From: Vicinamibacterales bacterium
Lineage (GTDB): Bacteria; Acidobacteriota; Vicinamibacteria; Vicinamibacterales; 2-12-FULL-66-21
Length of the DNA stretch: 64,000 nt
Assembly: GCA_035699745.1 (NCBI GenBank)
Contig: DASSPH010000067.1
Coordinates: forward strand, 62,001 to 126,000
Direction of reading: 5' to 3'
Shown here: positions 1 through 64,000 of the stretch, in pieces
Layout: every line of letters starts with the position of its first letter
Numbering within the stretch: position 1 is the stretch's first letter
The notes under the pieces: generated by a model
The model's database searches: none
What the model saw: the letters and a program-made list of their open reading frames with translations, nothing else
What the model was told of the DNA's origin: nothing
Made by a program: the position numbers and the translations under genes

Positions 1-9
1 CGTTCTGGA

Positions 10-1347
10 CTACCCGTCGCTTCGGTTTGTTCTGTTTCGGGACGGCGGCGGCGCCTCTTCGAGGCCGTATTCGACGATTTTCCGGTACAGCGTGCCGCGG
101 CTGATCTCCAGAACCGCGGCGGCCTGTTTCTTGTTCCAGTTGACGCTCTCGAGCACGCGGGAGATGTGCGCCCGCTCCGCGTCGGCCAGCGAGGGCAGGC
201 GCTCGCGCGAGGACTCCGCCGGCGCCTCGGTGGCGTGCAGGAACTCGATGTCGGTTCCGCGGATCACGCGGCCGGGGGAGGACAACGCGGCCCGGGAGAC
301 CGTGCTCTCCAGCTCGCGGATGTTCCCGGGCCAGTGATAGTTCATCATCATCTCGGCGGCTTCCTTGGAGAACGACTTGCCGTCGAGCGGCAGGCCGTTG
401 GCGGCGCAGTAGCGCGCCAGGAAGCGCTGCGCCAGGACCGGGATGTCCGAGGTGCGCTCGCGCAGCGAGGGCAGGCGGATCGAGAACGCGTTGACGCGGT
501 AGTAGAGATCCTCGCGGAAGCGCGTGTCGCGGACGAACTGTTCGAGCGGCCGGTTGGTCGCGGAGATCAGCCGGAAGTTCACCTCGATCGAGGTGTTGCC
601 GCCGAGCCGCTCGAAGCGCCGCTCCTCGAGCACGCGCAGCAGCTTGGCCTGCGCCATCAGCGACATGTCGCCGATCTCGTCGAGGAACAGCGTGCCGTTG
701 TTGGCGAGTTCGAGCCGCCCCGGCTTGCGATCGTGCGCCCCGGTGAACGCGCCCTTCTCGTAGCCGAAGATCTCCGACTCGAACAGCGTGTCGGGCAGCG
801 CGGCGCAGTTCACCGCCTGGAAGCGGTGCGTGCCGCGGCGGCTCAGCTCGTGGATCATGCGCGCCACGAGCTCCTTGCCGGATCCCGTCGGCCCGAGGAT
901 CAGCACCGAGATGTCGGACTTCGCGGCGGTGCGGATCCACTCGAAGATGACCAGCATCTTCTCGTCGCGGCCGATCATCTCGCGGAAGCGCTGCACCGCC
1001 GGCGATCGGTCTTCGGTGCTCACCGTGGCGCGGCGCTCGAGGAACTGGTCGAGCAGATCGCGCAGCACGCCGTGCTCGGGCTCGACCACCCCGTACTTCG
1101 GCGCGCCCGGTCCCGGGATCTTCTTGGTGATGCCGAACGCGACCAGCTCGCGGACGCAGTTCTCGACGTCGAGCCGCATCCGGCCGAACGTCTGCATCAG
1201 CGCTTCGACGTCGAAGGTCTCCTCCGGCCGCGCGCACATGAAGCGCAGGATCGCGGCCCGCAGCGGCGACTGCACCAGCGACTGGAACTTCGCGGTGACG
1301 TCGGCGGCGTCGGCCCGCCGCGTCAGCAGGTTGTCCGGATTAGACAT
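10..1347 (-). CDS. Sigma-54-dependent transcriptional activator (AAA+ / Fis HTH)
   Basis: This is a bacterial enhancer-binding protein that would use ATP hydrolysis to open sigma-54 promoters. Walker A (GPTGSGKE) is at residues 152-159, the sigma-54-contacting GAFTGA loop at 199-204, Walker B (FLDEIGD) near 221-227, and a Fis-type helix-turn-helix in the last 50 residues (KKQAAAVLEISRGTLYRKI). The first 100 residues look like a winged-helix fold and not a receiver, PAS or GAF domain, so its signal is unclear. The 445-aa length is usual for the family. The ATG overlaps the end of the upstream membrane protein gene by 8 bp, so the two are probably cotranscribed. Targets cannot be read from this window. 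Confidence 0.93.
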   Translation of the reverse strand: MSNPDNLLTRRADAADVTAKFQSLVQSPLRAAILRFMCARPEETFDVEALMQTFGRMRLDVENCVRELVAFGITKKIPGPGAPKYGVVEPEHGVLRDLLDQFLERRATVSTEDRSPAVQRFREMIGRDEKMLVIFEWIRTAAKSDISVLILGPTGSGKELVARMIHELSRRGTHRFQAVNCAALPDTLFESEIFGYEKGAFTGAHDRKPGRLELANNGTLFLDEIGDMSLMAQAKLLRVLEERRFERLGGNTSIEVNFRLISATNRPLEQFVRDTRFREDLYYRVNAFSIRLPSLRERTSDIPVLAQRFLARYCAANGLPLDGKSFSKEAAEMMMNYHWPGNIRELESTVSRAALSSPGRVIRGTDIEFLHATEAPAESSRERLPSLADAERAHISRVLESVNWNKKQAAAVLEISRGTLYRKIVEYGLEEAPPPSRNRTNRSDG

Positions 1348-1765
1348 GCTTCGCCTGGCGGTTCGGGCCGTAGTACTCGCTCTGGTACCTGTTGATCAAC
1401 CGCTTCATTTCCACCGCGTCGCGCTTCCGGTGCCCGTAGCAGCGGACCGGCTCCGATCCGCCGCTGGTCTCGATCACCACGTTCGCGAAGAACAGGTTGG
1501 TGTCCACTTCCACCGACGCGACGTGCGCCATGTGGATCGATTGTTCGCGCCGCCCCACCCACTGCGGCGTGTAGTGCACGACGCTGTCGGGCAGGATCGC
1601 CACCTGCGTCGGGAACAGGTGATTGCCGCGGCTCCACCGGCTGGCGCGGAACACGTGCGCCCCCGGCATCCGCCGTCCTCGCATCACGATCGCCACCGCC
1701 AACCCTGCCGCGAGCGCGACCGCGGCGACGACAACCCAGACCCACAGAGCATTCGTGTCATTCAT
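1340..1765 (-). CDS. Hypothetical single-pass membrane protein, possible PH-like domain
   Basis: I do not recognise this 141-aa protein with certainty. Residues 8-28 form one strongly hydrophobic transmembrane helix followed by basic residues, which predicts an N-out/C-in anchor. The remainder is beta-rich (strands around HLFPTQVAILPDSVVHY and HVASVEVDTNLFFANVVIE), resembling bacterial PH-like domains, but this is a guess from pattern alone. It lies directly upstream of the sigma-54 activator and overlaps it by 8 bp, so it could supply a membrane signal to that regulator. That link is inference. Confidence 0.7.
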   Translation of the reverse strand: MNDTNALWVWVVVAAVALAAGLAVAIVMRGRRMPGAHVFRASRWSRGNHLFPTQVAILPDSVVHYTPQWVGRREQSIHMAHVASVEVDTNLFFANVVIETSGGSEPVRCYGHRKRDAVEMKRLINRYQSEYYGPNRQAKHV

Positions 1766-1848
1766 TGGCGCTCGCAGACCGGTCGGAGAGGCCTAACAGT
1801 CGCTCCGCCGCCCGGCCGGTGTCAAGCGTCTTATCGGTTCGTTGATGC

Positions 1849-1854
1849 TATTCT
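1849..1854 (+). promoter_or_regulatory. Candidate -10 box TATTCT of a leaderless transcript
   Basis: TATTCT is followed by exactly 6 nt and then the ATG of the deoxyhypusine-synthase-like gene at 1861. With a normal 6-8 nt gap between -10 box and transcription start, the mRNA would begin at or next to the start codon. No Shine-Dalgarno sequence lies between. The same geometry recurs at several other genes in the window. Confidence 0.55.
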
Positions 1855-1860
1855 TCCAGA

Positions 1861-3066
1861 ATGCCGCACCGCCCTTCGACAAATGCTCAGGGCGCCCCGA
1901 GCAACGCCGAGGGGCGGGCGCCCGGTTCGCCGGGACGCGGACCTGGTCAGTACCTCCAGGGCAGGCAAATCCGCTACTACCGTCCCCGCGGCAGCGCCGA
2001 CATCCGGCAGCTGATCGACGGCGGCTTCCAGGCGTTCAACGCCGGGCGGCTGTCCGAAGCCTGCCACATTTTCGCCGACAAGATGCTGGCGCCGGCCAGC
2101 GACACGACGATCGGCCTCACCGTCGCCGGCGCGCTCACCCCCGCCGGTCTCGGCGGCTGCGTGATCGAGCTGATGGAGCGCGGCCTGATCGACTTCATGA
2201 TCAGCACCGGCGCCAACCTGTACCACGATCTGCATTACGCGCTGAACTTCTCGCTCCACCGCGGGTCCCCCTTCCTGGACGACGTCGAGCTGTACGAGCA
2301 GGGAATCATCCGCATCTACGACGTCCTCTTTCCCGCGACGGTGCTGCTCGAGACCGACGCCTACATCCGCGACTTCCTGGTCCGCTCCCGGCTCGCCGGG
2401 CCGATGTCCACGTCGGCATTCCACTACGCGCTCGGTCAGGACCTCCTGGCGCGCAACCCGGAATGCGCCGAGTACTCGGTGGTCGCCAAGGCCGCGCAGT
2501 GCGGCGTGCCGGTCTACACCTCGTCTCCCGGCGACAGCTCCATCGGCATGAACATCGCCTACCACGAACTGATGAACGGCGGCACCCTGATGATCGACCC
2601 GAACCGCGACGTCAACGAGGTCTGCGCGATCATCCTGGCCGGTCACCAGAACGGCTGCGTGATCCTCGGCGGCGGATCGCCGAAGAACTTCTACCTGCAG
2701 GGGCAGCCCACGCTCTGGGAGGTCTACGGCATCCCCAAGGGGGGGAACGACTACTTCATTCAGTTCACCACCGATCAGGTCGTGTGGGGCGGCCTCTCCG
2801 GCGCCACGCCGGCCGAAGCGGTGAGCTGGGGCAAGGTGAATCCCGGCGTGCTCCCCGATACCGTCGTCGCCTACTGCGATTCGACCATCGCGTTTCCGCT
2901 GTTCTGCGAGTACGCGGTCGGCGCCGAACACAACCGGCGCGCGCGCCGCGAGCTGGTGCACAAGCGCGACGAGCTGGTGGCGGATCTCCTGAAACAGGCG
3001 CGCGCCGCGAAGACCTCGAAGGCCGGCGCGACCCACGAGCCTGCGGAGATCGATCGTCACCGATGA
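1861..3066 (+). CDS. Deoxyhypusine synthase-family protein
   Basis: The protein belongs to the NAD-dependent deoxyhypusine synthase / homospermidine synthase-like fold. The region around EAVSWGKV matches the family active site, and K325 aligns with the lysine that carries the aminobutyl group in eukaryotic deoxyhypusine synthase. The glycine-rich stretch CVILGGGSPKNF is also typical. Residues 1-30 are a non-conserved, probably disordered extension. Bacteria use EF-P and lack eIF5A, so the substrate is unlikely to be eIF5A. A polyamine such as putrescine (giving homospermidine) is the usual suggestion, but this is inference. It is followed by a PIN-like gene with no shared pathway visible. Confidence 0.85.
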   Translation: MPHRPSTNAQGAPSNAEGRAPGSPGRGPGQYLQGRQIRYYRPRGSADIRQLIDGGFQAFNAGRLSEACHIFADKMLAPASDTTIGLTVAGALTPAGLGGCVIELMERGLIDFMISTGANLYHDLHYALNFSLHRGSPFLDDVELYEQGIIRIYDVLFPATVLLETDAYIRDFLVRSRLAGPMSTSAFHYALGQDLLARNPECAEYSVVAKAAQCGVPVYTSSPGDSSIGMNIAYHELMNGGTLMIDPNRDVNEVCAIILAGHQNGCVILGGGSPKNFYLQGQPTLWEVYGIPKGGNDYFIQFTTDQVVWGGLSGATPAEAVSWGKVNPGVLPDTVVAYCDSTIAFPLFCEYAVGAEHNRRARRELVHKRDELVADLLKQARAAKTSKAGATHEPAEIDRHR

Positions 3067-3109
3067 CGCCGTACTGTCCGTCCTCGATCTTCCGTCTTCC
3101 GTCCTGATC

Positions 3110-3532
3110 ATGGGTACCCTCGCGTCCGAGCTCGGCCCGTTCGTCGAACACGTCGCCGATCAGCCTCGCGTGTACGCCGACGCCAATCTTCCCATCGGCG
3201 TCGTCGCCTTCATGCGCGAGAAGCTCGGATGGGACGTGTTCTTCGTCATGGAGCACGACGATCTGCGGCGCGCCCGCGACATCGAGCACTTCCGCCTGGC
3301 GCGGCAGCTCGGGCGCACGCTCGTGACGCTCGATCGCGACTATCTCGACGATCGGGTCTTTCCCGCCGAGGAAGGGGCCGGGGTGATCGTGTTCTGCGTC
3401 CCCGACGAGCGCTGGCTGCGCAAGCTGCTCACCCGGATGGATCGCGATCTGTTCCGCTCGTCGGACGCGCGGCCGCTCCCGCTCGAGCGGCGCAAAGTGG
3501 AATGGCACATCGACGCGCAGCCCCGGAGTTGA
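3110..3532 (+). CDS. DUF5615-type PIN-like protein
   Basis: This 140-aa protein matches the DUF5615 (Mut7-C-like) PIN-like family: an N-terminal acidic motif VYADANLP (D24), the pattern RARDIEHFRLARQLGRTLVT and a second acidic cluster LDRDYLDD. Members are predicted metal-dependent RNases and often act as toxins beside a DUF433 antitoxin. No such partner is visible here, so a toxin role is not supported. The C-terminus is an unrelated basic tail. It lies 43 nt after the deoxyhypusine-synthase-like gene on the same strand. Confidence 0.72.
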   Translation: MGTLASELGPFVEHVADQPRVYADANLPIGVVAFMREKLGWDVFFVMEHDDLRRARDIEHFRLARQLGRTLVTLDRDYLDDRVFPAEEGAGVIVFCVPDERWLRKLLTRMDRDLFRSSDARPLPLERRKVEWHIDAQPRS

Positions 3533-3560
3533 TCGGCGCGGCGCGGGCGGCGATGACGGC

Positions 3561-4787
3561 ATGATTCGCATCACCGGCGCCGATCTCGTCCTGCCCGACC
3601 GCGTCGCCGCCGGCGCAAGCCTCACCATCGACGGCGACCGGATCGCGGAGGTCGCCTCGGAGGACCGCCCGCCTGCCGGCGGAAGCGACCTGACGTTCAC
3701 CTTCGACGATCACTACCTGGTGCCAGGGTTCATCGACGTGCACGTGCACGGCGTCGAGGGGATCGATACGCTGGACGGCGAACAGGCGATCGCGGCGATC
3801 GCGGAGCGGATGCCGCGCTTCGGCGTCACCGCCTTCTGCCCGACGTCGCTCGCCTGCGATCCGCCCACCCTGCGCCGCATGCTCGCCGGCGTTCGCGTCG
3901 CCCGCACGACGCGTCCGCCGGGCGGCGCCCGCGTGCTGCCGGCGCATCTCGAGAGCAATTTCATCAACCCCGAATACAAGGGCGCACAGCCGGAATCCTG
4001 CCTTCGCCTGCCGCGGCCGGATTCCCCGCGCCGAAGCGTCGCCGCGGCGAAGGGGAGCGCCGGGGAGTGGACCGGCGCCGACATCCTCGCCGAGATCGCC
4101 GCGGCGCGCCCCGACGTCGGGATCGTCACGCTCGCGCCGGAACTGGACGGCGCGCTGGATCTGATTCGCGATCTCGTGTCGCACGGGCATCACGTCTCGC
4201 TCGGCCATTCGGCCGCGACCTACGACCAGGCGATGGAAGGCATCCGCGCCGGCGCGCGCCAGGCGACCCACCTCTTCAATCGCATGCCGCCGCTCGGCCA
4301 CCGCGCGCCCGGTCTCACCGGCGCCGTGCTCGAGTCGGACGACGTGGTCGTGGAGCTGATTTGTGACGGCGTCCACGTGCATCCGGCGATGATGCGCATG
4401 GCGCTCGCGGCCAAGCGTCCCGAGCGCGTGATGGCGATCACGGACGGCACCGCGGGTTCCGGACTGCCCGCCGGCTCGACCGCGGCGATCGGCGGCTATG
4501 CCATCAGCATCCGCGACGCCGCCTACCTGGCCGACGGCACCATCGCCGGCAGCTCGCTGACGATGGATCGCGCGTTTGCCAAGCTGACCTCCGAGATCGG
4601 GCTGAGCCTCTCGGATGCGGCGACCGTCTGCGCGACGACCCCCGCGCGCGCCCTGGGGCTGCAGGGATTCGGCCTGATCGCCCCAGGGGCGATCGCCGAT
4701 CTGGTCGTCCTCGACCGCGACCTTCGCGTCGTCCAGACGTGGATCGGCGGCGTTCTGGCCTGGCAGCGGGAACTTCGGCAACCCTGA
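3561..4787 (+). CDS. nagA: N-acetylglucosamine-6-phosphate deacetylase
   Basis: NagA hydrolyses GlcNAc-6-phosphate to glucosamine-6-phosphate and acetate in amino-sugar and cell-wall recycling. It is an amidohydrolase. The metal motif GFIDVHVHG is at 56-64, HLESNF carries the metal-binding Glu, SLGHSAATYDQ and ATHLFNRMPPLGHR are the substrate-binding signature, and AITDGT holds the catalytic Asp. The usual HLEGPF is HLESNF here, a modest variant. At 408 aa it is slightly long because of an insert near residues 145-165. A GH3 beta-N-acetylhexosaminidase-like gene at 52 kb could feed the same route. Confidence 0.93.
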   Translation: MIRITGADLVLPDRVAAGASLTIDGDRIAEVASEDRPPAGGSDLTFTFDDHYLVPGFIDVHVHGVEGIDTLDGEQAIAAIAERMPRFGVTAFCPTSLACDPPTLRRMLAGVRVARTTRPPGGARVLPAHLESNFINPEYKGAQPESCLRLPRPDSPRRSVAAAKGSAGEWTGADILAEIAAARPDVGIVTLAPELDGALDLIRDLVSHGHHVSLGHSAATYDQAMEGIRAGARQATHLFNRMPPLGHRAPGLTGAVLESDDVVVELICDGVHVHPAMMRMALAAKRPERVMAITDGTAGSGLPAGSTAAIGGYAISIRDAAYLADGTIAGSSLTMDRAFAKLTSEIGLSLSDAATVCATTPARALGLQGFGLIAPGAIADLVVLDRDLRVVQTWIGGVLAWQRELRQP

Positions 4788-4806
4788 TCCTCGTCCAAGC
4801 GGCTGT

Positions 4807-5697
4807 ATGAAATCGGTACTTCCCGCCGCCGCGCTGGCCGCGATCCTGCCCTTCGCGGCCGGCTGCGTCGTCGTGGACTCCCAGGGCCACATCGAGCGGG
4901 AGGAGAAGCGGTTCCGCGTCTCGGGCACGCCGGAGGTGCGCCTGACGACCTTCGACGGCGCGATCGAGATTCGCTCGGGCGACACCACGGCCGTGCTGGT
5001 GGAGATCGAGAAGCGCGGGCCGACCAAGGAGGCGCTGGAGCAGCTCACGGTCGACACCAAGCAGGACGGCAACCGCATCGAAGTGTCGGTGAAGCGTCCG
5101 GCCGGCGAGATCGTCGTGTTCGGCATCGGCCGGATGTCGCCGACGGCGAAGCTCATCGTGACCATGCCGCGCGACGCCAACGTGTACGCGCGCAGCGGCG
5201 ACGGATCGATTCGCGTCGATCGGGTGCGCGGGCGGCTCGAGCTGCGCACGGGCGACGGCAGCATCCGCGCCAGCGACATCGGCGGCCAGATCGTGCTCGC
5301 CACGGGGGACGGCTCGGTCACGATCGACAACGCCGAGGGGGATCTCGACGTCGACACCGGAGACGGCAGCGTGAGCGTCGCGGGCAAGCTCGACGTCGTG
5401 AAGGTGCACACCGGCGACGGCTCGATCACGTTCCGCGCCGAACCGGGCACCGCGATGAAGGCGGACTGGTCGATGACGACCGGGGACGGCGGCGTCGCGC
5501 TTTACCTGCCGTCCGACTTCGCCGCGGAGCTCGACGCGCACACCGGCGACGGCGCGATCCGCAACGAGCTGCAGATCGAGACCGGCGGCGGTGGCAGCGA
5601 GCGCGTGCGCCGGACGCTCAAGGGGCGGCTCGGCGCGGGCGGGCGCACGCTGCGGATCCGCACCGGCGACGGCAGCGTCCGGCTGAAGTCTTCATAG
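4807..5697 (+). CDS. DUF4097-type beta-repeat lipoprotein
   Basis: A lipoprotein signal peptide ends in the lipobox FAAGC with the acylated Cys at residue 20, so the mature protein should sit in the cell envelope. The rest is a parallel-beta repeat in which the unit TGDGS(V/I) recurs about eight times with a spacing of roughly 20 residues. This is the pattern of DUF4097 adhesin-like proteins, whose function is not established. It lies 19 nt after nagA on the same strand and ends 6 bp from the convergent queC. Confidence 0.85.
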   Translation: MKSVLPAAALAAILPFAAGCVVVDSQGHIEREEKRFRVSGTPEVRLTTFDGAIEIRSGDTTAVLVEIEKRGPTKEALEQLTVDTKQDGNRIEVSVKRPAGEIVVFGIGRMSPTAKLIVTMPRDANVYARSGDGSIRVDRVRGRLELRTGDGSIRASDIGGQIVLATGDGSVTIDNAEGDLDVDTGDGSVSVAGKLDVVKVHTGDGSITFRAEPGTAMKADWSMTTGDGGVALYLPSDFAAELDAHTGDGAIRNELQIETGGGGSERVRRTLKGRLGAGGRTLRIRTGDGSVRLKSS

Positions 5698-5703
5698 CAC
5701 CAG

Positions 5704-6396
5704 CTAGGCGCGGTAAGCCGTGCGATCGGGAACGCCCGCTTCCCTGAACGCGTCGCGGCGCTCGCGGCACTTGCTGCACGCGCCGCAGTGCGTGCCCCCC
5801 TGCGGATTCATGCAGGACATCGACAGTTCCAGCGGCACTCCCAGCTGAATTCCCCGGCGAATCACCTCCGCCTTGTGCAGCGCCGCGAACGGCGCTTCCA
5901 CCGCGATCGGCAGCGCGAGACCGAGCGACAACGACCGGGCGGCGGAGGCGAAGAACTCGGGCGTGGCGTCGGGAAACGGATTGCCCGCGAGCGGTCCGAT
6001 GAAGAGCGCGACGCCGGACGGGCGCGGCCGGATCGCGGTGCCCATATAGACCGCCGCCTTGGCGAGCAGAATCAGGTTGCGTCCGTCGATGAAGACGTCT
6101 TCGTCCGGTGTGTCGTACGCGGGGGGCGTGCCGCGCACCGCCCAGTGCGACGGCGGGAACACGTCGCGCATGTCGAACGACAGCTCGGCGAGGCCGCGCA
6201 TGCCGGCGAACGGCGCGGCCGCCAGCAGCGCGGCGGCGGCCCGCCGTTCTTCCTGCTCCCAGGCGAAGCCGACGCTCACGTAGATCGCGACGACCGGCCC
6301 CCCCCCTCGCTCGCGCGCCGCCGCGATGACGTCCGCGAGCAGTACGGCGCTGTCGAGTCCGCTCGAGAACAGCACGGCGCTATAATTTTCGGACAT
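5704..6396 (-). CDS. queC: 7-cyano-7-deazaguanine synthase-like ATP-PPase
   Basis: QueC converts 7-carboxy-7-deazaguanine to preQ0 with ATP and ammonia, on the path to queuosine. The PP-loop SSGLDS is at residues 10-15 and a C-terminal zinc site SCMNPQGGTHCGACSKC has the expected four Cys. I choose the ATG at 6396 (MSENYS) over one 15 bp upstream because the protein then starts close to the PP-loop. This ATG overlaps the ATG of divergent queD on the opposite strand. The middle section is shorter and more divergent than in E. coli QueC, so a related deazaguanine enzyme is possible. Confidence 0.85.
   Translation of the reverse strand: MSENYSAVLFSSGLDSAVLLADVIAAARERGGGPVVAIYVSVGFAWEQEERRAAAALLAAAPFAGMRGLAELSFDMRDVFPPSHWAVRGTPPAYDTPDEDVFIDGRNLILLAKAAVYMGTAIRPRPSGVALFIGPLAGNPFPDATPEFFASAARSLSLGLALPIAVEAPFAALHKAEVIRRGIQLGVPLELSMSCMNPQGGTHCGACSKCRERRDAFREAGVPDRTAYRA
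6381..6386 (+). promoter_or_regulatory. Consensus -10 box TATAAT for queD
   Basis: A perfect TATAAT lies 8 nt before the queD ATG at 6395, inside the queC coding region. The transcript would start at or within 1-2 nt of the ATG, so queD mRNA is probably leaderless. No convincing -35 hexamer is visible 16-18 nt upstream. Confidence 0.6.
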
Positions 6397-6802
6397 GTAC
6401 CTGGTCACCAAGCGGATCGAGTTCTGTTACGGGCACCGGCTGCTCGACTATGACGGCGTCTGCAAGCATCCGCACGGACACAACGCGTCGGTGGAGATCG
6501 ACGTCCGCACCGACAGCCTCGACAACCGCAACATGGTGGTCGATTTCAGCGACATCAAGCGGATCGTGAAGGGCTGGATCGATCGCGAGCTCGATCACAA
6601 GATGATCCTGCGCCATGACGATCCGCTGGTCGAGCCGCTGCGCGCGCTCGGCGAGCCGATGTATCTGCTCGAGAGCAATCCGACGGTCGAGCGGATCGCC
6701 CGGCTCATCTTCGAGCAGGGACGCGGGCTCGGCGTGCCGATCGTGGCGGTGCGGGTCTGGGAGACGCCGACGTCGGTCGCCACCTACTCGGCCCCGGCCT
6801 GA
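6395..6802 (+). CDS. queD: 6-carboxy-5,6,7,8-tetrahydropterin synthase
   Basis: QueD turns dihydroneopterin triphosphate into carboxytetrahydropterin, the step before QueE in queuosine synthesis. The 135-aa protein has the zinc histidines H14, H27 and H29, the catalytic Cys C23 in GVCKHPHGH, and a late Glu in VRVWETPTS. It is divergent from queC, and the two start codons share bases. Its 3' end overlaps the convergent metal-dependent repressor gene by 19 bp. Confidence 0.92.
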   Translation: MYLVTKRIEFCYGHRLLDYDGVCKHPHGHNASVEIDVRTDSLDNRNMVVDFSDIKRIVKGWIDRELDHKMILRHDDPLVEPLRALGEPMYLLESNPTVERIARLIFEQGRGLGVPIVAVRVWETPTSVATYSAPA

Positions 6803-7233
6803 CCGCTGCCCGTGCAGGCGTCGGGGATCGGGTCCGCGTGCGGATCCACGGCCGGATGACCCAGCATCTCGTCGATCCGCGCGATCACCCGCTCGGATAT
6901 CGCGTGCTCCAGATGCTCGGCCTCGGCGTGGACCTCGTTCCAGTTCATTCCCATCACCTTCACCAGGAACAGCTCGATCAGCCGGTGGCGCCGCACCACC
7001 ATGGCGGCGAGCTTGTCGCCTGACGCCGTCAGCCGCACGCCGGCGTAGGGCTCGTACTTGACGAGGCCCGAGTCCGACAGCGTCTTCACCATCGTCGTGG
7101 CGGTGCCGGGCACCACGCGCAGTGCCGCGGCCACCTGGCCCATCGGGACCAGGTCGGACTTCCGGGGCAGTTGAAGCTGCGCCTGAAAGATCGCCTTCAG
7201 GTAGTTCTCGACCGTCGACGAGGGCAGCGTCAT
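6784..7233 (-). CDS. DtxR/MntR-family metal-dependent transcriptional repressor
   Basis: The protein has an N-terminal winged helix (residues 5-75) and the dimerisation/metal-binding domain typical of short MntR-type members (NWNEVHAEAEHLEHAIS, then LGHPAVDPHADPIP). It lacks the C-terminal SH3-like domain of full DtxR. With Fe(II) or Mn(II) bound it should repress metal uptake or iron genes. I start it at the ATG at 7233 (MTLPSS), since upstream sequence in this frame reads into ubiE. An imperfect palindrome covers its likely -10 region, suggesting autoregulation. Confidence 0.9.
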   Translation of the reverse strand: MTLPSSTVENYLKAIFQAQLQLPRKSDLVPMGQVAAALRVVPGTATTMVKTLSDSGLVKYEPYAGVRLTASGDKLAAMVVRRHRLIELFLVKVMGMNWNEVHAEAEHLEHAISERVIARIDEMLGHPAVDPHADPIPDACTGSGQAGAE

Positions 7234-7237
7234 GGAT

Positions 7238-7260
7238 GGAAATATATCCAGAGTACCATT
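7238..7260. promoter_or_regulatory. Divergent promoter/operator between DtxR-like repressor and ubiE
   Basis: On the minus strand TATATT (7246-7241) stands 7 nt before the repressor ATG. On the plus strand TACCAT (7254-7259) stands 7 nt before the ubiE ATG. Both arrangements suggest leaderless mRNAs. GGAAATATATCC (7238-7249) is a palindrome matching at 10 of 12 positions and overlaps the minus-strand box, so it is a candidate binding site for the repressor itself. Confidence 0.45.
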
Positions 7261-7266
7261 CAGGCG

Positions 7267-7995
7267 ATGTCCGGTCTTCGAGCCGCGCTGGCCGAGCCCC
7301 ACACCAAGGCCCCCTACGTCCGGCGGCTGTTTCACACGATCGCCGACCGCTACGATCTGATTACCCGGCTGCTGTCGTTCGGCGCGGATCGCCGCTGGAA
7401 GCTGCGGCTCGCGGCGCTCGCCGACCTGCGAAGCGGCACCACCGCGCTGGATCTCGCGTGCGGCACGGGCGACATCGCCTGCGAGCTGGCGCGCCGCGGC
7501 GCGCGCGTGTTCGGTCTCGATCTCACCCATCGCATGCTGCAGCTCGCGCAGCAGAAGAACGAAGGTCCGCGACCCGTTCGCTTCGTGACCGGAGACATGA
7601 TGGCGCTGCCGTTTGCCGATGCGAGCTTCGATCTCGTCACCACCGGCTACGGGATCCGCAACGTCCCGCTGATCGAGCCCGCGCTGGCGGAGATCCGCCG
7701 CGTGCTGCGTCCCGGCGGGCTGCTGCTGTCGCTGGACTTCGACCGGCCCGCCAACCGGCTGGTGCGCGCCGTGTACCTCGGCTACCTGACGATCGTCGGC
7801 TCAGCGCTGGGGTGGGTGCTGCATCGCGATCCGGACACCTACCGCTACATACCGGAATCGATCAGGAGATATCCCGGCTCCGCCGGTGTGTCGGCCATGC
7901 TCGCCCGCGGCGGCTTCAGCGACGCGCGCGTGGTTCCGCTGCTCGGCGGCCTGATGGCGATCAATGTGGCGCGCCGCGCCTCCGAACGCAGGTAA
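7267..7995 (+). CDS. ubiE: Demethylmenaquinone methyltransferase
   Basis: UbiE/MenG performs the SAM-dependent C-methylation that completes menaquinone (or ubiquinone). The SAM site DLACGTGDIACEL is near residue 65, the motif DASFDLVTTGYGIRNV is diagnostic for the family, and VLRPGGLLLSLDF follows. With mqnD and mqnE in this window but no Ubi genes, a role in menaquinone synthesis is the better reading. The ATG at 7267 is chosen because it gives the usual N-terminus and lies 7 nt after a TACCAT box. Confidence 0.9.
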   Translation: MSGLRAALAEPHTKAPYVRRLFHTIADRYDLITRLLSFGADRRWKLRLAALADLRSGTTALDLACGTGDIACELARRGARVFGLDLTHRMLQLAQQKNEGPRPVRFVTGDMMALPFADASFDLVTTGYGIRNVPLIEPALAEIRRVLRPGGLLLSLDFDRPANRLVRAVYLGYLTIVGSALGWVLHRDPDTYRYIPESIRRYPGSAGVSAMLARGGFSDARVVPLLGGLMAINVARRASERR

Positions 7996-7998
7996 CAT
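7993..7998 (+). promoter_or_regulatory. Candidate -10 box TAACAT, leaderless geometry
   Basis: TAACAT overlaps the ubiE stop codon and lies exactly 6 nt before the ATG of the next gene at 8005. No Shine-Dalgarno sequence is present between them, so the gene may have its own leaderless transcript besides read-through from ubiE. Confidence 0.45.
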
Positions 7999-8004
7999 CA
8001 CACG

Positions 8005-8433
8005 ATGGAGATTTCCGACGTCCGCCGGCGGATCAGGATGGCGATCGAGACGGCGCGGGCGCGGCGCGCGGAGCGCCGCACCCGTACCGACGACGCCGTC
8101 CGTGCCTACGAGGCGTTTCTGCCGGCGATTGCCGTTCCCGCGTTCCACAGCGTCGCCAATGCGCTCACCGGCGAAGGGCATCGCTTCAACGTGATCACCC
8201 CCGCCGGCACCGTGCGCTTGTCTCCCGAACGGAGCGCCGAGGATTTCATCGAGCTGTCGCTCGACACCGATCGCGAGCGGCCTTCTGTCGTCGTCCGCTC
8301 CGCGCGCGGCCGCGGGCGGCGGATGGTGTCGTCGGAGCGCACGCTGCGTGAAGACCTTCCGATCGAGGAGCTTGCCGAAGAAGACGTGATTGCCGCGGTG
8401 ATCGACGAGGTAATACCGTTCATCGAGCGATGA
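8005..8433 (+). CDS. Hypothetical protein
   Basis: I do not recognise this 142-aa soluble protein. The first 35 residues are rich in Arg and Ala and should be helical (RRRIRMAIETARARRAERR). A mixed beta region follows, then an acidic C-terminal helix (EELAEEDVIAAVIDEVIPF). There is no signal peptide or membrane segment. Base composition matches its neighbours. It follows ubiE by 9 nt and converges with the CoA-transferase, with 4 bp between the stop codons. Confidence 0.75.
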   Translation: MEISDVRRRIRMAIETARARRAERRTRTDDAVRAYEAFLPAIAVPAFHSVANALTGEGHRFNVITPAGTVRLSPERSAEDFIELSLDTDRERPSVVVRSARGRGRRMVSSERTLREDLPIEELAEEDVIAAVIDEVIPFIER

Positions 8434-8437
8434 TCGG

Positions 8438-9625
8438 TCATCCGACGGTCCGGGTCTTCCGCAGCCCGGCGATCTCCTCCTCAGTCAATCCGAGCTCTTT
8501 CAGGATTGCGTCCGTGTGTTGCCCCAACGCCGGCGGCGCAGTGCGAACGGACGCCGGCGTCGCGGACAATTTCAGCGGCGTGCCCAGCACGCGAATCGTC
8601 CCGGCGGAGACATGCTCCAGCGGCACGATCATCTCGCGCGCCGCGAGCTGCGGATCGCGCAGCGCTTCCGTGATCGTCCGCACCGCCGCGGCGGGCACGC
8701 CGGCCGCTTTCAGGGCGGCGAGGAGATCGTCGCGTCGCCAGGCCGCCAGCACCGCCGACAGCTCCGCGCGCAGGACGTCGCAGTTCGTCACGCGGTCCGC
8801 GTTCGTGCGGAAGCGCGGATCGGACGCCAGCGCCGGGCGTCCCAGCGCGGCGGCGAGCCGGCGGAACTGATCGTCGTTGCCGACGGACAGGACGAACTCG
8901 CCGTCGGCGGCGGCGAAGGTGTCGTATGGCGCGATCGACGGATGGCGATTGCCCATCCGCACCGGGGTGTCGCCGGTCGCGAACGCGCTCGACGCCTGAT
9001 AGCTGAGCAACGCCGTAATCGCGTCCAGCATCGCCACGTCGACGCGTTGCCCGCGTCCCGTGCGCCCGCGGGCGACGAGCGCCGCGAGTATGCCCTGGAC
9101 GGCGAACATGCCGGTGGCGATGTCTCCGACGGCGACCCCGACGCGGTACGGCGGACCGTCCGCGGCGCCGGTGATGCTCATGAGGCCGGCTTCCGCCTGC
9201 ATCATCGCGTCGTATCCCGGCTCGGCGCTGCGCGGCCCCGATTGACCAAACCCGGAAATCGAGCAGTAGACGATTCGCGGATATCGCGACGCCACCGTGG
9301 CGTAGTCGAGCTCGAGGCGCTCCATGGTTCCGGGGCGGAAGTTCTCCACGACCACGTCCGTCCGGCCGAGCAGCGCATCGACGACCCGCCGCGCGCCGGC
9401 GTGCTTCAGATCGAGCGCCAGGCTCTCCTTGTTCCGGTTGACGCTGAGAAAATACGCACTCTCCCCGCCGACGAACGGCGGGCCCCAGGCGCGGGTATCG
9501 TCGCCGCGGCCCGGCTGCTCGATCTTGACGACGCGCGCGCCCAGATCCGCCAGCTGCATCGTGCAGTAGGGGCCGGCGAGCACCCGGCTGAAATCCAGCA
9601 CCGTCAGGCCGTCGAGGGGCGTCAT
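8438..9625 (-). CDS. CaiB/BaiF family (class III) CoA-transferase
   Basis: The enzyme moves CoA between carboxylic acids through an enzyme-bound anhydride. The 395-aa length and the motifs DFSRVLAGPYCTMQLADLGA and VDVAMLDAITALL fit class III CoA-transferases. The Asp in GYDAMMQAEAGLMS is the predicted catalytic residue. The substrate cannot be deduced. No acyl-CoA dehydrogenase or racemase is nearby. Its ATG is separated by only 8 bp from the ATG of the divergent UGA-containing glutaredoxin-like gene. Confidence 0.9.
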   Translation of the reverse strand: MTPLDGLTVLDFSRVLAGPYCTMQLADLGARVVKIEQPGRGDDTRAWGPPFVGGESAYFLSVNRNKESLALDLKHAGARRVVDALLGRTDVVVENFRPGTMERLELDYATVASRYPRIVYCSISGFGQSGPRSAEPGYDAMMQAEAGLMSITGAADGPPYRVGVAVGDIATGMFAVQGILAALVARGRTGRGQRVDVAMLDAITALLSYQASSAFATGDTPVRMGNRHPSIAPYDTFAAADGEFVLSVGNDDQFRRLAAALGRPALASDPRFRTNADRVTNCDVLRAELSAVLAAWRRDDLLAALKAAGVPAAAVRTITEALRDPQLAAREMIVPLEHVSAGTIRVLGTPLKLSATPASVRTAPPALGQHTDAILKELGLTEEEIAGLRKTRTVG

Positions 9626-9628
9626 ACT
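9623..9628 (+). promoter_or_regulatory. Candidate -10 box CATACT upstream of UGA-containing glutaredoxin gene
   Basis: CATACT differs by one base from the common TATACT box and lies 5 nt before ATG 9634. It overlaps the start codon of the divergent CoA-transferase. No Shine-Dalgarno sequence is present, which fits a leaderless mRNA. Confidence 0.35.
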
Positions 9629-9633
9629 AATGA

Positions 9634-9882
9634 ATGGCCATGAAGATCACGGTCTACTCCGGCTCGCATTGACGCGCCTGCGACATGGTGAAAGAGTTTC
9701 TTTCACGCGAAGGATACGCGTTCGACGCGAAGAACATCGAGGACGACGACAGCGCCTACGACGAGCTGATGGCGCTCGGCGCCCGCGCGGTGCCGACGAT
9801 CGTGATCGGCAGCCAGGTCGTCACGGGTTTCGACCAGACGCGGCTGCGGGCGGCGCTGGCGGCTGCCGCCGGCGGATCGTAA
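9634..9882 (+). CDS. Probable selenoprotein: glutaredoxin/thioredoxin-like, UxxC active site (in-frame TGA at 9670-9672)
   Basis: Reading from ATG 9634 gives MAMKITVYSGSH, then an in-frame TGA, then RACDMVKEFLS and onward to TAA at 9882. The TGA occupies the first Cys of the glutaredoxin CxxC, giving U-R-A-C (U13, C16 from this ATG). All other family features are present: the beta strand KITVYS before the motif, the helix MVKEFL after it, the cis-proline segment AVPTIVI and the TGFD turn. An 8-bp hairpin with a GTT loop lies 23 nt after the TGA, as required for a SECIS. A start at ATG 9640 is equally possible. Normal calling gives only a 65-aa fragment from 9685 without the active site. The 3' end overlaps the homoserine dehydrogenase gene by 62 bp. 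A role as thiol-disulfide oxidoreductase is inferred. Confidence 0.85.
9688..9706 (+). promoter_or_regulatory. Candidate bacterial SECIS hairpin of the glutaredoxin-like gene
   Basis: GTGAAAGA pairs perfectly with TCTTTCAC around a GTT loop. There are 23 nt between the TGA and the apical GU, inside the 16-37 nt range used for bacterial SECIS elements. A G/U pair at the start of the apical loop is the known SelB contact in E. coli fdhF. The element lies inside the coding sequence, as bacterial SECIS elements do. Confidence 0.78.
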
Positions 9883-10897
9883 TCAGGTCGCTGAGCAGCG
9901 CGTAGGCGGTCTGCGTCAGGCTGCCGCTCAGCTGGCAGATCGCAATCTCGCCGAGCAGATCCGTCTGCAGCACGAGCGCGTTGGCCATGCCGCGCAGCCC
10001 GGCCAGCAGGTCGGTTTCCGGCAGTTCGACCGGCCGCACCGACATCGTCACGCGACCGCCGGCCGCCTGCGCCGACGACACCAGCCGCACCCGCGCCCCG
10101 CGGGCTTTCGCCGCCATCGCGATCCGCGCCGTCGCCGGGCCGATGCCCTCCCGATCCACCGCGCGCGGCGTGGTTTGCGCGCGCATCAGCACGTTGGCGA
10201 GCGCCGCGGTCTTCGCCGCGGCGTCCCAGCCGTCCACGTCGAGCGACGGATCCGCTTCCGCGATGCCCAGCGCCTGCATGCGCTGGAGCGCCGCGTCGAA
10301 GCCTTCCCCTTCCTCCAGCGCCGTCAGGATGTGGTTCGTCGTGCTGTTGATGACGCCGCGAAACCCGGTGATCCGAACCGCGGGCAGCGTCTCCCGCACC
10401 AGGTTGAAGATCGGCACGCCGTCCATCACCGCGCCCTCGAACAGAAACGATCGGCCGCGATCCTCGGCGAGGACGATCAGCTCCTCGTAGGCGAACGCCG
10501 CCGGACCCTTGTTCGCGGTGGCGACGTGGCAGCCGGCCTGCAGCGCGGCGCGGACGTGATCGATCGCCGGCTGTCCGGCGGCGATGTCGAGCGTCGTCGT
10601 CTCGATCATCACTTTCAGCGGCGCGTCGCTCGCGGCAAGCCTGCGGATCACGTCGAAGCTGTCGCCCGCATCCTCGCCCGGCGCGGCGAGCGGATTCCCG
10701 CTTTCCATCGAGGCCGCGAGCGCCAGCGCGTCGAGCCCGGTTTCGCGAACCAACGCGCCGTGGGAGCGCGTGGCGATGCCGACGATCCGGCAGTCGAGGT
10801 CGTAATCGAGCGAGAGCCAGTCGCGGCGTTCCTCGAGCAGGCGGGCGAACCGCCGGCCGACGTGGCCGAAGCCGACCAGCGCCAGATCAGCGCGCAT
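9821..10897 (-). CDS. hom: Homoserine dehydrogenase (short, ACT-less form)
   Basis: The enzyme reduces aspartate semialdehyde to homoserine for threonine and methionine synthesis. An N-terminal Rossmann motif GFGHVGRRFARLL is at residues 8-20, TTTLDIAAGQPAIDHV and CHVATANKGP form the NAD(P)/substrate region, and GFRGVINSTTNHIL is the family signature. The conserved fold ends at ALLSDLITI. The last 16 residues are a Pro/Ala/Arg tail encoded antisense to the end of the glutaredoxin-like gene. No ACT domain is present, so threonine feedback is unlikely. The start overlaps the aminotransferase gene by 11 bp, so the two are cotranscribed. Confidence 0.9.
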   Translation of the reverse strand: MRADLALVGFGHVGRRFARLLEERRDWLSLDYDLDCRIVGIATRSHGALVRETGLDALALAASMESGNPLAAPGEDAGDSFDVIRRLAASDAPLKVMIETTTLDIAAGQPAIDHVRAALQAGCHVATANKGPAAFAYEELIVLAEDRGRSFLFEGAVMDGVPIFNLVRETLPAVRITGFRGVINSTTNHILTALEEGEGFDAALQRMQALGIAEADPSLDVDGWDAAAKTAALANVLMRAQTTPRAVDREGIGPATARIAMAAKARGARVRLVSSAQAAGGRVTMSVRPVELPETDLLAGLRGMANALVLQTDLLGEIAICQLSGSLTQTAYALLSDLITIRRRQPPAPPAAASGRNP

Positions 10898-12026
10898 GCA
10901 CGCCGGCGGATCGCAGGAACTCGCCCACCAGCGTCAGCGCCGACTCGAGGTAGGCCGGATCGGCGCCGAAACCGATGCGCAGGTAGCCGTCCATGCCGAA
11001 GTAGTCCCCTGGAACGATCAGGACGCTGCGCTCCTCGCGCAGACGCTCGGTGAGCTGCGACGAGGGCCGGGGCGAGTCGTGGCGGACGAACACGATGGCG
11101 CCGGCTTCGGGCGCGAGGTGCGTCAGCCCGTCCTGGCGCTCGAGCCAGCGTCGTACGAGCGGGTAGTTGGTCCGGATGATGCCCCGCGTCCGCGCCAGCA
11201 GCGCCGCGCGGCGCTCGGGCTCGAGCGCGATGCGCGCCAGGCGGTCGTTGATCCCGCCGGGCGCGATGGTGGTGTAGTCGTGCACCGCCCACAGTTCGTC
11301 AATCAGCGCCGGCGGCGCGACGGCCCATCCGATGCGCAGCCCGGGAAGTCCGTAGGCCTTCGACAGTCCGCTGGTGACGACCACGCGCTCGTAACGGCCC
11401 CACATCGTCGGCGTGTCGTCGGCGATGCGCTCCGCGCCGCGGTAGATCTCGTCCGAGACGACCCAGGCGCCGACGCCGGCGGCGAGGCGCCCGATCTCCT
11501 CGAGCTCCGCCGCCGTGAGCCGCGCGCCGGTGGGATTGTTCGGATTACAGATGAGGATCGCGCGGGTCTTCGGCGAGACCAGCGCGCGCAGCTCGTCGAG
11601 GTCGGGAGCCCAGCGCGCCGCCTCACCGCTGCCCGTCTCGCGGAGCCGCCACGACCGTACCGTGGCGCCGAGCGCCTGCGCGAGACCGCGGGCCTGCAGG
11701 TAATTGGGCGAGAGAAAGACGATCTCGTCGCCGGGGGACACGAGCCGCATCAGCACGATGCAGTTCGCTTCCGATCCGCCGTTGGTCACCTCGACGTGAT
11801 CGTGCGTGGCGCCCGGATACATCGCGGCGATCAGCTCGCGCAGCTCGATGGTGCCGTTGGTCTGGGGATAGCCGAGCTCGAGCGCGAGCACGGCGGCCTG
11901 GTTCTCGGGCGTGCGCAGCAATTCCGACACGCGCAGCGGGTGCACGCCGCTCTCCGACAGATTCCAGGCGACGCGGTTCTCCCAGATCGACTGCACGCGC
12001 TCGAGCGCGAAAGTTTCGAGCTTCAC
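10887..12026 (-). CDS. Class I/II PLP-dependent aminotransferase
   Basis: The protein is a fold-type I aminotransferase of about 380 aa. The cofactor lysine lies in TSGLSKAYGLPGLRIGW. CNPNNPTGA and VVSDEIYRG supply the Asn and Asp/Tyr that contact PLP, and a late Arg in YLRIGFG binds the substrate carboxylate. The start is GTG at 12026, supported by a TACACT box 6 nt upstream. Coupling to homoserine dehydrogenase suggests amino-acid metabolism around aspartate or homoserine, but the amino donor is not determinable. Confidence 0.9.
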   Translation of the reverse strand: MKLETFALERVQSIWENRVAWNLSESGVHPLRVSELLRTPENQAAVLALELGYPQTNGTIELRELIAAMYPGATHDHVEVTNGGSEANCIVLMRLVSPGDEIVFLSPNYLQARGLAQALGATVRSWRLRETGSGEAARWAPDLDELRALVSPKTRAILICNPNNPTGARLTAAELEEIGRLAAGVGAWVVSDEIYRGAERIADDTPTMWGRYERVVVTSGLSKAYGLPGLRIGWAVAPPALIDELWAVHDYTTIAPGGINDRLARIALEPERRAALLARTRGIIRTNYPLVRRWLERQDGLTHLAPEAGAIVFVRHDSPRPSSQLTERLREERSVLIVPGDYFGMDGYLRIGFGADPAYLESALTLVGEFLRSAGVHAR

Positions 12027-12032
12027 GCCGCC

Positions 12033-12038
12033 AGTGTA
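12033..12038 (-). promoter_or_regulatory. Candidate -10 box TACACT, leaderless geometry
   Basis: On the minus strand TACACT is followed by 6 nt and then the GTG start of the aminotransferase. There is no Shine-Dalgarno sequence in the gap. Confidence 0.5.
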
Positions 12039-12055
12039 TCCTCTTGTCGCGCTGC

Positions 12056-12853
12056 ATGACGAGTGACCTGGCGCCCGAACTCGCGCTGATTCCGGCCGGC
12101 GAATTCCTCATGGGCTCAGAGGACGCGGAGGAGGACGAACGTCCCGTCCATCGCGTCCACGTCGACGACTTCCTGCTCGGCGTGCAGCCGGTCACCAATG
12201 CCGAGTACGCGCGCTTCGTTCGCGACACCGGGCATCGCGCGCCGGCGATCTACGAGCTGCCGCTGGTGGTGAAGGCCGGCGGTGCCGAACGCGAGCGCGC
12301 CTTCCGGCAGGCCGGCAAGCCCTACGTCTGGGATCAGGGGCATTACCCTCCCGACCGCGGCGATCACCCGGTCACGCTCGTGCGGCACGACGATGCGGCC
12401 GCGTATTGCGCGTGGCTGTCGGCGATCACCGGCCGGCCGTTCCGCCTGCCGACGGAGGCGGAGTGGGAAAAGGCCGCTCGAGGCGGCACGGAGTCAAAAA
12501 GATATCCGTGGGGCGATCGGCTCGACCGGAACATGGCGAACTTCCTCGCCGATCCGGCGGCGCGATCCGCTCAAGGCACGACGCCATGCCGGACCTATCC
12601 GCCGAATGCGTTCGGGCTGTTCGACATGGCGGGGAACGTCTGGGAATGGGTGCACGACTGGTACGATGCGCGATACTACCGGACCGAGCCGCAGCGGAAT
12701 CCCACCGGCGCCGCGTCCGGGCAGCTGCGCGTGCTGCGGGGCGGCAGCTGGCTCGTCGCCGACGTGCGGATGCTGTCGTGCAGTCACCGGCACAAGGTGC
12801 CGCCGGACACCTACTCGTACGCGATCGGGTTTCGCGTGGCGTGTTCGGCGTGA
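12056..12853 (+). CDS. SUMF1/formylglycine-generating-enzyme-like protein
   Basis: The whole protein is one FGE-sulfatase domain: IPAGEFLMGSEDAEEDERPVH at the start, VTNAEYARFV, RLPTEAEWEKAARGG, NVWEWVHDWY and GGSWLVADVRMLSC...GFRVA at the end. In formylglycine-generating enzymes two cysteines near the C-terminus bind copper and catalyse. Here only the second (LSCSHR) is kept and the first position is not Cys, so sulfatase activation is doubtful. No sulfatase gene is nearby. The ATG at 12056 is preferred over an in-frame TTG at 12044. Confidence 0.88.
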   Translation: MTSDLAPELALIPAGEFLMGSEDAEEDERPVHRVHVDDFLLGVQPVTNAEYARFVRDTGHRAPAIYELPLVVKAGGAERERAFRQAGKPYVWDQGHYPPDRGDHPVTLVRHDDAAAYCAWLSAITGRPFRLPTEAEWEKAARGGTESKRYPWGDRLDRNMANFLADPAARSAQGTTPCRTYPPNAFGLFDMAGNVWEWVHDWYDARYYRTEPQRNPTGAASGQLRVLRGGSWLVADVRMLSCSHRHKVPPDTYSYAIGFRVACSA

Positions 12854-12871
12854 TCCAGAAAGGTAGCAGCC

Positions 12872-13573
12872 ATGAAGTCGCTCGCCGTTGCACTCGTTCT
12901 GCTCAGCGCCCCGGCGCTCGCCCAACAGGCCCCGCCGCCTGCGGGCCCGCCGGTGATCGTCACCACCGGCGAGGCGGTCGTGAAGCGCGCGCCGGATCGG
13001 GCGTGGGTCACGATCGGCGCGGAGAGCCGCGCCCGCACCGCCGCGGAGGCCCAGCGGCTCAACACCGAGGCGATGACGGCCGTGATCGATCGCATCAAGT
13101 CGTCCGGCATTCCCGCTGACGCGGTGCAGACGACCGGCTACCACCTGCAGCCGGAGTTCGACTACGCCAACGGCAGGCAGACGCTCCGCGGCTACGTCGC
13201 GCGCAACCAGGTGCAGGTGCGGATCGACACGCTGGCGAAGACCGGCGACGTGATCGCCGCCGCGGTCGGGACCGGGGCGACGAACGTGAGCGGCGTGCGC
13301 TTCGATCTCCAGAACCGCGACGCGGTCGAGCGCGAGGCGCTGCGCCTCGCGGTGCAGGACGCGCGCAACCGCGCCAGCGCGGCCGCCTCGGGAGCCGGGC
13401 TCGCCATCGATCGCGTGATCCGCATCGAAGAGCAGCGCGACATGGTCGACATCCCGCGTCCGATGCCGGTGAACATGGCGATGATGGAGTCGCGCGCGGC
13501 GCAGGCGGTGCCGGTGGAGGCGGGAGAGATCGAAGTCCGCGCCCGCGTGCTGCTCACCGCGGGCATCCGCTAG
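12872..13573 (+). CDS. SIMPL (DUF541) domain exported protein
   Basis: A Sec signal peptide (MKSLAVALVLLSAPALA, cleavage after ALA) precedes a SIMPL domain. Diagnostic features are VIVTTGEAVVKRAPDRAWVT at the start of the domain, DAVQTTGYHLQPEFDY in the middle, and EIEVRARVLLT at the end. Family members are periplasmic or outer-membrane proteins linked to stress tolerance, without a defined activity. It follows the SUMF1-like gene by 18 nt and converges with rmuC. Its TAG stop is part of a shared hairpin. Confidence 0.9.
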   Translation: MKSLAVALVLLSAPALAQQAPPPAGPPVIVTTGEAVVKRAPDRAWVTIGAESRARTAAEAQRLNTEAMTAVIDRIKSSGIPADAVQTTGYHLQPEFDYANGRQTLRGYVARNQVQVRIDTLAKTGDVIAAAVGTGATNVSGVRFDLQNRDAVEREALRLAVQDARNRASAAASGAGLAIDRVIRIEEQRDMVDIPRPMPVNMAMMESRAAQAVPVEAGEIEVRARVLLTAGIR

Positions 13574-13592
13574 CCGCGATCCCCCGCGGCTA
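13571..13592. terminator. Bidirectional terminator-like hairpin built from two stop codons
   Basis: TAGCCGCG (13571-13578) pairs perfectly with CGCGGCTA (13585-13592) around a 6-nt loop. The left arm begins with the TAG of the SIMPL gene and the right arm contains the stop codon of convergent rmuC on the other strand. No T-run follows on either side, so an intrinsic terminator is not proven. Confidence 0.5.
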
Positions 13593-14807
13593 TCGGCTTA
13601 CCGTGACCGGCGAAGTGCTGGCGTCCTCTATCAGCGATTCCTGAACCGGCGCCCGCAGCTCCGGGGCGCGGATTTCGCGCAGCTCCACGCGGGCCGGATC
13701 GAGCTCCGGCATCTCCTTCGCGGCGGTGACGCCCATCTCCTTGAACCTGCGGGCGGTGACGAGCACGCGCGACTCCAGCGAGCCGATGAAGCGGTCGTAG
13801 GCCGCACCCGCCTGTTTCAGATTCGAGCCGACGGACTGCAGGTTGTCGGCCATCACCGCCAGCCGATCGTACAGCTCGGCGCCGAGCGCCCGCACCTCCT
13901 CGGCGCTCTGCGTGAGGCGCTGCTGCTGCCAGGCGGACGCGACGGTGCGCAGCAGCGCCAGCAGCGTGAGCGGCGACGCGGGGATGACGCGCTGGTCCGC
14001 GGCGAAGTCGAACAGCGTGGAGTCGTGCTGCAGCGCGGCGCTGAACAGCGGTTCTCCGGGAAGGAACATCACCACCAGCTCGGGCGTCGGCGTGAACTTC
14101 GCCCAGTAGCTCTTGGCCGACAGCCCCTTGATGTGCTCGCGGACCTGACGCGCATGATCGCGCAGCAGCGCGTCGCGCCGCGTCGCGTCAGGCGCATCCA
14201 CCGCGTTGAGATAGGCGTCGATCGGCACCTTCGAATCGATCACGATGCAGGCGCCGTTCGGCAGCTGCACCGTCATGTCGGGGATCGAGCGGCGCCCGGC
14301 GGCGTCCTCGAAGAAATTCTTCTCGCTGAAGTCGCCGCAGTACTGCGCCATGCCGGCGCGTTCGACGATGTTGCGGAGCTGGATTTCCCCCCATCGGCCG
14401 CGCTGGTTCGGCGACTTGAGCGCGTTCACGAGCTGCTGCGTCTGCATCCGCAGCAGCTCCTGCGTCTCGCTGACCGACTGCAGATGGCCCTTGAGCGCCG
14501 ACTGCTCGCGTTCGGTCTCACGCAGGTGCGCGCCCAGCTTGTCGAGCGAGGTCTTCACCGGCTCGAACGACGTTCCGGCGAGCTGCAGGAACGACAGGTT
14601 GTTCTGCCGGAGCGCGTCCGCGGACAGCGCCGTGAACGTGTCTTTCAGCGACTCGCGCGCGGTGTCGAGCAGCGCCAGCTTCTCGGTGGTGGCCCGGCGT
14701 TCGGCGGTCAGCTCGGCCGCGAGCGTGGCGGCGCGGCGCTCGGCGCGCAGTGCCCAGACCGCGGCGGCGCAGCAGAGCGCGGCGAGCACCAGGACGGCAA
14801 TGATCAC
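13590..14807 (-). CDS. rmuC: DNA recombination protein RmuC
   Basis: RmuC limits inversions between short inverted repeats and has a nuclease-like core. An N-terminal membrane helix (residues 2-20) is followed by a coiled coil to about residue 130. The RmuC core then runs through NQRGRWGEIQLRNIVERAGM, DMTVQLPNGACIVIDSKVP and ASPLTLLALLRTVASAWQQ, all highly characteristic. The start is GTG at 14807. It is divergent from the moeB-like gene, with 45 bp between starts. Confidence 0.93.
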   Translation of the reverse strand: MIIAVLVLAALCCAAAVWALRAERRAATLAAELTAERRATTEKLALLDTARESLKDTFTALSADALRQNNLSFLQLAGTSFEPVKTSLDKLGAHLRETEREQSALKGHLQSVSETQELLRMQTQQLVNALKSPNQRGRWGEIQLRNIVERAGMAQYCGDFSEKNFFEDAAGRRSIPDMTVQLPNGACIVIDSKVPIDAYLNAVDAPDATRRDALLRDHARQVREHIKGLSAKSYWAKFTPTPELVVMFLPGEPLFSAALQHDSTLFDFAADQRVIPASPLTLLALLRTVASAWQQQRLTQSAEEVRALGAELYDRLAVMADNLQSVGSNLKQAGAAYDRFIGSLESRVLVTARRFKEMGVTAAKEMPELDPARVELREIRAPELRAPVQESLIEDASTSPVTVSR

Positions 14808-14852
14808 GATGCACGAAGTTTAGGCGAAAGGATCCGTAACCTCAAGAGGGAT

Positions 14853-16013
14853 ATGATCATTTCGTCGATGACCCTTCCGGAGCTGACCCCGGGCGAGCTG
14901 CAGCGCTACAGCCGCCACCTGCTGTTGCCCGAGTTGGGCGCCGAAGGACAGCGCCTGCTCAAGCGGGCCCGTGTGCTCTGCGTCGGCGCCGGCGGACTGG
15001 GATCCCCCGCGGCGCTGTACCTGGCCGCGGCCGGCATCGGCACCCTCGGCCTGGTCGACTTCGACGTCGTCGATTTCAGCAACCTCCAGCGGCAGATCAT
15101 TCACGGCACCGCGGACGTCGGGCGTTCGAAGCTCGCGTCGGCGAAGGCGCGGATCGAAGCGCTCAATCCGGAGGTCCGCGTCGAGACGTTCGAGGCGCGC
15201 TTTTCGGTGGCGAACGCGCGAACGCTGGTGGAGGCGTTCGACGTCGTCGTCGACGGCACCGACAATTTTCCCGCGCGGTATCTCGTCAACGACGCGTGCG
15301 TCCTGTTCCGGCGGCCGAACGCCTGGGGCAGCATCTTCCGGTTCGAGGGGCAGGCCGCCGTCTTCGCGGCGCCCGGCGGTCCCTGCTACCGGTGTCTGCA
15401 TCCCGAACCGCCGCCGCAAGGCCTGGTCCCCAGTTGCGCCGAAGCAGGCGTGCTCGGCGTCCTGCCAGGCGTCATCGGCACGATTCAGGCGACCGAGGCG
15501 CTGAAGTTGATCCTCGGGATCGGCGAACCGCTGGTCGGCCGGTTTCTGGTTTACGACGCGTTGAAGATGCGGTTCCGGGAACTGAAGCTCCGCAGGGATC
15601 CCGACTGCCCGATCTGCGGTTCGCGTCCGACGATCACGGAGCTTCGCGAGACCGGCGCGTTCTGTGAAACGGGAGCAGGCAACAGATCCGGATCGGGTCC
15701 GGCGATGACTGCGCGCGAACTGAAGGCGAGGATGGACGCGGGCACGGCGCCGATGATTCTCGACGTGCGCGAGCCGTTCGAGGCGGCGATCTGCAGTCTG
15801 CCCGGAGCCGTGCTGATTCCGCTCGGCGAGCTGCCGCGCCGCCTGGGCGAGCTGCGGCGCGGCCAGGAGATCGTCGTGCACTGTAAATCCGGCGCGCGCA
15901 GCGCCCGCGCGGTGGGGTTGCTCCGGGCGGAGGGATTTACCGGCGCGGTGAATCTGTCCGGCGGCATCCTCAACTGGATCAACGAGATAGACCCTTCCCT
16001 CAGCCGTTACTAA
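14853..16013 (+). CDS. moeB: MoeB/ThiF-type adenylyltransferase fused to rhodanese
   Basis: The N-terminal 250 residues are an E1-like ATP-dependent adenylyltransferase (RYSRHLLLPELGAEGQ, VGAGGLGSP, DGTDNFPARYLVND) that activates the C-terminus of MoaD- or ThiS-like sulfur carriers. Zinc is bound by CYRC and CPIC. Residues 280-386 are a rhodanese domain with the active-site Cys in HCKSGARS, which would supply persulfide sulfur. The start at 14853 follows the purine-rich AGAGGG closely. The gene lies directly upstream of the suf genes and may share sulfur supply with SufS and IscS. Its Cys sites are ordinary TGC codons. Confidence 0.9.
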   Translation: MIISSMTLPELTPGELQRYSRHLLLPELGAEGQRLLKRARVLCVGAGGLGSPAALYLAAAGIGTLGLVDFDVVDFSNLQRQIIHGTADVGRSKLASAKARIEALNPEVRVETFEARFSVANARTLVEAFDVVVDGTDNFPARYLVNDACVLFRRPNAWGSIFRFEGQAAVFAAPGGPCYRCLHPEPPPQGLVPSCAEAGVLGVLPGVIGTIQATEALKLILGIGEPLVGRFLVYDALKMRFRELKLRRDPDCPICGSRPTITELRETGAFCETGAGNRSGSGPAMTARELKARMDAGTAPMILDVREPFEAAICSLPGAVLIPLGELPRRLGELRRGQEIVVHCKSGARSARAVGLLRAEGFTGAVNLSGGILNWINEIDPSLSRY

Positions 16014-16017
16014 CTGG

Positions 16018-16046
16018 TTACAAATCGGGTCTGAAGATGTTAATAT
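16018..16046 (+). promoter_or_regulatory. Candidate promoter of the suf gene run
   Basis: TTACAA (16018-16023) and TAATAT (16041-16046) are separated by 17 bp in an otherwise GC-rich sequence. They start 4 bp after the moeB stop codon, and the first suf ATG follows at 16088, leaving a leader of about 35 nt. The hexamers match consensus only partly. Confidence 0.4.
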
Positions 16047-16087
16047 AGGACTCTTCTGGTCGGTGTTTCGCCGGCCCGCTGGGAGTC

Positions 16088-16414
16088 ATGCTTCAGATCA
16101 GCGACAACGCCGCAAAGCTCATCCGGAAAATGACCGCGAAAAACGGGATCCCGGACGGCGGCCTGCGTATCGGCATCAAGGCGGGTGGATGCTCCGGCCT
16201 CAGCTATACGTTCGCCTGGGAGGCCGCGCCGAGGGAAGGGGATCACGTGTTCGAGGGTTCGGACGGTTCGAAGGTCTTCGTCGACCCCCGCAGCTTCCGT
16301 TTCCTCGACGGCACCACGCTCGACTACGACACCAGCCTGGTGAGCAAGGGCTTCATCTTCAACAACCCGAACGCGAAATCCTCGTGCGGGTGCGGGACCT
16401 CTTTCAGCGTATGA
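16088..16414 (+). CDS. sufA: A-type Fe-S carrier (SufA/ErpA/HesB family)
   Basis: A-type carriers accept Fe-S clusters from the SufBCD scaffold and pass them to targets. The three ligand cysteines are present: one in GGCSGLSY and two in SSCGCGTSF at the C-terminus. The 108-aa length is normal. It is the first gene of the suf run, 73 nt before sufB. Confidence 0.92.
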   Translation: MLQISDNAAKLIRKMTAKNGIPDGGLRIGIKAGGCSGLSYTFAWEAAPREGDHVFEGSDGSKVFVDPRSFRFLDGTTLDYDTSLVSKGFIFNNPNAKSSCGCGTSFSV

Positions 16415-16486
16415 CGCGCGCTGCTTCGCGGCCCGCTGCGACCGCAGCGCTGGTCGGTCACTTGCGGCGGGGTCACAGAGCCAACC

Positions 16487-17932
<1,446 letters not shown>

Positions 17933-17981
17933 CGGCGCGAGCGTGCGCCGCCAGCGAGCCACGAGAGAACGTGCAGGGGAG

Positions 17982-18004
17982 TCCGAGGGGCGACGCCCCT
18001 CGGA
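17982..18004 (+). promoter_or_regulatory. Intercistronic hairpin masking the sufC Shine-Dalgarno
   Basis: TCCGAGGGGC and GCCCCTCGGA form a perfect 10-bp stem with a GAC loop. The last bases of the 3' arm belong to the GGAG (18002-18005) that lies 8 nt before the sufC ATG. The stem would therefore hide the ribosome binding site or act as an RNA processing or pausing signal between sufB and sufC. Confidence 0.6.
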
Positions 18005-18013
18005 GATGAACGA

Positions 18014-18763
<750 letters not shown>

Positions 18764-18790
18764 ACAGCCGAGAGCTGAGATCTGGACAAC

Positions 18791-20119
18791 ATGACGCAAG
18801 TAGCCGAAAAGCCGACCGCATTTGCACAAGCGATGGAAAAACGTCCTCACGGCGGTCCGCGATGGCTGGACGATCTCCGGTCGCGCGGGGCGGCGCGGTT
18901 CACCGCGCTCGGCATCCCCACGGTGCGGGACGAGGAGTGGCGCTTCACCAACGTGTCGGCGCTCAACTCGTTCGACTTCGCGCCGGCGGGGCCGATCTCC
19001 GGCGCCGCCGATCGGCTGACCGGGTTCGCCTGCATCGATGCGCCGGCGCGGCTGGTCGTGGTCAACGGCCGGTTCGACACGACGCTGTCGCGGGTCAAGG
19101 GGCTGCCCCCGGGCGTTCAGGCCGGATCGCTGGCGGTGGCGCTGAAGGACCATGCCGACGTGGTGCAGCGCTACTTCGGCCAGATCGCGGATTTCACCAG
19201 CCGCAGCTTCACCGCGCTCAACACCGCGTTCGTCCAGGACGGCGCGTTCGTCTATCTGCCCGACGGCGTGGTCGTCGACGCGCCGATCCACATCGTCTTC
19301 GTGACCGGGGCGGACGCCGCGACGGTCGTGGCGCATCCGCGGACCCTGGTGGTGGCCGGCGCGAACGCGCAGGCGCGGATCGTCGAGAGCTACATCGGCG
19401 TCTCGGGAGAGACCTACTTCAACAACGCGGTCTCGGAAGTGTTCGTCGGCGAGAACGCCGGCGTCGATCACTACAAGGTGCAGCAGGAATCGCTCGACGC
19501 GTTCCACATCGCCAGCCTCTACGCCCATACCTCGCGCAGCGCGCGCTTCTCGTCGCACTCCTTCGCGCTGGGCGGGCGGCTCGTGCGCAACGACGCGTTC
19601 GCGATTCTCGACGGCGAGGGAGGGGACTGCACCCTGAACGGGTTGTACCTCGCCGACCGCGAGCGGCTGATCGACAATCACACCACGATCGACCACGCCA
19701 AGCCGCACTGCGGCAGCCACGAGATCTACAAGGGCATCCTCGGCGGCTCGGCGCGCGCCGTCTTCAACGGCAAGATCATCGTCCGCCAGGATGCGCAGAA
19801 GACCGACGCCAAGCAGACCAACCGCGCGCTGCTCCTCAGCGACGGCGCGACGATCAACACCAAGCCGCAGCTCGAGATCTTCGCCGACGACGTGAAGTGC
19901 ACGCACGGCGCCGCGATCGGGCAGCTCGACGACGACGCCATCTTCTACCTGCGGGCGCGCGGCCTCACCTATGCCGAGGCGCGCGACATGCTGATCCACG
20001 CGTTCGCCGGGCAGGTGCTCGACGGCGTGCAGGTGGAGCCGCTTCGCGCCGCGCTCGAGGCGGAGCTGTTCGAACAGCTCGCCCGGGACCTGGCGGAAGT
20101 CGATTCGAAGAAGCCATGA
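18791..20119 (+). CDS. sufD: Fe-S cluster assembly protein SufD
   Basis: SufD is the SufB paralogue that pairs with SufB and SufC and helps iron entry. The N-terminal helical part (MEKRPHGGPRWLDDLRSRG, EEWRFTNVSALN) and the C-terminal beta-helix (VFNGKIIVRQDAQKTDAKQ, CTHGAAIGQLDDDAIFYLRA) are typical. The TGA stop overlaps the sufS ATG as ATGA, indicating translational coupling. Confidence 0.96.
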   Translation: MTQVAEKPTAFAQAMEKRPHGGPRWLDDLRSRGAARFTALGIPTVRDEEWRFTNVSALNSFDFAPAGPISGAADRLTGFACIDAPARLVVVNGRFDTTLSRVKGLPPGVQAGSLAVALKDHADVVQRYFGQIADFTSRSFTALNTAFVQDGAFVYLPDGVVVDAPIHIVFVTGADAATVVAHPRTLVVAGANAQARIVESYIGVSGETYFNNAVSEVFVGENAGVDHYKVQQESLDAFHIASLYAHTSRSARFSSHSFALGGRLVRNDAFAILDGEGGDCTLNGLYLADRERLIDNHTTIDHAKPHCGSHEIYKGILGGSARAVFNGKIIVRQDAQKTDAKQTNRALLLSDGATINTKPQLEIFADDVKCTHGAAIGQLDDDAIFYLRARGLTYAEARDMLIHAFAGQVLDGVQVEPLRAALEAELFEQLARDLAEVDSKKP

Positions 20120-21393
20120 CCCCCGACACCGTCGCGGCTCGCAGTGACGTTCGCGCCGGCGCGCAGCCCGGCGCCCGCTTCGACGTCGACCGCGTGCGGG
20201 CGGACTTTCCGATCCTGTCCCGCACCGTGCACGGCCGGCCGCTGGTCTATCTCGACAACGCCGCCACCACGCAGAAGCCGCAGGTGGTGCTCGACGCGAT
20301 CCTGTCGTACTACACCGGGATCAACGCCAACGTGCACCGCGGCGTGCACGAGTTGAGCGAGCGGGCCACAGCCGCGTACGAGGGGGCGCGCGAGCGCGTG
20401 CGGGCATTCTTCAACGCCGCCTCGACGCACGAGATCGTCTTCACCCGGAATGCCACCGAGGGGATCAACCTGGTCGCGCAGTCGTTCGCGCGGCCGCTGC
20501 TCGCGCCCGGAGACGAGATTCTGGTCTCGGCGATGGAGCATCACTCCAACATCGTCCCCTGGCAGATGGCGTGTGCCGCTGCCGGGGCGAGGCTGGCGGT
20601 GGCGCCGATCGACGACCGCGGCGAGCTGATGCTCGACGAGCTCGAGCGCAGGCTGACGCCGCGGACGCGGCTCCTGGCGATCACGCACATGTCGAACGCG
20701 CTCGGCACCGTCACGCCGGTGCGCGACATCGTGCGGCTGGCGCACGCCGGCGGCGTGCCGGTGCTGGTCGACGCGTCCCAGGCGGCGTACCACATGCGCG
20801 TGGACGTCCGCGATCTCGGCTGCGATTTCCTGGTGGCCACCGGCCACAAGCTGTACGGGCCGACCGGCATCGGCGTCCTCTACGGCCGCGAAGCGCGGCT
20901 CGAGGCGATGCCGCCGTTTCTCGGCGGCGGCGACATGATCGCCTCGGTGAGCTTCGAGGGCAGCACCTGGAACACGCTGCCCTACAAGTTCGAGGCCGGA
21001 ACGCCGCACATGGCCGGCGCGATCGGTCTGCACGCCGCCCTCGATTACATCGACGCCATCGGCTTCGATCGGATCGCGGCGCACGAAGCGGAGCTGCTCG
21101 CCGCCGCCACCGCCGCGCTGGCGGACATTCCCGGCGTGCGGCTGATTGGCACCGCGCGGCAGAAGGGCAGCATCGTCTCGTTCGTCATGGACGGCGTGCA
21201 TCCTCACGACATCGGCACCATCGTCGACCGCGAAGGGATCGCCATCCGCACCGGGCATCACTGCGCGCAGCCGGTGATGGAACGCTTCGGCGTGCCGGCG
21301 ACCGCGCGCGCGTCGCTGGCGATGTACAACACGGTGGCGGAGGTCGAGGCGCTGGCGCGGGCGCTGCGCCGGGTCCGGGAGGTCTTCGCCTGA
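20116..21393 (+). CDS. sufS: Cysteine desulfurase SufS (class II)
   Basis: SufS removes sulfur from L-cysteine to give alanine and an enzyme persulfide. YLDNAATTQKP starts the fold, ATGHKLYGPTGIG holds the PLP lysine, and RTGHHCAQPVMERF holds the active Cys on a short loop, the hallmark of class II enzymes. The first 25 residues are an unconserved extension. It overlaps sufD by 4 bp and sufU by 1 bp (TGATG). Confidence 0.96.
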   Translation: MTPDTVAARSDVRAGAQPGARFDVDRVRADFPILSRTVHGRPLVYLDNAATTQKPQVVLDAILSYYTGINANVHRGVHELSERATAAYEGARERVRAFFNAASTHEIVFTRNATEGINLVAQSFARPLLAPGDEILVSAMEHHSNIVPWQMACAAAGARLAVAPIDDRGELMLDELERRLTPRTRLLAITHMSNALGTVTPVRDIVRLAHAGGVPVLVDASQAAYHMRVDVRDLGCDFLVATGHKLYGPTGIGVLYGREARLEAMPPFLGGGDMIASVSFEGSTWNTLPYKFEAGTPHMAGAIGLHAALDYIDAIGFDRIAAHEAELLAAATAALADIPGVRLIGTARQKGSIVSFVMDGVHPHDIGTIVDREGIAIRTGHHCAQPVMERFGVPATARASLAMYNTVAEVEALARALRRVREVFA

Positions 21394-21836
21394 TGTCCGA
21401 CCTCGCGGACCTCTACCAGGAGGTCATCCTCGATCACAATCGGCGGCCGAGGAACTTCCACGCGCTCGCCGGCGCCAGCCACACGGCCGAAGGCTACAAC
21501 CCGTTGTGCGGCGACCGCCTGACCTTGTATCTGAAGCTGAACGGCGAGACGATCGAGGACGTGTCGTTCGAGGGGGCGGGGTGTGCGATTTCCAAAGCCT
21601 CCGCGTCGCTGATGACCGATGCGGTCAAGGGGCGGACGAAGGCGGAGGCGGAGGCGCTGTTCGCGCGCTTCCACCGGATGGTCACGACCCCGCCCGACCA
21701 GCCGATCGAAGAGATGGGGAAGCTGTCGTCGCTGGCCGGCGTTCGCGAGTTCCCCGTGCGGGTGAAGTGCGCGAGTCTCGCCTGGCACACGCTGAAAGCG
21801 GCGTTCAATGACGAACGCCGTACGTCCACGGAATGA
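21393..21836 (+). CDS. sufU: SufU-type sulfurtransferase / scaffold
   Basis: SufU takes persulfide sulfur from SufS through a zinc-bound Cys. The three conserved cysteines are seen at C39 (NPLCGDRLTLYL), in GAGCAISKASASLM and in VKCASLAWHTL. The insertion after the second Cys region that distinguishes SufU from IscU is present. It is coupled to sufS by a TGATG overlap. Confidence 0.94.
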   Translation: MSDLADLYQEVILDHNRRPRNFHALAGASHTAEGYNPLCGDRLTLYLKLNGETIEDVSFEGAGCAISKASASLMTDAVKGRTKAEAEALFARFHRMVTTPPDQPIEEMGKLSSLAGVREFPVRVKCASLAWHTLKAAFNDERRTSTE

Positions 21837-21872
21837 ACCAGACAGCCCGGCCTGCTGGTCGGGCGCTCAAGC

Positions 21873-22271
21873 ATGAAGAACCTTCCCATGATCCCCGAGC
21901 AGCCTGCGGATCTTCCGCCTGACGGTGGCAGCCAGCTGGAGGGTCTCGCGGCCGATCCGGCGAGAACGGAGGCCTTGCGCCCCGCCATTCACGCGGCGCT
22001 CAAGAGGGTTTACGATCCGGAGATCCCGGTCGACATCCTCGAGCTGGGGCTCATCTACGACGTGTTCGTCACCGCCGACGGAGTGGCGGCGATCAAGATG
22101 ACGCTGACCGCGCCGGCGTGCCCGGCGGCGCAGGTGCTGCCGGGGCAGGTCGCCGACGCGGCGAAGAGCGTCGCCGGCGTCACGGACGCGGCCGTCGAGG
22201 TCGTGTGGGAGCCTGCCTGGACCAGGGATCGGATGTCGGACGCGGCGAAACTGCAGCTGGGGATGTGGTGA
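21873..22271 (+). CDS. sufT: SufT / MIP18 (DUF59) Fe-S assembly protein
   Basis: The DUF59 domain spans residues 30-132: VYDPEIPVDILELGLIYDV, then MTLTAPACPAAQVLPGQV with the conserved Cys, and VEVVWEPAWTRDRMSDAAK. SufT proteins assist Fe-S maturation alongside SufBCD. The first 30 residues are variable. It lies 36 nt after sufU and 16 nt before the Rrf2 regulator. Confidence 0.93.
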   Translation: MKNLPMIPEQPADLPPDGGSQLEGLAADPARTEALRPAIHAALKRVYDPEIPVDILELGLIYDVFVTADGVAAIKMTLTAPACPAAQVLPGQVADAAKSVAGVTDAAVEVVWEPAWTRDRMSDAAKLQLGMW

Positions 22272-22287
22272 CGGAGAGGCGTTAACG

Positions 22288-22752
22288 ATGCTGCGACTCT
22301 CTAAGAAGGCGGATTACGCGCTGATGGCGATGAAGCACCTCGCCCGGAAGACCGACTCCGCGTCGGCCTCGACGAGTGCCCGTGAGATCGCCGAACAGTA
22401 CGACATTCCCATCGAGCTGATGGCCAAGGTGCTGCAGCGCCTCGCGCGCCACGGGCTGCTCACCTCGCACCAGGGCACGCGCGGCGGCTACACGCTGTCG
22501 CGCGCCACGACCTCGATCTCCGTCGCCGACATCATCCAGGCGATCGACGGTCCGCTGACGGTCACCGCCTGCTCCACGGAGGACGAGCAGTGCGAGCAGT
22601 TCGTCAAGTGCAACGTCCGCGATCCGCTCTGGCGGATCAAGGATCGGATTCTGTCCGCGCTCGCCGAGTGCTCGCTGGCCGAGATCTCCAGCGACATCCC
22701 GCCGCCGCCGCCCGAGGTCATGCCGATGACCCTGTCGCGCGGCACGCGGTGA
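22288..22752 (+). CDS. Rrf2-family regulator, IscR/SufR-like
   Basis: A winged helix (LSKKADYALMAMKHLAR, PIELMAKVLQRLARHGLL, GTRGGYTLSR) is followed by three cysteines, C95, C102 and C108, spaced as in cluster-binding IscR. The protein probably senses Fe-S status and controls the suf run. Unlike the usual order it lies near the end of the run, after sufT and just before iscS. A proline-rich tail ends the protein. Confidence 0.92.
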   Translation: MLRLSKKADYALMAMKHLARKTDSASASTSAREIAEQYDIPIELMAKVLQRLARHGLLTSHQGTRGGYTLSRATTSISVADIIQAIDGPLTVTACSTEDEQCEQFVKCNVRDPLWRIKDRILSALAECSLAEISSDIPPPPPEVMPMTLSRGTR

Positions 22753-22756
22753 CCAC

Positions 22757-23920
22757 GTGAAGCCCCTCTACCTCGATTACCACGCCACCACGCCGGTGGA
22801 TCCGCGCGTCCTCGAGGCGATGCTGCCGTTCTTCACCGAGCGGTTCGGCAATCCGAACAGCAAGCAGCACGCCTGGGGCTGGGACGCGCGCGACGCGGTC
22901 GAAGCGGCGCGGGCCCAGGTGGCGGCGCTGATCAACGCCTCTGCCGGCGAAATCGTGTTCACCAGCGGCGCGACCGAGTCGAGCAACCTCGCGCTCCGCG
23001 GCGTGGCGGCGGCGCGCGGCGACGGGCCGCGCCACGTGATCACGACCGCGATCGAGCACAAGTCGGTGCTCGACGTGTGCCGCGGCCTCGAGACCGCCGG
23101 ATGCGCGGTCACGATCCTCGGCGTGAACAGCGGCGGGCTGGTCGATCCGGCGGCGCTGAAGCGCGCGCTGCGCCCCGAGACGGTGCTCGTCAGCGTGATG
23201 GCGGCGAACAACGAGATCGGCACGGTGCAGCCGATGGCGGCGCTCGGCGCGATCGTGCGCGAGCACGGCGCGCTGTTTCACACCGACGCCGCGCAGGCGG
23301 CCGGCAAGGTGCCGATCGACGTGCGGGCGATGAACGTCGATCTGCTGTCGCTCACCGCGCACAAGTTCTACGGTCCCAAGGGCTGCGGCGCGCTGTTCAT
23401 CCGCAAGGCGCGGCCGCGGATCGCGATCGCGCCGCAGGCGGTCGGCGGCGGGCAGGAGAACGGCGTGCGTTCGGGCACCCTGAACGTGCCGGGGATCGTC
23501 GGTCTCGGCCGTGCGGCGGAGATCTGCCGCGTCGAGATGGCCGGGGAAGCGGCGCGCCTGAGCACGCTGCGCGACCGGCTGCTCCACGGACTCCGCGCCC
23601 GCGTGCCCGGCCTGCGCGTCAATGGCACGCTCGAGCAGCGGCTGCCGCACAACCTGCACATCAGCTTCGACGGCATCGAAGGAGAGCGCCTGCTGATGGC
23701 GCTCGGCGATCTGGCCGTATCCACCGGATCCGCCTGCGCCTCGGGCAGCCAGGCGCCCTCGCACGTCCTGCAGGCGATCGGCGCGACCTCCGACATGGCG
23801 GCCGCCTCCATCCGTTTCGGACTCGGCCGTTCGACGACCGAGGCCGACGTCGATTACGCGATCGAACGCGTCTCAGCCGTGGTCACGGCCCTGCTGGCAA
23901 CGACCTTGCTCTCGCACTGA
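22757..23920 (+). CDS. iscS: Cysteine desulfurase, NifS/IscS class I
   Basis: This is a second cysteine desulfurase. YLDYHATTPVDPRVLEAM is the class I start, TAHKFYGPKGCG holds the PLP lysine, and STGSACASGSQAPSHVL holds the catalytic Cys on the long flexible loop typical of IscS/NifS. It may serve tRNA thiolation or cofactor synthesis (including MoeB) while SufS serves SufBCD; that division is inference. The start is GTG at 22757, 4 nt after the regulator. Confidence 0.95.
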   Translation: MKPLYLDYHATTPVDPRVLEAMLPFFTERFGNPNSKQHAWGWDARDAVEAARAQVAALINASAGEIVFTSGATESSNLALRGVAAARGDGPRHVITTAIEHKSVLDVCRGLETAGCAVTILGVNSGGLVDPAALKRALRPETVLVSVMAANNEIGTVQPMAALGAIVREHGALFHTDAAQAAGKVPIDVRAMNVDLLSLTAHKFYGPKGCGALFIRKARPRIAIAPQAVGGGQENGVRSGTLNVPGIVGLGRAAEICRVEMAGEAARLSTLRDRLLHGLRARVPGLRVNGTLEQRLPHNLHISFDGIEGERLLMALGDLAVSTGSACASGSQAPSHVLQAIGATSDMAAASIRFGLGRSTTEADVDYAIERVSAVVTALLATTLLSH

Positions 23921-23922
23921 GA

Positions 23923-25365
23923 GTGCTCATAGTCGTTTCCAACAGGGAGCCCTATCTTCATCAAACGGCCGAGGACGGATCGGTGGCCGCCGTGCCGACC
24001 ACCGGCGGCGTCGCCGTCGCGCTCGACGCGCTGATGCGCGAACGCGGCGGCACCTGGATCGCGCACGGCGCCGGCGAGGCCGATCGTCAGGTCTGCGATC
24101 CGCGCGACCGCGTGCGCGTGCCGCCCGACGCCCCCGCCTACGATCTCCATCGCATCTGGCTCACCGACGAGGAAGAGCAGCGCTACTACGGCGGCTTCTC
24201 GAACGAGGGCCTCTGGCCGCTGTGCCACACCGTGCACGTGAAGCCGGTGTTCCGCGCGGAGGATTGGGCGGCGTATCAGTCGGTGAACCAGCGCTTCGCC
24301 GAAGCGGTCGCGGAGGATTTGGCCGACGGCACGCCCGTGTTCATCCAGGATTACCACCTCGCGCTCGTCGCCGGCGAGCTGCGCCGTCTCAAGCCGAACG
24401 CGCGGACCGCGATCTTCTGGCACATCCCGTGGCCCAGCGCCGATCGGCTGCGCATGTGCCCGTGGCGGCGCGAGATCCTCGAAGGGCTGCTCGCGAACAA
24501 TCTCATCGCCTTTCAGCTCGAACGCGATCGCCGCAACTTTCTCGCCGCCGTGCGCGAGGAGCTGCGCCTCGAGACGACCACCGGCGGCGTACGCCTCGCC
24601 GGACGCGACGTGCACGTCGTCGCCGTCCCGATCGGCGTGGACTTCGATCGCATCAACGCCACCGCGCGCGATCCCCGGCTGCTGGTCGAGAAGGATCGGC
24701 TGCGCCGCGAGCTGCGCATCGCCGCGCCGATCGTCGGCATCGGGGTCGACCGGCTCGACTACACGAAGGGGATCCCGGAGCGGCTCGACGCGATCGATCG
24801 CCTGCTCGCCGAATCTCCCGAGCTCGCGGCACAGCTGCTCTTCGTCCAGATCGGCGTGCCGTCGCGTTCCCGGCTCGAAAGCTACGCGTCGCTGGAAAAA
24901 GAGATCGACGCCCGCGTCGCCGACATCAACGCCCGCTACGGACGCGGGCCGGCCGACGGCCCGATCCGCTATCGCAAGGGGGCGCTGAAGCTGCGGCGCC
25001 TCGTCGCCCTCTATCAGCTCGCCGACTTCTGCATCGTCAGCTCGCTGCACGACGGCATGAACCTGGTGGCGAAGGAGTTCGTCGCCGCGCGCAACGACGA
25101 AGACGGCGTCCTCGTGCTCAGCGAGCTGACCGGCGCGGCGCAGGAGCTCGGCGAGGCGATCATCATCAATCCCTACGACGGCCGCGGCTTCATCGACGCG
25201 CTGCGCCGGGCGATCAGCATGCCGCCGGAGGAGCGCATGCGCCGGATGCGGCGTCTGCGCCGCGCCGTCGCCGGACGCAGTGTCTTCGCGTGGGCCTCCG
25301 AGATCCTCGACAACCTGCAGCGCATCCAGAGCGGGCGCCGGTCGTGGTTCGGGCGGGTGGCGTGA
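23923..25365 (+). CDS. otsA: Trehalose-6-phosphate synthase (GT20)
   Basis: OtsA joins UDP-glucose (or another NDP-glucose) and glucose-6-phosphate to trehalose-6-phosphate. VVSNREP starts the fold, [12 protein letters not shown] is the donor loop, QDYHLAL and FWHIPWPS line the active site, [14 protein letters not shown] holds the phosphate-binding Arg/Lys, and [13 protein letters not shown] binds the nucleotide sugar. The residue before DGMNLV is His, where most enzymes have Arg. I choose GTG at 23923, 2 nt after the iscS stop. otsB follows by 10 nt. Confidence 0.92.
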
Positions 25366-25375
25366 CAATGGCAGT

Positions 25376-26173
25376 ATGAACGCGCAGGTCGCGGCCTCGG
25401 AGCTCGTTCGCCGCCGCTGCGGCCGGCACCTGCTGCTGCTGTTCGACTTCGACGGCACTCTCACGCCCTTCCTGCCCGATCCCGGCGCGGTCGGCCTGGA
25501 CGACGAGGTGCGCGCCCTGCTCGCGTCGCTCGCGCTGAAGCCGAAGTCGACGGTCGGCATCATCAGCGGCCGGCGGCTGCCCGATCTCGAGAAGCGGCTG
25601 AAGATTCCCGGCGAGGTCTACGTCGCCGGCTTCCACGGGCTCGAGATCCACGCGCCGGGCGAGACCTTCATGCATCCCGAGGCTGCCGCGGCGACGGCGA
25701 CGATGCGGGCGATCGCCGGGGCCATGCGGCCGCACCTCCCGGCGCTGCCCGGCGTCTTCATCGAAGACAAGGTGTTCTCCATCGCGCTGCACTTTCGCGA
25801 AGCGGCGCCGGCGGTGCGCATCGTCTCGCAATCGCTCTTCATGGACGCCGCGCGCGAGCACCTCGATGCCGGACGCCTGCGCGTGCTGCCGGGCTCCTGC
25901 GTCGTCGAGCTGCTGCCCGGCATCTCCTGGCACAAGGGCAGCGCGCTGCAGTGGATCCGCGAGCGCATCGAGCGGGTGCACGGCCCGACGTTCACCGTCT
26001 ACGTGGGGGACGACGTGACGGACGAAGATGCGTTCCGCGCCGTCGGTCCCGAGGGCATGACGATCTCCGCGAGCGACCGCGCGTCCGGCGCGGAGTTCTT
26101 CGTCAACGGGCCCGCGGGCGTGAAGCGTCTGCTACACTCGTTGGATGGCCCAGAGGATAACCGTCGCGCATAG
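25376..26173 (+). CDS. otsB: Trehalose-6-phosphate phosphatase
   Basis: OtsB removes the phosphate from trehalose-6-phosphate. It is a HAD-family hydrolase with the nucleophile motif LFDFDGTLTPF (D24 and D26), TVGIISGRRL as motif II, and YVGDDVTDEDAFRAV as motif IV. The 265-aa length is standard. Together with otsA it makes the compatible solute trehalose. Its end overlaps the mqnD start by 29 bp. Confidence 0.93.
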   Translation: MNAQVAASELVRRRCGRHLLLLFDFDGTLTPFLPDPGAVGLDDEVRALLASLALKPKSTVGIISGRRLPDLEKRLKIPGEVYVAGFHGLEIHAPGETFMHPEAAAATATMRAIAGAMRPHLPALPGVFIEDKVFSIALHFREAAPAVRIVSQSLFMDAAREHLDAGRLRVLPGSCVVELLPGISWHKGSALQWIRERIERVHGPTFTVYVGDDVTDEDAFRAVGPEGMTISASDRASGAEFFVNGPAGVKRLLHSLDGPEDNRRA

Positions 26174-27011
26174 TCCCGACTCCGACGACGCGTTCATGTT
26201 CTTCGGTCTGGCGTCGGGCGCGGTCGACACCGGCGGCATCGAAGTGGACCAGGTCCTCTCGGACATCGAGACGCTGAATCGCGCCGCGTTCGAGGGCAAG
26301 TACGAGGTCACCGCGGTTTCCTTCCACGCCTATGCGCACCTGCTCGACAAGTACGCGCTGCTGCCGCACGGCGCGAGCATGGGGGACAACTACGGTCCGA
26401 TCGTCGTTTCCCGCCCCGCCTCCGCCGCCGGCACATCCGGCGGCAGCGGCGCCGGCGCAGGCGGCGTCAAGGGGCGGAAGATTGCGATCCCCGGAACGTT
26501 GACGACCGCGTATCTCGCGCTGCAACTGTACGAGCCGGACTTCGAGCCGGTCGTCGTGCCGTTCGATCAGATCGAGCAGTTCGTGAAGGACGGCCACGCC
26601 GACGCGGGGCTGTTGATCCACGAGGGGCAGCTCACCTACGGCGACAACGGCCTGCGCAAGATCGTCGATCTCGGCGAGTGGTGGGCGGAGCGGACCGGCG
26701 GGCTGCCGCTGCCGCTCGGCGGCAATATCATCCGGCGCGATCTCGGCCCCGAGATGATCCGCAGGGTCTCGAAGCTGCTGCACGACAGCATTGCCTACGC
26801 CCTGGCGCACCGCGCCGAGGCGGTCGACTACGCCCAGCAGTTCGGCCGCGGCCTCGACAAGGAGAAGACCGACCGCTTCGTCGGCATGTACGTCAACGAC
26901 CTGACGCTCGGCTACGGGGAGCGCGGGCGGAAGGCGGTCGAGCGCCTGATGACGGAAGCGTACGAGCGAGGACTGATTCCGAAATCGGTTCCCGTGCAGT
27001 TTGCCGGCTGA
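26145..27011 (+). CDS. mqnD: 1,4-dihydroxy-6-naphthoate synthase
   Basis: MqnD acts late in the futalosine route to menaquinone, turning cyclic dehypoxanthinylfutalosine into dihydroxynaphthoate. The SBP-like fold is recognised by VAHSPDSDDAFMFFGLASG, VSFHAYAHLLDKYALLPHG, IPGTLTTAYLALQLY and LPLPLGGNIIRRDLG. A low-complexity Gly/Ala/Ser insert at about residues 88-104 separates the two lobes and is not usual. mqnE lies at 41 kb and a UbiE/MenG at 7 kb. Confidence 0.93.
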   Translation: MAQRITVAHSPDSDDAFMFFGLASGAVDTGGIEVDQVLSDIETLNRAAFEGKYEVTAVSFHAYAHLLDKYALLPHGASMGDNYGPIVVSRPASAAGTSGGSGAGAGGVKGRKIAIPGTLTTAYLALQLYEPDFEPVVVPFDQIEQFVKDGHADAGLLIHEGQLTYGDNGLRKIVDLGEWWAERTGGLPLPLGGNIIRRDLGPEMIRRVSKLLHDSIAYALAHRAEAVDYAQQFGRGLDKEKTDRFVGMYVNDLTLGYGERGRKAVERLMTEAYERGLIPKSVPVQFAG

Positions 27012-27089
27012 CCCGGCACCTTTCTCCCGCAATTTCAACCGCTTACGCGATCTGAACCGGTCGGCCCCGGATCTGCACTGAGCCTCCCG

Positions 27090-27105
27090 CCGGTCCTGTG
27101 ACCGG
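27090..27105 (+). promoter_or_regulatory. Short perfect hairpin in the BACON gene leader
   Basis: CCGGTC pairs with GACCGG around CTGT, 12 nt before the BACON gene ATG and just before a G-rich purine tract that can serve as ribosome binding site. It could tune translation or end the preceding operon. No T-run follows. Confidence 0.35.
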
Positions 27106-27117
27106 AACAGGGGGGTC

Positions 27118-29610
27118 ATGTTCCTGCGACCGAGTTGGCGAGTTGTTCTGTGCGTGCTTGCGGCGCTGCTGCTGACGGCGCTGGACGTGCGTGCACAGAG
27201 CATCGTCGATGCGCGGCGCGTCGAATTCACCCCCTCCCCGCAGCACAACGCCCTGACCACCACGGGCGCCCCGGTGGTCGAGCGGTACACGATCGAGGTC
27301 TTCGTCGCCGGCGGGGTCTGGCCGGTGTCCGGCGCCGATCTCGGCAAGCCGTCGCCCGGCACGGACGGCATGATCCGCCTCGACTTCGTCTCGCTGCTGA
27401 CGACGCCGCTCGCCACCGGCGTCACCTACGAGGCGGTCGTCGAGGCCGTCGGCCCCGGAGGCCGCAGCGGCGGCACGCGCACGAACACGTTCTCGTTCGG
27501 CGGCGTTCCCTGCACGCCTGCGGTCTCGCCGCTCTCCGCGTCGTTTTCCGCCGCAGGTGGAAGCGGCGGCAGCGCCGTGACCGCCGGCTCCGGCTGCGTG
27601 TGGAACGCGACCAGCAACGTCTCGTGGATCACCGTCACGTCCAACGCCTCGGGCTCGGGTTCCGCCAACGTGAGCTTCAGCGTCGCCGAGAATCCGTCGA
27701 CGAGCGGACGCACCGGGACGCTCACCATCGCCGGCGCCACGTTCACCGTCACGCAGGCGGGGGTGGTCTGCACCTACAGCATTTCACCGTCCAGCCAGTC
27801 GTTCACCGCTGCCGGCGGCAGCGGCGCCAGCACCGTGGCAGCGGGATCGGGCTGCGCCTGGACCGCGGCGAGCAATGCCTCCTGGGTCACCGTGACCGGC
27901 GGCGCCTCCGGATCCGGTGGCGGCGTCGTGGGCTTCAGCGTGGCCGCGAATACGGCGACGACCGCGCGCTCGGCCACGCTGACGATCGCCGGCAAGACCT
28001 TCACGGTGACGCAGGCCAACGCGGCGTGCTCCTATAGCATCGCTCCGACCAGCCAGTCGTTTGCCGCTGCGGGCGGAACCGGCAGCAGCGCGGTCACCGC
28101 GGGGTCCGGCTGTGCCTGGAGCGCCACGAGCAACGCGGCGTGGGTGACTGTCACCAACGGCGGGACCGGGTCGGGATCCGGCGGCGTCGGCTTCAGCGTC
28201 GCCGCCAACACCTCGACGCTGGCGCGAACCGGAACGCTCACGATCGCCGGGTCGACGTTCACGATCGACCAGGCGGGCGCGACCTGTTCGCACAGCGTCT
28301 CGCCCAAGAACCAGAACTTCGCCGGCGGCGGCGGCACCGGCGTGAGCACGGTCACCACCGGGCAGGGCTGCGCCTGGAGGGCGACCAGCAACGCCTCCTG
28401 GATCACCGTCATCGAGGGCAGTTCGGGAACCGGGTCCGGCAGCACGGCGTTCACCATCGAGCCGAACACCGGCGACACCGTCCGCACCGGCACGCTGACG
28501 ATCGCGGATGCGACCGTGACGATCACGCAGACGTCGCCGAGTGTCTGCACGCCGACCCTCTCGTCCACCAGCAGCTGGCATACGGCGGACGGCGGTTTCG
28601 GGACGTCGACGGTAACCGCGGAAGCGGCGTGCGAGTGGGATGCGGTCAGCAACGTCGCCTGGGTGGCGGTGATCAATCCGGGCCCGGGCAAGGGCAGCGG
28701 CACCGTCAGCTTCATCGTGGCGTCGTACACCGGATCGGCGACGAGAGTCGGAACGCTCACGATCGCGGGGAAGACCTACACGGTCACGCAGTCCGGCGCG
28801 GGCTGCTCGTTCACCATTTCTCCCTCGAGCCAGGGATTCAGCGGCGCCGGCGGCACGGGAAGCAGCGCCGTCACGACGGCCTCGACCTGTCCGTGGGCGG
28901 CGACCAGCGACGCCACGTGGATAACCATCACCGCCGGCGCCAACGGCACCGGATCGGGCACCGTCGCCTTCACGGTGGCGCCCAACCCCGGGACGACGTC
29001 CCGTACCGGGCGGCTGCTCATCGCCGGAACGAGCTTCACCGTGACGCAGGCGGCGCCGGTCCTCTGCACGGCCACGATGACGCCGACCAGCCGATCCTTC
29101 ACCTCCGACGGCGGGTTCGGCAGCAGCGCCGTCACCGCCGACGCGACCTGCGCGTGGACCGCCGAGAGCAACACCAGCTGGATCGCGGTGCTCAATGCCG
29201 GACCCGGACGGGGCAATGGCACGGTCACGTTCGTCGTCGCGACGAACACGTCCGGCGCCAGCCGTACCGGATCGCTCACGATCGCGGGGAATACCTTCAC
29301 CGTCACCCAGACGGCGACCGCCGCGTGCACCTATACGGTCTCATCCGAAACCGTCACGGTGGCGTCGACGGGCGGCACCACGACGCTGACGGTGACGACG
29401 CAGGGGGGGTGTGCCTGGTCGTCGTCGGGCGCCCCCACGTGGATGACGCTGACGGGCAGCGGTTCGGGCAACGGCACGGCGACGATCGTCGTCCCGGCGA
29501 ACACCACCACGGCATCGCGCACGGCGACCGTGACGATCGCCGGACGTTCGGTGACGGTGACGCAGAAGGGCAAGCTCACCGCCCCGACCAACCTGCGCAT
29601 CATCAGGTGA
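27118..29610 (+). CDS. Exported protein with eight BACON-type repeats
   Basis: A signal peptide (hydrophobic core [16 protein letters not shown]) leads to an Ig-like segment and then eight tandem repeats of about 85 residues. Each begins with a Cys and a pattern like SISPSSQSF, continues with GG(S/T)G and a second Cys in GSGCAW, then SW(I/V)TV and GTLTIAG..FTVTQ. BACON domains bind glycans or mucin-like targets in secreted proteins. The two Cys per repeat suggest one disulfide per domain. The final short segment ([11 protein letters not shown]) resembles the start of a truncated fibronectin-like or anchoring segment. It is preceded by a 106-nt gap after mqnD. Confidence 0.88.
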
Positions 29611-29614
29611 GCGT

Positions 29615-30265
29615 CTAGGAGATGACGCCGCGCCGCACCGCGTACAGGACGATCTCCGCCGTGCTGTGGAGATCGAGCTTCTGCAGGATGCGGGCGCGGT
29701 GGGTCTCGACGGTGGTGGGGCTGATCGACAGCAGATCGGCGATGCCCTTGTTGCTGTGCCCCTCGGCGATCAGCTGAAAGATCTCCCGTTCCCGCTCGGA
29801 GAGCGCTTCGTAGCGATCGGCGATGCCTTTGTCGGCGAGATGCCGCACGTAGTCGTCCAGCATCACTTTCGCAACCGCCGGACTGAAGAACGAGCGGCCG
29901 TCGGCCACGTCGGTGACGGCGCGGATCAGGTCGGTGTCCGCGGAGTCTTTGAGCAGGTAGCCTTTCGCCCCCGCCTGCAGCGCCTGCGTGATGTACGCCT
30001 CGTCGGCGTGCATGCTGAGAATCAGCACGCGCACCGCCGGCGCGCGCCGCACGATCTGCCGGGTCGCCTCGATGCCGTTCAGCTGCGGCATGCCGATGTC
30101 CAGCACGGCGATGTCGGGCACCAGGTCGAGCACCTTCCTGACCGCATCGCGGCCGTTGCCGGCTTCGGCCACGACCTCCCAGTCACGCCGCTCCTCGAGG
30201 ATCTTGCGCAGGCCGTGACGGACGATCGTGTGATCGTCGCCGAGGATGATGCGGAGCTTAGCCAG
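29615..30265 (-). CDS. NarL/FixJ-type response regulator, probable CTG start
   Basis: The full receiver domain only appears if translation starts at CTG 30265: it gives LAKLRIILGDDHTIVRHGL with the acidic pair D10/D11, D56 as phosphoacceptor in VLDIGMP, and the conserved Lys in YLLKDS. GGAGG lies 6 nt before this CTG, and no ATG, GTG or TTG is in frame at a suitable place. A GTG at 30172 would remove the acidic pocket. A LuxR-type helix-turn-helix (LSEREREIFQLIAEGHSNKGIA) ends the protein. It overlaps the kinase gene by 8 bp. Confidence 0.88.
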   Translation of the reverse strand: MAKLRIILGDDHTIVRHGLRKILEERRDWEVVAEAGNGRDAVRKVLDLVPDIAVLDIGMPQLNGIEATRQIVRRAPAVRVLILSMHADEAYITQALQAGAKGYLLKDSADTDLIRAVTDVADGRSFFSPAVAKVMLDDYVRHLADKGIADRYEALSEREREIFQLIAEGHSNKGIADLLSISPTTVETHRARILQKLDLHSTAEIVLYAVRRGVIS

Positions 30266-31625
30266 CGAGCGCCTCCATCGCGCCCGTGTCGACGGGCACT
30301 TCCACGGTGAGCCGGGTGCCTTTCCCCGGACCGCTCTCGAGCCGCAGGTCGCCGCGCAGCTGAGCGACGCGCTCGCGGATGCCGACGAGGCCGATGCCCC
30401 GCGAGGCGCCGGGCGCGCCGACTTGATCCGGCCTGAAACCCACCCCGTCGTCCTCGATCGTCACCAGCACCGAATGGGTCAGGCGCTGGAGGAAGACGCG
30501 GCAGGTGGTGGCCTGCGCGTGCTTGGCGACGTTGGTCAAGGCTTCCTGGACGATTCGGTAGATCCCCGCTTCGGTCTCCGGCGCGAGCCGCTCGCTCATG
30601 CCGTCCTGGAGCAGCTCGATGCGCACGCCGTGCCGCCGTCCGAAGCCCTTCAGGTACCAGTCGATCGTCGCCGGCAGGCCGAGATCGTCGAGCATCGAGG
30701 GATGCAGGAGCCGTGACAGGTCGCGCACGGTGTGGAGCGCCCCTTCCGCGATCTTGCGCGCGTCGTTGAGCCCGTCCACGTTGACGCCGGCGGCCTCCGC
30801 CGAGCGCTGCGCCAGCGCGAGCTCCACTTTGATCGCGGTGAGCACCTGCCCGACCTCATCGTGCAGCTCCCGGGCGATGCTGCGCCGTTCTTCTTCCTGC
30901 GCGGTCAGCAGCTGCGACGAGAGCCGCTGCAGGTCGCGCGCCGTCTCGACGTCGCGTTCGCGCTGCCGCTTGAGCCGCTCCTCGAGCCGGCCGGCGTAGA
31001 GCGTCGCGACCAGTGCGATGGCGACGCTCGCCGCCAGCGCGAGCCCCACCGTCTCCCAGACGCGGCGCTGCGTCGCGCGGTACAGCGAGGCGATGTCTTC
31101 CTGCTGCTGAACGAAGGCGCTGCGGTTGAGCGCCTGCACCTCCTCCGAGATGTGCATGACGACTTCGCGCCGCGGCATGATGCGCCGCCGCAGCAGGTTG
31201 CGCGCCTCGGCCGGCCATTCGCGGTTGTCGGTCGACAGCACTTCGAACAGCGTCCGGCGGAACTCGTTCAGCTCGCGGCGCAGGCGCTCGATGCGAATCT
31301 GCTCTCCCGGCTCGTCGATGACCGGCACGTAGCCCTTCAATGCCTCGGCGGCGGTGTGATAGCTCTCCTCGAGCTGGTGGCGGTACTGCTCGGCGGTTGC
31401 CGGATTGGGGTCGAGCAGCGCGTCGCGCACGTAGACCGAGCCCATCAGCACGTGGCCGCGAACGGTGGTCAGCAGGTCCTGCGCGCGGGTGTAGCGGGCG
31501 CTGATGTCCGCCGAGCGACGCTCGAGCTCGGCCATGCGGGTGGCGAAGTAGTACCCGGCGAACAGCCAGATTCCCGCGACCAGGCCGAATCCCGCGAACA
31601 TGGCGGCACGGATCGTGGAGATCAC
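30258..31625 (-). CDS. NarX/DegS-type sensor histidine kinase
   Basis: The sensor has a transmembrane helix at residues 8-28, a helical periplasmic sensing region to about residue 190 (CHASE3-like in appearance), a second membrane helix (VGLALAASVAIALVATLYAG), and a HisKA_3 domain whose phospho-His lies in ARELHDEVGQ. The ATPase has NVAKHAQA (N box) and DDGVGF and GIGLVGIRERV (G boxes). The start is GTG at 31625. It pairs with the overlapping response regulator. Confidence 0.93.
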   Translation of the reverse strand: MISTIRAAMFAGFGLVAGIWLFAGYYFATRMAELERRSADISARYTRAQDLLTTVRGHVLMGSVYVRDALLDPNPATAEQYRHQLEESYHTAAEALKGYVPVIDEPGEQIRIERLRRELNEFRRTLFEVLSTDNREWPAEARNLLRRRIMPRREVVMHISEEVQALNRSAFVQQQEDIASLYRATQRRVWETVGLALAASVAIALVATLYAGRLEERLKRQRERDVETARDLQRLSSQLLTAQEEERRSIARELHDEVGQVLTAIKVELALAQRSAEAAGVNVDGLNDARKIAEGALHTVRDLSRLLHPSMLDDLGLPATIDWYLKGFGRRHGVRIELLQDGMSERLAPETEAGIYRIVQEALTNVAKHAQATTCRVFLQRLTHSVLVTIEDDGVGFRPDQVGAPGASRGIGLVGIRERVAQLRGDLRLESGPGKGTRLTVEVPVDTGAMEALAG

Positions 31626-31698
31626 CGGTTCATCTTACGCCGCTCTCGACTGCGGCATCGCTGTTCGGGTAGCCGCTTTTACAGCGGATCGCCGCGGC

Positions 31699-31720
31699 AA
31701 ATACTGTGGCGACCGGATGG
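31699..31720 (+). repeat. 22-bp direct repeat, copy 1 (upstream of HAD gene)
   Basis: The sequence starting AAATACTGTGGCGACC matches the copy at 34111-34132 in 19 of 22 positions. It lies 37 nt before the HAD phosphatase ATG. The ATACTGT part resembles a -10 box, so the repeat may be a shared promoter or operator. Confidence 0.5.
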
Positions 31721-31757
31721 GACGGATCGGCCGGCGACGCTATCGTCGGAAGGTCCC

Positions 31758-32579
31758 ATGAGGAAAACACCAGTCATCGTCTTTGCGGATGTCGACGCCG
31801 TGCCGGTGCCGGCCGCCGACGCGCGCGGACCGCTGGCGCGGGCGCTCGAGATGCTGGCGCACGAGCGCGTCGTGCTCGTGTTCTGCTCGGAGCGGACCCG
31901 GGCGCAGGTCGAGAGCACGCGCCAGGCCTTTGGCATCTTCCACCCGTTCGTGAGCGAAAGCGGCGGCGCCGCGTTCCTGCCCGAGCGGTATTTCGGCGTC
32001 GACCTTCACAACACTCGCAGAGTAGGCGGCTATCTCGCGGTCGAGTTCGCGACCCCCTACGACTCGGTCGTCGACACGCTTCGACGCGCGGCCGACCGGT
32101 TGAGTCTCGGCGTCATCGGCTTCAGCGAGATGTCGGTCGAGCAGGTGGCGCGCGAATCCGGCGTCTCACTGCTCGAGGCGCGTCTGGCGAAGCTGCGCGA
32201 GTACGGCGAGCCGTTCCGGCTGCTCGGCGGCAATCCGCTGGCCGAGCGCCGGCTGTTCCGCGCCCTCGACGCCGCTGGAATCACCTGCCGGCGCAGCGCG
32301 GACTTCCACGTCGCGACGGCGGTCCAGGGGCCGCAGGCCGCGATCGCGCTGCTGACCACGCTCTATCGCACGGCGTTCGGCGCGGCGCTGACCGCCGCCG
32401 CGGTCGAGGGGGCCGGCGCGCTCGAGATCGCGCCGCACGTCGACGTGCCGCTCGATCCGATCGTGCTCGAACCCGGCGATCCACGCGCCGGGCTGGCCTG
32501 GCTCGAGCGCGTGGTGCAGGAAGCGGACAACGCCCGGACGGCGCACCACGCCGCCCGCGCCGCACGCATGGCGAGGTGA
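31758..32579 (+). CDS. HAD-type mannosyl-3-phosphoglycerate phosphatase-like protein
   Basis: The protein resembles the MPGP branch of Cof-type HAD phosphatases: motif I is IVFADVDAVPVP (two Asp kept, the usual Gly-Thr replaced), and VFCSERTRAQVES aligns with motif II, where the usual S/T-S-K/R pattern appears as CSERT. HPFVSESGGAAFLP is typical of MPGP. Its C-terminus past residue 230 is unusual. It ends 3 nt before a GT20 synthase, so it probably removes the phosphate from that enzyme's product. Changes in motif I leave full activity uncertain. Confidence 0.75.
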   Translation: MRKTPVIVFADVDAVPVPAADARGPLARALEMLAHERVVLVFCSERTRAQVESTRQAFGIFHPFVSESGGAAFLPERYFGVDLHNTRRVGGYLAVEFATPYDSVVDTLRRAADRLSLGVIGFSEMSVEQVARESGVSLLEARLAKLREYGEPFRLLGGNPLAERRLFRALDAAGITCRRSADFHVATAVQGPQAAIALLTTLYRTAFGAALTAAAVEGAGALEIAPHVDVPLDPIVLEPGDPRAGLAWLERVVQEADNARTAHHAARAARMAR

Positions 32580-32582
32580 CCC

Positions 32583-34100
32583 ATGATGACCGTCTGGAAT
32601 CCCCGCTGGCTCAAGACCGCGCTGCGCAAACACTTCGACGGACAGCAATTGATCGTCGTGGCCAACCGCGAGCCGTGCGTGCACGAGCTCGAGCCGGACG
32701 GGTCGATCGCCGTCCGGCATCCGATCAGCGGTCTCGTCACGGCGCTGGATCCCGTCCTGCGCGCCACCGGCGGAACGTGGATCGCGCACGGCTCCGGTTC
32801 GGCCGATCGGGCGACAGTGGATCGATCCGACCGGCTCCGCGTCGGCGACGCCGGCGCCAGCTACACGCTGCGCCGCGTCTGGCTGACCCGCGGCGAGGAG
32901 CGCGGCTACTATCACGGCTTCTCGAACGGCGCGCTGTGGCCGCTCTGCCACCTGGCCTTCGAGAGCCCGCGGTTCACCCGCTCCGACTGGCGCCATTATC
33001 AGGGGGTCAACCGGCGCTTCGCTGACGCGGTGGTCGCGGAGGCCCACGGGCCGCGGCCGATCGTTCTCGTCCAGGACTACCACTTCGCGCTGCTGCCCGC
33101 GCTCGTCCGCGAGCGGCTGCCGAACGCGACGATCGTGGCGTTCTGGCACATTCCATGGCCCAACGCGGCGCGCTTCAGCCGCCTGCCGCAGGGCGAGGCG
33201 CTCGTCGAAGGTCTCCTCGGCAGCGACATCGTCGGCTTCCAGACCCCCGATCACGCGCGCGCGTTCCTGGAGTGCGTGGAACCGCTCGCAGACGCGCCGG
33301 TGAATCGGCGGAGCGGCGTGGTGCAGCGCCCGCACGGCGCGGCGTCGGTGCGGACGTATCCGATCTCGATCGAATGGCCCAGCCGCTGGGCGGCCGTGTC
33401 GCCGTCGATCGAACAGTGCCGGCGGATCGTGCGAACGGAGCTCGGGATCGACGAAGACGCGCCGATGATGCTCGCCGTCGACCGGCTCGATTACACCAAG
33501 GGCATCGAGGAGCGCCTCGCGGCGATCCGCCGGCTGCTCGCGCGCGGCAACGCGACGGTCGCGCGCCCCGTGTTCGTGCAGGTCGCGGCTCCGAGCCGCA
33601 CGCGCCTCGAACGCTACCAGCAGCTCGGCGAACGCGTCCGCGCGCAGGCTGCGGCGATCAACGAGCGATTCGGCGACGGCGCCTACCAGCCGGTGATCCT
33701 GATCGAGCGCCACCTCGAGCCGTGCGACGTGTTCCGTCTGTATCGCGCCGCCGACGCCTGTCACGTCAACAGCCTGGACGACGGGATGAACCTGGTGGCC
33801 AAGGAGTTCGTCGCGGCGCGCGACGACGAGCAAGGGGTGCTGCTGCTCAGCAGGTTCGCCGGCGCCGCGCGCGACCTGCCGGACGCGCTGCTGATCAATC
33901 CATGCGACATCGACAACGTCGCCGACGCGATCGCCGACGCCCTGACACTGCCTCACGCCGAACAGTCCCGGCGGATGCGCGCCATGCGGTGGCATGTTGC
34001 TGACAGAAATGTATTCAGGTGGGCGGGAGAGCTGCTGCTCGATGCCGCCTCCGTCCGCGGGCTGCGGGCCGGGGAAGGCCCGGTTGCCGCGATCGTGTGA
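32583..34100 (+). CDS. Second GT20 glycosyltransferase (trehalose-6-phosphate-synthase-like)
   Basis: The 505-aa protein is a paralogue of OtsA at 24 kb, sharing [43 protein letters not shown] and [13 protein letters not shown]. The donor-loop GG is replaced ([11 protein letters not shown]) and the residue before DGMNLV is Asp. Its partner phosphatase is MPGP-like and not OtsB. The product may therefore be another phosphorylated glycoside such as glucosylglycerol phosphate, or trehalose-6-phosphate under different control. This is inference from context. Confidence 0.85.
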
Positions 34101-34110
34101 TCGGCCGGAA

Positions 34111-34132
34111 AAATACTGTCTCGACAGGATGG
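34111..34132 (+). repeat. 22-bp direct repeat, copy 2 (downstream of GT20 gene)
   Basis: This copy, starting AAATACTGTCTCGACAGG, matches 31699-31720 in 19 of 22 positions. It also contains the inverted repeat CTGTC-TC-GACAG. It lies 146 nt before the zinc-ribbon gene and upstream of a large predicted hairpin. Confidence 0.5.
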
Positions 34133-34171
34133 TGCCGGCGGGAGGAGCCGCACTACCCTGCTTCGGATTGT

Positions 34172-34228
34172 CCCCGGCACGGCAACGCGCGCCGACGAAC
34201 CGCGTTGACTCCTTTAGCCGTGCCGGGG
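34172..34228 (+). promoter_or_regulatory. Large structured leader or terminator RNA
   Basis: CCCCGGCACGGC (34172-34183) pairs perfectly with GCCGTGCCGGGG (34217-34228). Stacked inside is AACGCG/CGCGTT (34184-34189 / 34201-34206) with an 11-nt loop, leaving a 10-nt one-sided bulge GACTCCTTTA. The structure sits 28 nt before the zinc-ribbon ATG. It may be a cis-regulatory RNA, a terminator of the GT20 gene or a REP-like palindrome. Confidence 0.5.
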
Positions 34229-34256
34229 GCATCCGTAGCGAGTCTCGATCGCAGCG

Positions 34257-34466
34257 ATGAGTGTTCGCGACAACCAACGCCGCTGTCCCGAGTGCGACAG
34301 CCCCCTGACCCTGGTTCACGACGGACGGTTCTCGACGATCTACGCGTGCGACGCGTGCGGCAGCCGTCTCACGATCCCGCCGCGGGTCCCGGCGCGGCTG
34401 CCGCCGCCTGAAGCATCAGGTCCCCGTACACGAACCCCTCGCGCTCGACCACCTCGCCGCCCGTAA
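34257..34466 (+). CDS. Small zinc-ribbon protein
   Basis: A 69-aa protein with the two knuckles CPEC and CDAC (residues 10-13 and 31-34), a typical rubredoxin-like zinc ribbon. The last 28 residues are Pro/Arg-rich and are antisense to the convergent Dph6-like gene, which overlaps by 98 bp. Function is unknown. The first half looks like a real fold, while the tail may simply reflect the overlap. Confidence 0.6.
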   Translation: MSVRDNQRRCPECDSPLTLVHDGRFSTIYACDACGSRLTIPPRVPARLPPPEASGPRTRTPRARPPRRP

Positions 34467-35061
34467 CCCTTACGGGCGCCGCAAACATCGGTCCCGCGGT
34501 CACGCACGTGTGAAATTCGCCCCGCTCGCCGCAGGGGTCGACGGCGGCGGGAAGCTGCGCCAGCAGCGCCTCGTCGAATCCGGCGCCGACCAGTCCGCGC
34601 GGCATCACCCGCGGATCGAGCGTCGCAATCCGCGCCCGCAGTCCGCCGGCGATCATCGCCCGCGCCAGCGCCGGCGTGGGCATGCCCCAGAGCGGAAACA
34701 AAGGTGCGAGGCCCGACCCGGCGAGGCGCGTTTCGCGGTACGCGCGAACGTCTTCGAGAAACAGGTCGCCGAAGGCGACGTGCGTGTAGCCTTCCCCGAC
34801 CGCCTGCGCGACCGCGGCGGCGAAACGCTCCTCGTAGATGTCGTTCGTGCACGGCCAGGGCAGGCGGACGACCTGCAGCGGCAGGCCCGCGGACGCCGCC
34901 TGTGCCCGCAGCACGTCTTCACGGACGCCGTGCATCGACACCCGTCCCGCCGCTTCGTTCAGCGACGTCAGCAGTCCGGCCACGCGGACGCCGTCGCGCC
35001 GGAGCACGTGCAGCGCCCATGCGCTGTCCTTGCCGCTGCTCCACGACAACAGGACTTTCAT
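34369..35061 (-). CDS. Dph6/MJ0570-type N-type ATP-pyrophosphatase (copy 1)
   Basis: The 230-aa protein has the PP-loop SWSSGKDSAWAL at residues 6-17, THVAFGDLFLEDVRAYRE, PLFPLWGMPT, and VDPCGERGEFHTCV, which together define the diphthine-ammonia ligase (ATP_bind_4) family. Eukaryotic Dph6 amidates diphthine on EF2, a modification bacteria lack. The ATG overlaps the btuF stop as ATGA, so it is the last gene of the riboswitch-controlled corrinoid-uptake operon. A related gene lies between btuB and btuD. A corrinoid-related amidation or hydrolysis is a reasonable but untested idea. Confidence 0.88.
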   Translation of the reverse strand: MKVLLSWSSGKDSAWALHVLRRDGVRVAGLLTSLNEAAGRVSMHGVREDVLRAQAASAGLPLQVVRLPWPCTNDIYEERFAAAVAQAVGEGYTHVAFGDLFLEDVRAYRETRLAGSGLAPLFPLWGMPTPALARAMIAGGLRARIATLDPRVMPRGLVGAGFDEALLAQLPAAVDPCGERGEFHTCVTAGPMFAAPVRVTGGEVVEREGFVYGDLMLQAAAAAPGPAAGS

Positions 35062-35984
35062 CGCTCGCGCCCGGCGCCCGCCCCGGCGAACACGGGCGCG
35101 TGCAGCACCCGCGCGATCGCTTCGGTGCCCTCGACGACCCGCGGGCCCGGAATGACGATGCGATCGTCGAACAGGAAGTGGACGCGGCGATTGCGCACGG
35201 CGGGAACGGCGGCGAGGGCGGTCCAGACGTTCAGCTCGGCGTCGCGGTCGCCGGTCGGAAACGCGCTGTTCGCGGCTCGGATCTCCAGGATCACCTCTGG
35301 ACGCCTTGCGATGATCTGCTCGGTGCTCGCCTGTACCGCCTGCAGCCTCACGTCCGCGAACACGTTCGCGCCGCCCGCGGTTTCCAGCATGTCGTTGAGG
35401 AAGCCGATCGCGCCGCTCGCGTACAACCCGCGCAGCGCCAGGCGCTCGCGTCCGAATACGAGCAGCGTGCGCGGGCGCGGCCGCCCCTGCACGCGCGCCC
35501 GGATCTCGCGCAGGCCGCGCTCGATCCGATCGGCGAGAGCCCGCGCGCCCGCGGCGTCGCCGGTGCGCGCCCCGAGGGCGCGGATCGTCGTCGTGACGTC
35601 CGCCAGGCCGGCGTGACGGTAATCGAACACACCGATGCCGGCACGGGCCAGCTGCGTCTTGAGGTCGTCCTGGCTGCCGTAGACGACGACCAGATCGGGC
35701 TCGAGCGACAGGATGCGCTCGACGTTCGGATCGAGCAGCGCGCCCACGCGCGGGAGCGGCTTCACCTCCGGCGGATAGGTGTCATAGCTGCTGACCGCGA
35801 CCACGCGTCCGCCGGCACCGATGGCGTAGAGCATCTCCGTCACCGCGGGGACCAGCGAGATGATGCGCGTGGCCGCCGCGGGCGGACGGCCGCCGCCGGC
35901 CGCCTGGCCGACGCTCCCCGGCGAGAGCAGCACGAACGCCGCCGCGAGGACGGCAGGAATCAGCGCTTCGAGATGAGCAGCCAT
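35058..35984 (-). CDS. btuF: Periplasmic corrinoid-binding protein
   Basis: The protein is a class III substrate-binding protein with a signal peptide (AVLAAAFVLLSPGSVGQA). RIISLVPAVTEMLYAIGAGGRVVAVSSYDTYP is the standard start of BtuF-type proteins, and VERILSLEPDLVVVYGSQDDL follows. The neighbours btuC and btuD and the upstream cobalamin riboswitch identify the ligand as cobalamin or another corrinoid. It overlaps btuC by 25 bp. Confidence 0.9.
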   Translation of the reverse strand: MAAHLEALIPAVLAAAFVLLSPGSVGQAAGGGRPPAAATRIISLVPAVTEMLYAIGAGGRVVAVSSYDTYPPEVKPLPRVGALLDPNVERILSLEPDLVVVYGSQDDLKTQLARAGIGVFDYRHAGLADVTTTIRALGARTGDAAGARALADRIERGLREIRARVQGRPRPRTLLVFGRERLALRGLYASGAIGFLNDMLETAGGANVFADVRLQAVQASTEQIIARRPEVILEIRAANSAFPTGDRDAELNVWTALAAVPAVRNRRVHFLFDDRIVIPGPRVVEGTEAIARVLHAPVFAGAGAGRER

Positions 35985-36961
35985 AGGAAGAAGGGACCTC
36001 CAATCAGCGCCGTGATGATGCCGACCGGCAGCTCCACCGGCGCGAGGATCGTGCGCGCGATGACGTCGCAGCCGACGAGGAAGGCGGCTCCGAAGAGGGC
36101 GGAGGCGGGGAGCACGAGCCGGTGATCCGGCCCGACGAGCAGGCGCACCAGGTGCGGAACGATGATGCCGATGAATCCGATCGGCCCGCCGATCGACACC
36201 GCCGCGCCGGTCGCCAGCGAGGCGCTGAAGAATGCCGTCCGCTGCGCCCGCGTCACGTCGAGGCCGCGCGACTCCGCGCTGTCCGGGCCGAGCGACAGCA
36301 GATTCAGCGGCCGGGCCAGCCAGGCGAACGCTCCCAGCGCGAGCGCCGCCGTCGGCGCCGCGGCGATCAGCGGCTGATAGCTGCTCACGTCGAGGTCCCC
36401 CATCAGCCAGCGCAGCGTCCGGTAGGTATCGGCGAAGCTGGCGAAGTACTGCACGAAGAGGATCATCGCCGAGAAGAACGCATTCATCGTCACGCCGGCG
36501 AGCAGCAGCACCGTCGTCGACAGCCCGCGATGACGCGCCTGCGCCAGGGCGTAGACGATGGCGACCGCCATCAGCGAGCCGGCGAAGGCGGCGACGGGCA
36601 CGGCGGACAGGCCGGCGATTCCCGCCGACCAGTTGAAGGTGATCGCGAGAATGGCGCCGAGGGCCGCCCCCGTCGAGACGCCCAGCGTGAACGGCGTCGC
36701 CAGCGGATTCCGCAGCAGCCCCTGGAAGACGACGCCGGCGGCGGCGAACAGCGCGCCCACGCTCGCCCCGGCCAGGGTTCGCGGCAGCCGGGCGATGAAG
36801 AAGATCTGCGCGTCCGGATTGTCGGCGAAAGGGATCGACATGTCGAAGACGCGCCGGAAGTCCACCGCCGTCGGGCCGACGAGCGGCGCGGTGAGCACCG
36901 CGGCAGCCGCGAGGACGCCGAATCCAGCCACCGTCCGCGCGAAGCGTGCCCGGAGCGTCAT
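35960..36961 (-). CDS. btuC: Corrinoid ABC transporter permease
   Basis: A FecCD-type permease with about ten membrane segments. Characteristic stretches are RLPRTLAGASVGALFAAAG, GLLRNPLATPFTLGVSTGAA, and the cytoplasmic coupling region GPIGFIGIIVPHLVRLLVG. The ATG at 36961 gives a normal 333-aa length and overlaps the btuD stop as ATGA. The complex imports corrinoid from periplasm to cytoplasm. Confidence 0.93.
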   Translation of the reverse strand: MTLRARFARTVAGFGVLAAAAVLTAPLVGPTAVDFRRVFDMSIPFADNPDAQIFFIARLPRTLAGASVGALFAAAGVVFQGLLRNPLATPFTLGVSTGAALGAILAITFNWSAGIAGLSAVPVAAFAGSLMAVAIVYALAQARHRGLSTTVLLLAGVTMNAFFSAMILFVQYFASFADTYRTLRWLMGDLDVSSYQPLIAAAPTAALALGAFAWLARPLNLLSLGPDSAESRGLDVTRAQRTAFFSASLATGAAVSIGGPIGFIGIIVPHLVRLLVGPDHRLVLPASALFGAAFLVGCDVIARTILAPVELPVGIITALIGGPFFLWLLISKR

Positions 36962-37755
36962 CGCAGCGGGACCACGATCCGCCTGCCGGATCGCTGGATG
37001 ACCTCGGCGTCCACGTCGAACACGGCGCGGATGTTCGGCGCGCTCAGCACGCGATCGGTGTCGCCGTCGGCGACGACCTCCCCGCCGCGAATCATCAGCA
37101 GCGCCTCGCACAGCGTGCCCGCCAGGCCGAGATCGTGCGTCGAGATCAGGATCGTCAGGCCGCGCTCGTCGTGCAGCCGCCGCAGCAGCGCCGCAATCTC
37201 GAGCTGATACTTCAGATCGAGCGACGCCGTGGGCTCGTCGAGGAGGAGGAGTCCGCCGTCGGCCTCTTTCCCGGCCCCGCGACGCGTCTCGATCTGCGCG
37301 AGCGCCGCGGCAATGACCACGCGCTGCTTCTCGCCTCCGCTGAGCGTCGCGAACAGCCGTTCCTTCAGGTGCAGCGTCCCCGTGGCGGCCAGCATCTCCT
37401 CGGTCACCGCCACGTCCGACGGTCCCTCGATTTCGAAGGCGCCGAGGTGCGGGTACCGCCCCATCATCGCCACCTCGGCGACCGTGTAATCGAACGCGAG
37501 ATGCGTCTCCTGCGGCACCGCGGCCATGCGGCGGGCCAGCCCCGCGCGCGAGAACGACGTCAGCGGCGCCCCGTCCAGTGTGACGCTGCCGCGCTGCGGG
37601 CGCCGCGTGCCGGCGAGCACCCGCAGCAGCGTCGTCTTGCCGGAACCGTTCGGCCCGAGAATGCCGACGATCGCCCCCGCCGGCACGGCGAGGCCGACGC
37701 CGCGGAGCACCTGGGTCCGGTCGTACGCGAACCAGACGTCAGAGGCCCGCAGCAT
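36958..37755 (-). CDS. btuD: Corrinoid ABC transporter ATPase
   Basis: The ATPase has Walker A GPNGSGKTTLLR near residue 34, the Q-loop in AAVPQETHLAF, the signature LSGGEKQRVVIAAAL, Walker B LLLLDEPTASLD and the H-loop ISTHDLGLA. It belongs to the FepC/BtuD group. It overlaps the upstream Dph6-like gene by 17 bp. Confidence 0.94.
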   Translation of the reverse strand: MLRASDVWFAYDRTQVLRGVGLAVPAGAIVGILGPNGSGKTTLLRVLAGTRRPQRGSVTLDGAPLTSFSRAGLARRMAAVPQETHLAFDYTVAEVAMMGRYPHLGAFEIEGPSDVAVTEEMLAATGTLHLKERLFATLSGGEKQRVVIAAALAQIETRRGAGKEADGGLLLLDEPTASLDLKYQLEIAALLRRLHDERGLTILISTHDLGLAGTLCEALLMIRGGEVVADGDTDRVLSAPNIRAVFDVDAEVIQRSGRRIVVPLR

Positions 37756-38416
37756 CGGGGATCAGGTCCAGCGCCACGCAATCCCCCCGGCGCACGCGCG
37801 CGCCGGGGGACACGTGGATCGGATGCGAGAACAGCGGCGAATCGACGACCGCGGTGTGATACTCGCCGTTCTCCCCGCACGGATCGATGCCGCGCCTGGC
37901 GAACACCGGCTTCATGGCGAACTCGAGCGGCCGCCCGAGCCAGGTTTCGTCGAGCCACGGCTCGCGGATCGTGACGAGCAGCGCCCGCGTCCCGGAGGCC
38001 GCGAACGCGTCGAACAGGTCGGTCGTCGGTATGCCGAACAAGGGCTCGACCGCTTCGACGCCAGCCTCGGCGCAGCGCGCTTCCGCCCACTCCCGGTGTT
38101 CCGGATACGTCAGATCGCCGAAGACGACGTGCGTGATGCCGCCGGCGGCGAGCGCGATCAGCGCGTCGCGGAACGCGGCGTCGTAGGTGCTCCAGTCACA
38201 CCGGGCGATCACCGGGCGCAGGCCGAGGCGCGCCGCCTGCGCCTCGACCAGCGTGCGCCGGAGTCCGTGCGAGCGGCTGCGTTCGCCTGCCTCGTCGAAC
38301 ATCGTCAAGGCGGCGGCGACGTCGAGACGATCGCGAACGGCGGCGAGCGCGGCGTGGCTGTCCTTGCCGCCGCTCCACGAGATCGCCGCCCGAGGCCTTG
38401 GCGCCGCGTCGCGCAT
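37739..38416 (-). CDS. Dph6/MJ0570-type N-type ATP-pyrophosphatase (copy 2)
   Basis: The 225-aa protein carries the PP-loop SWSGGKDSHAAL at residues 13-24, THVVFGDLTYPEHREWAE, PLFGIPTTDLF, and IDPCGENGEYHTAV. It is clearly homologous to the protein encoded at 34369-35061 but diverged, so the pair are old paralogues and not a recent duplication. Its ATG overlaps the btuB stop (TGATG) and its end overlaps btuD by 17 bp, so it is translated as part of the corrinoid operon. Confidence 0.88.
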   Translation of the reverse strand: MRDAAPRPRAAISWSGGKDSHAALAAVRDRLDVAAALTMFDEAGERSRSHGLRRTLVEAQAARLGLRPVIARCDWSTYDAAFRDALIALAAGGITHVVFGDLTYPEHREWAEARCAEAGVEAVEPLFGIPTTDLFDAFAASGTRALLVTIREPWLDETWLGRPLEFAMKPVFARRGIDPCGENGEYHTAVVDSPLFSHPIHVSPGARVRRGDCVALDLIPDAAGL

Positions 38417-40647
38417 CAGAACCGCGCGCGGATGCCGGCGCGGACAGCGCGCCCGAGCACCGGGTAGCCGAGCGGCTCCATCCGATCGCTGCCGGTGAGA
38501 TTGTCGATGGCCGCGGTGAACGTCAGCGAGCGGGAGACGCGCAGCGAGCCGCGCACGTCGACCGCGGCATAGCCGCCGTTCTCCAGCAGGGCCGGCACCA
38601 GCGAGGCGAAATCGCTGTCGACGCGGCGGCCGGCAAACGACCCGGAGAGATCGATCGACCCGCGCGCGCCGGTCCACGCGACGCCCGCGAAGCCGGAGTG
38701 CCGCGGCCGCCGGAACGCGCGGCTGCCTTGCCTGAACACGGGACTCGGCGAGGTGCTCTCGACGATCTCCGAGCCGGTGAACGTATACCCGGCGTGGCCG
38801 CGCAGGCCGCGGGCGAGCACGACGTCGCCGCTCAATTCCGCGCCGCGCGCGGTCGTCAGGCCGATGTTGAAATACCGGGCATGGAAGGTCGCCGTATCGG
38901 TGAGGAGCGAGATGATGTCGCGATACCGGTTGTCGAACCACGTGGCGGTGAGGCGCACGCGATCCGCGGCCAGCCGCTGCTCGACGCCCGCCTCGTAGGA
39001 CCGGGTCCGCTCCGGCCGCAGGTCAGGGTTGCCTTCGAAGAACGGGGACGGGCTGAACGACTGCAGCAGCGTGGGCTCCTTGATGCCCTTGCCGGCGCTC
39101 GCGCTCAGACGCGTGACGCCGAACGCCCGTCCGCCGCGGCGCGCGTACCACGCCGCCGACACGCGCGGCACCGCCGCGCCGCCGAAGCTGTCGTTGTGCT
39201 CGAAGCGCACGCCGGCGGTGACGAACACCCGCGGCCATAGGGCCTGGTGCTGCAGCGTGACCCCCACGTTGTCGCGCGACGCCGGTACGTTCGTCCCCGC
39301 CATCGCGTCGCGCAGGTCGGCGCGCTCCCCATCCCACTCGATGAGCGCCGTGTCGACGTGGGTGCCGCGGCGTTCACTCGAGGTGGTCGCGTCGGCCTGA
39401 TAGCTCGCATGATGCCGTTTCAGGTCGGTTCGGCTGTCGTAGGAGAAATCCGCGAATGCAAATGGCGCCGTCCGCCCCTCGAACGACGGCACGTACGGCG
39501 GGTCGAGGAGCAGGTTGGTCGATGCCTGATGCGAGACCGCGAGCCCGTACGACGCGCGATGATGGAGCGCGCCGGCGGTCTGGTCGAACGCGACCCCTGT
39601 CGTCGTGTCGCGGCGCCGGAAGAACGCGTCGAGGTCGGCGCGTCCGAACGCCGTCGCGCCGGGCACGCCGGTACGGCCGCGTTCCGCGCGGCCGACGACG
39701 CGAAGCGTCGCGCCGGCGCCGAGCCGCAGACCCGCCGATCCCGACCACGTCGTGTTGCGGAAGTGATTGTTCGGAACCTCGTTGTCCGTCGTCAGCGCTG
39801 CGATCTCGCCCGAGTAATCGAGGCGGCCGGTCCTGCCGGATACGCCCGCCGCGCCGCGGGCAGTAGAGAAAGTGCCCCCCTCGAAGCTCAGACGCGCCTC
39901 CGGACGCCGCGACTCGCCGCGCCGCGTGAACAGTTGCAGCACGCCGGTCATGGCGTCGGACCCGTAGATGGCGGAATTCGCGCCGCGGATGAATTCGACG
40001 CGCTCCAGGTTCCCGGTGGTGATGTTGCTCAGGTTGAACGCCCCGCCCGGCTCGTTCAGCGGAATGCCGTCCAGCAGCACCTTGGTGTAGTTGCTCTCGC
40101 CGCCGCGGACGAACAGCGACGTCACCGATCCGGGAGCGCCGACGCGGACGACCGCCGTTCCCGGCGCCTGGCGCAGAAGATCCGACAACGGCGGCTGCTG
40201 CCGCCGCTCGATCTCTTCCGCGTCGAACACCGTGACGGCGGACGCGACCTGGCCGGATGGCGCTTCCGTGCGCGTCGCCGAGACGACGATCTGCTCCGCG
40301 ATCGGCGCGACCGCGAGCGTCAGCGTGACCGGCGCATCGGCACGGCAGTCGATCGATGCCGGGCGGAATCCGGCCAGCGACGCGCGCAGGCGGCAGCCGT
40401 CGGGCGCGGATGGGGCGGTGAAGCTGCCCTCGGCGTCGGTGAAGATCGTTGCGGCCACCGTGCCGCTGGAGGCGATGACGTCGACGGCCACCCGAGGCAC
40501 CGGCCGTCCCGCATCGTCGACGACGACGCCCGAGATCGGGGATTGGGGACTAGGGATCGGGGATCGGGGACTAGGGATCGGGGATTGGGCGGCGGGGAAG
40601 AACAGTGAGACGGAAAGCGAGACGACGAGCGCGGATAGAGCGGACAC
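38416..40647 (-). CDS. btuB: TonB-dependent corrinoid receptor
   Basis: An outer-membrane receptor of 743 aa. The signal peptide core is ALVVSLSVSLFFPAAQS. A CarboxypepD_reg-like domain (ISGVVVDDAGRPVPRVAVDV) precedes the plug (EQIVVSATRTEAPSGQVASA as TonB-box region, VFVRGGESN-like SLFVRGGESNYTKVLLDGIP), and the barrel ends in IRARF. I choose GTG 40647 because AAGGAGG (40654-40660) lies 6 nt before it. An in-frame ATG at 40671 would place that site inside the gene. The cobalamin riboswitch upstream supports a corrinoid ligand. The signal/plug linker is encoded by a G-rich tandem repeat. Confidence 0.92.
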   Translation of the reverse strand: MSALSALVVSLSVSLFFPAAQSPIPSPRSPIPSPQSPISGVVVDDAGRPVPRVAVDVIASSGTVAATIFTDAEGSFTAPSAPDGCRLRASLAGFRPASIDCRADAPVTLTLAVAPIAEQIVVSATRTEAPSGQVASAVTVFDAEEIERRQQPPLSDLLRQAPGTAVVRVGAPGSVTSLFVRGGESNYTKVLLDGIPLNEPGGAFNLSNITTGNLERVEFIRGANSAIYGSDAMTGVLQLFTRRGESRRPEARLSFEGGTFSTARGAAGVSGRTGRLDYSGEIAALTTDNEVPNNHFRNTTWSGSAGLRLGAGATLRVVGRAERGRTGVPGATAFGRADLDAFFRRRDTTTGVAFDQTAGALHHRASYGLAVSHQASTNLLLDPPYVPSFEGRTAPFAFADFSYDSRTDLKRHHASYQADATTSSERRGTHVDTALIEWDGERADLRDAMAGTNVPASRDNVGVTLQHQALWPRVFVTAGVRFEHNDSFGGAAVPRVSAAWYARRGGRAFGVTRLSASAGKGIKEPTLLQSFSPSPFFEGNPDLRPERTRSYEAGVEQRLAADRVRLTATWFDNRYRDIISLLTDTATFHARYFNIGLTTARGAELSGDVVLARGLRGHAGYTFTGSEIVESTSPSPVFRQGSRAFRRPRHSGFAGVAWTGARGSIDLSGSFAGRRVDSDFASLVPALLENGGYAAVDVRGSLRVSRSLTFTAAIDNLTGSDRMEPLGYPVLGRAVRAGIRARF
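40538..40589. repeat. 21-nt tandem repeat with eight G-tracts (potential G-quadruplex)
   Basis: On the plus strand, runs of three or four G alternate with ATT, ATC or ACTA linkers. The 21-nt unit occurs about 2.5 times. It encodes a Ser-Pro-Ile-Pro-Ser-Pro repeat just after the btuB signal peptide. The unit length is a multiple of three, so copy changes would keep the frame. The G-rich strand is the template strand of btuB. Confidence 0.8.
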
Positions 40648-40699
40648 TGCGGGCCTCCTTACGGCGTGCATTCGCGCCGTTGGACAGGTGAATCGGCCC

Positions 40700-40880
40700 G
40701 GGCGGCCAGGTATCCTGGCTCGCGGATCGTCACGGACATCCCGCGCCTTCCCGTCCGCCTTCGCAGCACGCTGCTGGGGCGAGACAGTGGCGGCCGGCTC
40801 GAGCCGGCTGAGGGGATGCCGCTCCCCGCTTACAGTGGCGGCACCGCGTGGGCTTCGCACCCACTTCGCGTGACCGCCCG
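40700..40880 (-). promoter_or_regulatory. Cobalamin riboswitch
   Basis: On the minus strand the order of conserved elements is GGTGCGAAGCCCAC, then GCCACTGTAAGCGGGGA, a variable stem, a second GCCACTG, GGGAAGG, and the B12 box AGCCAGGATACCTGGC at 40720-40705. These are the core motifs of the adenosylcobalamin aptamer. The element lies in the 307-nt gap before btuB. After the B12 box a CGGCG/CGCCG stem precedes the AAGGAGG ribosome site, which suggests translational control. A TATAGT-like box near 40892 could be the promoter. Confidence 0.93.
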
Positions 40881-40954
40881 AGAGTCTCTGACTATATATC
40901 AGGCTGCAGGCGCGCTGGCGCGCGCCCGACAGCGGAGTAACATATGTAGTCTGT

Positions 40955-42079
40955 ATGCGTGCCCGTCTGGCTGCTCTGGGGCTCGATGACATCGCAGGCA
41001 AGCTCGACGCTGGCGTCCGGCTGACGTTCGACGACGGCGTCCGCCTGTTCGCCTGTCCGGACACGCTCGCCCTCGGCTGGCTCGCCAATCGCGAGCGCGA
41101 GAAGCGGCACGGCGCGCGCACCTATTACAACTTCAACATCCGCCTGGAAGCGACCAACGTCTGCGTCGCGAGCTGCCTCTTCTGCTCCTTTGCCCGTCTG
41201 CGCCCCGGCGATCCGGGCTCCTACACGATGTCCCTGGAGCAGGCCTGGGACAAGCTGCGGCAGCGAGCCGGCCAGCCGCTCACCGAGGTCCATGTCGTCA
41301 ACGGGCTGCATCCGGATCTGCCCTTCTCCTACTACACGGACATGCTCCGCGGCTTCAAACGGATCCGCCCCGAGATCCACCTGAAGTGCTTCACCGCGGT
41401 GGAGATCGCGTTCTTCGCGGACCTCTACGGCATGACGGACGAGCAGGTGCTGCGCGCGCTGCAGGAGGCGGGGCTCGATTCGCTGCCCGGCGGCGGCGCG
41501 GAGATCTTCGCCGAGCGCGTGCGCCGGAAGATCTGCGCCGACAAGGCGGACGCCGATCGCTATCTCTCGATCCACCGGCTGGCGCACCGGCTCGGGATGC
41601 GCACGAACGTCACGATGCTTTACGGCCATATCGAGACCGCCGAAGAGCGCATCGATCACATGCTGCGGACGCGGGCGCTGCAGGACGACACCGGCGGGAT
41701 CCAGGCGTTCATCCCGCTCGCCTTCCATCCCGACAACAACCAGATGCGAAAGCTGCCCGCGCCGGGGGCGGTGGAAACGCTGCGCGTCCACGCGGTGGCG
41801 CGGCTGATGCTGGACAACATCCCGCACGTCAAGGCGTTCTGGATCGCGACCGGAGTGGAAACGGCTCAGCTCGCGCTGTGGTTCGGCGCCGACGACCTCG
41901 ACGGCACGGTGCAGGAAGAGCACATCTACCACATGGCGGGCTCCACGACGCCGGAAGGCATGACGACCAAGGCCATCCGCCGGCTCATCCGTGACGCCGG
42001 CCGCGATCCGTACGAGCGCGACACGCTTTACAACGTGATAACCGGGCCGGACGCGGAATTGCAGGTTCAGGCGTCGTAG
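40955..42079 (+). CDS. mqnE: Aminofutalosine synthase (radical SAM)
   Basis: MqnE makes aminodeoxyfutalosine, an early step of the futalosine menaquinone pathway. The radical SAM cluster ligands are C70, C74 and C77 in [45 protein letters not shown] and [17 protein letters not shown] are strongly conserved in this enzyme and its relative MqnC. The ending [12 protein letters not shown] matches MqnE. It is divergent from the btuB riboswitch transcript, and its stop codon directly abuts the nadA ATG. Confidence 0.93.
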
Positions 42080-43216
42080 ATGGACATTCGACTCCTCACC
42101 CAGGTCGAGAAAGAGAGCATCGGCGAGCGGCAGCCGTTGCCGGAGGCGTACCTGCGCCTCTCGGACGACGAGATGGACGCGCGCATCATCGAGGCGAAGC
42201 GCGCGCTCGGCGACAGGCTGGTGATCCTCGGCCACCACTACCAGCGCGACGAGGTGATCAAGTTCGCCGATTACACCGGCGATTCGCTGAAGCTCGCCAG
42301 GGCCGCGGCGACGCGGCACACGGCCGAGTACGTGGTCTTCTGCGGCGTGCACTTCATGGCGGAGAGCGCCGACATCCTCCGCGGCCCGCATCAGAAGGTC
42401 ATGCTGCCGGACCTCGCCGCCGGATGCTCGATGGCCGACATGGCCGCAGAGGATCAACTCGCCGTCGCCTGGCGCGAGCTGGCGGAGATGGGCGTCGACG
42501 TCGGCGCCATCGTCCCGGTCACTTACATCAATTCATCGGCGGCGATCAAAGCGTTCGTCGGCGAGCACGGCGGCGTCGTCTGCACGTCGACCAACGCGGC
42601 GAACGTGATGAAGTGGGCGTGGCAGCGCGGCGAGACGCTGATGATGCTCCCCGACCAGCATCTCGGGCGCAACACCGCCTACAAGCTCGGCGTGCCGCTG
42701 GACCGCATGGCGGTCTGGGATCCGCACGAAGTGGGCGGCGGCCTGACGCCGCAGGAGGCGCGCGGCGCGAAGCTCCTCCTGTGGAAGGGGCACTGCTCGG
42801 TCCACACCCGGTTCACGGTCGCGCAGATCGAGGCGTTCCGGAAGAAGCATCCCGGCGGGAAGGTGATCGCGCATCCGGAATGCACGTTCGACGTGGTGCA
42901 GGCGGCGGACCTGAGCGGATCGACCGAGTTCATCATCGAGACGGTGAAGGGGAGCCCGAAGGGCTCGATCTGGGCGGTCGCCACCGAGATTCACCTCGTG
43001 AACCGGCTGGCGAACCAGGTCGCGCCGGATCGGCTGGTCGTCACGCTCGATCCCTTCGGGTGCCTGTGCTCGACGATGTTCCGGGTGTCGCCGAACCACT
43101 TGTTGTGGGTCCTCGAAGGCCTGCGCGAGGGACAGATCCACAACCAGATCGTCGTGCCCGACGAGACCAGGCGATGGGCGAAGCTCGCCCTCGATCGCAT
43201 GCTCGAGATTCAGTGA
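42080..43216 (+). CDS. nadA: Quinolinate synthase
   Basis: NadA condenses iminoaspartate and dihydroxyacetone phosphate to quinolinate for NAD synthesis and holds a [4Fe-4S] cluster. The three ligand cysteines are C88 ([12 protein letters not shown]), one in [13 protein letters not shown], and one in [22 protein letters not shown] and HPECTFDVV are diagnostic. It starts on the base after the mqnE stop. The cluster requirement fits with the nearby Suf genes. Confidence 0.96.
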
Positions 43217-43227
43217 GGAGACAGCAG

Positions 43228-43827
<600 letters not shown>

Positions 43828-43842
43828 TCGATCATCGAGCGG

Positions 43843-44109
43843 TCACCGGAACATCGCGGGACTGATCTCGAGGCTGACCTCGGACACCTTGTCGACCGGG
43901 ATGCCGGTGCGCCGGGCGTGCTCGAGGATCGCCTCGACGCTGGGCGCGTCGTATTCGCAGTAGATCTTGCCGGCGGCGTGAGAGATGTAACTCCGGATCC
44001 AGCGCACGTCCGGCATCCCGTCGAGGACCGCGTTCGACTTGCGCCCGACGGCCTCGAGCTGTTCGGCGGTGATCGTTCCGACCGTCCGTTCGATGATGTA
44101 TCGCGGCAT
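43843..44109 (-). CDS. DUF4242 small protein
   Basis: An 88-aa ferredoxin-like alpha/beta protein. PRYIIERTVGTITAEQLEAV is the usual start of DUF4242, and IRSYISHAAGKIYCEYDAPS is its core. A Streptomyces member of this family binds nickel, but the ligands are not assured here. AAGGAG lies before the ATG at proper spacing. It follows the giant kinase gene by 14 nt and is probably cotranscribed with the ECF sigma factor and kinase. Confidence 0.82.
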   Translation of the reverse strand: MPRYIIERTVGTITAEQLEAVGRKSNAVLDGMPDVRWIRSYISHAAGKIYCEYDAPSVEAILEHARRTGIPVDKVSEVSLEISPAMFR

Positions 44110-44123
44110 CGGGGCTCCTTCGT

Positions 44124-47100
44124 TCAGCGGGTGGCGCTTTCCAGCTCGATCAGCCGGCGGCGGAGATCCGCGACGACCTCTTCGTCGCCGAGACCGCGGC
44201 GGATCGCGAGCGCCTGTTCGAGCAGGTCGCGGGCATCCTCGCGCTGCGAGATGTCGGCGAGCGCGGCCAGCGCGTGCGCTTCGAGGCGGCGCTCCGACGT
44301 GTGCCGGTTCAGCGTGACGCTCTCCTCGAGGACCGTTCGCGCTTCGTCGTCGCGCCGCAGGCGGGTGAGCGTCAGCCCCACGCAATTCAACATCAGCCCT
44401 TCGTGGACCCGGTCGCCGGTCAGACGGCAGAGGCGCAGCGCCGCGTCGTAATGCCGGAAGGCGGCCGCGAAGTCGCCGCGCTCCCAGTGGAGGATGCCCA
44501 GCGTATTGTGCAGCGCCACCTGACGGCTGCCGGCGCCGAGCACGGTGGCGAGCGCCAGCGCCTGCTCGAACGCGGCGATGCACCGTGAGGGATCCGCCCG
44601 GCGTGTCGCCCGCGCGAGACCCTCGCGAGCCTCCAGCTCCCCCGCCGGGTCGGACAGCGATCGACGCAGCTCCAGGACCGCCGTCCAAGCCTCGAGTGCC
44701 GCCGGCCATTGCCCCAGGCGTTCCTGCGCGATGCCCACTCTCGCGCACGCCTCCGCCTGCGACGCCGGATCTTCGAGCTGCGCGAACAGTCCCGCAGCCT
44801 CGGACAGGTTCGCCGCGGCCTCGGCATCCCGTCCGAGGCCGAACTGCACGTCGCCGAGCAGCCGCAGCGCCTGCGCCAATCCCTCGGCGTGCCGCGCGCG
44901 GCGCGACAGATCGACGGCCTGCTGGTAGGTCTGCACGGCCTCCTCGACCTCGCCGCGCTGCAGCCGGATGTTCGCGATCGTCGTCAGGTGGAACGAGCGG
45001 TGTACCGGCAGCATGTTGGCCTGCATCGCTTCATCCGCGCGCAGCAGGCAGGCGAGCGCGGTGTCGGCGTCGCCGGAGGCGCGGTGCACGTTGGCGAGAT
45101 TGTGCAGGACGCTCGACATCCCGGCCGGCTCGCGCTCCACGATCGGCATCGTCAACGCTTCTTCGAGCACGGCGCGCGCCCGGTCGTGCTCGCCGAGGGC
45201 GCGCAGGATGTTGCCGATGTTCGCCAGATCGGCGACGATGCTGCGCTCGTCGCCGATGTCGCGGTCGAAGGCGAGCGCCTGTTCGGCGATGGCCAGGGCA
45301 TCGAGGTGGCGATCCTGGTGCCAGCGCAGCAGACCGATGCTGCGCAGGCCGCTGCGCTCGAGCCGCCGGTCGCCGTGGTCGCGGGCAAGCCGCAGCGCGG
45401 TGTTCAGCGCGCGCTCCGCGGCGTCGAACTGTTTCAGCAGGGTCAGCAGATCCCCCTGACGCAGATAAGCTTCGGCGAGACGCGACGACGCGCCGCGCGG
45501 GGCGAGGATCGAAATCAGTTCGGTGATGATCGCCTGCTGCCGCCGTCGCTGGCCCAGTGTTTCACACAGCCGCTCCTGCTCCAGCAGGATGTCCGGCAGC
45601 AGCTCGCCGCTCTCGTCGGCCGGCAGATGCGCCAGCCAGGCCTGCAGCCGATCGAGCAGCGCGAGCGCGTTGCCGAACTGGCTGACGGCGCGGAGCCGGG
45701 CAGCGGCCCGCCGTCCGTAGCGCACCGCTTCGGGCCAGAGGTCGGCCTTGCCGAAATGGTGGGCCAGCGCCTCGGCGCGCTCGTCGTCGCGGCCGACGCC
45801 CTGGCGTTCGAGCGCGCGCCCGATGGCGCCGTGCGCGGCCTTGCGCTGGTGCTCCAGGAAGCTGTCGTAGGCGACCTCCAGGGTCAGGATGTGTTTGAAG
45901 CGGAACGCCGGGTCGGGCAGCACGCGGACCTGCTGTATCAGCGAGGCGCTTCGCAGGCGTTCGAGCGCGCGCGGCGTGTCGATGTGTCCGGGGACTGCCG
46001 CGCTCAGCAGCTCCGCGCCGAACTCCCGGCCGATCGCCGAGGCGATGCGCAGGACCTCGCGCGCGTCGCCGTCGAGCCGATCCAGACGCGCCCGGATCAC
46101 CGCCTGAACCGTCGCGGGCAGCTGCAGGCTGTCGAGATCCCGGGCCAGCACGGCCTCGTCTCCGACGCTGACGACCGCGCCTTCCTCGCGCAGGCTGTGC
46201 GCGACCTGTTCGAGGAAGAAGGGGTTGCCGCCGGTGCGCTCTTGCAGACGGCGGACGAGATCCTCTCCGATCCGCTCGGCGCCGAGCAGCGAGCGCAGCA
46301 GCACCAGACAGGCGGGGGTCTCGAGCGGCTCGAGGTGCACGACCGTGCCAATCGCCGCCAGCTCCGCCAGCGCGGCCGGTTCCGGGCGCGTGGTCACGAC
46401 CACGGTCATGCGATGAGACTCGACCACCTCGGCGATGCGCTGCAGCACCTCGCGCGACGCATCGTCCGCCCAATGCCAGTCCTCGAGCAGCAGCAGGAGC
46501 GGAGAGCGGCCGGCCGCCGCCATCAGCAGCGCGGCGATCGCGTCGAGCATCGCGGCATGGAAGTGCTCTCCGCGGAGGTGCTGCGGCACGACGAACACGT
46601 CCGGCGGCACCGACAGGAGGTGGAGATAGAACGGGATGAACGGCTCCAGCGACTCGTCCGTCTCGCGCACTTTCAGCACCACCCGCGCCGCGTCGTCATC
46701 CGGTTTGACGCCGAGGATCTCGCGCAGCAGGTCGACCACCGGCAGATAGGCGGAAATCCCGCCGTAGGCTCGGCACCGGCCGGTCAGCGCCAGGGTGGAC
46801 GACGCGGCCATGCGCTCGCGCAGCTCGTGGATGATGCGGCTCTTGCCGATCCCGGCGTCGCCCACGACGACGGCGATTCGGCCGCGGCCGTGGTGCGACT
46901 CAGCGACCAGCCCCTCGAGCAGTGACAACTGCGGCGCGCGGCCCGTGAACGGCGTCAGCGCGGATCGGTCCGCGGCTTCGAGCCGGGTGTGGATGCCGGA
47001 TTCGCCGAGGACGCGCAGCGGAACGATCGGTTCGGCCTGGTGCTGCACTGCGATCGGCGGCGCCGGCTCGACGAGCAGGAATGGCTCGACCAGCCGATGA

Positions 47101-48623
47101 CATCCGGGGCTGATGAGAATCGTGTCCGGCGCGGCTGCGGAAGCCAGACGCGCGGCGGCGTCCGCCGCGGCGCCGGTCACGCCGTAGCGCCGGCTCTCCT
47201 CCCGAAGCCGCTGCGCCACCAGCGACCCCGAATCGATGCCGGTCTGCACCGCGATGCGGCAGGCCGCCCCCGCGGCCTTGTCCGGCTGGATCGCGCGAAC
47301 GCTCGCGTGCAGCGTGAGGGCCGCTTTCACTGCGCGCAGATCGTCGTCTTCCTGGCCGGCCGGGATGCCGAACAACGCCACGATCTGATCGCCGTCCGCC
47401 TGGTTGAGGATCCCGCCGTGGCGGCGGACCGCGTCGAGGGCGGCGTCGCGCACCGCGGCGGACACGCGGTCGAGCGCCGCCGGATCCAGCCGCTCGACCA
47501 GGGCATCGTGGTGCGACACGCGCGATACCAGCACCGCGGCGCGCCGCCGTTCCGCGGCTGGCCTGATCGGCGCGGCGGTGGCCGTGGCCTTGTCGGCCGC
47601 CGCCCGCGTCGAACCCTTCAGGTCGTCGAGCGTTATGGCGCCGAGCGCCGCTCCAAGCCCCGCCATCGACGGAAACCGGCGCTCCGGCAGCGTCGCCAGC
47701 GCGGTGGCGACCACGTCGTCGAGCGCCTCGGGAACGTCGTCGCGCAGCGCGGACGGCGGTACGTAGGTGCGCGCGCCCGGCACGCGTCCGGTCAGCATCT
47801 CGTAGAGCACCGCGCCCAGCGACCAGACGTCGCTGCGCTGGTCGAGCGCCTCGCCGGCGATCTGCTCGGGGCTCATGTACGACAGCGTGCCCATCCGGGC
47901 GTCACTCGCCGTCCCGGTGAGCCCCTTCACCTTCGCGACGCCGAAGTCGAGCATCTTGACGTGCCCGTCCGGCAGGACCATGACGTTGGACGGCTTGACA
48001 TCGCGGTGGATGATGCCGCGGCTGTGCGCCGCCTCGAGGCCGCGCGCGATTTCGACGGCAATGCCGATCGCGCGTCTTGCCGGGAGCGTGCCCCTGGCCA
48101 GCAGTGCCTGGAGCGTCTCCCCCTCGTACAGCGGCATCGCGATGTACAGGTGCCCCTCGGCGGTTTCGCCGATCTCGTAGATCGTGCAGACATTGGGATG
48201 ATCGAGCGCGCCGATCGCCCGCGCCTCGGTGAGGAAGCGCCGCTTCAGGGCGGCGTCGGCGACGCGGTGCGGCGGCAGGAACTTCAGCGCGGTGAGCCGC
48301 TGGAGCTGCTCGTCGCGCGCGCGGTAGACGACGCCCATGCCGCCGGCGCCGAGCACGTCGAGAATCGTGTAGTGCGCGACGACCGAGCCCGGCTGCGGCG
48401 CCGACTGCGTCTGGACCTGGCCGATCGCGCCGGACAGCTCGGCGGCCAGGCGATCGATCGGACCGCTGGCGTCGTGCGACGCGAGCAGGGCCGCGACCTC
48501 GGAGCGAAGGGGCGCGTCGCCGGCACACGCGCGGGCGAGGAAGCTCTCGCGTTCGCGGAGGGACAAGTCCATCGCGGCGGCGAAGAGCCGCCGGACCTGA
48601 TCCCAGCGAGCCGCGTCCGGCAT
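44124..48623 (-). CDS. Ser/Thr kinase - cyclase-like - AAA ATPase - TPR signalling protein (1499 aa)
   Basis: Domains in order: a short N-terminal helical segment (residues 1-75) common to kinases coupled to ECF sigma factors; a protein kinase (GAGGMGVVY 92-100, K114, HRDVKPSN 206-213, DFG 226-228); a class III cyclase-homology domain around 365-545 in which the first metal Asp is missing (VLVSRVSHHD); an AAA/NTPase with VVGDAGIGKSR near 575-585; and a long TPR array from about residue 900 to the end. There is no membrane helix, so it is cytosolic. The start overlaps the sigma factor stop as TGATG. It may control or be controlled by that sigma factor. Confidence 0.93.
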   Translation of the reverse strand: MPDAARWDQVRRLFAAAMDLSLRERESFLARACAGDAPLRSEVAALLASHDASGPIDRLAAELSGAIGQVQTQSAPQPGSVVAHYTILDVLGAGGMGVVYRARDEQLQRLTALKFLPPHRVADAALKRRFLTEARAIGALDHPNVCTIYEIGETAEGHLYIAMPLYEGETLQALLARGTLPARRAIGIAVEIARGLEAAHSRGIIHRDVKPSNVMVLPDGHVKMLDFGVAKVKGLTGTASDARMGTLSYMSPEQIAGEALDQRSDVWSLGAVLYEMLTGRVPGARTYVPPSALRDDVPEALDDVVATALATLPERRFPSMAGLGAALGAITLDDLKGSTRAAADKATATAAPIRPAAERRRAAVLVSRVSHHDALVERLDPAALDRVSAAVRDAALDAVRRHGGILNQADGDQIVALFGIPAGQEDDDLRAVKAALTLHASVRAIQPDKAAGAACRIAVQTGIDSGSLVAQRLREESRRYGVTGAAADAAARLASAAAPDTILISPGCHRLVEPFLLVEPAPPIAVQHQAEPIVPLRVLGESGIHTRLEAADRSALTPFTGRAPQLSLLEGLVAESHHGRGRIAVVVGDAGIGKSRIIHELRERMAASSTLALTGRCRAYGGISAYLPVVDLLREILGVKPDDDAARVVLKVRETDESLEPFIPFYLHLLSVPPDVFVVPQHLRGEHFHAAMLDAIAALLMAAAGRSPLLLLLEDWHWADDASREVLQRIAEVVESHRMTVVVTTRPEPAALAELAAIGTVVHLEPLETPACLVLLRSLLGAERIGEDLVRRLQERTGGNPFFLEQVAHSLREEGAVVSVGDEAVLARDLDSLQLPATVQAVIRARLDRLDGDAREVLRIASAIGREFGAELLSAAVPGHIDTPRALERLRSASLIQQVRVLPDPAFRFKHILTLEVAYDSFLEHQRKAAHGAIGRALERQGVGRDDERAEALAHHFGKADLWPEAVRYGRRAAARLRAVSQFGNALALLDRLQAWLAHLPADESGELLPDILLEQERLCETLGQRRRQQAIITELISILAPRGASSRLAEAYLRQGDLLTLLKQFDAAERALNTALRLARDHGDRRLERSGLRSIGLLRWHQDRHLDALAIAEQALAFDRDIGDERSIVADLANIGNILRALGEHDRARAVLEEALTMPIVEREPAGMSSVLHNLANVHRASGDADTALACLLRADEAMQANMLPVHRSFHLTTIANIRLQRGEVEEAVQTYQQAVDLSRRARHAEGLAQALRLLGDVQFGLGRDAEAAANLSEAAGLFAQLEDPASQAEACARVGIAQERLGQWPAALEAWTAVLELRRSLSDPAGELEAREGLARATRRADPSRCIAAFEQALALATVLGAGSRQVALHNTLGILHWERGDFAAAFRHYDAALRLCRLTGDRVHEGLMLNCVGLTLTRLRRDDEARTVLEESVTLNRHTSERRLEAHALAALADISQREDARDLLEQALAIRRGLGDEEVVADLRRRLIELESATR

Positions 48624-49123
48624 CACGCCGACAGCTCCCGGTTCAGCCAGGCGCGCGCGAGCGCCCACTCGCGCTTCACCGTGGCGGGCGACAGGTCGAG
48701 CGCTTCAGCTGTCTCCTCGATGCTCATGCCGCCGAAGAACCGGCATTCCACGATGCGGGCCTGGCGCGCGTCGAGCGCCCCGAGCCGCTGGAGCGCGCGA
48801 TCGAGATCCAGCAGTTCTTCGCCCCGCCCGTCCACGAGCAGCAGGGGGTCTTCGGAGAGCGTTTCCATCCGCTCGCCGCCGCCTCGCTTCTGCGCCTTGC
48901 GCGCCACGGCGTGATCGATGAGGACCCGCCGCATCGCCTGCGCCGCCAGCGCCAGGTAATGATTGCGGTTCTGCCACTTGATCCGATCGAGATTCGACAG
49001 CTCGAGCCACGCCTCGTGCACGAGCGCCGTCGTGCACAAGGTGTGGCCGGAGCGCTCGTTCCGCAGCTGACGCGCCGCGATCCGCTTGAGCTCTCCGTAG
49101 ACGAGCGGAAGGAGGTCGTCCAT
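48623..49123 (-). CDS. ECF-type sigma factor (kinase-associated group)
   Basis: The 166-aa protein has region 2 (LVYGELKRIAARQL, ALVHEAWLELSNLDRIKWQNRNHYLALAAQAMRRVLIDHA) and region 4 (ARQARIVECRFFGGMSIEETAEALDLSPATVKREW). This matches the ECF group common in Acidobacteria and Planctomycetes and usually linked to Ser/Thr kinases. It starts about 20 residues shorter than most members and no earlier start codon with a ribosome site is evident. It is coupled to the giant kinase gene (TGATG). No anti-sigma factor gene is present. Confidence 0.9.
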   Translation of the reverse strand: MDDLLPLVYGELKRIAARQLRNERSGHTLCTTALVHEAWLELSNLDRIKWQNRNHYLALAAQAMRRVLIDHAVARKAQKRGGGERMETLSEDPLLLVDGRGEELLDLDRALQRLGALDARQARIVECRFFGGMSIEETAEALDLSPATVKREWALARAWLNRELSA

Positions 49124-49248
49124 CGTCGTGCGACCGGAATGATACCCCTCTCCACTGAAAGCCGAATCCGCGTGGAAAGCGGCTCACCGCCGCCGGGTGA
49201 GCCGGGTTGCCGGCGGTTCCGGCTTCTCCGGGTGCAGGAAGGAGTCCG

Positions 49249-49788
49249 ATGATGAAACGCTTATTGATCGTGATCTGCGGCGCCGTCGCGGTTGGATGGC
49301 AGGCGCCGTCCTCGGCTCAGGTTGGACACTCTCATTCCGCGGGCGGCGACACGCTGTTGAAGGCGGTCCGGGAAGCCACGGAGCGGTTCAAGGACGTGGC
49401 GGTCGCCGAAGCCGAGGGCTACTCGCTGCAGTTCGGCTGCGTCACCGGGCCGGACTGGGGCGCAATGGGGCTCCACTACGTCAATTTCCCGCTGGTGCTC
49501 GACGGACAGCTCGACCCGGCGAAGCCGGAGATCGTCATCTACGAACCGCTGCCGAATGGCGAGCGCAAGCTGATTGGCGCCGACTTCCTCGTCTTCGCGG
49601 ACGCGTGGCACGCGAAGAATTCTGCGCCGCCGCAGCTGATGGGGCAGCTGTTGCACTTGTTCGACGCCCCGAACCGGTTCGGGCTCCCATCGTTCTACAC
49701 GCTCCACGTGTGGGCGTGGAAGGACAACCCGGCCGGCGCGTTCGTCAACTGGCACAAGAACGTCTCGTGCGACACCTTTGGCGGCTAG
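49249..49788 (+). CDS. Exported hypothetical protein
   Basis: A signal peptide (LLIVICGAVAVGWQAPSSAQ) precedes about 155 residues that I cannot assign to a named family with confidence. The mature part has a short His-rich start (VGHSHSAGG), then EGYSLQFGCVTGPDWGAMGLHYVNF and FYTLHVWAWKDNPAGAFVNWH, rich in His, Trp and Cys, so metal binding is conceivable. GGAAGGAG precedes the ATG at 49249. It is convergent with the peroxiredoxin-like gene, with 7 bp between them. Confidence 0.82.
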   Translation: MMKRLLIVICGAVAVGWQAPSSAQVGHSHSAGGDTLLKAVREATERFKDVAVAEAEGYSLQFGCVTGPDWGAMGLHYVNFPLVLDGQLDPAKPEIVIYEPLPNGERKLIGADFLVFADAWHAKNSAPPQLMGQLLHLFDAPNRFGLPSFYTLHVWAWKDNPAGAFVNWHKNVSCDTFGG

Positions 49789-49795
49789 CTGGCGT

Positions 49796-50254
49796 TCACA
49801 GCGCGGCGACGATCTCCTGCTGCGACGGGTATTCACGCTGGTCGTCGCCGATGAACGAGTACGAGATCCGCGCATCCTGATCGACGAGGAAGACCGCCGG
49901 ACGGGCGATGTTCCAGGCGGTGAGACCGATGCGATGGTAGACGCCATAGGCGCGCGCCATGTCGCGGCGCTCGTCGATCAGGATGTCGAACGGGAGGCCG
50001 GTCTCTTCGATGTAGCGCCGCACGGCGTCCCGGTTCTGCGCCAGCACGCCGGCGACCTGGACGCCGCGCGAGGTGTAGGCGGCGATGTTGTCGGCTAGCT
50101 CACCGAACCGGTGGCGGCAGTTCGGTCACCAGGTGCCGCGATGGAACGTGAGCAGCAGCCGTCCGCGCGCCAGGAAGCCGGGCAGCGAACGCGCGCGTCC
50201 CTTCTGATCGGGTACCAGGAATCCGGGCGCGACGGTCAGCGTCGATCGGTGCAT
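49796..50254 (-). CDS. Probable selenoprotein: AhpC/TSA peroxiredoxin-like, UxxC active site (in-frame TGA at 50128-50126)
   Basis: From ATG 50254 the frame reads to residue 42 (LLLTFHRGTW), meets TGA, and continues PNCRHRFGELADNI to the stop at 49796. In relatives this place reads WCPYC, so TGA replaces the first Cys and gives U43-P-N-C46. Both sides match the thioredoxin-like AhpC/TSA fold: APGFLVPDQKGRARSL before, and FDILIDERRDMARAYGV and RPAVFLVDQDARI after. A CACCG/CGGTG stem with a GTT loop lies 17 nt after the TGA. The ATG overlaps the moeA stop (TGATG), so the gene is coupled to moaB-moeA. Normal calling would give an 83-aa fragment from an internal start at 50047. The reductant and peroxide specificity are unknown. 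Confidence 0.85.
50101..50113 (-). promoter_or_regulatory. Candidate bacterial SECIS hairpin of the peroxiredoxin-like gene
   Basis: On the minus strand CACCG pairs with CGGTG around a GTT loop, with 17 nt between the TGA and the apical GU. A bulged A and two more pairs can extend the stem. A competing stem, ACCGAAC with GTTCGGT, starts inside the TGA itself. The apical GTT is identical to that of the glutaredoxin-like gene's hairpin. Confidence 0.65.
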
Positions 50255-51489
50255 CAGAACAACTTTACGTCAACGATCTCGCCCGCTTCGACGATGTCGA
50301 CGTGCGCGGGGATCTCGATGTAACCGTCGGCGTGCGCCATGCTGGTGATGTCCCCCGACGCCTTGAACGCAGGCAGGGCAGTGCCGTCCGCAATCCGCAC
50401 CGTATAGAACTGATGCCGTCCCGTCGTCGAGACGATCCGCCGCGCCAGCGGCACGCGCGTGGTGTGTGCACGATGCGGTGGAAGGCGCGCCATCTGCCGC
50501 AGCATCGGCAGCAGCAGCATATAGCCGTTCGAGAGACAGGACGTCGGATATCCCGGCATCCCGAGGACCGGCTTCCCGGCGACCTTTCCGAAGACCGTCG
50601 GCTTCCCGGGCTTGACCGCGACGCCGTGAAACAGGACGTCGCCGCGCTGGAGCAGCACGTCGAGGATCAGATCGCGCTCGCCGACGGAACTGCCGCCGGA
50701 AAACACCAGCACGTCCTCCTGGAGCGCGGCGTCGATCGCCGCCGACAACGCCTCCACGGTATCGGCCGCCGTCGGCAGCGCCACCGCCGTTCCGCCGTGT
50801 GATTCGATGATCGCCGACAGCGTGAAGCGGTTGATGTCGTAGATCTGTCCGGGACCGAGCGGCCGTCCGGGCTCGACGATCTCGTTGCCGGTCGAGAGGA
50901 TGGCGATGCGCGGCCGGGCGTACACCTCGACCTCGAGCACGCCCACCGCGGCGAGCGCGCCGATCCGGCTCGGGTTCAGCACGTCGCCGGGACGGAGCAC
51001 CGCCTGCCCCGCGGTGATGTCGGCGCCGCGGCGGCCGACGTGCTGGCGCGGATACACCGGCGTGAACACGCGCACGTCCGGCGATCCGGCGACCCGCTCG
51101 GTCTCCTCGACCATGACGACCGCGTCCGCACCCTGCGGCATCGGCGCGCCGGTCGCGATCTCGATGCACTCGCCGGCGGACAGGGTCTTCGACGGCAGCT
51201 GCCCGGTATAGACCTTCTCGACGACGCGCAGGACCTTGGGGTCGTAGCGGCCGGCGCCGAACGTGTCTTCCGCACGGACCGCGTAGCCGTCCATGGCGGC
51301 GCGATCGAATGGCGGCACGTCCATCGTCGCGTCCGGGGCCGCGGCGAGCACCCGGCCGTCCGCGCTGCCGAGCGCCGCGCGTTCCGTCCGCTCGATCGGT
51401 GCGGCCGCCTCGAGGATCGCGGCGAGCGCGTCTTCGAGCGGAATCGTTTCGCGGATCGGGCGCATGCTGGAGGTGGAGGGTCCGGTCAC
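50254..51489 (-). CDS. moeA: Molybdopterin molybdenumtransferase
   Basis: MoeA inserts molybdate into adenylylated molybdopterin. Typical motifs are PPFDRAAMDGYAVRAED, GECIEIATGAPMPQGADAVVM, ILSTGNEIVEPG, FSGGSSVGERDL and GMPGYPTSCL, and the protein ends in a beta-barrel domain IV (MAHADGYIEIP). It overlaps moaB by 4 bp upstream and the peroxiredoxin-like gene by 1 bp downstream. Confidence 0.95.
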   Translation of the reverse strand: MTGPSTSSMRPIRETIPLEDALAAILEAAAPIERTERAALGSADGRVLAAAPDATMDVPPFDRAAMDGYAVRAEDTFGAGRYDPKVLRVVEKVYTGQLPSKTLSAGECIEIATGAPMPQGADAVVMVEETERVAGSPDVRVFTPVYPRQHVGRRGADITAGQAVLRPGDVLNPSRIGALAAVGVLEVEVYARPRIAILSTGNEIVEPGRPLGPGQIYDINRFTLSAIIESHGGTAVALPTAADTVEALSAAIDAALQEDVLVFSGGSSVGERDLILDVLLQRGDVLFHGVAVKPGKPTVFGKVAGKPVLGMPGYPTSCLSNGYMLLLPMLRQMARLPPHRAHTTRVPLARRIVSTTGRHQFYTVRIADGTALPAFKASGDITSMAHADGYIEIPAHVDIVEAGEIVDVKLF

Positions 51490-51983
51490 CGGCGCAGCTC
51501 CCGCACCACGTGGCCGAGCTCCGGCAGGATCAGCCTGGTCATCGCCAGGCGGACCGCGTGTTCCGAGCCGGGCAGGATGAAGATGGCGGTGCCGCGCGCG
51601 ACGCCGGCGCAGGCGCGGGTCAGCATCGCGGCGCTGCCGATCTCCGCATACGACAGCATGCGGAACAGTTCGCCGAAGCCGTCAATCCGCTTCTCGAACA
51701 GACCGGCAATCGCTTCGTAGGTGCTGTCGCGCGACGTGATGCCGGTGCCGCCGGTCGAGATGATCGCGTCGACGCCGCCAATCTGCCCGAGCACGGCTTC
51801 GTGCACGTCCTTGGGATCGTCGCGCAGGATCTGGCGCTTGGCGACCGCGTGCCCGGCGCCTTCGAGCAGCTCGACGATCGTCCGGCCGCTGACGTCGGTC
51901 TCCGTGCCGCGCGTGTCGCTGACGGTCAGCACGGCGCAGCGAACGCCGGTGACGGCCGTCTTGCGGTGTTCCTCCACCCCCAT
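51486..51983 (-). CDS. moaB: Molybdopterin adenylyltransferase-type protein
   Basis: The 165-aa protein has the MoaB/MogA fold with VLTVSDTRGTETDVSG at the start, DAIISTGGTGITSRDSTYEAI as the nucleotide site, and RGTAIFILPGSEHAVRLAM near the end. It adenylylates molybdopterin before MoeA acts. A GATAAT box 6 nt before its ATG suggests a leaderless mRNA. It is divergent from the GH3 gene. Confidence 0.93.
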   Translation of the reverse strand: MGVEEHRKTAVTGVRCAVLTVSDTRGTETDVSGRTIVELLEGAGHAVAKRQILRDDPKDVHEAVLGQIGGVDAIISTGGTGITSRDSTYEAIAGLFEKRIDGFGELFRMLSYAEIGSAAMLTRACAGVARGTAIFILPGSEHAVRLAMTRLILPELGHVVRELRR

Positions 51984-51989
51984 GCCTCG

Positions 51990-52009
51990 ATTATCACCTA
52001 CGATACGAT
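51990..52009. promoter_or_regulatory. Divergent -10 boxes for moaB and the GH3 gene
   Basis: Only 32 bp separate the two start codons. GATAAT on the minus strand (51995-51990) stands 6 nt before the moaB ATG. TACGAT on the plus strand (52004-52009) stands 6 nt before the GH3 ATG at 52016. Both would give leaderless transcripts. Confidence 0.55.
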
Positions 52010-52015
52010 CCAGCC

Positions 52016-53830
52016 ATGAAACAGGCCTTCGCCGCCGCCTTCGCGCTGCTGCTCGTGACCGCAGGCGGATGGCGCCCCGCGGCTGGCGGTTGGCAGACGG
52101 CCGATCGGCAGGCCGAGCGGTGGGCGGCGGCGACGCTGGCCGGGATGACGCTCGATGACAAGGTCGGCCAGCTGCTGGTCTCGTCGTTCCAGTCGGAGTA
52201 CCTGAGCACCGACTCGGCCGGGTTCGACGCGCTCGCCAGGGCGCTGCACGAGTACCGCGTCGGCGGGTTCCACGTCTTTGGCGGCACGGAGAACGTCCCC
52301 GACGTCCTGCTCGATCCCCACTATGGCACGGTCACGCTCGGGCAGCCGCTCGCCGCCGCTTCCTTGTTGAACCGGCTCCAGGCGATCGCGCGGTACCCGT
52401 TGCTCAACACGGGCGACTTCGAAACCGGCGCCGGCTTCCGGCTCGAAGGGGCGACCGGATTTCCGCGCAACATGGCGTTCGGCGCCGCCGCGGACGAGCA
52501 GCTCACCTACGAGGCCGGCCGCATCGCCGCGATCGAGTCGCGCGCCATCGGCGTGCACGTCAATTTCGCGCCGGTGATGGACGTCAACAACAATCCGCGC
52601 AACCCGGTCATCAACACCCGATCGTATGGCGAGGATCCGGAGCTCGTCGGGCGCCTCGGCGGCGCGTTCGTCCGCGGTCTGCAGGCGGGCGGCATGATCG
52701 CCACGCTCAAGCACTTCCCCGGGCACGGCGACACCGACGTCGACTCGCATCTCGGCCTGCCGATCGTCAAGGACCCGCGCGAATCGCTCGATCGCATCGA
52801 GCTGCCGCCCTTCAAGGCGGGCATCGCCGCCGGCGCGGGGGCCATCATGACCGGCCACATCGAGATGCCGGCGCTCGATCCGGCGCCGAACACGCCGACG
52901 ACGCTCAGCGGCCCGATCGTCTCCGGCGTGCTGCGCCGCGAGCTGGGATTCGACGGCCTGGTCTACACCGACTCGATGGGCATGGCGGGCGTCACGAAAC
53001 TGTACTCCCCCGGCGAAGCGGCGGTGCGCGCGATCAAGGCGGGGAACGACATCATTCTCCACTCGCCGGACGACGGCGCGGCGTTCGCGGGATTGAAGGC
53101 GGCGGTGACCGCCGGCGAGATCGCGATGGCGCAGATCGACGCGTCGGTCGGCCGCGTGCTCCGGGCCAAGGCGCGCGCCGGGCTGCACCGCGTCCGCGCC
53201 GTGAACCTCGAGGCGATTCCGAACGTGGTCGGCACGCGCGCCCACCAGGCGGTGGCCGACGCCGTGAGCCAGAAATCGATCACGCTGATCAAGGACCAGC
53301 AGGGGACGGTGCCGCTGAAGATCGGTCCTGAGGCGAGGGTGCTGTATCTGTCGATCCTCGATTCGCCCGGCAACTGGCGCATCGCGGCGCCGAGCCGCGC
53401 CTTCATCCCGGAGTTGAAGCGCCGCTGGCGGGGCCTGACCTCCGTCGAACTGTCGGAGCGTTCGACGGCCAACGAGATCGACCTAGTGCGCGCCATGGCG
53501 CCCCGCTACGACGCCGTCGTCGCGTCCGTCTTCGTCCGCGCGTCGTCCGGCAGCGGGCGGATGGACCTGCCGGCCAACATGCAGTCGCTGCTGCGCGCGC
53601 TGGCGCGCCAGGCCGAGGCGGCGAAGCAGCCGCTCGTCACCGTCATCTTCGGCAACCCGTACACGGCGACATTCGTCCAGGAACTGCCCGCGATCCTGCT
53701 GACCTACGACTTCTACGATCGCGCCGAGCGATCGGCCGCGCGGGCGGTGATGGGAGAGGCGCCGATCGGCGGCAGACTGCCGATCGCGCTGCCGGGGATG
53801 GCGGAACGCGGCAGCGGCCTCCAGCGGTAG
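52016..53830 (+). CDS. GH3 family beta-N-acetylhexosaminidase-like protein
   Basis: A signal peptide (residues 1-17 or so) is followed by a GH3 catalytic barrel. MTLDDKVGQLLVSSFQSE starts it, NFAPVMDVNNNPRNPVINTRSYGEDP is highly conserved, TLKHFPGHGDTDVDSHLGLP is the His/Asp dyad loop typical of NagZ-type enzymes, and YTDSMGMAGV holds the catalytic Asp. A C-terminal domain from about residue 400 makes it longer than NagZ. It probably cleaves GlcNAc-containing glycans in the periplasm. Confidence 0.92.
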   Translation: MKQAFAAAFALLLVTAGGWRPAAGGWQTADRQAERWAAATLAGMTLDDKVGQLLVSSFQSEYLSTDSAGFDALARALHEYRVGGFHVFGGTENVPDVLLDPHYGTVTLGQPLAAASLLNRLQAIARYPLLNTGDFETGAGFRLEGATGFPRNMAFGAAADEQLTYEAGRIAAIESRAIGVHVNFAPVMDVNNNPRNPVINTRSYGEDPELVGRLGGAFVRGLQAGGMIATLKHFPGHGDTDVDSHLGLPIVKDPRESLDRIELPPFKAGIAAGAGAIMTGHIEMPALDPAPNTPTTLSGPIVSGVLRRELGFDGLVYTDSMGMAGVTKLYSPGEAAVRAIKAGNDIILHSPDDGAAFAGLKAAVTAGEIAMAQIDASVGRVLRAKARAGLHRVRAVNLEAIPNVVGTRAHQAVADAVSQKSITLIKDQQGTVPLKIGPEARVLYLSILDSPGNWRIAAPSRAFIPELKRRWRGLTSVELSERSTANEIDLVRAMAPRYDAVVASVFVRASSGSGRMDLPANMQSLLRALARQAEAAKQPLVTVIFGNPYTATFVQELPAILLTYDFYDRAERSAARAVMGEAPIGGRLPIALPGMAERGSGLQR

Positions 53831-53927
53831 CTTCGTGCTGTCGAACACGCGCGAACAGGCCGATCAGATCGTGCCGGCGTGCGCGTTTCGCGGCGGGGCG
53901 GAACTCGCGTGGACTGACGCGTTTTGC

Positions 53928-53933
53928 TATACT
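53928..53933 (+). promoter_or_regulatory. -10 box TATACT of the tRNA-Arg gene
   Basis: TATACT lies 10 bp before the tRNA 5' end in the 113-nt gap after the GH3 gene. No clear -35 hexamer is seen. The rest of the gap shows no open frame or structure that I can assign. Confidence 0.6.
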
Positions 53934-53943
53934 CAGGGTTTGC

Positions 53944-54020
53944 GCGCCCTTAGCTCAGTTGGATAGAGCGTCTGGCTACGAACCAGGAGGTCGCACGTTC
54001 GAGTCGTGCAGGGCGCACCA
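53944..54020 (+). tRNA. tRNA-Arg (anticodon ACG)
   Basis: The 7-bp acceptor stem (GCGCCCT/AGGGCGC), D arm (GCTC/GAGC), anticodon stem-loop with loop CTACGAA, and T arm with GTTCGAGTC form a complete cloverleaf with an encoded CCA. The anticodon ACG is normally deaminated to ICG by TadA, whose gene is at 61123. Confidence 0.95.
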
Positions 54021-54034
54021 TTCCTCTTCGAGCC

Positions 54035-54062
54035 GTTACAGTTCTTCGCAGAGCGCTGTAAC
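54035..54062 (+). terminator. Terminator-like hairpin after tRNA-Arg
   Basis: GTTACAG (54035-54041) pairs with CTGTAAC (54056-54062) around a 14-nt loop, 15 nt after the tRNA. There is no T-run on the plus strand. The same inverted repeat could serve the convergent MEDS gene that ends at 54067. Confidence 0.4.
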
Positions 54063-54066
54063 CCGC

Positions 54067-54729
54067 CTACTGGATCACCCCGTTCGTCCCGGGTTCCGAT
54101 CGGACCAGCGCCACCTTCACCCGATTGATCGGATGCGGCGCGCCGTCGGGCGCCACGATGTGGCTGTGACACGCGCACAGCGACTTGAGCGCCAGCCTGT
54201 CCGGCCGCGGCTCGATGCTGTGACCGCACAACACCGAGCATCGTTCGCGCACCGCGCGCCCGTCCCAGAGCATCTCGAGCCGGAGCGCCGCGTCACGACG
54301 CCCCTGGGTCCACAGCAGATCCGTCATTTCGTCGTACACCCGGACGTGCCCATCACTGCTCAGCTTGAGGCGCCGGATCTCGCGATCGATGACGGTGGAG
54401 AAGCGCACCGGGTCGGGAATCCCGTTCACCATCATCTCGCGCAGCGTACGCCCCGCATCCAGGACGCGCAGCTTTTGTGACGCCACCAGCGCGACCAGAC
54501 TGAAGCTGATATCGCGGAGCGATCGTTCGACGGCGGTCCGATGCTCGGAGCAGCCGATCACCAGCGCCGCCTCGTCGACGATCAAGCCCCCCGCGAGGAA
54601 CACCGCGGCGGTCGCCGCCATCGATTGCCGCGACTCGTAGAAGCGAACGCCGTGGAAATCGACGCGCGCGGACTTGGGCATGACACGGACCCCCGGCGCT
54701 CCCACAGGCGCCACCTTCGTCAGACTCAT
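54067..54729 (-). CDS. MEDS-domain sensory protein
   Basis: The region VDFHGVRFYESRQSMAATAAVFLAGGLIVDEAALVIGCSEHRTAVERSL matches the MEDS (DcmR-like) sensory domain, a RecA/KaiC-like fold found beside regulators and histidine kinases. The C-terminal 60 residues carry several Cys and His (RCSVLCGHS, LCACHSH), possibly a redox or metal site. The start is uncertain: 54729 is used, and 54682 is an alternative. No partner kinase is adjacent. Confidence 0.6.
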   Translation of the reverse strand: MSLTKVAPVGAPGVRVMPKSARVDFHGVRFYESRQSMAATAAVFLAGGLIVDEAALVIGCSEHRTAVERSLRDISFSLVALVASQKLRVLDAGRTLREMMVNGIPDPVRFSTVIDREIRRLKLSSDGHVRVYDEMTDLLWTQGRRDAALRLEMLWDGRAVRERCSVLCGHSIEPRPDRLALKSLCACHSHIVAPDGAPHPINRVKVALVRSEPGTNGVIQ

Positions 54730-54809
54730 CAAGGCGAGTAAACCGAGCGGCCAGGAGCCGCTTCGCGTGCGGCGCCAGCAAGACGTGATCCGCCGCGTCT
54801 CCTGCCGTC

Positions 54810-56411
54810 CTAGGTCAGCTTCCACGGGGCGCGGTAGTCGCGCCGGAGGAACTCGTTCGGATCCGTCACCGCCCCGTTCGGCCCCTTGATCGTGTTCGTG
54901 ACCCGCATGCCCGCCCCATCGTAATGAATCCTGCTGTCGCCGGGCGTCTTCTGTCCGGCGCGCAGCGAGACGATGCCGAGGAGCATGACCTCGGTCAGCT
55001 GGGCTGCATACTCGAAGGGGCAGGAGATGGGCGCCTTGCCCTGAATCGCCTCGATCCAGTTCATCTCGTGTTCATCCTGCGCGTGCGTGACGCGAGGCAG
55101 CAGCGCCTTCGGCTCGCCGACCCGTTCGTGCAGCGCCTTGGGCAGCAGGCGCGGCTCGTGGCCGTAGGTCAGCTGCATCATCTTGCCCTTGCTGCCGATG
55201 TAGATGATGCCCCCCTCGCCGTTCAGCTTCTCCTCGCCGAGCTCCTCCGGCCGTGGCGGGGTGAGCCCGCCGTCGTACCAGGTCAGCCTTACGGCCGGCA
55301 TGCTGCCGCGCGCCGGGAACTGATAGTAGGTCGTCGTCGCGTGCGGGTACGAGACGCCGTTGAAGGGCGTCGACAACGTCTCGATCGTCGCCGGCAGCCC
55401 CAGGTTCAGTGCCTTGAACGGGTGATCGATGAGATGCGCCCCCATGTCGCCGAGGGCTCCCTGGCCCCAGTCGACCCAGCCGCGCCAGTGATGCGGGTGA
55501 TAGATCGGGTGGTACTCGACTTCAGGCGCGACGCCGAGGAACAGATCCCAGGACAGTGTCGATGGCATGGACGCCGCCTCGCGATAGAGGGCGTCGGCCA
55601 TCAGCGGTGTCACGCGCCCTGAGGGGAAGCGCAGCGGCCGCGGCGCGCCCGAAGCGGCGGCGAGCGGGGCCGGACGCGGAATGCCCTGCGGCCAGAAGCC
55701 GAGCGGCCGGTTCGTCCAGACGTGGACCTCGCGCACTTCACCGATCGCTCCGCCGCGGATGTACTCGTACCCGGTGCGCGAGCCGTCGCTCGAGTGCCCC
55801 TGGTTGCCCATCTGCGTGACGACCCTGGACTTCTCCTTCGCCTTCTTCGCCAGGGCGCGCGCCTCCTCGACCGACCAGCACAGAGGCTTCTGCACGTAGA
55901 CGTGCTTGCCCAGGTCCATGGCCGCCAGTGCGATCACCGCATGCATGTGGTCGGGGGTGGCGACGACGATGGCGTCGATGTCCTTCTGCTTGTCCAGCAT
56001 CTCGCGGTAGTCGCGGTACCGCTTCAATCGCGGGATCTGCTCCGCGGTGAAACGCCGCAGCGCCGCGGCGTTGTCGACGCGAGGGCGGCGCGCGTCTGCA
56101 GCCGCCTGCGCCTTCGACATGACGGCCGGGGGCTGCTGCGCCGTCCCCGGCGGCTTTGCCGCGTCGTCCTGCATGCGTTTCAGCTGCGCGTCGACGAGCG
56201 CGTCGTCCACGTCGCAGATGGCGACGATGTTCTGGGTCATGAGCCGGCGCGTATTGCTGCCGCCCATTCCCCCGAAGCCGACCGTGGCGACGTTCACGGT
56301 GTCGCTGGGCGCCTGGAACCCGTTGCCGAGCACATGACGGGGGACGATGGTCAGACCCGCGCCGGCGGCGGCCGCCGTCGCCACGAACTTGCGCCTCGAG
56401 ATGGTGCTCAT
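54810..56411 (-). CDS. Gfo/Idh/MocA family oxidoreductase (Tat-exported)
   Basis: A twin-arginine signal (SRRKFVATAAAAGAGL) begins the protein, so it is exported folded. A Rossmann domain follows (VNVATVGFGGMGGSNTRRL, DAIVVATPDHMHAVIALAAMDLGKHVYVQKPL), and then the C-terminal substrate domain with GALGDMGAHLIDHPFKAL. The 533-aa length and Tat signal are usual for the secreted group seen in Acidobacteria, Planctomycetes and Bacteroidetes, thought to act on sugars. The start at ATG 56411 follows GAGGAGC. It is divergent from an FAD oxidoreductase. Confidence 0.92.
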   Translation of the reverse strand: MSTISRRKFVATAAAAGAGLTIVPRHVLGNGFQAPSDTVNVATVGFGGMGGSNTRRLMTQNIVAICDVDDALVDAQLKRMQDDAAKPPGTAQQPPAVMSKAQAAADARRPRVDNAAALRRFTAEQIPRLKRYRDYREMLDKQKDIDAIVVATPDHMHAVIALAAMDLGKHVYVQKPLCWSVEEARALAKKAKEKSRVVTQMGNQGHSSDGSRTGYEYIRGGAIGEVREVHVWTNRPLGFWPQGIPRPAPLAAASGAPRPLRFPSGRVTPLMADALYREAASMPSTLSWDLFLGVAPEVEYHPIYHPHHWRGWVDWGQGALGDMGAHLIDHPFKALNLGLPATIETLSTPFNGVSYPHATTTYYQFPARGSMPAVRLTWYDGGLTPPRPEELGEEKLNGEGGIIYIGSKGKMMQLTYGHEPRLLPKALHERVGEPKALLPRVTHAQDEHEMNWIEAIQGKAPISCPFEYAAQLTEVMLLGIVSLRAGQKTPGDSRIHYDGAGMRVTNTIKGPNGAVTDPNEFLRRDYRAPWKLT

Positions 56412-56468
56412 GGATGCTCCTCGCAGTCCCACGGATTCTACTGCCAGCTTGGTGATATCAATGGCTCC

Positions 56469-58106
56469 ATGAAATATGCCGTGCTCGGCCTCCTGCTGCT
56501 GAGCAGTGTTCTCACGCGCGCCCAGGCCCCGGCCTACGACGTCGTCGTCTACGGCGGCACGTCTGCCGGCGTCATCGCCGCCGTCCAGGCGGCGCGCATG
56601 GGCAAGTCCGTCGTCGTCGTCGGTCCCGATCGGCATCTGGGCGGCCTGTCGAGCGGCGGCCTGGGGTTCACGGACACCGGCAACAAGGCGGTCATCGGCG
56701 GGCTCGCGCGCGAGTTCTACCACCGCATCTGGCAGCACTATCAGCGGCCGGACGCGTGGCGGTGGCAGCCGCGCGACGAATACGGCAACAAGGGACAGGG
56801 CACGCCCGCCGTGGACGGCGAGCGCCGGACGATGTGGATCTTCGAGCCGCATGTCGCCGAGAACGTGTTCGAGGATCTGGTGCGCGAGCATCGGATCCCG
56901 GTGCACCGGAACGAGTGGCTCGACCGCCGGCGGGGAGTGTCGACGGCGGACGGCCGCATCGTCTCGATCAGGATGCTGAGCGGCCGTTCCTACACGGCGA
57001 GGATGTTCATCGATGCCACCTACGAAGGGGATCTCATGGCTGCCGCCGGTGTCGACTACCACGTCGGCCGCGAGTCGAAGGCGAGGTACGGGGAGGAGTG
57101 GGCGGGCGTGCAGACCGGCGTGCTGCACCACCGGCATCACTTCGGCGTCCTGAAGCAGCCGATCAGTCCCTACGTCGTGCGCGGCGATCCATCGAGCGGC
57201 GTGCTGCCGCGCATCAGCACGCAGCCGCCGGGGGAGTACGGAAGCGGCGACACGCGCGTTCAGGCCTACTGCTACCGCTACTGCGTCACCGATCATCCCG
57301 ACAATCGCCTTCCGTTTCCCAGGCCGGACGGATACGACCCTGGGCAGTACGAGCTGCTGCTTCGCGTCTATGAAGCGGGGTGGCGCGAAACCTTCCAGAA
57401 GTTCGATCCGGTGCCGAACCGCAAGACCGACAGCAACAATCACGGGCCGTTCAGCACCGACAACATCGGGTTCAACTACGACTATCCCGACGCGTCATAC
57501 GAGCGCCGCCGCGAGATCCTGAAAGAGCACGAGACCTACCAGAAGGGCTGGCTGTACTTCATCGCCAACGATCCCAGGGTGCCGAAGGACGTCCAGGCCG
57601 AGATGCGCCGCTGGGGCCTCCCCAGGGACGAGTTCCGCGACAACGGCGGCTGGCCGTATCAGATCTACGTGCGGGAAGCGCGGCGGATGGTCGGGACGTT
57701 CGTCATGACCGAACACGAGCTGACCGGACGGCGTCCGACGCCCGAGCCGGTCGGCATGGGCTCGTACACGATCGACTCGCACAACGTGCAGCGGTACATC
57801 ACGCCCGAGGGCAGCGTGCAGAACGAGGGAGACATCGGCGTCGCGCTGAAGGCGCCGTACCAGATCGCGTACGGCGCGCTCGTCCCGAAGCGCGGCCAGG
57901 CCGGAAACCTCCTCGTGCCCGTCTGCGTGTCCAGTTCGCACATCGCGTTCGGATCGATCCGCATGGAACCGGTGTTCATGATCCTCGGCCAGTCGGCCGC
58001 GACGGCGGCGGCGCTGGCGATCGACGCTCGCGTCCGCGTCCAGGACCTGCCCTACGCGGCGCTGCGCGATCGCTTGATCAAGGACGGCCAGATCCTGTCG
58101 TGGTGA
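56469..58106 (+). CDS. FAD-dependent oxidoreductase, exported
   Basis: A signal peptide (MKYAVLGLLLLSSVLTRAQA) is followed by a GXGXXG-like dinucleotide fold (YDVVVYGGTSAGVIAAVQAARMG) and GLSSGGLGFTDTGNKAVIGG, marking the FAD-dependent oxidoreductase family often annotated as xanthan-lyase-like. FIDATYEGDLMAAAGVDY and VPVCVSSSHIAFGSIRMEP are strongly conserved there. It is divergent from the Gfo/Idh/MocA gene by 57 bp, and both are exported, so a shared role in carbohydrate oxidation is plausible. Confidence 0.9.
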   Translation: MKYAVLGLLLLSSVLTRAQAPAYDVVVYGGTSAGVIAAVQAARMGKSVVVVGPDRHLGGLSSGGLGFTDTGNKAVIGGLAREFYHRIWQHYQRPDAWRWQPRDEYGNKGQGTPAVDGERRTMWIFEPHVAENVFEDLVREHRIPVHRNEWLDRRRGVSTADGRIVSIRMLSGRSYTARMFIDATYEGDLMAAAGVDYHVGRESKARYGEEWAGVQTGVLHHRHHFGVLKQPISPYVVRGDPSSGVLPRISTQPPGEYGSGDTRVQAYCYRYCVTDHPDNRLPFPRPDGYDPGQYELLLRVYEAGWRETFQKFDPVPNRKTDSNNHGPFSTDNIGFNYDYPDASYERRREILKEHETYQKGWLYFIANDPRVPKDVQAEMRRWGLPRDEFRDNGGWPYQIYVREARRMVGTFVMTEHELTGRRPTPEPVGMGSYTIDSHNVQRYITPEGSVQNEGDIGVALKAPYQIAYGALVPKRGQAGNLLVPVCVSSSHIAFGSIRMEPVFMILGQSAATAAALAIDARVRVQDLPYAALRDRLIKDGQILSW

Positions 58107-58155
58107 ATCACGTACACTGAGTACTCATCCTGATTGACGCTCCGGAGGAGTTCAG

Positions 58156-58956
58156 ATGCCCGCAATGCACGAAATCGACTACAAGATCTTCGGCGACGAC
58201 ATGCAGTTCGTCGAAGTCGAGCTCGATCCGAACGAAGCGACCGTCGCGGAAGCCGGCGGCATGATGTACATGGACGACGGCGTCGAGATGGAGACGATCT
58301 TCGGCGACGGCTCGCAGCAGCAGAGCGGGTTCCTCGGCGCGCTGATGGGGGCCGGCAAGCGGCTGCTCACGGGCGAGTCGCTGTTCATGACGGTGTTCCT
58401 GAACCGCAGCACGCAGAAGCGGAAGGTGGCGTTCGGCGCCCCCTACCCCGGGAAGATCGTGGCGATGCATCTCAAGGATCTCGGCGGTGAGCTGATCGCG
58501 CAGAAGGACTCGTTCCTCGCGGCCGCCAAAGGCGTGAGCGTCGGCATCGCGTTTCAGCGGAAGCTCGGCGTCGGGCTGTTCGGCGGCGAAGGCTTCATCA
58601 TGCAGCGGCTGCAGGGGGACGGGTGGGCGTTCGTGCACGCCGGCGGCACGCTGCAGGAGCGGACGCTCGCGGCCAACGAGCTCATTCGCGTCGACACCGG
58701 CTGCATCGTCGCGTTCCAGCCGTCGGTCAGCTACGACATCCAGTACGTGGGCAAGATCAAGTCGGCGCTGTTCGGCGGTGAAGGGCTGTTCTTCGCCACG
58801 CTGCGCGGTCCCGGCCGCGTCTGGCTGCAGTCGCTGCCGCTGAGCCGTCTCGCCAACCGGATCATCGCCGCGGCTCCCGGACTGGCGCGCGGCGGGCGCG
58901 AGGAAGGATCGATTCTCGGCGGGCTCGGCGGTCTGATCGACGGAGACAACTCGTAG
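58156..58956 (+). CDS. AIM24 family protein
   Basis: The 266-aa protein is one AIM24/TIGR00266-type domain: [72 protein letters not shown] and [22 protein letters not shown]. The function in bacteria is unknown. GGAGGAG precedes the ATG, and a TACACT box lies about 40 nt upstream. It is followed by a TonB receptor gene after 9 nt. Confidence 0.9.
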
Positions 58957-58965
58957 ATCGGACGG

Positions 58966-61089
58966 ATGCTCAGTCTCATCGCCGTCATCCTGTTCGGTCT
59001 CCAGTCCACGCAGGTCGTCGTCCTCGTCCGTGCCGAGGGCAAGCCGGTCTCCGGCGTCGAGGTCGCCATCGGGGAGAAGCGCGCGACGACGAATGCGACC
59101 GGCGAAGCCGCGTTCGAGATTCCACCCGGCGCATACGTCGCCGTCGTGAAGTCCGCCGCGCACCTGCCGTGGGAATCGAAGATCGACGTCGCGGCCGGCG
59201 CCGTCACGCGCGTGACGGCCGATCTCGAACCGCTTCCCGAGATCGAAGACGAGATCGAGGTCAGCGCCACGCGCTCCGCCACCCGCCTGCGCGATCAGGC
59301 GCTGCGCGTGGAAGTCATCGATCGCGAGGAAATCGAGGAAAAGGCGCTGATGACGCCGGGCAGCGTGGCGATGCTGCTCGGCGAGACGAGCGGATTGCGG
59401 GTGCAGACCACGGCGCCGTCGCTCGGCGCGGCGAACGTCCGCATCCAGGGGCTGCGCGGCCGCTACGCGCAGATGCTCGCCGACGGGCTGCCGCTGTACG
59501 GGGCGCAGGGAGACTCGTTCAGCATGCTGCAGGTTCCGCCGCTGGACCTGGGCCAGGTGGAAGTGATCAAGGGGGTGGCATCCGCGCTCTACGGCGCGTC
59601 CGCGCTCGGCGGCGTGATCAATCTCGTCTCGCGCCGGCCGCAGGAGGTGGAGCGTGAGCTGCTCTTCAATCAGACCACGCAAGCCGGGACGGACGTCACC
59701 GCCTGGCTGGCGCAGCCGGGGGCGGGGCGCTGGTCGTACACGCTGCTGGGCGGGTATCACACGCAGCAGCGGAAGGATCTCGACGACGACGGGTGGACGG
59801 ATCTGCCGTCGTACGATCGCGGCCTGCTGCGTCCGCGCGTGTTCTACGACAACCGCGAAGGACGGACGCTGTTCGTGACCGCCGGCGTCATGGCGGAGGA
59901 CCGGCGCGGCGGAACGCTGTCGGGGCGGACCGCGCCCGACGGGCGGCCGTTCCGCGAGGCGTTGAACACCCGGCACGCCGATTCGGGGGCGATGGCGCGG
60001 TGGCTGACGGCGAGCGGACGGGTGTTCGCGCTGCGCGGCTCGTTCATGCGCCAGACGCGCGACCGCGACTTCGGCGGGGTCCGCGAGCGCGGCGCGCGCA
60101 TGACCTACTTCGGCGAGGCGTCGTTGACGGGATCGCGAGGCCGCCACACGTGGGTCGCCGGCGCCGCGTTCCAGCAGGATCGGTTCGATCTCCGCGAGCT
60201 GCCGCAGTTCGATTACCGGTTCTCGACGCCGTCGCTCTTCGCGCAGGACGAGATCGCCGTCAGTCCGCTGGTCTCGATCGCCGCGAGCGCGCGCGCCGAT
60301 TTTCACTCCGAGTACGGCGCCCTCGCGACGCCGCGCGTGTCGGTGCTGATGCGGCCGAACCGCAGCTGGACCATCCGCTCGTCGGTCGGCACCGGCGCGT
60401 TCACGCCGACACCGTTCACCGAGGAGACCGACGAGACCGGGCTGTCCCGCGTGCAGCCGCTGCGCGATCTCGACGCGGAACGCGCCGTCGGCGGATCGGT
60501 CGACGTGACGCGGCGGCTCGGCCCGTTCGAGCTGACCGGGACGCTGTTCGCGTCGCGCGTCGCGCACGCGGTGCAGAGCCGCGAGATCTCCGGCACGGAA
60601 GTGCGACTGGTGAACGCCGGCGCGGCGACGCGCACCTGGGGCAGCGAGATCATCGCGCGCTACCGGATCGAGGGGTTCACCGCCGGCGCGACGCACGCGT
60701 GGACGCGCGCGACCGAACCCGATCCCGACACCGCGATCCGCCGCGACGTCCCGCTGACGGCGGAACACGCCGCGTCGTTCAACGCGATCCGGGAAGGGGA
60801 GGGCGGCCGGGTCGGCGTCGAGGTCTACTACACGGGCCGGCAGCCGCTCGAGGACAATCCTTATCGCGGCCGCGGCAGACCGTACTGGCTGGCCGGGTTC
60901 TTCGGCGAGCGGCGGGTCGGACGGTTCCGTGTATTCCTCAATCTCGAGAACCTGTTCGACATCCGCCAGACGAAGGACGATCCGCTGACGCTGCCGGCGC
61001 GGCTGCCCGACGGCCGCTGGACGGTGGATGCCTGGGCTCCGCTCGACGGCCGGGTGATCAACGGCGGCATCAGGGTCTCGATCCGCTGA
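58966..61089 (+). CDS. TonB-dependent receptor
   Basis: A short signal peptide (MLSLIAVILFGLQST) leads to a CarboxypepD_reg-like domain (residues 18-85), a TonB-box region (DEIEVSATRS), the plug (VRIQGLRGRYAQMLADGLPLYGAQ, VEVIKGVASALYGASALGGVINLVSRRP) and a beta-barrel ending in RVSIR. At 707 aa it is a normal outer-membrane receptor. The substrate is unknown. No riboswitch is seen upstream. It lies close behind the AIM24 gene. Confidence 0.93.
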   Translation: MLSLIAVILFGLQSTQVVVLVRAEGKPVSGVEVAIGEKRATTNATGEAAFEIPPGAYVAVVKSAAHLPWESKIDVAAGAVTRVTADLEPLPEIEDEIEVSATRSATRLRDQALRVEVIDREEIEEKALMTPGSVAMLLGETSGLRVQTTAPSLGAANVRIQGLRGRYAQMLADGLPLYGAQGDSFSMLQVPPLDLGQVEVIKGVASALYGASALGGVINLVSRRPQEVERELLFNQTTQAGTDVTAWLAQPGAGRWSYTLLGGYHTQQRKDLDDDGWTDLPSYDRGLLRPRVFYDNREGRTLFVTAGVMAEDRRGGTLSGRTAPDGRPFREALNTRHADSGAMARWLTASGRVFALRGSFMRQTRDRDFGGVRERGARMTYFGEASLTGSRGRHTWVAGAAFQQDRFDLRELPQFDYRFSTPSLFAQDEIAVSPLVSIAASARADFHSEYGALATPRVSVLMRPNRSWTIRSSVGTGAFTPTPFTEETDETGLSRVQPLRDLDAERAVGGSVDVTRRLGPFELTGTLFASRVAHAVQSREISGTEVRLVNAGAATRTWGSEIIARYRIEGFTAGATHAWTRATEPDPDTAIRRDVPLTAEHAASFNAIREGEGGRVGVEVYYTGRQPLEDNPYRGRGRPYWLAGFFGERRVGRFRVFLNLENLFDIRQTKDDPLTLPARLPDGRWTVDAWAPLDGRVINGGIRVSIR

Positions 61090-61122
61090 AATCCACTACG
61101 ATCGGCGGACGGAGGGGCGGTG

Positions 61123-61590
61123 ATGACCGATCCACAGTGGATGCGGTATGCGTTGAATCGCGCGCTGCAGGCGGGCGATCGCGGCGAGGTCCCGGTCGGC
61201 GCCGTCATCGTCCTCGACGGCGAGCTCCTCGCCGAGGGGGGCAATGAGCCGATCGGTGCGAACGACCCGACGGCGCATGCCGAGATCGTGGCGATCCGCC
61301 GAGCCGCGTCAGAGCTGCGCAACTACCGCCTGACCGGCGCCACGCTCTACGTCACCATCGAGCCCTGCCAGATGTGCGTCGGCGCGATGATCCACGCGCG
61401 GGTCGCGCGGCTGGTGTACGGCGCCCCGGAGCCGAAAGCCGGCGCGATCGAGTCCGCGATGCGCGCCCACGAGCATCCCGCGCTGAACCACCGGCTGGAG
61501 GTCCAGGGCGGCGTGCTCGAGACCGAATGCCGGGAAGTGATGCAGCGCTTCTTCGAGGAACGCCGGCAGGCGCAGCGCACGCAGGGGTGA
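61123..61590 (+). CDS. tadA: tRNA-specific adenosine deaminase
   Basis: TadA deaminates A34 of tRNA-Arg(ACG) to inosine so that it can read several CGN codons. The zinc site is TAHAEIVAIR and EPCQMCVGAMIHARV, and LVYGAPEPKAGA is conserved. The ATG at 61123 is chosen because GGAGGGG lies 5 nt upstream. A GTG one codon earlier is possible. Its substrate tRNA-Arg(ACG) is encoded at 53944. Confidence 0.95.
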   Translation: MTDPQWMRYALNRALQAGDRGEVPVGAVIVLDGELLAEGGNEPIGANDPTAHAEIVAIRRAASELRNYRLTGATLYVTIEPCQMCVGAMIHARVARLVYGAPEPKAGAIESAMRAHEHPALNHRLEVQGGVLETECREVMQRFFEERRQAQRTQG

Positions 61591-61624
61591 ATAAGGAAGG
61601 ATTCCGGGCGCGAGCGAAGGAGGA

Positions 61625-61715
61625 TGGCGGAGAGGGAGGGATTCGAACCCCCGTGCCGGTTACCCGGCAAGACGCTTTCGAGGCGCCCCCGTTACGACCA
61701 CTTCGGTACCTCTCC
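61625..61715 (-). tRNA. tRNA-Ser (anticodon CGA)
   Basis: On the minus strand GGAGAGG pairs with CCTCTCC, the anticodon loop CTCGAAA shows CGA, a long variable arm with GCCGGGTAACCGGC follows as in class II tRNAs, and GGTTCGAATCC forms the T arm. The discriminator is G and CCA is encoded. It fills most of the 302-nt gap between tadA and the next gene. Confidence 0.95.
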
Positions 61716-61725
61716 GGAACTTCCT

Positions 61726-61731
61726 ATTCTA
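61726..61731 (-). promoter_or_regulatory. -10 box TAGAAT of the tRNA-Ser gene
   Basis: On the minus strand TAGAAT lies 10 nt before the tRNA 5' end. The remaining sequence to 61892 is the divergent leader of the histidine kinase, in which I see no clear promoter hexamers. Confidence 0.5.
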
Positions 61732-61892
61732 CCACTCCCGCCACGCACGCTCGCGCCGGCGCCGCCTCGACTGACAGGGCCTCCCGTCTGACTGACCGCC
61801 GCGGGCCTGGTACGACTGCTGCAAATACGGGGCTGATCCGGGCTTTTCCGGCAGAGTCCAGCGCCGTTCAGCACCACGGCTGTAGTCAACGT

Positions 61893-64000
61893 ATGCACGA
61901 GCACCCTGACGATGTCTATTTCAGACATCTCGCGCGGGTCGTCGAGTCTTCGGACGACGCCATCGTCAGCAAGGACCTGACGGGGACGATCATCTCCTGG
62001 AACCGGGCTGCCGAGGCGATGTTCGGCTACTCGGCGGAGGAGGCCGTCGGGCGGTCGATCCGGATGATCATCCCCGCCGACCGCCAGGATGAAGAGGACA
62101 TGGTGCTGAGCCGGATCGCCGCCGGGCGCTCGGTCAGCCACTTCGAGACGGTGCGTCAGCGCAAGGACGGAACGCTGATTCCGATCTCGCTGACCGTCTC
62201 TCCCATTTACAACGAGGAGGGACGGGTCATCGGCGCGTCGAAGATCGCGCGCGACTTGCGCGACCGTGCGCGCGCCGCCATCGCCGACGAGCGCCTCGCG
62301 GCGGTGATCGAATCCTCGGACGACGCGATCATCACCAAGGATCTCGCCGGCATCATCACCTCGTGGAATCCGGCCGCCGAACGGATGTTCGGGTACACCG
62401 CCGAGGAAGCGATCGGACAGTCCGTCCGCATGCTGGTTCCCGCCGAACTGCAGACCGAAGAGGATGAGGTGCTGGCGAGAATCCGCCTGGGCGGGAGCGT
62501 AGATCACTACGAAACCGTCCGCCAGCGTAAAGACGGATCGCGGCTCACGATTTCACTGTCCGTCTCACCGCTGCGCGACGAGCACGGCAGGGTGTTCGGC
62601 GCGTCGAAGATCGCCCGCGACGTGACGGAGCGGGCCCGCCTCGCCGAGCTCGAGCGCATTCACGCGCGCAACACGGCGAAGCTCGGCGAGATCGGCGCGG
62701 CCGTCGCCTCCTCGCTCGACCGCGAGACGATCGTTCAGAAAGTGACGGACGTCGCCACCGACCTGACCGGCGCCGAATACGGCGCGTTCTTCTATAACGT
62801 CACCGACCCGAAATCGGGCGACGCCTACATGTTGTACACGCTGTCGGGCGCCCCGCGCGACGCGTTCGCGAAGTTCCCCCATCCGCGCGCGACGGCGATC
62901 TTCGCGCCCACGTTCCACGGCCACGGCCCGGTGCGGCTCGACGACGTGACCGCGGATCCGCGCTATGGCCACAACCCGCCGTATCACGGCATGCCGCCCG
63001 GACATCTGCCGGTGAAAAGCTACCTCGCCGTGCCGGTGAGAGGCCGCGGCGGCAGCGTGCTCGGCGGCCTGTTCTTCGCCCACTCGAGCGCCGGCATGTT
63101 CACCGAGCAGCACGAGCGGCTGGCGGCCGGCATTGCGAGCTGGGCGTCGGTGGCGCTGCAGAACGCGCAGCTCTATGCCGACGCACAGGCGGCGAGCCGC
63201 ACCAAGGACGAGTTCCTCGCCGTGCTCTCTCACGAGCTGCGCACGCCGCTGAATGCGATCGTCGGCTATTCGCGGTTGCTCAGGGGAGGCATCCTGGCGG
63301 GCGACAAAGCGGAGCGAGGGTTGGAAACGCTCGAGCGGAACGCCACGTGGCTGACGCAGATCGTCGAAGACGTCCTCGACGTGTCGCGCATCGTCTCGGG
63401 CAAGATCCGCCTCGACGTCCAGCCCGTCGAACTGCCGGTCATCATCGACAACGCCGTCGCCACGATGCAGCCGGCCGCCGACGCGAAGGGGGTGCGCATG
63501 CACACGCTCGTCGATCCGCGGGTCGGGCCGGTCTCCGGCGATCCGGGCCGGCTGCAGCAGGTCGTCTGGAACCTGGTCTCCAACGCCGTCAAGTTCACGC
63601 CGAAGGGCGGACGCGTGCAGGTGCGGCTCGAGCGGGTCAACTCGCACGTCGAGATCGTCGTGAGCGACACCGGAATCGGCGTCAGCCCGGACTTCCTGCC
63701 GTTCGTGTTCGAGCGCTTCCGCCAGGCCGAGGTGGGGACGACGCGAAAGACCGGCGGTCTGGGCCTGGGCCTCGCCATCGTCCGCCACATCGTCGAGATG
63801 CACGGCGGGACGGTCGAAGCGTTCAGCGAGGGAGAGGGGCGCGGCGCGACGTTCCGCGCCCGCCTGCCGCTGATGAGCGTCCATCCCGAGGCGCGTGAGA
63901 TCCGCCGCGAGCATCCGCGCACCGAGCGGCTCGAGCCGCTGACCGCCCTGGGCGATCTGTCCGGCGTTCACGTGCTCGCGATCGATGACGAGGAGGACGC
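61893..64000 (+). CDS. Hybrid sensor histidine kinase, truncated by window end
   Basis: Translation from ATG 61893 stays open to the last base. Two PAS domains come first (residues about 10-125 and 130-250, each with VESSDDAI, SWN.AAE.MFGY and ETVRQRKDG), nearly duplicates of each other. A GAF domain follows (about 265-430), then HisKA with the phospho-His in LAVLSHELRTPLNAIVGYS, then HATPase with NLVSNAVKFTPKGG, DTGIGV and GGLGLGLAIV. The end reads GVHVLAIDDEED, the start of a receiver domain, so it is a hybrid kinase. No membrane helix is present. Confidence 0.93.
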   Translation, partial: MHEHPDDVYFRHLARVVESSDDAIVSKDLTGTIISWNRAAEAMFGYSAEEAVGRSIRMIIPADRQDEEDMVLSRIAAGRSVSHFETVRQRKDGTLIPISLTVSPIYNEEGRVIGASKIARDLRDRARAAIADERLAAVIESSDDAIITKDLAGIITSWNPAAERMFGYTAEEAIGQSVRMLVPAELQTEEDEVLARIRLGGSVDHYETVRQRKDGSRLTISLSVSPLRDEHGRVFGASKIARDVTERARLAELERIHARNTAKLGEIGAAVASSLDRETIVQKVTDVATDLTGAEYGAFFYNVTDPKSGDAYMLYTLSGAPRDAFAKFPHPRATAIFAPTFHGHGPVRLDDVTADPRYGHNPPYHGMPPGHLPVKSYLAVPVRGRGGSVLGGLFFAHSSAGMFTEQHERLAAGIASWASVALQNAQLYADAQAASRTKDEFLAVLSHELRTPLNAIVGYSRLLRGGILAGDKAERGLETLERNATWLTQIVEDVLDVSRIVSGKIRLDVQPVELPVIIDNAVATMQPAADAKGVRMHTLVDPRVGPVSGDPGRLQQVVWNLVSNAVKFTPKGGRVQVRLERVNSHVEIVVSDTGIGVSPDFLPFVFERFRQAEVGTTRKTGGLGLGLAIVRHIVEMHGGTVEAFSEGEGRGATFRARLPLMSVHPEAREIRREHPRTERLEPLTALGDLSGVHVLAIDDEED

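Follow-up and report, generated by a model that had tools for sequence, protein, structure and literature searches.

A probable selenocysteine-containing glutaredoxin-like protein encoded through an in-frame TGA in an order of Acidobacteriota

Background

A glutaredoxin-like reading frame in a Vicinamibacterales genome is interrupted by a single TGA, which raises the question of whether this codon is a stop, an error or a codon for selenocysteine (Sec). The frame lies in the window, that is, the whole stretch of 64,000 nucleotides that was analysed. The original prediction, made from the letters of this stretch, was that the TGA joins the two halves of a selenoprotein and is followed by a bacterial SECIS hairpin. 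From comparative sequence evidence we estimate a probability of about 0.96 that the locus encodes an 82-residue thiol oxidoreductase of the glutaredoxin fold with Sec13 of a U-x-x-C motif as its catalytic residue. The TGA is very probably used as a Sec codon in the source organism, and redox activity of the product is likewise predicted.

Results

Gene, frame and fold

Translation with TGA as Sec (U) confirms an open frame at 9634-9882 with one internal TGA, and gives the product MAMKITVYSGSHURACDMVKEFLSREGYAFDAKNIEDDDSAYDELMALGARAVPTIVIGSQVVTGFDQTRLRAALAAAAGGS. The TGA occupies the first Cys position of the glutaredoxin CxxC motif and the second Cys is kept (U-R-A-C), as had been proposed. 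In-frame TAA and TGA codons lie immediately upstream of 9634, so the gene starts either there or at a further in-frame ATG (Table 1). The standard code leaves a 65-residue ORF at 9685-9882 in the same frame, and this ORF lacks the first strand and, as originally noted, the active site.

Table 1. Positions in the window of the predicted selenoprotein gene, its elements and its neighbours
Feature	Position	Strand	Evidence
Predicted Sec-containing glutaredoxin-like protein, 82 aa	9634..9882, start 9634 or 9640	+	TGA=U translation; Pfam Glutaredoxin 48.5 bits; AlphaFold2 pLDDT 88.9, glutaredoxin fold
In-frame TGA, codon 13, predicted to be read as selenocysteine	9670..9672	+	TGA in 34/34 distinct order-level genes; TGT/TGC in remoter homologues
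Putative resolving Cys16 codon (TGC) of UxxC	9679..9681	+	Cys in 34/34; invariant in alignment A2
Candidate bacterial SECIS hairpin	9688..9706	+	Predicted fold; locked rare codons; changes on both sides in 4/8 pairs, score equalled by 0/500 shuffles; bSECIS rules (PMC13188914)
CoA-transferase, CaiB/BaiF-like (named by inspection), divergent, 8-base gap to 9634	8438..9625	-	ORF; adjoins gene in most relatives
Homoserine dehydrogenase-like (name by inspection), convergent, 62-base overlap with selenoprotein gene	9821..10897	-	ORF; conserved neighbour

With C in place of U the protein matches the Pfam family Glutaredoxin (PF00462) well above its gathering cut-off of 22.9 bits, and its AlphaFold2 model adopts the glutaredoxin fold, which bears out its description as glutaredoxin-like. 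The closest PDB entry, both by sequence search and by Foldseek with the AlphaFold2 model, is 7c10, the glutaredoxin-1 of Clostridium oremlandii (E 7e-14 with the single sequence and 3e-22 with a profile; TM 0.85/0.93). Structures of NrdH are also among the best Foldseek matches. None of the NCBIfam models reaches its cut-off on this protein, including those for Uxx-star selenoproteins. The best match is the YruB-type model TIGR02196 (66.5 bits, curated cut-off 88.55), followed by NrdH, TIGR02194 (56.3 bits, cut-off 85.75), while the Uxx-star (seleno)protein model NF041212 scores 42.6 bits against a cut-off of 66 and UXX-star families 1-3 score lower still. Standard annotation is therefore expected to yield either the truncated 65-residue protein or nothing at all.

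The TGA codon among relatives

In a survey of 162 genomes of the same order, 41 matches with exactly one internal TGA were found in 38 genomes, with scores from 60 to 131 bits, and all matches without a TGA except one score 59 bits or less. The fetched loci of this order provide 34 distinct genes, including that of the window, and all 34 have both the TGA at the Sec column and Cys16. No Cys orthologue was found in the order. The sole copy without the TGA has CGA at this column (L037, G007:C40:36426-36599); its frame shifts past approximately residue 60, its hairpin is still intact, and judging from its sequence it is a decaying copy. Every intact gene examined in the order thus appears to be Sec-coding. 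Elsewhere in the phylum, some homologues have TGA at the Sec column and others TGC or TGT, so that the in-frame TGA aligns with Cys of homologues. The original prediction had proposed a search for such Cys codons in Acidobacteriota, and it is in the remoter homologues that they are found, with the TGA conserved in the relatives. This Sec/Cys pairing, as read from the alignment, matches what is expected of a selenoprotein family.

These data bear on two other ways of reading the TGA. If the TGA were a true stop in a pseudogene, or a sequencing error masking a Cys codon, a draft assembly would show just such a lone in-frame stop in one of its genes. The same codon, however, recurs across many assemblies, in 34 distinct genes that keep the flanking protein and the hairpin, and the copy that lost the TGA is the frameshifted one. 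We consider such an explanation extremely unlikely, and conservation leads us to reject it for the family. It could also be argued that the functional product is the 65-residue protein and that conservation upstream of it is incidental, since an uninterrupted standard-code ORF begins with the ATG at 9685. This Met18 is, however, mostly unconserved, most relatives having E, L, K, Q, R or W instead, whereas the first strand and the UxxC motif, both absent from the short form, are conserved. Conservation thus makes the short product scarcely credible and we reject it in favour of the full-length, Sec-containing protein.

A scan of named genome contigs found one relative, QHWT01000049.1, from an Acidobacteria gp6 MAG. 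In one distant homologue (L083, G166:C193:11186-11401) the TGA at the Sec column is joined by an in-frame TAG right after the hairpin (TTTCTTTCCTAG); a pseudogene or a sequencing error may account for this, or some other cause. Two genomes that have the main gene contain a second, more divergent TGA-containing match of 60-65 bits (G070:C586:5497-5709 and G073:C45:21237-21449), possibly a second Sec-glutaredoxin paralogue.

The hairpin downstream of the TGA

The predicted fold places a perfect 8-bp stem at 9688-9695 and 9699-9706 around the loop GTT at 9696-9698, with 15 bases between the TGA and the stem and 23 between the TGA and the loop; the perfect 8-bp stem, the loop sequence and the figure of 23 are as first described. 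In PMC13188914, the rules for a bSECIS are a loop of 3-9 nt, an upper stem of 4-16 bp, a G in the first two loop positions, a UGA-to-loop distance of 16-37 nt and an energy of -7.5 kcal/mol or lower. The hairpin conforms to these rules as given there, with its 3-nt GTT loop, 8 bp, 23 nt and -11.8 kcal/mol when 9670-9715 is folded. The outcome of the energy rule varies with how much sequence is folded, as this 46-base stretch has -11.8 kcal/mol and the bare 19-nt hairpin -7.1 kcal/mol. The folding energy is not unusual compared with shuffled sequences (z -0.79), and the evidence for a SECIS is therefore one of conservation rather than of energy. Over both strands of the window, a perfect 8-bp hairpin is found at a comparable distance after 12 of 1387 TGA triplets (0.9%).

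Conservation is seen in the first place in the choice of synonymous codons. The stem codons are nearly fixed on codons that are rare in this sequence of 69% GC. Leu23 is CTT in 32 of 34 genes, Ser24 is TCA in 33 of 34, Phe22 is TTT in 20 of 22 and Lys20 is AAA in 24 of 32, where usage in 14 window genes is 2.3% (CTT, of Leu codons), 1.7% (TCA), 7.7% (TTT) and 10% (AAA), although the genes compared are related by descent and probabilities calculated from such codons overstate their independence. Outside the stem, Leu45, Pro54 and Ala41 differ in synonymous codon choice among the genes. The second line of evidence is covariation. Of the cells in 37 distinct sequences, 95.9% are paired. Four of the eight pairs change on both sides, and the covariation score is unmatched by 500 shuffles or by any slid version of the hairpin; 9 of the 37 sequences have a broken innermost pair. 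Matched sets of stem changes include GTGAAAGC-GTG-GCTTTCAC, CGAAGGAGTTCCTTTCG and ACGAAAGAGTTACTTTCGT. The suggestion that this hairpin suits a bacterial SECIS is thus upheld by the locked codons and the covariation together with the rules cited above.

Machinery for Sec in the genome

The genome assembly, of 6.3 Mb and with a listed completeness of 100%, was searched for the Sec genes named in the original prediction, and all four are present above their cut-offs. Profile searches find selA (527 bits, cut-off 268), selB (352 bits, cut-off 242) and selD (347 bits, cut-off 125), and the Rfam model (61.8 bits, gathering cut-off 47) and ARAGORN agree in finding the tRNA-Sec (selC), with anticodon TCA. 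Across the order selA is nearly universal, and one genome that bears the glutaredoxin gene (G003, 57% complete) shows none, so the co-occurrence of selA and the gene says little.

A conserved full-length frame would also be seen if UGA were read as another amino acid, such as Trp, through a changed code or a suppressor tRNA. We regard this as highly improbable, because, of 14 window genes surveyed, 8 end in TGA, the TCA-anticodon tRNA that was found is the tRNA-Sec, and homologues carry Cys rather than Trp at this position; given the conservation we reject this reading too, and Sec is the residue that we assign to the codon.

A TGA also lies in frame in the selD gene of the same genome (L019, G000:C71:25763-26695), at the active site (...YSACAGUASKL, ACAGU), and selD appears to be itself a selenoprotein gene, as is known for selD from other bacteria. 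UGA decoding would therefore apparently serve at least one gene besides the glutaredoxin.

Neighbourhood and gene loss

At least one of the neighbours of the gene in the window is found nearby in all 34 order-level genes, and in none of the distant TGA homologues. In five relatives that lack the gene (G008, G001, G009, G025 and G026) the genes for the CoA-transferase and the homoserine dehydrogenase adjoin and no hairpin remains. This pattern is most simply read as that of a gene long resident at one site and cleanly lost in some lines. Because it is either present or cleanly absent at one fixed site, its loss is easy to trace. Elsewhere in the window, at 16487-23920, there is a run of genes resembling Suf-type Fe-S cluster assembly, which by inspection only can be named SufB-, SufC-, SufD-, SufS- and SufU-like, with an Rrf2-like regulator and a second cysteine desulfurase.

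Discussion

The in-CDS hairpin, which starts 15 bases downstream of the UGA, would work as a SECIS and so allow SelB and Sec-tRNA(Sec) to decode the codon. The catalytic mechanism we propose is carried over by analogy from the C. oremlandii glutaredoxin-1. In it, disulfides or oxidised thiols belonging to a partner would come under attack from the selenol of Sec13, and the resulting mixed selenosulfide would be resolved by Cys16.

The reductant of such a protein may not be glutathione. In the genome listed as 100% complete there is no match to the two glutathione-synthesis families tested, glutathione synthetase TIGR01380 and the fused TIGR01435, which makes a glutathione-independent redoxin plausible. 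Since NrdH is in addition a close model, a reductant resembling thioredoxin reductase seems likelier than glutathione. We therefore lean towards the view that this selenoprotein functions less as a glutaredoxin dependent on glutathione than as an NrdH-like redoxin that thioredoxin reductase would reduce; NrdH is its second-best NCBIfam match and is represented among its best folds. On the other hand, the best match is a glutaredoxin that has been described as glutathione-reduced (PMC7642778), and the search covered TIGR01380 and TIGR01435 alone among the routes to glutathione or other low-molecular thiols. More tentatively, we speculate that the group has been kept solely as a selenoprotein across an Acidobacteriota order that possibly lacks glutathione, with a reductant of the thioredoxin reductase type and a client possibly tied to its conserved metabolic neighbours.

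The locus adds a very well supported selenoprotein gene to the known Sec-glutaredoxin kind, and with it a group of selenoproteins from a soil phylum for which little of the selenoproteome has been described. As the hairpin is locked at the codon level, the group also provides a clean natural data set in which one SECIS varies within a nearly fixed protein. A glutaredoxin selenoprotein of Acidobacteriota is not named in the accessible parts of PMC13188914 or PMC1794560, and our literature search met no earlier description of this group, which does not prove that there is none.

Several known systems can be compared with the window protein. NF041212 and UXX-star families 1-3 comprise glutaredoxin-like relatives in which Sec is found at the same motif. 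Among the YruB and NrdH redoxins, the NrdH fold is similar and the solved members have Cys. Sec-glutaredoxin (UxxC) was already counted in 2006 (PMC1794560) and is among the experimentally verified prokaryotic selenoprotein families (PMC13188914). The window protein agrees with that family in scoring above the PF00462 cut-off and in having Sec first in UxxC, but its group is a separate, syntenic one from one Acidobacteriota order.

The nearest system is the glutaredoxin-1 of Clostridium (Alkaliphilus) oremlandii, cGrx1 (7c10, 7c12 and 7c13), a verified selenoprotein whose native residue 13 is Sec and that has been studied as U13C and U13C/C16S (PMC7642778, PMC4479559). It differs in belonging to another phylum, in the CPHC of the PDB construct as against U-R-A-C, and in its proposed client, a Sec-MsrA; a tandem pairing of Sec-glutaredoxin and Sec-MsrA in the C. 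oremlandii style is unsupported here, as the sole MsrA found in the genome of the window has no TGA. The two proteins nevertheless align without gaps over 75 residues at 44% identity and share Sec13, the resolving Cys16, the VKEFLS that follows the motif, and the fold.

Follow-up and report, generated by a model that had tools for sequence, protein, structure and literature searches.

The window, a stretch of 64,000 nucleotides from contig DASSPH010000067.1 of a Vicinamibacterales bacterium (assembly GCA_035699745.1), carries on its minus strand a sensor histidine kinase gene followed by a response regulator gene, and the reading frame of the latter appears to begin at CTG. The elements of this locus are as follows, in window coordinates.

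31625-30258, minus strand: partner sensor histidine kinase, 455 amino acids (aa) from GTG, with HisKA_3 and HATPase_c domains; its stop codon TAA is 30260-30258.
30276-30272, minus strand: GGAGG, a Shine-Dalgarno (SD)-like motif within the kinase gene, with 6 nt between it and the CTG.
30265-30263, minus strand: CTG, the proposed start codon, in the column where the orthologues have their start (ATG, GTG or TTG).
30265-30258, minus strand: 8-bp overlap of regulator start and kinase stop, CTGGCTAA.
30172-30170, minus strand: GTG, the nearest standard in-frame start, 31 codons downstream of the CTG.
29615..30265, minus strand: NarL/VraR-type response regulator, 216 aa from CTG, with a receiver at residues 6-117 and a GerE/LuxR helix-turn-helix (HTH) at residues 154-209.

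The coordinates, the 6-nt spacing of the GGAGG and the 8-bp overlap with the kinase gene were first given in a first-pass annotation of this DNA and were all re-derived and found correct. On the plus strand, 27118-29610 encodes an 830-aa protein with many similar repeats, BACON-like by eye, which is convergent with the regulator gene and ends 4 bp from its stop. Two genes resembling trehalose-phosphate synthase by eye (23077-25365 and 32583-34100, plus strand) flank the kinase-regulator pair.

The open frame of the regulator runs from 30460, next to an upstream stop ending at 30461, down to the stop at 29615. Before GTG 30172 it contains no ATG, GTG or TTG, and the only near-cognate codons among the 65 open codons upstream of CTG 30265 are ATC, ACG, AAG and AGG. 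Read from the CTG, the protein begins with (L/M)AKLRIILGDDHTIV and contains a Response_reg domain at residues 6-117 (Pfam, 95.7 bits, cut-off 30.2) followed by a GerE domain at residues 154-209 (73.1 bits, cut-off 23.5), which is the composition of a NarL/LuxR-type response regulator. As in VraR- and NarL-type regulators, the structure matches span the full length (VraR, E 1.5e-37; NarL, 2.7e-31), and the start codon is the only unusual trait. Five residues, numbered from the CTG, lie at the receiver site, namely D10, D11, D56, S84 and K106; judging from receivers generally, we take D10 and D11 to be the acidic pair, D56 the phospho-acceptor aspartate and K106 the lysine of the site.

Translation could instead begin at GTG 30172, which is the first standard in-frame start and has GGGAGG 2 nt upstream, giving a protein of 185 aa with a receiver devoid of its first strand, first helix and acidic pair. 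The first-pass annotation had argued that this start removes 31 residues, D10 and D11 among them, and that the receiver is complete solely from the CTG. Both points hold, as D10 and D11 are present only in the CTG-started reading, and the Response_reg profile (length 111) is covered from 1 to 110 from the CTG but only from 26 to 110 from the GTG. Moreover, the 30 residues preceding the GTG are conserved as protein, and none of the 24 orthologues described below needs such a truncation, making the shorter product highly improbable.

The orthologues were taken from whole-genome searches at about 65% identity or more (~65-81%), and together with the regulator itself make up 25 rows; L039-L041 and L055 were dropped as duplicates of L010-L012 and L019, and weaker homologues were left out. 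Among the 12 genomes of the family that were considered, none was a second representative of the genus. A related kinase gene lies just upstream on the same strand in 25/25. As the first-pass annotation had suggested, the start codons of these orthologous pairs were compared, and 19 of the 24 orthologues begin in exactly the column of the CTG (9 ATG, 8 GTG and 2 TTG), placing standard starts where a complete receiver requires one; the start codons of the remaining five, likewise standard, lie between -3 and +2 codons from that column. The 8-bp overlap of kinase stop and regulator start recurs in seven orthologues, hence in 8/25 rows (e.g., GTGGCTAA, TTGGCTAA and ATGGCTAG), so that an overlapping kinase-regulator pair, putatively coupled in translation, is conserved in relatives. 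The other 17 orthologues have different kinase-regulator spacings, and in some of them the kinase stop lies clearly upstream of the regulator start.

Over the 24 pairwise comparisons, residues 2-31 gave a pooled pN of 0.166 and pS of 0.511 (ratio 0.325) and residues 32-216 a pN of 0.174 and pS of 0.473 (ratio 0.367), figures in which the regulator stands on one side of every comparison and much of the change may date to branches with a standard start. Conservation at the protein level is thus as strong in the first 30 residues as in the remainder, which speaks to the purpose of the gene rather than to the expression of this copy.

The regulator frame is +1 relative to the kinase frame, and this offset, together with the GGAGG upstream, raised the possibility that ribosomes shift by +1 where the kinase ends (GGC TAA G) and so make the two proteins as one. 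A +1 slip from GGC to GCT re-pairs poorly, however, and the SD spacing at this stop is presumably unlike that of prfB. The orthologues, furthermore, have a start codon of their own at the junction, and in some the kinase stop is clearly upstream of it. Because the orthologues restart with their own codon, the fusion was rejected and is, like the GTG start, hardly credible.

In a tree calculated with the first four residues omitted, the regulator groups with L010, from the same family, with support of 93/87. L010 reads CTCGATG where the regulator reads CTCGCTG, one base apart, and the next relatives beyond it carry both ATG and GTG, so that the ancestral codon may have been either of these. Given an ATG only one base away in the sister gene, the simplest history would be a single base change from a standard start codon. 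The sister sequence bears also on an assembly artifact, in which a base error or the consensus of a minority strain hides a true ATG, GTG or TTG and the gene is ordinary. Such an error would be a single base, CTG starts are rare, the genome is an assembly of 110 contigs, and its nearest named relatives are metagenome-assembled. On the other hand, one change turns ATG into any of seven non-standard codons, of which the one found, CTG, is the likeliest to work, and GGAGG lies at the right distance from it. The kinase and regulator frames are both intact, and the genome holds a second CTG case of different origin (L166, see below). An error of this kind is therefore considered unlikely. The first-pass annotation had named two things that together would speak against a CTG start, and of these an orthologue with ATG at the homologous position does exist (L010), but the assembled sequence itself gives no evidence of an error at this site.

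Another possibility is that the start has just been lost, leaving a gene at the onset of decay with little or no regulator made. CUG is a very weak start, as described in the available part of PMC11497404, and a very recent event would leave no trace of the kind sought here. Still, the gene encodes a complete protein that retains its receiver-site residues, and the terminal branch of the regulator (0.096) is shorter than that of its sister L010 (0.16), which gives no indication of decay; a recent loss is regarded as very unlikely.

Next to its position in the start column, the CTG has a ribosome-binding site at a proper distance. In the sampled genes, GGAGG lies 5-9 nt upstream of 25/342 called starts and of 36/7765 in-frame CTG codons (0.46%), CTG making up 5.35% of in-frame codons; the placement of this CTG behind GGAGG and on the start column of the orthologues is more than chance. 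GGAGG at 6 nt also occurs in four of the 24 orthologues (L016, L019, L049 and L052) and at 8 nt in L042, and the sister L010 has only GGA. A search of the assembly for 16S rRNA gave no match. Folding revealed no special mRNA structure at the start of either the CTG regulator (z 0.20) or the second case, L166 (z -0.59).

Relaxed initiation throughout the genome was also considered and is rejected as far as tested. Initiation factor IF3 is encoded by a single, intact copy. Compared with 22 relatives (a further one, present as two partial pieces, was excluded), it matches at 105/105 of the columns in which these are 95% or more conserved. The initiator tRNA, inspected by eye among the first 30 of 43 tRNA loci in the ARAGORN output, has the usual GGG/CCC anticodon-stem pairs. 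With IF3 and initiator tRNA both normal, the sequences indicate an isolated start-codon switch rather than a relaxed code.

A survey of receiver domains in the genome (G000) returned 96 matches, 93 of them above the Pfam cut-off, of which 91 were examined and two lay outside the examined stretches. Only two of the 91 genes lack any ATG, GTG or TTG in the stretch from the upstream stop to the domain, namely the CTG regulator and the following gene.

G000:C17:22310-23701, plus strand: L166, an NtrC-type response regulator of 464 aa, start CTGAAAGCGCAAATC, with the CTG at L166:1489-1491.

Here, the CTG shares its TG with the stop codon TGA of the upstream gene (CTGA overlap). In most of the 29 listed relatives of L166, a spacer is followed by GTG, TTG or ATG no more than a few codons upstream. 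L166 itself is without that spacer and standard start, from which a short deletion appears the likely origin. In another relative of L166, L252 (G057:C16:36722), no ATG, GTG, TTG or CTG occurs within -15 to +5 codons of the expected start, indicating that start-less cases also occur outside G000.

In a 464-kb sample of G000 (400 kb plus the window, which was included by choice; ~7% of the genome), 14 of 342 called genes were flagged as coding before the first standard start, and among these the CTG regulator alone was judged clear, partly by eye. In ~395 kb of the related genome G008, 10 of 272 genes were flagged, one of them with a plausible CTGA start. This M56-peptidase-like gene (L295:10262-11464; G008:C38:190262, plus strand) seems to begin at a CTG that overlaps the stop of the upstream gene as CTGA; Pfam matches it no earlier than residue 87, which puts the CTG start outside the reach of Pfam. 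On this evidence, CTG starts in the family seem to be rare but not absent.

Bacteria initiate at CUG with their ordinary initiator tRNA, which pairs weakly at the first codon position. That CTG starts are rare in bacteria, as the first-pass annotation had remarked, is borne out by figures quoted second-hand in the available part of PMC11497404, which put CUG at ~0.024% of bacterial starts and its output at ~0.86% of that of AUG, and these values give any CTG start a low prior. Ancestral switches to CUG are likewise scarce: four in total were counted over three sets, comprising 2/61,358 AUG, 1/5,080 GUG and 1/2,468 UUG starts, and where a start had switched to GUG or UUG, a stronger SD signal tended to accompany it, according to the portion of PMC5622118 consulted. 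The strong SD and the overlap at the present locus would fit this pattern of weak starts paired with a stronger SD.

The closest known parallel in signals is the FIB rep gene of E. coli F-like plasmids, for which N-terminal analysis and a CTG-to-CTC mutation proved the CTG start (PMC11983097, as excerpted). Like the regulator, FIB rep combines CTG with a good ribosome-binding site and an in-frame GTG downstream, to which, 14 codons on, it is often misannotated, and its CTG is believed to keep expression low. In contrast to the regulator, it is a plasmid replication gene, its start was proved by experiment whereas the present CTG is known from sequence, and an overlap with an upstream gene is unmentioned in the excerpted text (PMC11983097). 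A second parallel is the Streptomyces sigR gene, whose GTC start acts through IF3 to reduce the amount of sigma factor relative to its partner (PMC5472188, in the part available). Like the present gene, sigR is a regulator gene with a non-standard start; the sigR pair is translationally coupled, and IF3 represses starts of this sort, shifting the ratio between the two partners. The codon differs, however, and IF3 control is shown for sigR but would be a guess for the regulator described here (PMC5472188). In the literature searched, no paper combined Acidobacteria with a CTG start codon, and a search on CTG starts, response regulators and coupling gave nothing on point among the matches listed; CTG or CUG is not mentioned in the part of PMC11445065 available.

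Taken together, the locus is best explained, with a probability of about 0.76, as a functional regulator gene, belonging to an ordinary pair of HisKA_3 kinase and NarL-type regulator, in which a standard NTG start (ATG in the sister) has mutated to CTG. Most likely, the CTG acts as a functional, weakly translated, kinase-coupled start; we infer initiation at this codon, its low yield and its coupling from the features described above. Ribosomes finishing the kinase at TAA 30260 would initiate at the CTG, the overlap letting them restart a few bases back, and ribosomes recruited by the GGAGG 6 nt upstream would do so as well. Initiation would use the normal initiator tRNA and yield the full 216-aa protein with methionine at position 1. 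The amount of regulator per kinase would be much less than with ATG, a deficit for which the strong SD and the overlap would compensate in part.

It could also be speculated that the CTG is kept on purpose, with some regulators of the lineage starting at CTG within an overlap and L166 belonging to the same class. Synthesis would then depend on coupling and IF3, with the regulator far below the kinase in amount, by analogy with the GTC start of sigR. Both the selected codon and this mode of control are rather doubtful.

CTG starts are already known from FIB rep, and the regulator gene is unusual in its start codon but otherwise ordinary. As an instance of a natural switch from a standard start to CTG, it offers a clean case in which the orthologues supply the starting point. 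Standard annotation would probably cut the front end of the protein, as gene callers limited to ATG, GTG and TTG would report a broken receiver for a regulator that is in fact intact. If the CTG is selected, it may provide the bacterium with a cheap way of setting the ratio of kinase to regulator.
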